A stretch of DNA of 23,962 nucleotides, taken from a virus. This document shows, piece by piece, positions 1 to 23,962 of the stretch; the first letter of the stretch is position 1, and every line of letters begins with the position of its first letter. The translations under genes and the position numbers were made by a program. The stretch covers positions 1-23,962 of the IMG/VR virus record IMGVR_UViG_3300028025_000227; one strand, given 5' to 3'. Under the pieces are notes generated by a model, which had not been told where the DNA came from, did no database searches, and was given only the letters and a program-made list of their open reading frames with translations.

Positions 1-369
1 CATAGTCCCAAGCCCCGCCCCCATGAACGACTCGGCCATACCCGCACCGCCGTAGGCACTGATACCGTGCATCAAACCTTGCTTCAAGTCTCCTCCGTTG
101 GTAAGCGCAGATGCAGCACCAACAGAAAGCGCAGCGTAGCCAGCGGGCATACCCATAGCCGCCAACCCAGCACCAGCCGCCATAGGCAGCAGAGCGGACA
201 GGAACCCGGCTTCAGGTAGTCCAGTCTGAGGGTTAATACTTAGAGAGCCACCGTGCTGTTGCGCCAAAGATTGCAAGCTCGCCACTTCTCCGGGGGTCAT
301 ATGGACGAGCGTAGTGTCCGGCCCACGCCCATGAGCAGCTAGGTGTTTGGCAGCGAGTTGTATGCTCAT
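1..369 (-). CDS. Virion structural protein, N-terminal part (runs off left edge)
   Basis: The reading frame opens with ATG at 369 and stays open for 123 codons to the window edge, so the C-terminus is missing. An AAAGG ribosome binding site sits 7 bases before the ATG, and the start overlaps the stop of the 99-residue gene as ATGA. The N-terminus (MSIQLAAKHLAAHGRGPDT) is followed by a Gly/Ala/Met-rich, hydrophobic stretch from about residue 55 onward (AAGAGLAAMGMPAGYAAL and similar). Alternating helical hydrophobic and Gly-rich segments are typical of large internal virion or tape-measure-like proteins that reach the cell membrane during DNA ejection. Its place directly after tail-nozzle and small tail genes fits that role, but the function is inferred; only the partial frame is seen. 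Confidence 0.8.
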   Translation of the reverse strand, partial: MSIQLAAKHLAAHGRGPDTTLVHMTPGEVASLQSLAQQHGGSLSINPQTGLPEAGFLSALLPMAAGAGLAAMGMPAGYAALSVGAASALTNGGDLKQGLMHGISAYGGAGMAESFMGAGLGTM

Positions 370-665
370 GTTTTTACCTTTAGTACATTACTTGCGCTTG
401 TGTCGTAGTAGATGTCCCCGACCCGCAAATTAGCCAAATCAGCCTGCGTTGGCAGGCTAGGAACCGATGTATTCCCCGTAGGCGGGGCGCTCAATGCCGC
501 GATAACGTCGGTTCCATTGCGCTGGGTGCTAATAGCTATCGGGCCAGCGTTATCCAGTTGCCTGAAGTATATAGAAAGAACCCGAAAAATTTCGTTCATG
601 GCGTGTGGGTCGTACACCACTGAAGCGGGGGGGATTCGGGGGGCGACTACGCTTTTCTGTCCCAT
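366..665 (-). CDS. Small conserved phage virion-associated protein (99 aa)
   Basis: A 99-residue soluble protein with a helical core (about residues 18-40, containing HAMNEIFRVLSIYFRQLDN), a polar linker, and a C-terminal beta motif (LRVGDIYYDTSASNVLKVKT). The ATG lies three bases past the nozzle-like gene's TAG, and the gene ends in an ATGA overlap with the next gene, so it is translated within the tail operon. The ribosome binding site is weak (GGCGG), suggesting coupling. I recognise the combination of a helical start and a VGDxYYD ending from other environmental podovirus-like genomes, but no function is known to me. A small tail or internal virion component is the best guess from position. 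Confidence 0.8.
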   Translation of the reverse strand: MGQKSVVAPRIPPASVVYDPHAMNEIFRVLSIYFRQLDNAGPIAISTQRNGTDVIAALSAPPTGNTSVPSLPTQADLANLRVGDIYYDTSASNVLKVKT

Positions 666-667
666 AT

Positions 668-2785
668 CTACCGCCTGCCGTCAGCGCGAACATCTACACG
701 GGGAGCGCCAAGCTGCCACTGTGTGCCAAGCGTGTTGGAGGTAATTTTCATCTGCATCTGGCGACCACGAATACGGATGTAAACCTGTCCGGTAAATTCA
801 TCTACGTTAATGACCGACGGGGCAGGGCCTGTGTTGACCACGTTAGCGTTGCCAGTCTGTGTGATGCCAGAGCCTGAGTTGTTCAAGCCCTGTAGATACA
901 TAGTCACCTGTGGCGTTGTGCCGCCTGTAGACCCACGGAAGGTTATGTCAGGAATCATGCGGTACACAAACGCAAAGTTGTGCCCGTCTCCAATGTCGTA
1001 TTGAGAAGATGTGATGAAAGCTTCAATTGGCAGCGTTGTACCCGTCTCGCTGTCGTCCACACCAGATTCTTGATTGACAATGTTGTAGCTGTAGGTAGCA
1101 GCGATTGGGAAGTTACGTAGGCCGGTATCCAGCCAAGCAGTGCGCCCCAGAGAGCCGTAGTACCAGATGTCTTCTGAGTAGTTGTAAATGACATAGCTAT
1201 CAATTTTGCTGTCTACACTGTTTTGTGAGCAATAGAACCACCAGACCTCAGTAAAGCCTTCGCTCGTACCAGCAAAAATTTGGTCGTACTGGAGAGGGTT
1301 GATGTCACTGTAGATGTACCGAAGCAAGTCGCAACGTAGGGTTGAAATCCGTCCGTCGTATTTGTAGAACTTGTCCACACCCATCCAGTAGGTAACGCCT
1401 GAAGCAATAGCAGCGGCGTTAGGGCCAGCAATAGAAACATTGTCCACAAGCAACTGTGTGCCCCACACATATGGAGGGCCGAGGTACTGAAGCGAGTAGA
1501 CCGCTTGGTCGGTAAAAACCAGAATCTCTTGGCGGCTTTGCAACATGGTGACAATCTTGGAGCCGTGAGACAGGCGCACACTGCCTGCTTGGTTGGTGAT
1601 TGCCGGAGTCCACGTAGTCAGCGATTCTTGGTCAGACCACCGGATAAGCATGGGGTCAAGCGTGGTGCTGCCGTAGTCGTTCGTACCGAATACGAGCAAG
1701 AACCTGCTGACATCAGACACGGTAAATGTGTTCTGGAACAGCGGTGTGCTTGCATCCGCCCCTGTCAATGCAGACAGCAGTATTCCGTTTGAGTTGATTG
1801 TCTGCGTACCAGACTGCGTACCAGTCGTAGTGATAGAAGCGCCGCCCGATGTAGCGGCTAGATTGAACGTGCTTCCAGTTAAATACTTGGTGTAGTACGT
1901 TACCCCCGGCAGCAAGCCGGTCGGCAACCACCCCGTAGTAGAGAAGGTGATTGGTGTGCCGTCTGCAAGGTTTACGTTGGCTGTGACTACGCAAGGGGCC
2001 GCAATGGTCAGCGTTGCTATGGAGCCGTTCACATTCTTAGCTGCATCCCAATAATACAAAGGCCCACCACGAGGGCCGTACACAAGGTCTTCACCCCAGT
2101 TAACTTGGTTCCAAATGCGCAAAGCGTCCGTAGACGCAACGCCGATACCCCAAGCGCCAGAACCCCAAGTACTTGAACCCCAACCGACCAACGGAACAGC
2201 GAATGAAGGGCCGGTGTTAATTTGGTAGACGGCGTAAATTGTCCCGCCGCCAGCAGAGCTTGCCGATGCCGTACCCGTTACCGTAATGGTGTAGGTCGTG
2301 GAGCTTACGTACGCAATCTGGTACTCAGTTCCTGTGGTGATGGTGATGCCGTTAAACGTGACCGAGGCCGCGCCGTTCACATTGAAAGTGACATAGTCGT
2401 TGTTGATGAACCCGCCGTTAGCGTCGGTGACCAAGACTGTAGTGGTTGTACCTGTGTTGGTAGACGTAGCTGTGGTGAACGGGTTGGTCAGCGTGTTGGT
2501 AGTGCGGATTGGCGTGATGTCGTAGTAAGCACCGCCGCGCTCAATGTAGAACTTGAGGTTAGTACCAACACCCAGCAGGTTCAATGAACCCAGCGTTATC
2601 CAATTCCACAGGGAACGGCAGATACCCACAAACGTGTTCGCTGAAATGCGTTGCCATCCACCGATTTTCTCAGGCGTGCCTTGGCGGAACCGAACCTTGT
2701 CAGATTCGTAGTACCCGCCTTCGTTGGTGTAACGCGTGTTCTCCCTGTTTACACCGGGCTTGAGAATGACTTTTTGTAGTGGCAT
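668..2785 (-). CDS. Tail nozzle/hub-like structural protein (705 aa)
   Basis: A long, Thr/Ser/Gly-rich, all-beta protein. It opens with a conserved-looking N-terminus (LKPGVNRENTRYTNEGGYYESDKVRFR), which in phage proteins of this class precedes a beta-propeller. Two inserted modules can be seen: residues about 104-190 and about 255-330, the second with the GWLPTGLLPGVTYYTKY and SGTQSGTQT signatures common in phage tail proteins. A Trp-Gly stretch (GWGSSTWGSGAWGIG, about 201-215) lies between them. Size, fold type and position suggest a counterpart of P22 gp10 or the T7 gp12 nozzle, closing the tail tube; this is inference. The start has no clear Shine-Dalgarno sequence and lies 8 bases after the HNH gene, unlike most neighbours. 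Confidence 0.8.
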   Translation of the reverse strand: MPLQKVILKPGVNRENTRYTNEGGYYESDKVRFRQGTPEKIGGWQRISANTFVGICRSLWNWITLGSLNLLGVGTNLKFYIERGGAYYDITPIRTTNTLTNPFTTATSTNTGTTTTVLVTDANGGFINNDYVTFNVNGAASVTFNGITITTGTEYQIAYVSSTTYTITVTGTASASSAGGGTIYAVYQINTGPSFAVPLVGWGSSTWGSGAWGIGVASTDALRIWNQVNWGEDLVYGPRGGPLYYWDAAKNVNGSIATLTIAAPCVVTANVNLADGTPITFSTTGWLPTGLLPGVTYYTKYLTGSTFNLAATSGGASITTTGTQSGTQTINSNGILLSALTGADASTPLFQNTFTVSDVSRFLLVFGTNDYGSTTLDPMLIRWSDQESLTTWTPAITNQAGSVRLSHGSKIVTMLQSRQEILVFTDQAVYSLQYLGPPYVWGTQLLVDNVSIAGPNAAAIASGVTYWMGVDKFYKYDGRISTLRCDLLRYIYSDINPLQYDQIFAGTSEGFTEVWWFYCSQNSVDSKIDSYVIYNYSEDIWYYGSLGRTAWLDTGLRNFPIAATYSYNIVNQESGVDDSETGTTLPIEAFITSSQYDIGDGHNFAFVYRMIPDITFRGSTGGTTPQVTMYLQGLNNSGSGITQTGNANVVNTGPAPSVINVDEFTGQVYIRIRGRQMQMKITSNTLGTQWQLGAPRVDVRADGRR
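1796..2023 (-). other. Inserted Ig-like module in the nozzle-like protein
   Basis: Residues about 255-330 of the 705-residue protein match the general pattern of a mobile beta module seen in many phage tail and capsid proteins: a GTPITF strand, then GWLPTGLLPGVTYYTKY, then FNLAATSGGASI and SGTQSGT. It interrupts the expected core. A separate beta module with VTF, EYQIAYVSSTTYTI and GGGTIYAVYQINTG lies upstream in the protein (about 2216-2476). The module identity comes from pattern recognition and was not checked by search. Confidence 0.55.
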
Positions 2786-2793
2786 GGCGGCGG

Positions 2794-3333
2794 TTACACG
2801 TTCCGTTCAAAGTGCGGGCAGTCTACCAAGCTCTTGAAGAAATATTTCACTGACCCGTACTCAACATTTAGCGCCCGTGCTATTGCCGACACTGACACGC
2901 CAATTGCTTGCATCTTGATGGCTAATTCTTTTTTGTCTTGCGTCATTTTGTGCCTATCTGCATTCCGAACATTTTTTGCAAAGCTAACATAGCGCAAATT
3001 TTCAATTTTGTTGTTGGTGTTGTCCCTGTCAATGTGGTCAACAACCAAGTCGGCTGGGCGCTCTCCCAAAAATGTTTCTGTCATAAGCCGATGGACAAGA
3101 ATGGTTTTATGCTTACCTTCAATCACAGAATTGAACCGCAAATATCCGTCTTTGTCTGTACGCAGTTTTAGCTCTCTTCCAGCAACTTGGCATGAATATG
3201 GAGAACGCCCCCTAGAAAAACTGTGCTTTACACGGTCTTTTGTGAATACCCGTCCACAACGGGTAACCAGTAAGTGGCTGTACACTGTTTGCACTTTTTC
3301 AATCAGTGACTCGTCTGAATTCTGGTTTCCCAT
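2794..3333 (-). CDS. HNH homing endonuclease (HNH_3-like) with C-terminal helix-turn-helix
   Basis: A free-standing homing endonuclease. The core HRLMTETFLG...DHIDRDNTNNKIENLRYVS...NVRN has the layout of the HNH_3 family, with His/Asp metal ligands and the N-N-L-R-Y-V strand. A C-terminal segment (IKMQAIGVSVSAIARALNVEYGSVKYFF) reads as a helix-turn-helix that would contact DNA. I place the start at the ATG at 3333 because AGAGG lies about 5 bases before it; an upstream ATG at 3360 has GGAG too far away. The start lies inside the endolysin gene (35-base overlap). Such genes cut phage genomes that lack them and spread by repair; they are not part of the virion. Confidence 0.87.
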   Translation of the reverse strand: MGNQNSDESLIEKVQTVYSHLLVTRCGRVFTKDRVKHSFSRGRSPYSCQVAGRELKLRTDKDGYLRFNSVIEGKHKTILVHRLMTETFLGERPADLVVDHIDRDNTNNKIENLRYVSFAKNVRNADRHKMTQDKKELAIKMQAIGVSVSAIARALNVEYGSVKYFFKSLVDCPHFERNV

Positions 3334-3670
3334 CTGGGCCTCTGGAGAAGTGTGGTGCATCCACCAATTTTACTCCATTGCCACCCCATGAGTTAGCTTT
3401 GTTTAAGCTCTCCCAGTACGCGCCAAGCGGAGCAATGGTGGCCTTGTCCCAGATGATTTTGCCATCACGGAAGAAGTTCAAGTCCATTGCGCACCGCTTG
3501 AGGTGAATGGAGTTCATGGTCTTGGAGCGCCCTGTCTTGAAGTAAATGGCCTGCTGCTCGGGTGTGCGGGCAAGCTCCCCGCCTGTGACCATCCAGCCCT
3601 TGTCTGTGGCGTGTTGAACCAGCTTGCATATATCCAGCAGGAACGCTGCTTGTTCGGTACTAAGACTCAT
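3299..3670 (-). CDS. Endolysin, M15-type (L-alanyl-D-glutamate or D-Ala-D-Ala) peptidase
   Basis: A 123-residue peptidoglycan peptidase. The zinc site is visible: SIHLKRCAMD gives His56 and Asp63 (the H-x6-D signature of peptidase M15), and DAPHF gives Asp104 and His107. Length fits single-domain phage M15 endolysins; there is no signal peptide and no cell-wall-binding domain. It would cut peptide stems of peptidoglycan once the holin opens the membrane. It follows the 3TM holin with an ATGA overlap and a strong GAGGAG ribosome binding site. The usual Gly after H-x-x is replaced here (Arg59), as I recall from some other phage members. The exact bond cleaved cannot be read from sequence alone. 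Confidence 0.87.
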   Translation of the reverse strand: MSLSTEQAAFLLDICKLVQHATDKGWMVTGGELARTPEQQAIYFKTGRSKTMNSIHLKRCAMDLNFFRDGKIIWDKATIAPLGAYWESLNKANSWGGNGVKLVDAPHFSRGPDGKPEFRRVTD

Positions 3671-4179
3671 TTGTTGCTCCTCATTTCAGCCAGCTTCTCC
3701 ACCGTGCGGCCACCGAAGTACGCACCCATGATGAGCATGCCCCAGTTGCCCAGCAAGGTCACATAGCTCTCGTTGGCGTTGTAGCCATACGCGCTCATCA
3801 TGGCAAACAGGAAGTAGCCTAAAAAGATAGCAATCAAGCTCATAGGACGGATGTTCTTGGACAACCAAGAGTCGCTAGACATGTCTGCTTCCCAGCGGTT
3901 GGTAATGTTGTCGGCATCGTTCTGTGCTGCTTTTGCAAGCAGTTCCAGTTCAGCCATCTCCAACTTGGCCTTCTCGATGCCGAGTTCAATCAGGCGCTCT
4001 TCATGCTCATACTGAAGCTGGCGCAGCGTGGCAACGTCCTCCGGTGTCGGGTTGTCAGGTATCTTGATGCCCAAGGTGTTCTCGACCACCTCTTTGCCCT
4101 TGGCTTGGATAGCGCTGGACAGCAGCCCCAGACCGTTTTCAGCCAGTGTGCCCAGCAATGCACCGATGATTGGAATCAT
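3667..4179 (-). CDS. Holin, 3TM gene-transfer-agent-like
   Basis: A 170-residue membrane protein. A hydrophobic N-terminal helix (MIPIIGALLGTLAENGLGLL) is followed by a charged coiled-coil stretch (about 45-85), then WLSKNIRP leading into two transmembrane helices (about 112-130 and 139-156) and the ending GAYFGGRTVEKL. This order matches the family Pfam calls holin of 3TMs (GTA_holin_3TM). It would form the membrane lesion that lets the endolysin out. The ATG at 4179 is chosen because GGAGAG lies 6 bases upstream and it overlaps the previous stop as ATGA; a longer frame reaching 4395 has low-complexity, non-phage-like sequence. Partnership with the adjacent endolysin follows from the overlap. 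Confidence 0.85.
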   Translation of the reverse strand: MIPIIGALLGTLAENGLGLLSSAIQAKGKEVVENTLGIKIPDNPTPEDVATLRQLQYEHEERLIELGIEKAKLEMAELELLAKAAQNDADNITNRWEADMSSDSWLSKNIRPMSLIAIFLGYFLFAMMSAYGYNANESYVTLLGNWGMLIMGAYFGGRTVEKLAEMRSNK

Positions 4180-4646
4180 GCGCGTCTCTCCAGAAAGAGG
4201 GTTGTAAAAAAGTAGCTCAGGCCGATTGCAACCAAGAATATGGAAATCCAAAAAACCATACCAACGGCCTCCATTATCTGCTGGCGCTTTTTGGCCTTTG
4301 CCAACGCTGCGTCCATCTCCGCCTTCTTGCGCCGCTGGATGATGTTGTTGCGCTCCAGCAGCACGCCTTCCCACACATCCGCATTGCCCGACCATATCAG
4401 CGCGTTCTTCAGTTCAGTCTCGGCCTCTACAAGCTGCTTGGCCTGCATCACCGTCTCTAGCGCCTGCGCCGTGTCCGACTTGAACTTCTTGGGGTTGTTC
4501 GCCGCCTGCTGAACAATGTCCTTGGCCTCAAAGAACTTGCTTAGGTCAGACGCAATGCCCTGTACATCCTTGCCCAGCTTGATAGCTGCTTGGATTCCTT
4601 TTACCGCTGCCTGAGCGGCTGCAAACGCGGTAAACGGGTCTATCAT
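4176..4646 (-). CDS. Membrane-anchored helical protein of the lysis cassette (156 aa)
   Basis: A 156-residue protein made of an Ala/Lys-rich helical region (MIDPFTAFAAAQAAVKGIQA at the start), a long coiled-coil part (about 55-125), and one C-terminal transmembrane helix (about 125-150, AVGMVFWISIFLVAIGLSYFF) ending in basic residues. The start at 4646 is set by GGA six bases upstream and by the conserved-looking MIDPFTAF beginning; the longer frame to 4736 runs through the end of a small upstream gene. The ATGA overlap with the holin suggests a lysis role (holin partner or inner-membrane spanin-like), but it is also possible that it is a virion protein. The function is not established. Confidence 0.78.
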   Translation of the reverse strand: MIDPFTAFAAAQAAVKGIQAAIKLGKDVQGIASDLSKFFEAKDIVQQAANNPKKFKSDTAQALETVMQAKQLVEAETELKNALIWSGNADVWEGVLLERNNIIQRRKKAEMDAALAKAKKRQQIMEAVGMVFWISIFLVAIGLSYFFTTLFLERRA

Positions 4647-4659
4647 TTTTTGTCCATCA

Positions 4660-4788
4660 CTACCCAACAGCCTGCTTGGCTTCTTTTTGGATGGCCTCAA
4701 CCAACTGAAACACCTCTTGGTACGGGCGTGCGCCAAGGTAGCCGAGGACGGCGTTCAGCAGGCTGGTGGATATGGCAATCTTTTCCAT
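4660..4788 (-). CDS. Very small conserved phage protein (42 aa)
   Basis: A 42-codon gene. The product begins MEKIAISTSLLNAVLGYL, continues with GARPYQEVFQLVEAIQKEA and ends with KQAVG; it is predicted as one or two amphipathic helices. The ATG at 4788 lies 3 bases after the preceding gene's stop, with GAG about 6 bases upstream, and the TAG is 13 bases before the next start. I recall near-identical short proteins with the LGYLGTRPYQEVFQLV core in other phage genomes, which supports it being real. Its role is unknown; it could bind a partner in the lysis or tail group. Confidence 0.68.
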   Translation of the reverse strand: MEKIAISTSLLNAVLGYLGARPYQEVFQLVEAIQKEAKQAVG

Positions 4789-4791
4789 GAT

Positions 4792-4956
4792 TTACTCGTA
4801 AAGGATGTTGATAGAGCCAGCGTCAAAAGTGTCAGTGCCAAGCGTCTTATTGGTCAGTGTCTGAGTGTCAGTCGTACCGACAGCAGCGCCAGCAGTATTT
4901 GCTAATCCGCCTGCGGGGAATGTGACCCCAGTGCTTCCGCTAATTGTGGTTGGCAT
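4792..4956 (-). CDS. Small tail-fibre-like protein with LTNKT motif (54 aa)
   Basis: A 54-residue protein starting MPTTISGSTGVTFPAGG and containing TDTQTLTNKTLGTDTF. The TLTNKTL motif is common in phage tail-fibre and receptor-binding proteins, where it lies in beta-structured shafts. The start at ATG 4956 is supported by AGGA 9 bases upstream and by its one-base gap from the previous TAA; the longer frame to 5013 reads through that gene. It is too short for an independent fibre and may be a fibre tip, a remnant of a longer fibre gene, or a decoration. Neighbouring genes have similar Ser/Thr/Gly-rich composition. Confidence 0.7.
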   Translation of the reverse strand: MPTTISGSTGVTFPAGGLANTAGAAVGTTDTQTLTNKTLGTDTFDAGSINILYE

Positions 4957-4957
4957 A

Positions 4958-5287
4958 TTAAACCGTCCTGTACCAAGTTGTGTTTGACAAACGATAGATG
5001 TACGCAGCACCACCGCCTGCCGCCAGCGTAGTCACCGCAGACACAATGCTTTGCCCGGTGTTTGCGCTTACAGTCAACGCAGTGATAATTTGGATTGAAC
5101 TAAAGCGAATGGTCATACCATCCGCAGGCGCGGCAGGCATTGTGATAGTGCCGGTTGCCAACGTGCCAGCAGGGTTTAGCACCAGCACCTGAACGCCAGC
5201 AGCAAAGGTGTAGCTGAAGCCCGTGGTCGGGACTTGGTAGTCGTAGGACTGGAGCAGTCCGTTTGTTCCTGATAGTACAGCGGTCAT
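4958..5287 (-). CDS. Tail-fibre-like beta protein (109 aa)
   Basis: A 109-residue Thr/Ala/Gly-rich protein with alternating beta strands (GVQVLVLNPAGTLATGTITM and MTIRFSSIQIITALTVSA), lacking charged clusters, as in fibre-shaft or virion surface proteins. The AAAGG ribosome binding site lies 8 bases before the ATG. It sits in a run of five small beta proteins of similar composition. A comparable pattern (strand, then PADGMTIRF, then LTVSANTGQSI) occurs in phage proteins that sit beside fibre genes. No catalytic motif is seen. The assignment as a tail-tip component rests on composition and context. Confidence 0.74.
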   Translation of the reverse strand: MTAVLSGTNGLLQSYDYQVPTTGFSYTFAAGVQVLVLNPAGTLATGTITMPAAPADGMTIRFSSIQIITALTVSANTGQSIVSAVTTLAAGGGAAYIYRLSNTTWYRTV

Positions 5288-5290
5288 GGT

Positions 5291-5560
5291 TTACACCTTT
5301 GGATATTTAGCTTTGACTGCCAAGCAGTCGGCGATGTACTTGTCAATCTGCGCTTGGTCACCCTTCACTACGCCGTCAAGGTAGTCGGTCATGGGTGGGT
5401 ACTCGGCGGCGCGTTGGAGCTTGTATGCAGTAGGGTCTACCCAAGAATTGACTGCGTCCAAGTCAATTGAGACTTGGTTTCCGTCTTTGTCAAAAGCGCC
5501 CGTGTCGTTGTTGATGTAGACGACGTTTGGGTACAGCGCATATATTGCATTGTGGTTCAT
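5291..5560 (-). CDS. XkdW-like tail accessory/assembly protein (89 aa)
   Basis: An 89-residue acidic protein. The N-terminal half has a beta hairpin around NVVYINNDTGAFDKDGNQVSI; the C-terminal half has helices with YPPMTDYLDGVVKGD and IDKYIADCLAVKAKYPKV. The YPPxxDYLDG signature is frequent in small phage proteins encoded next to tail-fibre genes, including the XkdW family, and suggests a fibre-assembly or chaperone role. It is bracketed by fibre-like genes, with an AAGGA ribosome binding site 6 bases before the ATG. It could instead be a minor fibre component. The family link is recalled, not searched. Confidence 0.74.
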   Translation of the reverse strand: MNHNAIYALYPNVVYINNDTGAFDKDGNQVSIDLDAVNSWVDPTAYKLQRAAEYPPMTDYLDGVVKGDQAQIDKYIADCLAVKAKYPKV

Positions 5561-5569
5561 ATCAATTCC

Positions 5570-6178
5570 TTATGGTGCGTATTCGTAAACTGCCAAATAT
5601 GAGCCTTCTACTCCACCAAACATGCCAGATGGACTTACAGCGGACACTGCATTAAAGTAAGTTGTGCCACCAGCATTTCCTTGCCCCATTCTGAACCTGA
5701 AGGTGGTAGCCGATGTAGAACCAGCCGTCAATCGGTGTTGCCCAATAAGAAGAAAAGTGCCGTCGCCGCCGTTAATGTAAACAGCCCCCGCGACTAGCGC
5801 ATTCGCCGTACTGTTTCTAAAAATAGCTCCAATAAGGTAATTGGCACTACTATGGCTGCAATATGCTTGGTAACGTATTTCCAAAATGCTAGAAGCACTT
5901 GTTGGGGTAATAGTTACCGTCATAAATTCAGTGCCCTCAGTAATTTGAGGGATGGTGTTGTCGTAGGGTATTTGCGTTGTGCCAGATGCGGCTGTCCCGG
6001 TTTGCAAAACTTGCACTTGCAGCAACTTGTTTGTAAAGCTAGGGATAGTGGATGCCGTTGTGAGAATCGTGCCCGTATTTGTTGGCAGCGTAGCCGTGAA
6101 GCTACTGGAGCTGTTGGGCGAAGCGAGGGTGAATACACCAGCCCCCGCTGCATTGCCTGTAAGTGCGATTGAACTCAT
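5570..6178 (-). CDS. Probable tail-fibre/receptor-binding protein (202 aa)
   Basis: A 202-residue beta protein. The N-terminal ~45 residues (LTGNAAGAGVFTLASPNSSS, then FTATLPTNTGTILTTAS) resemble the short shaft or attachment repeats of phage fibres, whose TLP-TNTGT pattern occurs in many fibre proteins. The rest (MTVTITPTSASSILEIRYQA, FRNSTANALVAGAVYINGG, GTTYFNAVSAVSPSG, YLAVYEYAP) looks like a compact jelly-roll head domain, as in receptor-binding tips. A strong AAGGAG ribosome binding site lies 5 bases before the ATG. This is the best candidate in the window for the host-binding tip. That role is inferred; no carbohydrate-active site is visible. Confidence 0.74.
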   Translation of the reverse strand: MSSIALTGNAAGAGVFTLASPNSSSSFTATLPTNTGTILTTASTIPSFTNKLLQVQVLQTGTAASGTTQIPYDNTIPQITEGTEFMTVTITPTSASSILEIRYQAYCSHSSANYLIGAIFRNSTANALVAGAVYINGGDGTFLLIGQHRLTAGSTSATTFRFRMGQGNAGGTTYFNAVSAVSPSGMFGGVEGSYLAVYEYAP

Positions 6179-6187
6179 GTGTTCTCC

Positions 6188-6766
6188 TTAAACAACTGAC
6201 CAAGTGGAGCCTGTAGGCACGGTGACCGTCACACCAGAATTTATGGTGATGGGGCCAAATGTGCCTGCATTTTTACTGGTGGTGATGGTGTAGTCCGTAG
6301 TAACTGTCAGGTCGTTTTCATAAAAAATTTGGTTGGTTCCGCCGCCTGTAGCACCACCCCCACTACCTGAAATCTTCACAAAATCCACGCCGTTCCATGC
6401 GCAAACTGCTGTACTGCCAGCAACAATAGTCACCCCAGTGGTTGGGCCCGCGCCGCGCAGCACGATGCTTTGGGTGCTGGAGGTCTTGTTGATAACAACG
6501 TAGGTCTTGGATTGGGCCGGAGCCGTGATGTTGCGGGTTACCGTGCCCCCCGCTGTCCACAGCAGAATAGCCGGACGGGCGGTGTTAGCTGCGCCAGTAG
6601 TCGTTGTTAGGGTTACGTCAGCATCAGAACTAAGTGTGGTCGTGCCCGAAATGGCAGAGTCCAGCAACGAGGTAATGGAGTTGTTGACCGTATCGCCCCA
6701 AGTACCCGACAGTTCGCCGGTTACCGGGAGGGCCAAGCCCAAGAGGGAGGTGTATGCAGTAGTCAT
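6188..6766 (-). CDS. Tail-fibre-like structural protein with LGLALPVTGELSGTWGD start (192 aa)
   Basis: A 192-residue Thr/Ser/Gly-rich protein. The N-terminus MTTAYTSLLGLALPVTGELS plus GTWGDTVNNSITSLLD is a distinctive motif I recognise from many environmental phage structural genes, where it caps fibre-like proteins. The middle has beta strands (RPAILLWTAGGTVTRNITAP, TYVVINKTSSTQSIVLRGAG), then a GGGATGGGTNQIFYEN linker, and a strand-rich end (FGPITINSGVTVTVPTG) typical of fibres. GAGG lies about 7 bases before the ATG. It probably forms part of the tail tip with its neighbours; no enzymatic motif is seen. Confidence 0.78.
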   Translation of the reverse strand: MTTAYTSLLGLALPVTGELSGTWGDTVNNSITSLLDSAISGTTTLSSDADVTLTTTTGAANTARPAILLWTAGGTVTRNITAPAQSKTYVVINKTSSTQSIVLRGAGPTTGVTIVAGSTAVCAWNGVDFVKISGSGGGATGGGTNQIFYENDLTVTTDYTITTSKNAGTFGPITINSGVTVTVPTGSTWSVV

Positions 6767-6774
6767 TTGTTACC

Positions 6775-7383
6775 TCAATTTACTATGGTATTCCAATTTG
6801 CCGTTTGGGGGTTGTTTATAGTCTGCCAGTTTGCGTTTTGCATATCATCAATCAGCGTCCAGTAAACCGCAACTACAACCCCAATGTCAGCTTGGGCATA
6901 ATTGCCCGTAAGCGCAAAACTTCTTGGCCCAAGGCTCGTAGAGCCTACCGCGCCACTGGCAGACACACCAGACAACGCAACGACAGTCTCATACCCAACC
7001 GTGCCAACTTCACCTATCGCCGTATTCGGCAGTAAGGGGACAATAACTGACCCCAACGCACCTATGGCCTGAACTCCAGTCAGCGCAGTAGCCCCACCGG
7101 CCACTGCGGTTCCAACCGCCCCGCTAGCCCCTACTCCAGTCAAAGCCGGTGTGCTGCTTGCTACCAACGTACCAACAACGCCTGACCCTACAACCCCTGT
7201 GAGCGCAACACTCTTTGTCGGTGTTGCAGTCCCTACCGCTCCAGCAGCAGAAACTCCCGTGAGGGCGACTGTGACGTTGACGCTTGCTGTGCCTACGGAA
7301 CCGGTTGCCTCATCCCCTACAAGGATGGTTTCGCCATTGCCCCAAGTGCCTAGACCCCAGCCGCCTACGCCCCAGCCAGCCAT
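6775..7383 (-). CDS. 20-residue-repeat structural protein with Trp-Gly N-terminus (202 aa)
   Basis: A 202-residue protein. It opens with MAGWGVGGWGLGTWGNGE, a Trp-Gly motif also found in the 705-residue nozzle-like protein. Residues about 27-165 hold six to seven copies of a repeat of about 20 residues centred on ALTGVxAxGAVGT; LTGV occurs at 41, 61, 81 and 101, with more divergent copies after. The C-terminus has two NxQxANWxTI copies (about 180-201). Such periodic Gly/Ala/Val beta repeats suggest an extended shaft or decoration. AAAGGTGG precedes the ATG by a few bases. No function is known to me beyond a likely tail-surface role. Confidence 0.78.
   Translation of the reverse strand: MAGWGVGGWGLGTWGNGETILVGDEATGSVGTASVNVTVALTGVSAAGAVGTATPTKSVALTGVVGSGVVGTLVASSTPALTGVGASGAVGTAVAGGATALTGVQAIGALGSVIVPLLPNTAIGEVGTVGYETVVALSGVSASGAVGSTSLGPRSFALTGNYAQADIGVVVAVYWTLIDDMQNANWQTINNPQTANWNTIVN
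6888..7305 (-). repeat. Tandem ~60-bp coding repeats
   Basis: The repeat unit encodes about 20 residues with the consensus ALTGV-x-A-x-GAVGT. The first four copies keep an exact 20-residue period (LTGV at residues 41, 61, 81, 101 of the host protein); a fifth is degenerate and two more follow at about 137 and 158. Bases differ among copies, so the array is old or is under protein-level constraint rather than a recent slippage event. Confidence 0.75.
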
Positions 7384-7392
7384 AACCCACCT

Positions 7393-7869
7393 TTAGGTTG
7401 TCGCCAACCGCAGCAAAGCAGTAGTCGTGGTGTTAGACGGCATAGTCAACGTGAACGTACCCGCAGTAACGGTCTGACTACCAAACGTGTAAACAGCCAC
7501 AGCCTTATCGCTTTGCGTCGAGTTGTACATCAGCACCGTATCAAACGCTGTAGACAAGGTGACCGATGTGTACGTGATGGATGCTGAAGGTGTGAAAAAC
7601 GCTACGCCCGCAGTTGCTGAACTATTGGTTGCCGTAGGAGGTGTGGCGTTAGTTACTGCAACCCCACCCGCTGAATAGCCAGTACCAGAAACTTCTCCGG
7701 TAACTGTGTATGCCGTGGTAGCCGCATTGATGGTCGCGCTTGTCAGGTACAAAGCTGCTTTGAACGTGTCGGCAGTGGTGACTGCGCGGATAGGGGCCGT
7801 GCCAAAGTTGTGCGTAGCGGTCAGGAGTTCCCCCATGAAGGAGGTACACATTGAAGCGGTGTTTGCCAT
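7393..7869 (-). CDS. Virion structural protein, paralogue of the 138-aa gene (158 aa)
   Basis: A 158-residue beta protein with the layout FKAALYLTSATINAATTAYT, EVSGTGYSAGGVAVT, VLMYNSTQSDKAVAVYTFG and a closing TMPSNTTTTALLRL. The gene at 8064-8480 has the same blocks in the same order (LKIALYTGDASLNEDTTAYT, EVVASGYTAGG, ALIYNVTQGNKSIAVIDFG, AMPANTSTTALIR), so the two arose by duplication. An AAGGA ribosome binding site lies 6 bases before the ATG. The family is widespread next to phage tail and connector genes, and I know of no assigned function. It is likely a virion surface or tail component. Confidence 0.78.
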   Translation of the reverse strand: MANTASMCTSFMGELLTATHNFGTAPIRAVTTADTFKAALYLTSATINAATTAYTVTGEVSGTGYSAGGVAVTNATPPTATNSSATAGVAFFTPSASITYTSVTLSTAFDTVLMYNSTQSDKAVAVYTFGSQTVTAGTFTLTMPSNTTTTALLRLATT

Positions 7870-7878
7870 GATGAATCC

Positions 7879-8067
7879 TTAAAAAGTACCGGTTTCGCCG
7901 CCCATAGGAGGCATCTTTTTCAACGTAACATGCACTGACCGATGAACCATTTCACCGTCCAGCCAATACTCAGTCCACGCAGTCAACTCGTTCGCATTGT
8001 TCACTTCACCAGAACGATGCTCTAGCAAGGAATCATCCATCTCGCCTTTGGTCGTGGTGACAATCAA
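7879..8067 (-). CDS. Small hypothetical phage protein, TTG start (62 aa)
   Basis: A 62-residue protein: a polar, acidic first half (TTKGEMDDSLLEHRSGEVNN), a beta strand pair around TEYWLDGEMVHRSVHVTLKK, and a short PPMGGETGTF tail. The start is TTG at 8067, overlapping the previous TGA as TTGA, with a perfect AGGAG 6 bases upstream; an internal ATG (codon 10) has no such site. It lies between two paralogous structural genes. I do not recognise a function. It may be a small virion or assembly factor. Confidence 0.7.
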   Translation of the reverse strand: MIVTTTKGEMDDSLLEHRSGEVNNANELTAWTEYWLDGEMVHRSVHVTLKKMPPMGGETGTF

Positions 8068-8480
8068 TTTGAACTCCTGATGAGTGCAGTGGTGGAGGTG
8101 TTAGCGGGCATAGCGATTGTAAAGGTCGTGGTTGAGGTTTTGTCTGCCCCGAAGTCAATCACTGCAATGGACTTGTTGCCTTGGGTCACGTTGTAAATCA
8201 AAGCGCACCGGGCGGTGATTGCCGCCGTCCAAGACGTATTTGCGAAATTCACATAGGCTGTGTAGTCAGCAGAACTAATAGTCACCCCAGTCAGCGTATT
8301 GCCACCGGCTGTATAGCCTGACGCTACAACCTCGTTGGACGTTGTATAGGCCGTGGTGTCCTCGTTCAAGCTGGCATCGCCGGTATACAAGGCAATCTTG
8401 AGGGTGTCCGTGGACAGGTTGTGGACGGCCTCGTACAACTCCTTCTTGAAGCTGGTGGTCTGCGTTTGGACGATGCTCAT
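8064..8480 (-). CDS. Virion structural protein, paralogue of the 158-aa gene (138 aa)
   Basis: A 138-residue beta protein of the same family as the product of 7393-7869. Shared blocks are LKIALYTGDASLNEDTTAYT, the GYTAGG turn, IYNVTQGNKSIAVIDFG and AMPANTSTTALIR. The N-terminus (FKKELYEAVHNLSTDTLKIA) matches the paralogue's start but lacks a short insertion found there. GAGG lies 7 bases before the ATG, inside the end of the HNH gene, and the start overlaps the HNH stop as ATGA. It is likely a virion component near the tail; the exact position in the particle is unknown. Confidence 0.8.
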   Translation of the reverse strand: MSIVQTQTTSFKKELYEAVHNLSTDTLKIALYTGDASLNEDTTAYTTSNEVVASGYTAGGNTLTGVTISSADYTAYVNFANTSWTAAITARCALIYNVTQGNKSIAVIDFGADKTSTTTFTIAMPANTSTTALIRSSN

Positions 8481-8986
8481 GCCGCTACCTCAAAGCTGTT
8501 GGACTTGCGGCGGTTTTCAGCCTGAGTAACAACCTGTAGATTCCAAGGAGTGTGTAGCCCCGAAACGGTCTTACCACGTAATGGAACAATGTGGTCTACC
8601 TCCCAAGGAGTCCCAAACATTTTTGTCCGCAAAGCTGCAAGCTCATATGCCTGCTCAATCACCCAGTAGTCGTCAGGGGACATCCATTTGGGCGTAGCCT
8701 GCGTCTTGGAAGCGTACCTACGCGCTGTTCTTGCATTCACTTTGGCTGCGTTTTGTTTAGCCCATTGATTGCATTTAGCGTTGTGTTTTGCGCGGTTTTC
8801 TGCAACCCATTGGATGGCCTTTGCCACAATGTGCGCTTGATTTTTAACATGATGCACTTGCATGTAGGCCGCTACACACGCTTTACAGATATTGCGATAG
8901 CCATCCTTGCGCGTTGCATCCTTATGGAACAATCCATAATCTTTGCTTGTTGCGCACTTGGTGCAAGTTTTCACTATGGTGCTCAT
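8477..8986 (-). CDS. HNH endonuclease with N-terminal zinc finger (169 aa)
   Basis: A free-standing HNH endonuclease. The N-terminus has a four-Cys zinc knuckle (Cys8, Cys11, Cys34, Cys37). The C-terminal nuclease reads PWEVDHIVPLRGKTVSGLHT, NLQVVTQAENRRKSN, giving Asp131-His132, His145, Asn149 and Asn158. It is homologous to the HNH gene at 18110-18628 (shared ELAxLR, VDHxxP, LHT/CTHxxNLQVV, NRxKSN). It starts in an ATGA overlap with the adaptor gene and ends in an ATGA overlap with the next gene, without a clear ribosome binding site of its own, so it probably depends on coupled translation. Role: a DNA-cutting mobile gene rather than a virion part. Confidence 0.9.
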   Translation of the reverse strand: MSTIVKTCTKCATSKDYGLFHKDATRKDGYRNICKACVAAYMQVHHVKNQAHIVAKAIQWVAENRAKHNAKCNQWAKQNAAKVNARTARRYASKTQATPKWMSPDDYWVIEQAYELAALRTKMFGTPWEVDHIVPLRGKTVSGLHTPWNLQVVTQAENRRKSNSFEVAA

Positions 8987-9678
8987 GTTACGGCTTGGCG
9001 GTATTGCCCGCTACGGTATGCGTCTTGTCTTTCAAGCCCGTCACCTAAACGCTTGGCAAGCGCCAACGCCTCTTTGTACTTACCGTCGTATAGGGCGAGT
9101 AAATCTGCCTCACCTTTTTGAAACGTGTAGGCTTCAACCAGACTCCCATAAAGCAAGACCGTATCAAAATTATCCCCTAGCCATGTTGTGCCAGCAGTAG
9201 TAATGGACTCAGGAAAATAGTAGTAGTGCAGTTCTGCTGAGTAGGTTGCGTCGGGTGTCGGGCCAAGAAGGAATGTCAGTTCTGTAGTAATCACAGAGTT
9301 TGCAACGGTCGGGCCAAACAGCGCGTAGTACTTGGGAGTGCCAGTATCTGTCGGTGTTGGATAGGCTTCACGGATAAAGTTTACATCCTTGTTCAACAGG
9401 TACGTGTACGGGCCCGAACCTGAGTAGATAGCCAAGGAGTACGAAGACAGAAAGTCATCGGGGCAGGATAGGTACTTGTTGCTGACTGCAACAGTCCCCG
9501 TCACGTTCTTGCGCAGAAAGGGAAATTGCACCGAGTTGTAGATGCGCTGCTCTGCCTGCTGGATGAAGCGGTTAATCTGAGCCGTAGACGAGACTGTAGA
9601 CCCGTCCGCGAGTGTAATCGCCGGAAAGTTGTTTTCCGTGTAGGTCTGTATCGCCGCCGAAAGCTCAGAGTAGTTCAT
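8983..9678 (-). CDS. Head-tail adaptor-like protein (231 aa)
   Basis: A 231-residue protein. The N-terminus MNYSELSAAIQTYTENNFPA is helical, then INRFIQQAEQRIYNSVQFPF leads into a beta part (VAVSNKYLSCPDDFLSSYSL) and a closing helical bundle (TVLLYGSLVEAYTFQKGEADLLALYDGKYKEALA). This helix-beta-helix order, including the AExRIY and C-P-D-D-F-L blocks, is typical of adaptor proteins that dock on the portal in short-tailed phages. GAGG lies about 9 bases before the ATG, which overlaps the preceding stop as ATGA. The C-terminus ends in an ATGA overlap with an HNH gene, which probably invaded here. Adaptor is a confident type; the exact family was not searched. Confidence 0.8.
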   Translation of the reverse strand: MNYSELSAAIQTYTENNFPAITLADGSTVSSTAQINRFIQQAEQRIYNSVQFPFLRKNVTGTVAVSNKYLSCPDDFLSSYSLAIYSGSGPYTYLLNKDVNFIREAYPTPTDTGTPKYYALFGPTVANSVITTELTFLLGPTPDATYSAELHYYYFPESITTAGTTWLGDNFDTVLLYGSLVEAYTFQKGEADLLALYDGKYKEALALAKRLGDGLERQDAYRSGQYRQAVT

Positions 9679-9938
9679 GCCATCGGGCCTCGGGCGTACA
9701 AACCCTTAGTAGCACAACCAGTTCCCCGTACCTTGATTCCACTTGTCTTAGCGGGCTCATTACCAGCAGACTTGCTGATGCCCCCAACGCTGATGTCTAG
9801 CGTGTCCATCTTGCTGCGGTTAGGTTCTTTGCCGGGGACTGCCGGGATTTTCATCCGCTTCCCGTCCATCGTGTGTGGCTCCGCGTAGACGCTGGCTTGG
9901 CCAACTTCCTTGCCGCCTTTTTTCATACTGTATGCCAT
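9675..9938 (-). CDS. Small Lys/Gly-rich conserved phage protein (87 aa)
   Basis: An 87-residue basic protein beginning MAYSMKKGGKEVGQASVYAE and ending TSGIKVRGTGCATKGLYARG-PMA. The GCATKGxxARGPMA ending is one I recognise from small genes of other environmental phages. It has no membrane segment or catalytic motif and looks mostly disordered. It lies 3 bases after the 59-residue gene and overlaps the adaptor gene as ATGA. A GGGGT stretch a few bases before the ATG may serve as the ribosome binding site. A DNA-binding, connector or internal virion role is possible from charge and position; none is established. Confidence 0.76.
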   Translation of the reverse strand: MAYSMKKGGKEVGQASVYAEPHTMDGKRMKIPAVPGKEPNRSKMDTLDISVGGISKSAGNEPAKTSGIKVRGTGCATKGLYARGPMA

Positions 9939-9941
9939 GAT

Positions 9942-10121
9942 TTACCCCGTTTTCTGGTTGGCTGCACGAGACAGGTTGCGACCAACGCGCATCCGGTCTT
10001 CAGAGGTGGGCCCACCTTTGGCTAATTTAGTCATAGGCTTTCCGGGATGTAGCTTTTTCTCGTGCTTATGCACAGCCTTAGCCATCATCTTTTTGTCCTG
10101 TTTCAAATCTGCTTTGTCCAT
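9942..10121 (-). CDS. Very small Lys-rich conserved phage protein (59 aa)
   Basis: A 59-codon gene. The product starts MDKADLKQDKKMMAKAVHKH, continues EKKLHPGKPMTKLAKGGPTS and ends in a helical basic tail (EDRMRVGRNLSRAANQKTG). An AGGAG site lies 6 bases before the ATG at 10121, and the TAA is 3 bases before the next start, so it fits the operon. I recall short phage proteins with the same KQDKKMM...HKHEK...HPGKPMTKLAKGGPTS layout. About a quarter of residues are Lys, Arg or His. The function is unknown; it is one of a cluster of tiny basic proteins in this stretch. Confidence 0.72.
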   Translation of the reverse strand: MDKADLKQDKKMMAKAVHKHEKKLHPGKPMTKLAKGGPTSEDRMRVGRNLSRAANQKTG

Positions 10122-10130
10122 TTCAAGCTC

Positions 10131-10520
10131 CTAAGTTACGCTCACTGTGACTGTGCCAACACTTGTGGTTCCGACCAAGTAGTTGGGTGTTAAACCTACA
10201 TCAGAACTACCAACCCCACCAATGGGATTCCAGCCCCACTGGATGTCTCTACTACCCCCACCGGGGTATCCCAACGTATCCAAACCAGAAGTCACATAAC
10301 TACGGTCAGGGCGCGGGTTACGCAAAGCCTGTGGGTCATCTACAGGAAACATACCTAGCTGTAGCTGCGGTTGGTCAGGGTCCCAACATGCTGGGCATAC
10401 TAGCAGATTGTAGTTCTTCGTCTTGATGATTTCTGTGCGTAGAACCTTCAACTTAAACCGCTGACCGCAGCGGTCACATTCGGAGATTGCATTCTTGCCA
10501 GAAGCGAATCTATTGCCCAT
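10131..10520 (-). CDS. Zinc-ribbon phage protein (129 aa)
   Basis: A 129-residue protein. The N-terminal third is a zinc ribbon with CDRC (Cys15, Cys18) and CPAC (Cys42, Cys45) knuckles separated by a beta strand (RFKLKVLRTEIIKTKNYNLL). The rest is Gly/Pro/Thr-rich with low complexity (LGYPGGGSRDIQWGWNPIGG, VGTTSVGTVTVSVT), ending as a beta strand. The ribosome binding site is poor (GGCGG), suggesting coupling to the connector gene two bases upstream. A structural zinc-stabilised connector component is plausible because it lies between connector and adaptor genes; a nucleic-acid-binding role cannot be excluded. Confidence 0.77.
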   Translation of the reverse strand: MGNRFASGKNAISECDRCGQRFKLKVLRTEIIKTKNYNLLVCPACWDPDQPQLQLGMFPVDDPQALRNPRPDRSYVTSGLDTLGYPGGGSRDIQWGWNPIGGVGSSDVGLTPNYLVGTTSVGTVTVSVT

Positions 10521-10522
10521 GA

Positions 10523-11449
10523 CTACCGCCCAATATAGGTCTGTCGCGGCACTAACCGGATGGCCGCTTTCTCACGGTCTTCGTACGCCGCAAGTTCCCA
10601 AGTCTCATCGTATTGCTGCTTGAGCATAGGCAGTCGCTCCATGCCAGTAGGAATCTTGCCTGCGATATAGAACGCCAACCCCGCTGCCATGCAGGGGATA
10701 AACCGGAACGGCACGTCCATGATGTTCACACCCCCGCCAGCATCTTGAGTGCGGCGCAGTCGCCAGTAGGCGAACGTGTAGGTCTGTGCATTGTCGGGTG
10801 TAGGCCAGACGGTGATGGCGGGAAGCTGCTGCCAGTAGACAGTAGCCCCGGCAGTATGTGCCGCAGCGGTGGTGTTGTTCTGCCCACGGAAACAGCTATA
10901 GAGGGTGTTCCCCTCTATGTAGACGTAGTTGATGGTCTCTGAGTCGATCTTGATGAACCCCGAAGCGGGCAGGCCCACTGTGGAACTCAAAGTGATTTCG
11001 GTGCTGGTGCTTGTGATTGTGGTAGCTAGGGTTAACCCTACCACCGAAGTCTGCCCGTTGTATCGCTGAATCCAAAGCTGGATAGGTCGCGCTTGGGTCA
11101 GCTTATTAGGGATAGTGGCGTAGGTAGAAACACTGATGCGGGTGATGGTCAGGTCAGACTGGTTGGAAGTGCTGTTGGCATCCGTGCGGATGACGTGCTC
11201 CAGCAAGTCAATCGTGTCGTCTGGCAGGGCATAGGTGTTCTGCCCCTGCACCATAGTGATAGTGCCCGGCTCAATCGTCCACAGGTTGATGCCCCGGTTG
11301 GCCCAGTCGGCGAACATGATGTTGAGGCTGCGCCGCGCTGTGCGCATGTCATAGCCCGTACGCAACTCACTTCCGGCCCGCTCAAAAGCCTCCTCGACCA
11401 ACTCGGTGAGGTCAAGGTTGAAAGCTGTGGAGCCGGAGGTATTGGCCAT
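10523..11449 (-). CDS. Tail tubular/connector protein with inserted beta module (308 aa)
   Basis: A 308-residue protein. The N-terminal helical part (LDLTELVEEAFERAGSEL, YDMRTARRSLNIMFADWANR, GINLWTIEPGTITMVQGQNTY) and C-terminal part (FIPCMAAGLAFYIAGKIP, LKQQYDETWELAAYEDREKA) are typical of the portal-proximal tail-connector or tubular proteins of short-tailed phages (T7 gp11-like or P22 gp4-like). Residues about 137-206 are an inserted beta module with GLPASGFIKIDSETINYVYI and CFRGQNNTTAAAHTAGATV, a common mobile module in phage structural proteins. The ATG shares its A with the previous TAA. Connector role is by pattern and context. Confidence 0.82.
   Translation of the reverse strand: MANTSGSTAFNLDLTELVEEAFERAGSELRTGYDMRTARRSLNIMFADWANRGINLWTIEPGTITMVQGQNTYALPDDTIDLLEHVIRTDANSTSNQSDLTITRISVSTYATIPNKLTQARPIQLWIQRYNGQTSVVGLTLATTITSTSTEITLSSTVGLPASGFIKIDSETINYVYIEGNTLYSCFRGQNNTTAAAHTAGATVYWQQLPAITVWPTPDNAQTYTFAYWRLRRTQDAGGGVNIMDVPFRFIPCMAAGLAFYIAGKIPTGMERLPMLKQQYDETWELAAYEDREKAAIRLVPRQTYIGR
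10832..11041 (-). other. Inserted phage beta module in the connector protein
   Basis: Residues about 137-206 of the 308-residue protein follow the pattern ITLSSTVGLPASGFIKIDSE, INYVYIEGNTL, CFRGQNNTTAAAHTAGATV. The same pattern (a GFP-x-SG-x-I strand followed by RG-x-x-x-TTAAAH-x-x-G) occurs in many unrelated phage structural proteins, so it is read as a transferable module that interrupts the helical core. The identification is from memory of the pattern. Confidence 0.55.
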
Positions 11450-11682
11450 TATCTAAAACCTGCTGTTTTCTTTGCAATGCTCTTGGGCTGAGCTACAAAC
11501 TGTTTACCTGCCGCTTTGCCCGCTCGTTTGGCTTTGGTGGTCGCAGCGTACTCGGATGGGGACAAGGACTTGATAGCAGCTTCAGGGAGGTATCGCTCAC
11601 CTGTTTTTGACGACGGCTTTCCCGACTTGGTGCGCCACTTCTGGTCACCCCAAGCTTTCAGGGATTGCTGTGGCGCTTTCAA
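11449..11682 (-). CDS. Small basic conserved phage protein, TTG start (77 aa)
   Basis: A 77-residue Lys-rich protein with SLKAWGDQKWRTKSGKPSSK, GERYLPEAAIKSLSPSEYAA and KAAGKQFVAQPKSIAKKTAG. This KxW-TKSGKPS...GERYLP layout is one I recognise from small phage genes of unknown function. The start is TTG at 11682: GGAGG lies 9 bases upstream and the codon overlaps the previous TGA as TTGA. A longer ATG-started frame to 11748 would run 70 bases into the upstream gene and has no support. A role in binding DNA or in head-tail assembly is possible; nothing proves it. Confidence 0.76.
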   Translation of the reverse strand: MKAPQQSLKAWGDQKWRTKSGKPSSKTGERYLPEAAIKSLSPSEYAATTKAKRAGKAAGKQFVAQPKSIAKKTAGFR

Positions 11683-11954
11683 TCCGTATACCCTCCGCCA
11701 GCAGCCTTGTACTTCTTGGCTACAAGCTGCGCTTTTCTCGCGCTCCATTGCCCTGCACCTGTGCCCTGTGTGGCCGCAGCCTTCACCTGAGACACGATAC
11801 GTTTGCGCAAGCTAGGCTTGGTGTAGTTCCCCGCAGCATTGACCTTACCGCCTTCAGCGTACTGCGTGAAGTCGGTGTTATCCCGACGCGCTTTCTTCTT
11901 AGCGCCGGGCATCTTGGACGGGTTGATGTCACCCATGCCGCGAGAGGCTATCAC
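11679..11954 (-). CDS. Small basic conserved phage protein, GTG start (91 aa)
   Basis: A 91-residue protein with a MGDINPSKMPGAKKKARRDN block near the start, then YAEGGKVNAAGNYTKPSLRK and the end GQWSARKAQLVAKKYKAAGG-GYTD. The order MGDINPSKMP...YAEGGKVN-AAGNYTKP...WSARKAQ is conserved in small phage genes as I recall. GTG at 11954 is the chosen start because AAAGGA lies 7 bases upstream and the codon overlaps the previous TGA as GTGA; the internal ATG at 11936 has no ribosome binding site. High Lys/Arg content and lack of a membrane segment suggest a nucleic-acid or virion contact. Function unknown. Confidence 0.77.
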   Translation of the reverse strand: MIASRGMGDINPSKMPGAKKKARRDNTDFTQYAEGGKVNAAGNYTKPSLRKRIVSQVKAAATQGTGAGQWSARKAQLVAKKYKAAGGGYTD

Positions 11955-12175
11955 CGCATCATTCCTTTGGTTTTGCCCCGTTGAGCACAGCCATCTGCAC
12001 GGCTGGATGCGGAACCACCAGAAGCCATTTTCTTGCCCCCGCGCATGCCTTGGCCAGCACCAGCAGACTTCGGGTTTGCCGGAGTACTGTCGGCAGCGTC
12101 ATATGCAGCGTCTTTCTTTGCCTGCATCTTGGCATCCACTACTTCATCGTAGTTAGAAGGTTTTTTGTCAGCCAT
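11951..12175 (-). CDS. Small Lys/Gly-rich protein with MASGG tail motif (74 aa)
   Basis: A 74-residue protein. The N-terminal half is helical and charged (SNYDEVVDAKMQAKKDAAYD), the C-terminal half is Gly/Ala/Lys-rich and ends GKKMASGGSASSRADGCAQR-GKTKGMMR. The tail matches the tail of the next upstream gene (KKMASGGLAAGHKSADG...KGKTK). A perfect AAGGAG lies 6 bases before the ATG. No catalytic or membrane feature is visible. I recall tails of this MASGG...RADG...GKT type in small phage proteins near connector genes. Role unknown; an internal head or DNA-binding role is a guess from charge. Confidence 0.76.
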   Translation of the reverse strand: MADKKPSNYDEVVDAKMQAKKDAAYDAADSTPANPKSAGAGQGMRGGKKMASGGSASSRADGCAQRGKTKGMMR

Positions 12176-12185
12176 GGTTAGCTCC

Positions 12186-12650
12186 TTAGCAGGTTTTGCC
12201 GCCCTTGTTCATCTTCACTTGAGTGGCCTTGGTCTTGCCCTTGGAGGCAACACCGTCGGCGCTCTTGTGGCCAGCAGCCAGACCGCCCGACGCCATCTTC
12301 TTCATGCCGTCTTTAGCCATGTCCATGCCTTTTTTCATGGTCGGCTTGCCCATTGCGGAAGGAGCAGCGCCCTTCTTCTTAGCCATCATTGCCATAAAAC
12401 CGGGGTTCATCTTAGTAGCCATAGTGTCACCACCTTTCTTAAATAGTTCCATTTTGCCTTGTCGAGTGTCAGGCTTGTTGATGCGTTGCAAATCGGCCCG
12501 TGATTTAGGCCCCTTACCAAACTTCATTCCTTTGCTAGCCCCGCTAAATTCTTTGGCAACGGACTGAGGTACCCCGGCCTGCTGGGCGAACGCTTTGTTG
12601 TGCGCCGCAGCATCCATGAATTTTTTCTGCTTAAGGCTTGTCGCTGGCAT
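12186..12650 (-). CDS. Basic small-protein fusion with internal start (154 aa)
   Basis: A 154-residue protein with two parts. Residues 1-75 begin MPATSLKQKKFMDAAAHNKA, then FAQQAGVPQSVAKEFSGASKG; I recognise this as a stand-alone small phage protein elsewhere. Residues 77-154 (MATKMNPGFMAMMAKKKGAA, then a Lys/Met/Gly-rich stretch and KKMASGGLAAGHKSADG) resemble a second small gene. The internal ATG at 12422 has AAAGGTGG about 7 bases upstream, so a 78-residue product could also be made. The main ATG at 12650 has GGGG upstream and overlaps the previous stop. About a quarter of residues are Lys. Function unknown; probably a virion or assembly factor. Confidence 0.76.
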   Translation of the reverse strand: MPATSLKQKKFMDAAAHNKAFAQQAGVPQSVAKEFSGASKGMKFGKGPKSRADLQRINKPDTRQGKMELFKKGGDTMATKMNPGFMAMMAKKKGAAPSAMGKPTMKKGMDMAKDGMKKMASGGLAAGHKSADGVASKGKTKATQVKMNKGGKTC

Positions 12651-12892
12651 TATTTCCCCGCCCGAAGAAGCTGGTCAATTTTTGCTTCGAGCTTGTTAAA
12701 GCGCTGGTCAATGTGGTCAGTAATGCGCTGAACTTCTGATTGAGTAACGTAATCACGGGCAATCTCCTCGCGGGTTTTGTTGAGCAGCAAGTTAAGCCGA
12801 GTCAGCTCAGAGAACTTCTCTTTGAGCAAGAAACCAATGACCGCCAAAGCCATTGTTAGACCTGAAGACCAAATTGTGTTGAGGGATTCCAT
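12650..12892 (-). CDS. Small membrane-anchored coiled-coil protein (80 aa)
   Basis: An 80-residue protein. Residues about 9-24 (SGLTMALAVIGFLLKEK) form one N-terminal transmembrane helix; the rest is a charged coiled coil (LTRLNLLLNKTREEIARDYV, then VQRITDHIDQRFNKLEAKID). The layout would suit a small holin-like, antiholin-like or membrane-docking protein. The start ATG lies just before the preceding TAA with a modest GGAA site upstream. It is separated from the main lysis cassette (3.3-4.8 kb) by about 8 kb, so a lysis role is uncertain. Confidence 0.74.
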   Translation of the reverse strand: MESLNTIWSSGLTMALAVIGFLLKEKFSELTRLNLLLNKTREEIARDYVTQSEVQRITDHIDQRFNKLEAKIDQLLRAGK

Positions 12893-13138
12893 TTAGCAGT
12901 TCCACGCTTTAAGGGATTTATTGATACGCGAGTTCGGGTCTTTTGCGGTTTTCTCGCTGGTGAGCTTCTTTTTCATTCCACTCATCCTTGCGCAAAAAGA
13001 GTCGCGCCTGCTGCCGCCTTCCGGCTGGGGAGGTTTCAAATTCATCCCTTGCTTTTTGGCCGAAGCGCGTCCCTTGGCGTTGAGGCCACCATTGGGATTC
13101 TTGCCTTCTTTGCGAGTCCATGCTGCTGACTTAGCCAT
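12893..13138 (-). CDS. Small basic conserved phage protein (DUF6321-like, 81 aa)
   Basis: An 81-residue protein starting MAKSAAWTRKEGKNPNGGLN, followed by AKGRASAKKQGMNLKPPQPE, SRRDSFCARMSGMKKKL and RINKSLKAWNC. The block AWTRKEGKNPNGGLNAKGRAS and the later RRxSFxARM...SLKAW order match a domain of unknown function I recall as DUF6321, found in small phage proteins. The ATG at 13138 is chosen over an upstream ATG at 13207 because the conserved block starts there; it overlaps the previous stop by 8 bases and GGTG lies upstream. Strongly basic; the role in the particle is not known. Confidence 0.8.
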   Translation of the reverse strand: MAKSAAWTRKEGKNPNGGLNAKGRASAKKQGMNLKPPQPEGGSRRDSFCARMSGMKKKLTSEKTAKDPNSRINKSLKAWNC

Positions 13139-13415
13139 AGAACACCGTAATGCTTGAACTGGCAGGCAACACGACGTAGAACCCATTGTTAAACAGCACG
13201 CCTTCACCGGGAATCAACGTAGCAATAACCGCCGTGTTGGTGGTGACGTGCAAAGTCAAAGAATTGCTACCGCTATTGGTGGTTGCGTTGTCCCAGAACT
13301 GGATTTCTCCAGCCGTTCCGCCCGGAGCAACTTGATAGCCTCGGACACGGGTGCGACCTGCATACCCAACACCGCTTGCATCTAAATGGACGGCTTTAAC
13401 GTCTGTCTGCATCAT
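13131..13415 (-). CDS. Small beta-rich structural protein (94 aa)
   Basis: A 94-residue protein of beta strands: DVKAVHLDASGVGYAGRTRV, YQVAPGGTAGEIQFWDNATT, LTLHVTTNTAVIATLIPGEG and FNNGFYVVLPASSSITVFYG. This pattern (a product with GR/KGxxV and IPGEGxxFxxGxYV) is typical of small phage virion proteins that follow capsid genes. AGGAG lies 7 bases before the first of two tandem ATGs. A stable hairpin lies between this gene and the upstream one. It could be a capsid decoration or tail-attached protein; no closer assignment is possible. Confidence 0.76.
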   Translation of the reverse strand: MMQTDVKAVHLDASGVGYAGRTRVRGYQVAPGGTAGEIQFWDNATTNSGSNSLTLHVTTNTAVIATLIPGEGVLFNNGFYVVLPASSSITVFYG

Positions 13416-13433
13416 AACTAATCTCCTGTAAGA

Positions 13434-13451
13434 CGGGGGCCGAAGCCCCCG
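13434..13451 (-). other. Stable GC hairpin with UUCG loop (mRNA stability or weak termination)
   Basis: Read on the minus strand, CGGGGGC-TTCG-GCCCCCG forms a 7-bp perfect stem closed by a C(UUCG)G tetraloop. It lies between the stop of the 167-residue gene and the ribosome binding site of the next gene. No T-run follows, so full termination is unlikely; it may protect the upstream mRNA 3' end or attenuate transcription. Confidence 0.75.
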
Positions 13452-13458
13452 AGACTAA

Positions 13459-13962
13459 TTACTGCTGGGTTGCAGATGGGTTGGCAGAGCCGTCAGAGTC
13501 ACGAACGATGTACTCAACAGTGACAGTGATCGTACCGGCAGTAGCGTCAGCAGTAGCCGCAGTAAACGTACCGTAGACGAGCACATCAGTTGTGCCAATG
13601 CTGTCGTAAACACCTGAAGTAGCCGCTGCGATGGTAGCTGGAGAAGTCTGAACCGCTGAAGTGCCAGTATTGACCGAAGCCATGTACAAGTTGGCAGTGC
13701 CGCTGCTACCGATGGTAACGCCGCAGTTAGTTGCCCCAGTCAGGGCAACATTGACTTCAAGGCCAAAGCGAACAATCTTAGCGCCAGCAGGGAGCGCGAA
13801 CATCAGTTGCGCCGTAGGGCTTGCCAGAATGACAGAAGTGGGGGCTGAATAGGTCTGGGCAACGATAGTCGCGCCCATATTGCGAACAGTTCCAGCGGTA
13901 GTGCCGGTGGTGTTTTTAACCGTGCCAAGCAGCCACGGGCCAAGGTGAGTAGCGAATCCCAT
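13459..13962 (-). CDS. Virion structural protein (167 aa)
   Basis: A 167-residue beta protein beginning MGFATHLGPWLLGTVKNTTG, a start I recognise from phage genes that follow the major capsid. It has strands around VRNMGATIVAQTYSAP, QLMFALPAGAKIVRFGLEVN, CGVTIGSSGTANLYMASVNT and GTITVTVEYIVRDSDGSANP. AAGGA lies about 8 bases before the ATG, and it is the first gene behind the second sigma70-like promoter. The pattern fits a capsid decoration or head-fibre protein; the exact role is not visible. A stable hairpin follows its stop codon. Confidence 0.78.
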   Translation of the reverse strand: MGFATHLGPWLLGTVKNTTGTTAGTVRNMGATIVAQTYSAPTSVILASPTAQLMFALPAGAKIVRFGLEVNVALTGATNCGVTIGSSGTANLYMASVNTGTSAVQTSPATIAAATSGVYDSIGTTDVLVYGTFTAATADATAGTITVTVEYIVRDSDGSANPSATQQ

Positions 13963-14065
13963 GATGAGTCCTTACATACAAGTGAAGCGCATCAATCGGT
14001 ATGTCGTCTGCCGGGACAGTTTGATACGCCGGTAACCCCGGAATGAGGGCAATATACACTATTTT
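13963..14065 (-). promoter_or_regulatory. 5' leader of the connector operon
   Basis: A 103-base gap between the GIY-YIG gene and the 167-residue gene. It carries the -10 element of the promoter listed separately, a short CCGG-GGTTA-CCGG inverted repeat (about 14029-14041) that is probably too weak to matter, and the AAGGA site that serves the 167-residue gene. Nothing else is seen. Confidence 0.5.
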
Positions 14066-14079
14066 TCAGGGGGGTGCAA
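14051..14079 (-). promoter_or_regulatory. Sigma70-like promoter of the connector operon
   Basis: On the minus strand, TTGCAC (14074-14079) and TATATT (14051-14056) are separated by exactly 17 bases. The -10 box matches five of six consensus bases, the -35 box three of six. It starts inside the end of the GIY-YIG gene, upstream of the 167-residue gene. It is the second such promoter after the capsid terminator. Prediction only. Confidence 0.55.
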
Positions 14080-14782
14080 CATATTTGAAAGCCCACCCAG
14101 CATACGGCCCGCGTGTCAATGCTTTGCCGGACTTGAGTGCCCGGTTGGCTGTGGGCGGCTTCAACCCTAACGCGGTAAGCAGTGCTGCGACACTTACGTA
14201 CCCTGTGATGCCCCCCGCCGGGTCAATAGCGACTACGGCCTTGCTAACTTTTGCGCCATGGTCTGGGCGCTCTTTGCCGTACCAGAAGTTGCCCTCCCCC
14301 ATTAGGGTGGCACTGATTTTGGCACGCACCGTTGCAGACTTGGGCTTGCCTACGAGGTGTTCCGTTTTTCTGCGTATGGTGTCTCTGTCTTGTACCCGCC
14401 CGGTGGACGCGGCAGCAATGGCCGCTATATTCTCTACCGAATGCTTGTACCCCCACGTAGGGCTCAACTCCCCCGCCATCCCTTGCATAGGGGCTGTGGC
14501 GTCTACACCGATGTTATAGCAGTGCTCCTGCCCTACGTGCGCGTGCAACCATACGTTTTCTGCGGTCAGCAAGTCTGCATCCGCAGCAATCTCCTCAAGG
14601 GTAACAAACACAAACGCTTGCTCCCCGTACTTATTCCATGCCGCTTGTAGGTGTCGGTTGTTGTGTTTGTTACCGCGCAGTTCTGAAAAGTGCCGGGTTT
14701 TACGTCGTTTCAGATCGACCGCGCTACCCACATAAAACTTGTTGTTGACGATGTTGATGATTTTGTAGATGCCGCGTGCCAT
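14066..14782 (-). CDS. GIY-YIG homing endonuclease with NUMOD repeats (238 aa)
   Basis: A free-standing GIY-YIG endonuclease. The catalytic module is at the N-terminus: GIYKII (4-9), FYVGSAVDLKRR (16-27, with the catalytic Arg), and Glu75 in LLTAENVWL. The C-terminus has DNA-binding NUMOD-type motifs: SVENIAAIAAASTGR and VRAKISATLMGEGNFWYG (NUMOD3-like), then VAIDPAGGITGYVSVAALLT and ALKSGKAL...GWAFKY (NUMOD1-like). It sits just behind the capsid terminator with its own promoter and a weak ribosome binding site, a typical setting for a mobile intron-less endonuclease. It would cut phage relatives lacking it at a nearby site and copy itself by repair. Confidence 0.92.
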   Translation of the reverse strand: MARGIYKIINIVNNKFYVGSAVDLKRRKTRHFSELRGNKHNNRHLQAAWNKYGEQAFVFVTLEEIAADADLLTAENVWLHAHVGQEHCYNIGVDATAPMQGMAGELSPTWGYKHSVENIAAIAAASTGRVQDRDTIRRKTEHLVGKPKSATVRAKISATLMGEGNFWYGKERPDHGAKVSKAVVAIDPAGGITGYVSVAALLTALGLKPPTANRALKSGKALTRGPYAGWAFKYVAPP

Positions 14783-14821
14783 AGGTTTCTTAGATACAGG
14801 TAATGTGTTTTCGTAAACTGC

Positions 14822-14850
14822 ATTGTACCCGATCTAAACTAATAACACAA
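14822..14850 (-). promoter_or_regulatory. Sigma70-like promoter behind the capsid terminator
   Basis: On the minus strand, TTGTGT (14845-14850) and TACAAT (14822-14827) lie 17 bases apart. The -10 differs from TATAAT at one base. It follows the terminator stem at once and precedes the GIY-YIG gene, with an expected start near 14815. It may serve the endonuclease and the genes downstream. Prediction only. Confidence 0.6.
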
Positions 14851-14861
14851 CACAAACAAAA

Positions 14862-14881
14862 AAGAGCCCCGAAGGGCTCTT
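14862..14881 (-). terminator. Rho-independent terminator after the capsid gene
   Basis: Minus-strand AAGAGCCC-TTCG-GGGCTCTT is an 8-bp perfect stem with a C(UUCG)G loop, followed by a T-rich run (TTTTGTTTG). It lies 35 bases after the capsid stop codon. Stem, loop and T-run together make this the clearest terminator in the window; it would end the head operon behind its most strongly made product. Confidence 0.9.
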
Positions 14882-14916
14882 CAAATCTCGCTAAATGCTT
14901 GATTTTACTGAGGTTT

Positions 14917-15828
14917 TTAGGACGACCCAGGCGAACCGAACATTCCGAGCGGATCGCTCCATCCAAAGCTGTAACGCTCGCGGGCCTTGTAACGTACGTT
15001 CCCCGTATCGAAATCACCGTCCATTGAGTTAGCCAGAGGCGAACGCACGAAATGCTTCAGACCGTTAGGAACGTCAGTGGTCAAATACCAACCGTTAGAG
15101 TCGGTCAAGAAGTTGTTGATTGTGTACCCTTCAGGAATCGAACCGTTGTTCTTCAACGCGTTGATGTCGTTGTCGGTAGTGCCAACACGGAGGCTGGTTT
15201 CCAACAGACGAGTAGCAACGAATTGCAGAGCAGGAGGAACGATCAGCTTACGGGGCTTAGCTGCAATCAGCAAACCGCGCTCGTCAGTCCAAGCAGCGAT
15301 CTGGATAACGGCGGCTTCCAAAGAAGTCTCGTTCAAGTCGGCAGCGGTAGAAGGACGATTGCTGTTGGTGCCACCACTGACCAGCGGGTGAGCAGTGCTG
15401 AACAGAGCAACGCCATCACCGCCAGCGTACTGGGCGGAGAAACCGTTGTTGATAACAGCCGCAGCTTTAACCTGCTTGGTGTACGCCATAGCACGAGCCA
15501 GAGCCTTGGTGTAGCGGGCAGACAGACTGTCGTACAGATTGTCTTCCACTGCTTCTTCAGTGATGGAGAAGCCCAAAGCGATGGTTTCGTGGTTGTAGCG
15601 AGTGGTCCAAGCTTCCTGCGCATTGTCATAAGCAATGGCAGAGCCCTCGTTCTTCACCGGAGCGGCGGAGAAGCCAGACAGCTTGGTTTCCTCTTCAAAG
15701 CTACGCTCCGAAGTTTCGGTTTCATAAAGCTCTTTATGCTGTTCGCCGTAGCGGGCATATTCCAGACCAAACAAAGCGTTCAGTCCGGGGAGCAACTCTT
15801 TAAGTAACTGTGCGCGTGAAATAGCCAT
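14917..15828 (-). CDS. Major capsid protein (Mu gpT-like, HK97 fold expected)
   Basis: A 303-residue protein, the shell subunit. Blocks typical of the Mu gpT-like capsid family are visible: AIAYDNAQEAWTTRYNHETIA, GFSITEEAVEDNLYDSLSAR, AVINNGFSAQYAGGDGVALF, STAHPLVSGGTNSNRPSTAA, LIVPPALQFVATRLLETSLR, and the ending RYKARERYSFGWSDPLGMFG. Size fits an HK97-fold capsid without a large delta domain in front; the scaffold gene upstream would supply that function. AAGGAG lies 7 bases before the ATG. A strong terminator follows its stop, consistent with high expression. No insertion or frameshift is seen. Confidence 0.92.
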   Translation of the reverse strand: MAISRAQLLKELLPGLNALFGLEYARYGEQHKELYETETSERSFEEETKLSGFSAAPVKNEGSAIAYDNAQEAWTTRYNHETIALGFSITEEAVEDNLYDSLSARYTKALARAMAYTKQVKAAAVINNGFSAQYAGGDGVALFSTAHPLVSGGTNSNRPSTAADLNETSLEAAVIQIAAWTDERGLLIAAKPRKLIVPPALQFVATRLLETSLRVGTTDNDINALKNNGSIPEGYTINNFLTDSNGWYLTTDVPNGLKHFVRSPLANSMDGDFDTGNVRYKARERYSFGWSDPLGMFGSPGSS

Positions 15829-15838
15829 GATTTACTCC

Positions 15839-16672
15839 TTATGCGCCAGTGGCAGAGTAGTAGCCGTGCAGACCTTGGTTGAACTTAACCAAGACTTCGG
15901 GATACTGGGTGAAAACAACGGTCGAGGTGTAAACACCCGAGTTCAAGGTGAAAGTCGCGGCTTGGTTCAGCACAACGGAGGTTGCGCCAGCGGCTGCTGC
16001 GGTATCCACAAAAGAACCAGTCTGTGCAAGCTGACCACTAGTGGTCAACACAGAAACGTCCGTACCAACGGGCAGTGCAAAAGGCAGAGCACTCACGGTC
16101 AGGGTACTAGTACCCGAACTGAAAGTAGCAGTACCCAGAGAAACTGCGGTATCCGTAACCAGACCAAGCACGCGCAAAGGCAGAGTGGTGGTAACAGGAG
16201 TGTCCGAAGGAGCCAAAACAGCGTTAGCCGAATTACCGGTGCTGGTGCTGCCAGTGTTGTTGATGGCCGACACGTTAGTGCCAATCATCGCCATAGCGCC
16301 AGAAGCAATCGTAGTACCGGAACTGCAAACAACCGCCTTGAACACGGCATCAGGGTCATCCAAGATGTAGGCTTGGCAATCACCGGCAGCGGTGCTTGCG
16401 GGCCAATATTGGGAGAACAACTTTTGCTTAGTCGTGGGGTTGGTGTAGGTGCAACCCAAGAAGATACCAACGGTCTGATTCAGACCAGTACCGGCAGCAA
16501 CTGAGGCGCGTGTGGCAAAGCCACGGGATAGAACAACAAAATCACCGTAGAAGATGTCCGTCGCGTAGCCATACTGGATGTTGTACATGCGGGTGGAACC
16601 AGCAAATACTTGACCTCCAATAAGGTTCTGCGGCAAGAGACCGTACGGCGCTGATACGACAGGATATGCCAT
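15839..16672 (-). CDS. Virion structural protein before the capsid gene (277 aa)
   Basis: A 277-residue protein beginning MAYPVVSAPYGLLPQNLIGG, then QVFAGSTRMYNIQYGYATDI, a start typical of a phage protein that precedes gpT-like capsid genes. The core has strands and a QLFSQYWPA-like region (KLFSQYWPASTAAGDCQAYI) and ends HGYYSATGA. Residues about 160-255 are a Thr/Val/Ser-rich beta stretch (ATFSSGTSTLTVSALPFALP) that may be an inserted Ig-like module. AGGAG lies before the ATG. Likely a decoration or minor head protein; I cannot assign it more closely. Confidence 0.8.
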   Translation of the reverse strand: MAYPVVSAPYGLLPQNLIGGQVFAGSTRMYNIQYGYATDIFYGDFVVLSRGFATRASVAAGTGLNQTVGIFLGCTYTNPTTKQKLFSQYWPASTAAGDCQAYILDDPDAVFKAVVCSSGTTIASGAMAMIGTNVSAINNTGSTSTGNSANAVLAPSDTPVTTTLPLRVLGLVTDTAVSLGTATFSSGTSTLTVSALPFALPVGTDVSVLTTSGQLAQTGSFVDTAAAAGATSVVLNQAATFTLNSGVYTSTVVFTQYPEVLVKFNQGLHGYYSATGA

Positions 16673-16690
16673 AAAAACTCCTAGAAAAAT

Positions 16691-17149
16691 TTAAGAACCG
16701 GAACCAAATGTGACCTTAGATTTGCGTTCTGCGAACATAGGCATTTTAGGGTCACTGTTACGAAGATAGTTGTTGTCAACCGAGTCAATCTGAGACCTGT
16801 TCAAGTCGGAATAGTGTTTATCCCGTTGTGACATGAACTCAGCCGGAATGCGGCATAACACCAACCCACCAATTTCGATATTGCCCTTGAAGCGGCCATC
16901 GACAACGGCGTGCACCATAAGCTCGGGGTATTCATCCGCTTTCACGGGTTCATAACCTTCGCGTAACTTTCCAGAGATGTTAGATGGGTCAGGTTGACCC
17001 AAAAAGCTGATGCGAACGTACCTGTGACTCCAGCCGGGGCGGGGGTTAGGTTGTGGAAGCGTTTCTGGAGCACGCCACATATCGGGGCGGGCCCAGTCAG
17101 AGCGGGTATCCAGTTCACGGTCTAAACGATTTTGTTTAACTTCAGCCAT
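16691..17149 (-). CDS. Conserved head-module protein of unknown function (152 aa)
   Basis: A 152-residue protein with MAEVKQNRLDRELDTRSDWA at the start, a WSHRYVRISFLGQPDPSNIS strand, and DEYPELMVHAVVDGRFKGNI followed by EIGGLVLCRIPAEFMSQRDK and a polar helical tail ending RKSKVTFGSGS. I recognise this gene type between scaffold and capsid genes of environmental phages, but know of no function. GAGG lies 6 bases before the ATG, which is 2 bases past the scaffold stop. It is likely an assembly factor or minor head part. Confidence 0.82.
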   Translation of the reverse strand: MAEVKQNRLDRELDTRSDWARPDMWRAPETLPQPNPRPGWSHRYVRISFLGQPDPSNISGKLREGYEPVKADEYPELMVHAVVDGRFKGNIEIGGLVLCRIPAEFMSQRDKHYSDLNRSQIDSVDNNYLRNSDPKMPMFAERKSKVTFGSGS

Positions 17150-17151
17150 TT

Positions 17152-18099
17152 TTAACCTCTTTTAAGTAAAGCAACCTGACGAGCATATTCTTCCAAAGGC
17201 ACCCCAAGACGACGCGCAGTGGCGACCTCGGATGTCTTTAGCCGAATACGGTTAGGCGATGTGCTACGCGCAGCGGGTGCCACGACAGTAGCTCTAGTTG
17301 CACGGCGGGGGGTTGATTCCTCGTCCGGTTCTTCGCTCTGAGCGTCTTCAAAATGCTCAGGAAATCTTTTGCGCATCGTTTTATCGATGGTGCGGAAGTA
17401 CTCTTCAGTACCCACATACTCGGCACCATACTCCTTTTGCAACCTTCTGTCAATACCCATAGCGAGCATTGTCATTTCTTCATTCCTACCCCACCAATCT
17501 TGGTTGCTGTCGGCCCATTTCTGAGCACGGGGGCTAAGTTTCTGTTGCTGCGGTGCAGCATTTTGCGTGGGGGTATATTCTTTCTCCTCGACTTCAACAG
17601 GACGCATATTGCGCGTCTTGTCAATCTTCAAGGTTGCTGCGGCAATCTCGGCCTGCGCTTCAGTTAGCGCGTCCACATCCCCGGCCTCATACGCATCTTT
17701 GTACTTCTTCTTGGCTGAAGTAAGTTCACTTTCCGCGCTGTGCTGGGACTGCTCGATATAGGCTTTACTACCCGTAGATAGCTGTTGCTGGAGACGCTTG
17801 TTCTCTTCAAACACCTGCTTGGCAAACGCTTCGGCGGCTTGGCGTTCACGCAGAGCTTCTTCCTTGGCGCGGCGTTCGTCGTGGTATCCACGGGTGAACT
17901 TCTTGATACGCGCTTGGACTTTCTCGTCGTAGCCAGCCAACTCGTCTTCAGTGGGGTCATCAACCGGGGGCGCGGGTTTGCGGCCACGGTCTTGGGGCGG
18001 AGTATCGTCTTCAATCTCCACCTCAAACTTTTCCTCCGCCTTGGCAGAAGCCTTGGCCGCTACTTCATCAGGGAAGTCAAACTCATCATATTCAGGCAT
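17152..18099 (-). CDS. Probable scaffolding protein (315 aa)
   Basis: A 315-residue, highly charged helical protein. The N-terminus is acidic and disordered (PEYDEFDFPDEV, then EIEDDTPPQDRGRKPAPPVD), a long coiled coil covers about residues 55-165 (EKVQARIKKFTRGYHDERRA, KEEALRERQAAEAFAKQVFE), and a Pro/Gln-rich linker and helices follow (DYR-like WADSNQDWWGRNEEMTMLAM). The basic C-terminus (RIRLKTSEVATARRLGVPLE, EYARQVALLKRG) could bind capsid protein, as scaffolds do. It lies three genes before the capsid gene and has a strong AAGGAG site. Scaffold is the best call by composition and order; sequence motifs for it do not exist. Confidence 0.8.
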   Translation of the reverse strand: MPEYDEFDFPDEVAAKASAKAEEKFEVEIEDDTPPQDRGRKPAPPVDDPTEDELAGYDEKVQARIKKFTRGYHDERRAKEEALRERQAAEAFAKQVFEENKRLQQQLSTGSKAYIEQSQHSAESELTSAKKKYKDAYEAGDVDALTEAQAEIAAATLKIDKTRNMRPVEVEEKEYTPTQNAAPQQQKLSPRAQKWADSNQDWWGRNEEMTMLAMGIDRRLQKEYGAEYVGTEEYFRTIDKTMRKRFPEHFEDAQSEEPDEESTPRRATRATVVAPAARSTSPNRIRLKTSEVATARRLGVPLEEYARQVALLKRG

Positions 18100-18109
18100 A
18101 CATTACTCC

Positions 18110-18628
18110 TTATGCACGGGCAAAAAATCGCCCGGTGTGTTTGTTGGATTTTGACCGGTTCCAATAGGCCGGGACAACTTGTAAGTTGTTGTGTGTGCAT
18201 AACCCACCTTTGCTGACCGGGATAACGTGGTCCACATGCCATTCCCCACCACATACTTGCTTACGCAACCGGGCAAGTTCGACAGCTTCTTTCAATACCC
18301 AAGCATCAAACGGGTTAAGTGCTTTTTCACCAGACCGGCGCATCAGTTGATACCGAAGTCTGGCTTGTTTTCTGGCTTCAGATACAGGTTGCCCCGCACG
18401 TTTACGTTCAGAAAGGGCTTTACCCCCGGACACTGCGTATGCGGCGTCTTCTTTACGTTTCTGCGTTTTACCTTTATCCGAAGCGTAGTACTTTTGCTTT
18501 GCAGCCCTACATCTGTCCGGGTTTGCTTTGCGCCACGCCATAATTTTTTGGTTACGGCAAGGCTTACATTGCGCCCTTACAAATTGGTCTACGGGTTTTT
18601 CTACCCCACATGAAGAACATGTTTTCAT
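18110..18628 (-). CDS. HNH endonuclease with N-terminal zinc finger (172 aa)
   Basis: A free-standing HNH endonuclease, a paralogue of the one at 8477-8986. A zinc knuckle with Cys4, Cys7, Cys21 and Cys24 opens the protein; the central helical part is basic; the nuclease is GGEWHVDHVIPVSKGGLCTH-NNLQVVPAYWNRSKSNK (Asp133-His134, Asn148, Asn157). It starts in an ATGA overlap with the GroES-like gene and ends 10 bases before the scaffold start; the scaffold's AAGGAG lies across its 3' end. Its own GAG site is weak. It is a mobile DNA-cutting gene placed inside the head operon. Confidence 0.9.
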   Translation of the reverse strand: MKTCSSCGVEKPVDQFVRAQCKPCRNQKIMAWRKANPDRCRAAKQKYYASDKGKTQKRKEDAAYAVSGGKALSERKRAGQPVSEARKQARLRYQLMRRSGEKALNPFDAWVLKEAVELARLRKQVCGGEWHVDHVIPVSKGGLCTHNNLQVVPAYWNRSKSNKHTGRFFARA

Positions 18629-19035
18629 GTTGCTCTCGATATGCCCCTTGGGTCTTCAACTGTTGCCTCGACTGAGGTATCTGCAATGAGCCGAAACTCA
18701 CGCCCGTGAATCTTCAAGCGGGTGCCTGAATTGGGTCGGACAATAACGAAGTCGCCCAGTGCACACGAAGGCCCACTAGGGAATCGAGTTTTGTCTTGGA
18801 ACGCGTCGGGGCCCATCTTGACTACAAACAATACTGGGGTCAGTACTTCTTCATAGTGCATCACTTGGGCAGACTTAAGAATTCCCGATTCGCTTTCCGC
18901 ATATTCCTCCATGGCCTCTGGGACAACGCACAGTAGCTGAAAGGTTTTAGGGTCAGGCAACTGCTTAGCTTTGTCTTCTGCACTCGTATTAAGAATGCCA
19001 GACAAGTCCACAGCGGCGACATCAAATTCAGTCAT
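18625..19035 (-). CDS. Phage GroES-like co-chaperonin (136 aa)
   Basis: A 136-residue protein with the GroES-type 10-kDa barrel: a first strand (TFQLLCVVPE), a mobile loop (EEYAESESGILKSAQVMHYE), then VLFVVKMGPDAFQDKTRFPS, GPSCALGDFVIVRPNSGTRL and KIHGREFRLIADTSVEATVE. SGIL in the loop (50-53) matches the GGIVL tripeptide region by which GroES grips GroEL. It would cap host GroEL for folding of phage capsid proteins, as T4 gp31 does. The ATG at 19035 is set by GGAG 7 bases upstream; an ATG at 19083 lies deep in the previous gene. An ~25-residue N-terminal extension precedes the barrel. Confidence 0.85.
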   Translation of the reverse strand: MTEFDVAAVDLSGILNTSAEDKAKQLPDPKTFQLLCVVPEAMEEYAESESGILKSAQVMHYEEVLTPVLFVVKMGPDAFQDKTRFPSGPSCALGDFVIVRPNSGTRLKIHGREFRLIADTSVEATVEDPRGISRAT

Positions 19036-19225
19036 CAATTTTCTCCAGTCTTTGCACGAGGTCTCTAACGATGGTTTCCGCATGAGTCAGACCCCGGATG
19101 ACTCCACAGACATGCCGATACTCGGCAAAATCGTTTGCTCGACCCAAAGCTAGAAATGCAGCTTGGTCGGTACGTAATTTCTCAATCTCATTCGCAAGGT
19201 AGTTAAGTACCCGGTCGTTGTCCAT
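19028..19225 (-). CDS. Small helical conserved phage protein (65 aa)
   Basis: A 65-residue, all-helical protein: MDNDRVLNYLANEIEKLRTD, then FLALGRANDFAEYRHVCGVI, RGLTHAETIVRDLVQRLEKID. The YRHVCGVIRGL...IxDLVxRLE block recurs in small phage proteins behind portal genes as I recall. ATG at 19225 is preferred over GTG at 19231 because AAAGGG lies at the right distance for the ATG. It overlaps the GroES-like gene by 8 bases, suggesting coupled expression. The function is unknown; it may be a chaperone partner or portal-assembly factor. Confidence 0.78.
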   Translation of the reverse strand: MDNDRVLNYLANEIEKLRTDQAAFLALGRANDFAEYRHVCGVIRGLTHAETIVRDLVQRLEKIDD

Positions 19226-19227
19226 GT

Positions 19228-21741
19228 TCACCCTTTCTTAGGTGGTTGTTTCTGTTGCTGGGGCTGGCTGCGCTGCGCCATACGTTGTGCGTTCTGCGCT
19301 GTTAGCTGGGCCTTGTGCTTGGCAATCTCCACGCCCATACGCATGCCATCGGTCTGCTGCTGTTTCTGAACCTTGTCCCGTGCAGCGGCTGCGGTAGCGC
19401 CTGTCTGCATAGCCGCGATTTCCTTCTGGGCTGCGATGCGTGACTTCTCAATCTCGATCTGGTCGGCCTTGGCTGCGGCGTCTGTTGCTTGCTTTTGTTT
19501 TTTAAGCTCTAGGTCCTGCTGACGTAGCTGGAGTTCTTGCATCTGCATCTGGACCACGGGGTCCTGCATCTTCTGCTGAGCCTGCTGCTGCTGGGCTGAT
19601 TGCTGGTCCCGCTGGAGTAGTTGCTGGGACGCCTGCGCAGCCAACATTGCAATCTGGTCGGCCAACTCAGGAGACACCTGCTTGTTCTGCTCTTCAGACG
19701 GCAAGGCCATGCCCATCGCCATCTCAACCTGTTTGCGGTACTCGAACGCAACGTGCTCGTTGACGTGTGCCATAGCTGCGGCCATGATGGCTTGGGCTGC
19801 GGGGTTCATCTGTAGCATCTGCTGAATCTTGGGGTTCTGTATCGCAGACATGTGCACCTGAATGTGCGCTTGGTGGTTCTGCTCTATGAACGCCTTGACC
19901 GGCTTGCCCATCAGCATGTTCTGGTTCTCCTGTATGGGGTCCGTCGGCACTGCATCCTCATCTACTGGCACGAGCTTCTCGGCGTTCTTGATGCCCAAGA
20001 CCTCAATCATCTGGCGGTGCAGGAGAGGCAAGTTGTAAAGCTGCGGGGCTGACTGTGCAAGCTGGAGTACAGCTTGGTACTGCACAATCTTCTGCGCCAT
20101 CGTCGCGGCATTTGGGTCGCTGACCGGGATGACATCCACGGCGTCATAGTCTTCTTTCTTTGCTCGGCGGGTCGCATCAACCGGGTCGTACTCGTACTCA
20201 TCCGGTGTGTAGTCGGCAATGATGACCTTGAGAAGCTTGAACTCCTGCTTCATGGAGTAGTGGATGCGGGCCTGAACAGCCGTCATCACTTTCAGAGTGC
20301 GCTCCAGCAGAGCCAGAGTTGTACCCACCGGAGCGTTAGTGCTCATGTCGCTGACGTTCATGTCCCCACTGGATGCAAACGCCCGCCCTTCTTGGACGAT
20401 GTTCTGGAACAGCGCGAACAGAACCTGACTTGGCTCCTTGTACGGCAGGGGCAGGATGTTGTCCCGGATAGACCCGCTCGGTACATCCACGTCACGGAAT
20501 TCACCGGGCTGGATGGGAGTGTCGTCACCCTTGATACGCAGACCACGGGACTTCAGACCACCGGGCAGATTCGACAACGTACCTGCGTCAATCAACTGAC
20601 GTTGAATCATCGTGGCGCTACGAGCGTAGCCACCAATCAAGTGGATTAACCCGTATCCATAGAACCCAAATCCCGGAATGTACTGGTAGTGCACGAAGTG
20701 CTGGCGCTTGGTGTGGAGCGCATCATCCTCGTACCAATTGCGTCGTATGGCCACAATCTGACGGGTGGACTTCTCAACGGTCACCACGTACGGCAACGCG
20801 ATGCCCGTGGGCTTACCCTTCTTGTTTACATGCTCAAACCCAGCCAAGTCCAAGTCAACGTGCATCTCAAGGAAACGAAACCTATCATCCTGCAAGGCCG
20901 TTATGCCCTGCTCTTCAGCCTTCTGCTTCTCGATGTCATCAAGCTCCAGTGACGGCTCCCCGAGGTCCACGTCGCTGTAGAACCCAGCCTCTTGCAGCTT
21001 CAACACTTCATTCTTGGTCTTACGCATGACGTGCGTGACCCGCTCGGCAGTCTCCAAGCTACTGGCCCCATACGGCACCACGATGTCCTCGGCGGTGATG
21101 AACATCGCCATCTGACGACCTTTGCTCGGGTCGTAGTAGACCTTCTTGAACGCAGAGCCTGCCAACGGCAGTGACCACAACATCTTCTCGTGCTCCGGGC
21201 GGTACTCGGACATTACCTCGGTAAGCTGGTAGTTCATGTCCTCGCGCACGCGTGCGGCTGCTTCTTCTTTAAGCAGATCGATAGCCCCAACAATCTGCGT
21301 CTTCACCGGGCCCATTGCCGGGAAGGTCTCCATCATTGCCTCGGACTGGAACCGCACAACTGCCTCGGTCAGCATCGGGTGGAACACACCACATGCACCC
21401 TGCCACGGTTCTGTGCGCTCTTCGTAGTTCAAGCCCAGTAGCTTCAGCCCTTCGATGTAGGTCTTTATCCAGTCCTTACGGTCCATGTTGTCTTTGACGA
21501 AATCATCGACCAAGTCATTACCCAGAGCACCAAGCTCCGAGTCGTCCATGAAGTCGGCTAGGTTCGCATCAAAGTCTTCGGCGGTTGCTTTCTGGGGTTT
21601 GAGGTCAATCTCTACGCCCCCCATGTCAATACTCATGGACTCCGGGTCTTCAATCTCAATCTCGATGTCCGGTGCGTCCATCATCTCGGCCAGCCCCACA
21701 GGTGCTTGGTACAGGGATTTATCCATTGAACTCGTAGCCAT
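19228..21741 (-). CDS. Portal protein with long Gln-rich C-terminus (837 aa)
   Basis: An 837-residue portal (head-tail connector ring). Blocks typical of large podovirus-type portals appear in order: acidic N-terminus, YEERTEPWQGACGVFHPMLT, EAVVRFQSEAMMETFPAMGP, MLWSLPLAGSAFKKVYYDPS, FITAEDIVVPYGASSLETAE, GYGLIHLIGGYARSATMIQR and GTTLALLERTLKVMTAVQAR. From about residue 680 a Gln/Ala/Lys-rich coiled-coil tail follows (QQQQAQQKMQDPVVQMQMQE and similar), which in such proteins forms the internal barrel or extends into the head. AAAGGAAAG lies before the ATG. It drives DNA entry together with the large terminase encoded upstream. Confidence 0.93.
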   Translation of the reverse strand: MATSSMDKSLYQAPVGLAEMMDAPDIEIEIEDPESMSIDMGGVEIDLKPQKATAEDFDANLADFMDDSELGALGNDLVDDFVKDNMDRKDWIKTYIEGLKLLGLNYEERTEPWQGACGVFHPMLTEAVVRFQSEAMMETFPAMGPVKTQIVGAIDLLKEEAAARVREDMNYQLTEVMSEYRPEHEKMLWSLPLAGSAFKKVYYDPSKGRQMAMFITAEDIVVPYGASSLETAERVTHVMRKTKNEVLKLQEAGFYSDVDLGEPSLELDDIEKQKAEEQGITALQDDRFRFLEMHVDLDLAGFEHVNKKGKPTGIALPYVVTVEKSTRQIVAIRRNWYEDDALHTKRQHFVHYQYIPGFGFYGYGLIHLIGGYARSATMIQRQLIDAGTLSNLPGGLKSRGLRIKGDDTPIQPGEFRDVDVPSGSIRDNILPLPYKEPSQVLFALFQNIVQEGRAFASSGDMNVSDMSTNAPVGTTLALLERTLKVMTAVQARIHYSMKQEFKLLKVIIADYTPDEYEYDPVDATRRAKKEDYDAVDVIPVSDPNAATMAQKIVQYQAVLQLAQSAPQLYNLPLLHRQMIEVLGIKNAEKLVPVDEDAVPTDPIQENQNMLMGKPVKAFIEQNHQAHIQVHMSAIQNPKIQQMLQMNPAAQAIMAAAMAHVNEHVAFEYRKQVEMAMGMALPSEEQNKQVSPELADQIAMLAAQASQQLLQRDQQSAQQQQAQQKMQDPVVQMQMQELQLRQQDLELKKQKQATDAAAKADQIEIEKSRIAAQKEIAAMQTGATAAAARDKVQKQQQTDGMRMGVEIAKHKAQLTAQNAQRMAQRSQPQQQKQPPKKG

Positions 21742-21756
21742 ATTCTTTCCTTTGCG

Positions 21757-23277
21757 TTAGACCGTATAGAACCGCTCGTTGCGGCGTCTGAAATACTGAA
21801 TTTCTTCCGGCTCGTCACTGGGCAGTCGGAGAAACCCACCTTGCCTGAACCTCATAAGCGCCAGCGTTGTAGCGTCAACCAAGTCGTCGTGCTGCCCGGA
21901 CGGGAACTCCGCAATCTCATCGACCAACTCTTCCGCCCACCGTGTTTGTGGCACCCATACTTTTCCCGAGGCGATTATGTCTGATACTGCGTTGAGACGA
22001 GCAATCTTGTCTTGGCCTTTACCCGGCGTGTAGTCCTGCACAGGTATGCCCATCGCCCGGAGGTCATATATAAGAGGCGCACCTGACGCCTTCTTCTCAA
22101 TCAACACGCCGTCGGGTTCAAACTCCTTATACTCTGCTAACACGTCGCGTTTAAGGTCGGGATACTCAACTCGCTTCTTGTAGGTATTGAGCAGGATGAT
22201 GTTCTTGTTCTGCTTGTCCTCGTCCAAGCTGAAAATCCCCCACGTCGTCCCAGCGGAGTAGTCGGCCCGGTTGTTCTTCTCGAACGCCGTGTCCCATGTC
22301 TGGAGGATGTACTCGCACTGGGGCGGCTCGTCTTTCTCCCACCACTTCCACCAGTCTCGCTTCACAATAGCTGACTCGTTACCCACCGGGTTCTGCTGGT
22401 ACTGCGCCTGCCACTTGGCGTTGGGCAACTCTTTGTGCAGCGCCTCCAACTCCTCGATAGACCAGAACTGCGGCCACAGCGGATTGCCCGAGGGCAGGAT
22501 GGCCGGGAACTCGATGACCTCCCACTCCTCACCGCTACGCGCAGCGGCTGCACGCAATACCTGACCTGTCAAGTCCCGTTGAGACCACCGGGTCATCACC
22601 ACAACAATAGAGCCTCCGGGCTGGAGACGCTGACGCGGGCCTGACGTGTACCACTCGTACACTTTGTCATACACTTCTGGGTTGCTAGCGGCCATCGCCG
22701 CCTCTTGCTCTGAGTGCGGGTCGTCAATAATAAGGATGTCGGCACCCTTACCGGTCACCGCACCGCCCACACCGATAGCGAAATAGTCTCCACCCTTGCT
22801 GGTGTTCCACCGGCCAGCCGCTTTCGAGTCCGCTTGGAGGTGCAGTTCAGGAAAAATCTCGTGGTACACGTCGGAATCGACCAAGTTACGCACTTTCCTA
22901 CCAAAACCCACGGCTAATTCAGCAGTGTGTGATGTCTGGATGACTTTTTTACCCGGAAACTGCCCCAAAAACCACGCCGGGAGCAAATACGACGCAAATT
23001 CTGACTTGGTATGCCGTGGGGGCATGTTGATGATGAGCCTTTTGCACTCTCCACGGGCTACGCGCTCGAACGCATTGGCCATTCTCTTGTGGTGGGCCCC
23101 AGAAATGAACGTAGGCCAGACTTTTTCGACGAATTTGATGAATCTTGTGCTACAAAGTTCTTTTTCTTTGAGCTTCTCCAGCTTGTTTAGCTGCGCTTCG
23201 AGCACACGGAGGTCGCTCTCGGTCAGTTTTCCCGAGTCAATCAGGGCTTCGATGTCTTTGAGGGAGATTTCACTCAC
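21757..23277 (-). CDS. terL: Terminase large subunit (DNA packaging ATPase/nuclease)
   Basis: A 506-residue packaging motor. The N-terminal ATPase has a Walker A-type motif MPPRHTKSE (85-93), Walker B ILIIDDP (181-187) with adjacent acidic residues, and a coupling motif VVMTRWS (227-232). The C-terminal nuclease has Asp329 (LQTWDTAFE), Glu394 (LIEKKASG) and Asp464/465/468 (DDLVDATTLA). It cuts concatemers and pumps DNA through the portal encoded next. The start is GTG at 23277, overlapping the small-subunit stop by 8 bases with AGAGG about 9 bases upstream. Length and motifs are complete. The family resembles headful-type terminases; the packaging mode was not tested. Confidence 0.96.
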   Translation of the reverse strand: MSEISLKDIEALIDSGKLTESDLRVLEAQLNKLEKLKEKELCSTRFIKFVEKVWPTFISGAHHKRMANAFERVARGECKRLIINMPPRHTKSEFASYLLPAWFLGQFPGKKVIQTSHTAELAVGFGRKVRNLVDSDVYHEIFPELHLQADSKAAGRWNTSKGGDYFAIGVGGAVTGKGADILIIDDPHSEQEAAMAASNPEVYDKVYEWYTSGPRQRLQPGGSIVVVMTRWSQRDLTGQVLRAAAARSGEEWEVIEFPAILPSGNPLWPQFWSIEELEALHKELPNAKWQAQYQQNPVGNESAIVKRDWWKWWEKDEPPQCEYILQTWDTAFEKNNRADYSAGTTWGIFSLDEDKQNKNIILLNTYKKRVEYPDLKRDVLAEYKEFEPDGVLIEKKASGAPLIYDLRAMGIPVQDYTPGKGQDKIARLNAVSDIIASGKVWVPQTRWAEELVDEIAEFPSGQHDDLVDATTLALMRFRQGGFLRLPSDEPEEIQYFRRRNERFYTV

Positions 23278-23878
23278 CGGTTTGGACCTCTGACTGTTCT
23301 TCTTGCTCTGGCTCTACGGGCTGGAACGGTTCCGCTGGCCCAAGCTGGAGGTCAAGGTCGTCTAGGGGGGTTATGTCTGTGGCCTCGGCATTGAGCAGGC
23401 GTTTGACCCGCTCCTTGATGCTGTTCTCAAGTGTTACGGACGTGGTGTGGTGTACATGAATCTCGCTGCGTTCGGTGAAGAGGCCGATGTCGCTGTGCTT
23501 ACCTAGCAGTTCTAACGCCTTGAGTTCATGTTTCGTGTCTCCGCACGCTGCTATCTCTATCAGGCGGTTGGTGATGAAGTTCCGCGCTTGCAGTTGATCG
23601 GCAAAGGCCGTGTAGTCGAACTGCTTGATGAGTACCGATGTGGCTTGGGCTTGCGCGGATATGGCCAGCGTTTTAGGCTTCTCGGGTTTCCCCTCACCTA
23701 GTATGAGCTTCTTCGCAGCTTCTAGGTCATTGTCGTCGTAGTCAATGCTTCCACCTAGCTGAGCAATCAGGTCAGCGGTATTCACAGCAATGGCTACGCT
23801 ATCCGCATGAGTCTTGGGCTGCTCATCGGACATGTCGAACGGAACAGGGTGTTCCGCAGTAGGCGTTACGTTAATCAT
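23270..23878 (-). CDS. terS: Terminase small subunit (probable)
   Basis: A 202-residue protein directly before the large terminase, overlapping it by 8 bases. It has an acidic first part (PFDMSDEQPKTHADSVAIAV), a helical core (QARNFITNRLIEIAACGDTK, HELKALELLGKHSDIGLFTE, RSEIHVHHTT) typical of phage small terminases and the helix-turn-helix-to-oligomerisation region, and an acidic, Glu/Pro/Gln-rich tail. It would recognise viral DNA and start packaging. The start is uncertain: ATG at 23878 is used here, GTG at 23908 and ATG at 23833 are alternatives, and none has a good ribosome binding site. The call rests on ALELLGKHSDIGLF and position. Confidence 0.85.
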   Translation of the reverse strand: MINVTPTAEHPVPFDMSDEQPKTHADSVAIAVNTADLIAQLGGSIDYDDNDLEAAKKLILGEGKPEKPKTLAISAQAQATSVLIKQFDYTAFADQLQARNFITNRLIEIAACGDTKHELKALELLGKHSDIGLFTERSEIHVHHTTSVTLENSIKERVKRLLNAEATDITPLDDLDLQLGPAEPFQPVEPEQEEQSEVQTGE

Positions 23879-23962
23879 AGGCACCGAGTAAACGGGAAGA
23901 TGTACCACTGTAGCACAAAAACTGGAGGAGGTTGAGACTCCTTACCGGGGGGTGTTTCTATG
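23879..23962 (-). other. Upstream edge region, possibly the 3' end of another gene
   Basis: On the minus strand one frame stays open from the window edge for 28 codons and ends in a TGA at 23875-23877 that overlaps the ATG at 23878 as ATGA, the junction type used throughout this operon. It may be the C-terminus of an upstream gene. A short AGGAG/CTCCT inverted repeat (about 23922-23938) followed by TTTTTG is also present but weak. Too little is visible to decide. Confidence 0.3.

Follow-up and report, generated by a model that had tools for sequence, protein, structure and literature searches.

The K cluster, a set of seven small basic proteins (K1 to K7), was found to be modular, with short end tags placed on differing bodies and with exchangeable payloads, and this modularity was the unexpected result of our analysis of the window, i.e. 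the whole stretch of 23,962 nucleotides of viral DNA. The reading that we favour, at about even chances, is that the K cluster encodes small basic cargo that is made together with the capsid and the connector and is sorted into the phage head.

The seven-gene set and its conservation

The seven frames proposed in the initial annotation were confirmed, all of them on the minus strand, and encode proteins of 87 (K1, 9675..9938), 59 (K2, 9942..10121), 77 (K3, 11449..11682), 91 (K4, 11679..11954), 74 (K5, 11951..12175), 154 (K6, 12186..12650) and 81 aa (K7, 12893..13138). Their context includes an SU10-type adaptor (connector) gene located between K3 and K2/K1 (10523..11449, minus strand; PF24175, E = 2.4e-7) and the gene for a Mu gpT-like major capsid protein (14917..15828, minus strand; PF25209, E = 1.1e-15; PF10124, E = 2e-9; phrog_371). 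The description of the products as strongly basic was borne out by pI values of 9.7-10.7 and net charges from +6 to +24; the nearby capsid, portal, terminase, adaptor and tail proteins show pI values of 4.7-6. An optional small protein encoded between K7 and K6 (12650..12892, minus strand; present in 85 loci), with a hydrophobic N-terminus and a coiled-coil-like C-terminus, has a pI of 8.1 and lies outside the basic set. A high Gly content was confirmed for part of the set, with the exception of K2 and K3 (8% Gly each), and the same products had been described as largely disordered, which applies in part but not to K3, for which AlphaFold2 predicts a fold (mean pLDDT 84, pTM 0.65), nor to the C-terminal half of K4, predicted as two helices.

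Neighbouring K frames are chained by overlaps and short gaps, as had been reported. Stop/start overlaps of 4 nt were found at 11951-11954 (GTGA) and 11679-11682 (TTGA), together with gaps of 10 nt (12186/12175) and 3 nt (9942/9938), and the overlap of the 11679 type recurs in 151 of 204 relatives. The conservation of these stop/start overlaps makes translational coupling of the K genes plausible.

Gene order was constant in about 200 related IMG/VR loci, and purifying selection at the protein level was observed in all seven families, with median dN/dS values of 0.07 (K3), 0.075 (K7), 0.12 (K4), 0.24 (K1), 0.26 (K2), 0.37 (K6) and 0.40 (K5), the value for the capsid protein being 0.10. The shortness and low complexity of the frames, two of which start with TTG (K3) or GTG (K4), could point to chance or non-coding frames, but this explanation, which retains virtually no probability, has already been refuted by dN/dS values far below 1 in every family and by the strong family matches. 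Among the 34 loci that were selected by the capsid protein alone and had enough flank, K7 was present in 34, K6 and K4 in 31 each, K5 in 26, K2 in 25, K1 in 24 and K3 in 18. Capsid-picked loci gave an identity to the window of 85% for K3 vs 89% for the capsid protein, so that K3 is to be regarded as about as conserved as the capsid, not more; the comparison of both identities in the dN/dS dataset included loci picked by K3.

Searches of the PDB by sequence and by fold gave no match, no solved structure resembling K3 was found, NCBIfam offered nothing useful for any of the seven proteins, and no nucleotide-level relative of the stretch was found among sequenced phages. The statement that the products have no assigned function holds, two families being known by name only. 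On the other hand, the view of the system as not described has to be narrowed, since parts of it are covered by DUF6321, DUF5872 and several PHROGs; for the tagged modular set, no description was found.

End tags and exchangeable bodies

The K5 and K6 products end in a C-terminal tag, T1, with the consensus SRADGIAxRGKTKG, which reads KSADGVASKGKTK in K6 (12228..12266, minus strand) and SRADGCAQRGKTKGMMR at the C-terminal end of K5 (11954..12004, minus strand). The C-terminal tail of K1, RGTGCATKGLYARGPMA (9678..9728, minus strand; consensus RGTGxATKGxxxRGPMA), is related to T1 and resembles its core RADGxAxRG. In relatives, T1 also ends many unrelated low-complexity proteins and, in some cases, is added to DUF6321 proteins. 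The T1 pattern gave 587 matches in 41,198 open frames and zero in shuffled frames; all matches were on K-type or low-complexity proteins, and 579 of the 587 lay within 30 residues of the C-end. At least two T1-tagged proteins were present in 156 of 192 complete loci, with tags agreeing at 69% over 13 positions and tagged bodies sharing a median of 6% of their 3-mers. In contigs of 61-67 kb, the T1 matches all fell in a single region spanning about 5 kb at most. A tblastn search with T1 in phages gave no match, which reflects query length or filters because MinM2 does carry the tag; HMO-2011 and HTVC033P gave no T1 match. T1 contains the pattern G-x4-GK[ST], and its reading as a P-loop NTPase motif was rejected given its C-terminal position in 579 of 587 matches and the lack of Pfam matches for K5 and K6.

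The bodies that carry the tags are diverse. K6 consists of an N-terminal module (consensus MPATSxKQKKFMxAAAHN..FAxxxGVPxSVxKxF), a Lys/Met/Gly-rich middle and the C-terminal tag. Its N-terminus matches phrog_16759 (5.9e-14) and the N-termini of the virion-structural phrog_22033 and phrog_25121, and the module exists as a separate small protein in jumbo phages, including phiKZ 165.1; accordingly, tblastn in phages with the first 43 residues alone matched jumbo phages, whereas whole K6 gave no match. PHIKZ165.1 lies about 4 kb from the internal-head genes 162/163, but a link to phiKZ was set aside because the virion-proteome paper on phiKZ yielded no passage about PHIKZ165.1. Just 11 residues align between the N-termini of K6 and S-SZBM1_194. 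K5 belongs to a multi-copy family (0-3 copies per genome) with a variable body, many relatives matching residues 48-73 only, and K2 ends in the motif GRNxxRAANQ, with K2-like segments being also contained in long K6 proteins.

In K4 the arrangement is reversed, and a constant N-terminal tag (11907..11954, minus strand; consensus MxSRGMGxIxPSKMP; predicted disordered) is followed by an exchangeable C-terminal payload, which in relatives is of type A, B, C or other. The window carries payload A (11682..11843, minus strand; consensus ..NYTKPxLRKR..GQWSARKAQ..KYKAAGGGY; two predicted helices, pLDDT about 80), and residues 36-89 of K4 match phrog_17747 (E = 1.4e-22).

The DUF5872-like pair and the DUF6321 protein

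Judging from sequence, payload A and K3 (phrog_14910, E = 3e-36) are the first and second halves of one DUF5872-like protein. Both were present in 163 loci and neither in 27, with K3 only in five and payload A only in none; among capsid-selected loci the corresponding counts were 18, 12, 0 and 0, with an exact probability of 1/C(30,12) = 1.2e-8. The two are fused in the phage-like locus L339 and in many of L347-L380, L364 and L369 among them. In SAR11 chromosomes, both orders of fusion occur and the gene adjoins SDR and TspO genes. Given its presence as a chromosomal gene in SAR11, the pair does not have to belong to the virion. The fused L339 protein matches DUF5872 (PF19197) over residues 4-99 with E = 1.1e-5 and 26.4 bits, below the gathering cut-off of 27.5, and the profile gave no match to K4, K3 or their concatenation from the window. 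Unlike the fused proteins of L339, L364 and L369, the window carries the halves as two genes overlapping by 4 nt. DUF5872 is represented in giant viruses of algae too, CpV-BQ1 among them (PMC12085832), and a single paper was found in the literature, which treats DUF5872 by name only.

K7 is a DUF6321 protein (PF19846; E = 3.9e-19 over residues 12-79), scoring 69.5 bits along all 72 profile positions against a gathering cut-off of 28.5 bits; the domain lies at 12902..13105 (minus strand). K7 matches eight PHROGs, in seven of which DUF6321 stands at the C-end of the profile and in one 20 positions short of it, and DUF6321 is found as a C-terminal domain on varied bodies in proteins from 81 to 936 aa. 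In cyanophages it usually ends longer proteins whose genes lie between terS and terL, in contrast to the stand-alone 81-aa gene observed here. No paper mentioning DUF6321 was found. Mass spectrometry of purified virions has detected two proteins that end in this domain: SSCSM1_29 of cyanophage S-SCSM1, recorded as "virion protein" (PMC9602691), and S-CREM2 gp137, with four unique peptides (PMC10665884). Both are large, so that their structural part may be the body and not DUF6321. A third, S-SZBM1_192, begins with MKTFKQYITEA, a capsid-targeting N-terminus of the T4 type; it was absent among the 30 proteins detected in S-SZBM1 virions, its neighbours _190 and _195 being detected.

Proposed role as head cargo and alternatives

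The initial annotation had suggested internal head or ejected proteins, or else connector fillers. Virion detection elsewhere favours the internal-head or ejected reading for DUF6321, one of the seven families, while for the other six location, charge, conservation and shared tags are compatible with it. In the model that we favour, each K protein would combine a payload with a sorting end, the candidates for the latter being T1 (K5, K6), the K1 tail, the DUF6321 domain (K7) and the N-terminal segment SRGMGxIxPSKMP of K4. Upon late expression, overlapping starts would couple the synthesis of K5, K4 and K3, and the sorting ends would share a single binding partner in the prohead (scaffold, portal or capsid interior), a common receptor that would allow many different payloads to be enclosed. 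Once inside, the payloads would neutralise the DNA packed there and would probably exit together with it when the phage infects, and payload A and K3 would act as one two-part functional unit related to the protein encoded in SAR11 chromosomes. Enclosure in the heads of this phage, a receptor on the prohead, DNA binding and neutralisation, ejection and any action in the host are inferences.

The closest known parallel is provided by phage T4, in which a capsid-targeting sequence packs the internal proteins IPI, IPII and IPIII into the head, from which they are later ejected (PMC9026906). As with those proteins, the K set comprises several small basic proteins (59-154 aa, pI 9.7-10.7) with divergent bodies, a short shared terminal sequence and variation between relatives, encoded between capsid and adaptor genes. 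Unlike in T4, the common end sequences of the K set lie mainly at the C-terminus, are longer and come in several types. T4 internal proteins start with MKTYQEFIAEA and MKTFKEFTST, and an MKxFxxFxxE N-terminus, present in T4 ipII, ipIII and S-SZBM1_192, was found in none of the seven K proteins or about 318 related loci. No gp21-type site (L/I-x-E) follows a propeptide in the K proteins, the single L-x-E of the set lying in the middle of K3; no prohead protease was seen in the window, and a search for virion proteomes gave none from this phage group. Encapsulin cargo-loading peptides, too, are short tags at the C-terminus, by which varied cargo enters a shell of HK97 fold; sequence and shell differ from the T1 case, and the likeness is one of analogy only.

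It is also conceivable, if rather unlikely, that the K proteins are produced late, stay out of the virion and act in the infected cell through nucleic-acid binding, host takeover or shielding of replicated DNA, with a tag that binds a cytoplasmic host or phage partner and a gene location that serves late expression only. This would agree with the normal cellular nature of the payload A and K3 protein in SAR11, with the failure to detect the S-SZBM1 protein in virions, and with HTVC033P, in which the homologues of these small genes have an amidase gene and the replication module as neighbours and are not placed between capsid and connector. Against it stand the position of the K genes between capsid and connector genes, which is fixed in this group, the two DUF6321 proteins detected in virions and the third with the T4-type N-terminus. 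In HMO-2011-type phages, pelagiphages and roseophages (HMO-2011, HTVC033P, CRP phages), K3, payload A (a 59-aa gene in HTVC033P), payload C and DUF6321 are small separate genes, and such modules stand alone, whereas here the payload follows the K4 N-terminus. Elements of the K set also occur in isolates, namely Synechococcus phage MinM2, Planktothrix phage Pag-Yong1 and Pelagibacter phage HTVC033P.

The location of K3, K4, K2 and K1, which flank two SU10-type adaptor genes, and the capsid-like conservation of K3 would suit assembly factors that act as chaperones or fillers of the neck (adaptor, portal) while heads are being completed, with few or no copies left in the mature virion. Such a role for some K proteins appears improbable, as 12 of the 30 capsid-selected loci that have this adaptor lack K3 and payload A, and as a fixed structural part would not vary in payload and copy number as these proteins do. 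Free shuffling of the modules recalls small-gene hot-spots such as the cyanophage gp16-gp17 region (PMC3037559) and would fit accessory cargo or moron genes with no common role, whose tags provide recombination homology for module swap. We give this very little weight: the tag is conserved as an in-frame protein sequence at the C-end (579/587) and kept on nearly all members, without spread to other genome regions, and the genes are under purifying selection.

A broader form of the head-cargo model, in which SRADGIAxRGKTKG would be a general head-loading signal in a large freshwater phage group that delivers changing basic proteins with the genome, plus the two halves of a SAR11-encoded protein, is put forward tentatively and is on the whole doubtful. 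If head sorting is correct, these phages would sort their internal head proteins by a code that is legible from sequence alone, its tags would predict which unknown proteins of hundreds of uncultured genomes are virion cargo, and the loading tag would be open to laboratory testing. DUF6321, the DUF5872-like family and the K6 N-terminal module, three widespread unknown families, would then share one functional setting. The DUF5872-like pair connects phages, algal viruses and SAR11 chromosomes.

Organisation and conservation of the basic genes

The genes of this 23,962-base virus record are read on the minus strand, in the order terminase, portal, scaffold-like protein and Mu gpT-like major capsid protein (14917-15828), after which two small proteins precede the basic cluster. 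All seven frames proposed in the initial annotation were found exactly where it had placed them: K7 (12893-13138), K6 (12186-12650), K5 (11951-12175), K4 (11679-11954) and K3 (11449-11682), then an SU10-type adaptor (10523-11449), a zinc-ribbon-like protein, K2 (9942-10121), K1 (9675-9938) and a second SU10-type adaptor protein (8983-9678). The two adaptors are separate matches to one family, PF24175 (E 2.4e-7 and 1.2e-22, respectively), and enclose the genes of the zinc-ribbon-like protein, K2 and K1; phrog_644 is represented by two adjacent paralogues (7393-7869 and 8064-8480). Several homing-type endonucleases occur within 24 kb, including a GIY-YIG/NUMOD3 gene adjoining the capsid gene (14066-14782), an HNH-like gene (18110-18628) and HNH-like frames judged by eye only (8477-8986 and 2794-3360).

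The strong basicity claimed for these products was confirmed, with pI values of 9.7-10.7 in comparison with 4.7-6 for capsid, portal, terminase, adaptor and tail proteins. Their chaining by overlaps also held, with 4-base overlaps at K5/K4 and K4/K3, the latter type recurring in 151 of 204 relatives. The order capsid, K7, K6/K5, K4, K3, adaptor, zinc protein, K2, K1, second adaptor is fixed across relatives. Purifying selection was clear in each family, with Nei-Gojobori dN/dS from 0.07 (K3) to 0.40 (K5), values that are a guide only, the pairs being non-independent. In the 34 loci picked by capsid protein alone that extend at least 4.5 kb downstream, the set was retained (K7 in 34, K6 and K4 in 31 each, K5 in 26, K2 in 25, K1 in 24 and K3 in 18). 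It is nearly certain that K1-K7 are real genes. Their description as largely disordered stands for the first half of K4 and not for its second half, predicted by AlphaFold2 as two helices, nor for K3, whose model is folded (mean pLDDT 84, pTM 0.65). K3 has relatives among viruses, and its comparison with solved structures gave no match.

Shared ends and exchangeable payloads

K5 and K6 end in the same C-terminal tag, T1 (S-[SK]-R-A-D-G-[IVC]-A-x-[KR]-G-K-T-[KR]-G). In 41,198 frames from 241 loci plus 80 capsid-picked loci this pattern matched 587 times; in 579 cases the match lay no more than 30 residues from the C-end, and shuffled frames gave zero matches. The tag is found not only on K5 and K6 but also on some K7 proteins and on unrelated low-complexity proteins, the longest having 588 aa, and at least two tagged proteins were present in 156 of 192 complete loci. 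Tags agreed at 69%, whereas bodies shared a median of 6% of 3-mers. In three contigs of 65-67 kb scanned end to end, T1 was confined to the K cluster. The K1 end, RGTGCATKGLYARGPMA, resembles the T1 core as judged by eye. An Ala/Leu/Gly-rich, possibly membrane-active start, e.g. LAALAALGAMGYM, was seen in 37 of 139 long tagged proteins (such as L109:1089-2852, L204:2182-3339 and L114:2780-3925).

K4 joins a constant N-terminus (MxSRGMGxIxPSKMP...RRDDTDFTQYAEGG) to one of several payloads, among them A (GQWSARKAQ), B (GRPYPNLIDN) and C (GLYANIHAK). Payloads A and C, K3 and K7 are separate small genes in the isolate HTVC033P, as are payload B and K7 in MinM2. K3 and payload A occurred together in 163 loci and were both missing from 27, with K3 alone in five and A alone in none; the capsid-picked loci gave 18, 12, zero and zero, respectively. 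The evidence for modularity and for this pairing is strong. Some K4 relatives (L227:7721-8536, L228:4323-5153, L238:4902-5834) carry inserts of about 180 aa that separate the constant N-terminus from payload A, some resembling alternating beta-strand segments ('GGRAGFSRSVGKDADISAYIEGG') with a 'KQAATAIAMKxAGKKPKKM' motif. In HMO-2011 a methanesulfonate monooxygenase gene (L003:6844-7926) lies between the payload-A and K3 genes.

Payload A and K3 together make up a single unit, each supplying one half. An A-K3 fusion in the phage-like locus L339 matches Pfam DUF5872 just below the cut-off, and SAR11 genomes, in contigs as long as 384 kb, encode K3-A (138 aa) or A-K3 (131 aa) fusions. That the two halves are joined in either order speaks for a direct partnership. 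The chromosomal K3-A gene (L363:7986-8402; also L352, L350 and L370) is flanked by short-chain dehydrogenase (SDR) and TspO genes, and genes for cyclopropane synthase, a DUF3833 protein and an FAD oxidoreductase are nearby. In L364, L369 and L366 the A-K3 version follows another conserved gene.

Possible packaging in the head or action in the infected cell

K7 is a DUF6321 protein, and in other phages this domain forms the C-end of proteins with differing bodies; in T4-like cyanophages the genes lie between terminase genes. Mass spectrometry of purified virions detected SSCSM1_29 of S-SCSM1 (PMC9602691), whose product name is 'virion protein', and gp137 of S-CREM2, with four unique peptides (PMC10665884 Table 3). 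On the other hand, a third DUF6321 protein, S-SZBM1_192, is absent from the 30 virion proteins detected for S-SZBM1 (PMC9146016 Table 1). Its first residues, MKTFKQYITEA, nevertheless agree with the opening of the T4 internal proteins (MKTYQEFIAEA in ipII and ipIII, MKTFKEFTST in ipI, taken from the T4 genome), which functions in capsid targeting (PMC9026906). A search for a proteome from the phage group of the window found none.

On the basis of this one family out of seven, in other phages, the chances that the K proteins are head cargo appear evenly balanced. In this reading the payloads, small and basic, would each be packed into the head by means of a sorting end, and they might neutralise DNA, be ejected and act on the host. 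The main rival is that they act in the infected cell without packaging, and the existence of a chromosomal SAR11 homologue of K3/payload A is compatible with this too. The simplest account, head cargo, would be a T4-like strategy with different labels: T4 internal proteins are likewise small, basic and variable among relatives, and their common ten-residue targeting end can be likened to the sorting ends of the K set, which differs in the end used, its variety of tags and its exchangeable payloads. Membership of the T4 family fails, the K set having neither the N-terminal targeting sequence nor a cleavage site, and therefore the set may be said to work like that family, not to belong to it.

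The MinM2 DUF6321 protein (L002:9188-9433, WEV89206.1) bears the annotation 'RecA-like recombination protein', apparently in error. The MinM2, Pag-Yong1 and Pra-JY27 records (OQ594354.1, OL906435.1 and PP438419.1), each of 65,014 bp and with three different cyanobacterial hosts given, show equal DUF6321 identity to the window; they are possibly one phage, whose true host is perhaps a companion bacterium.
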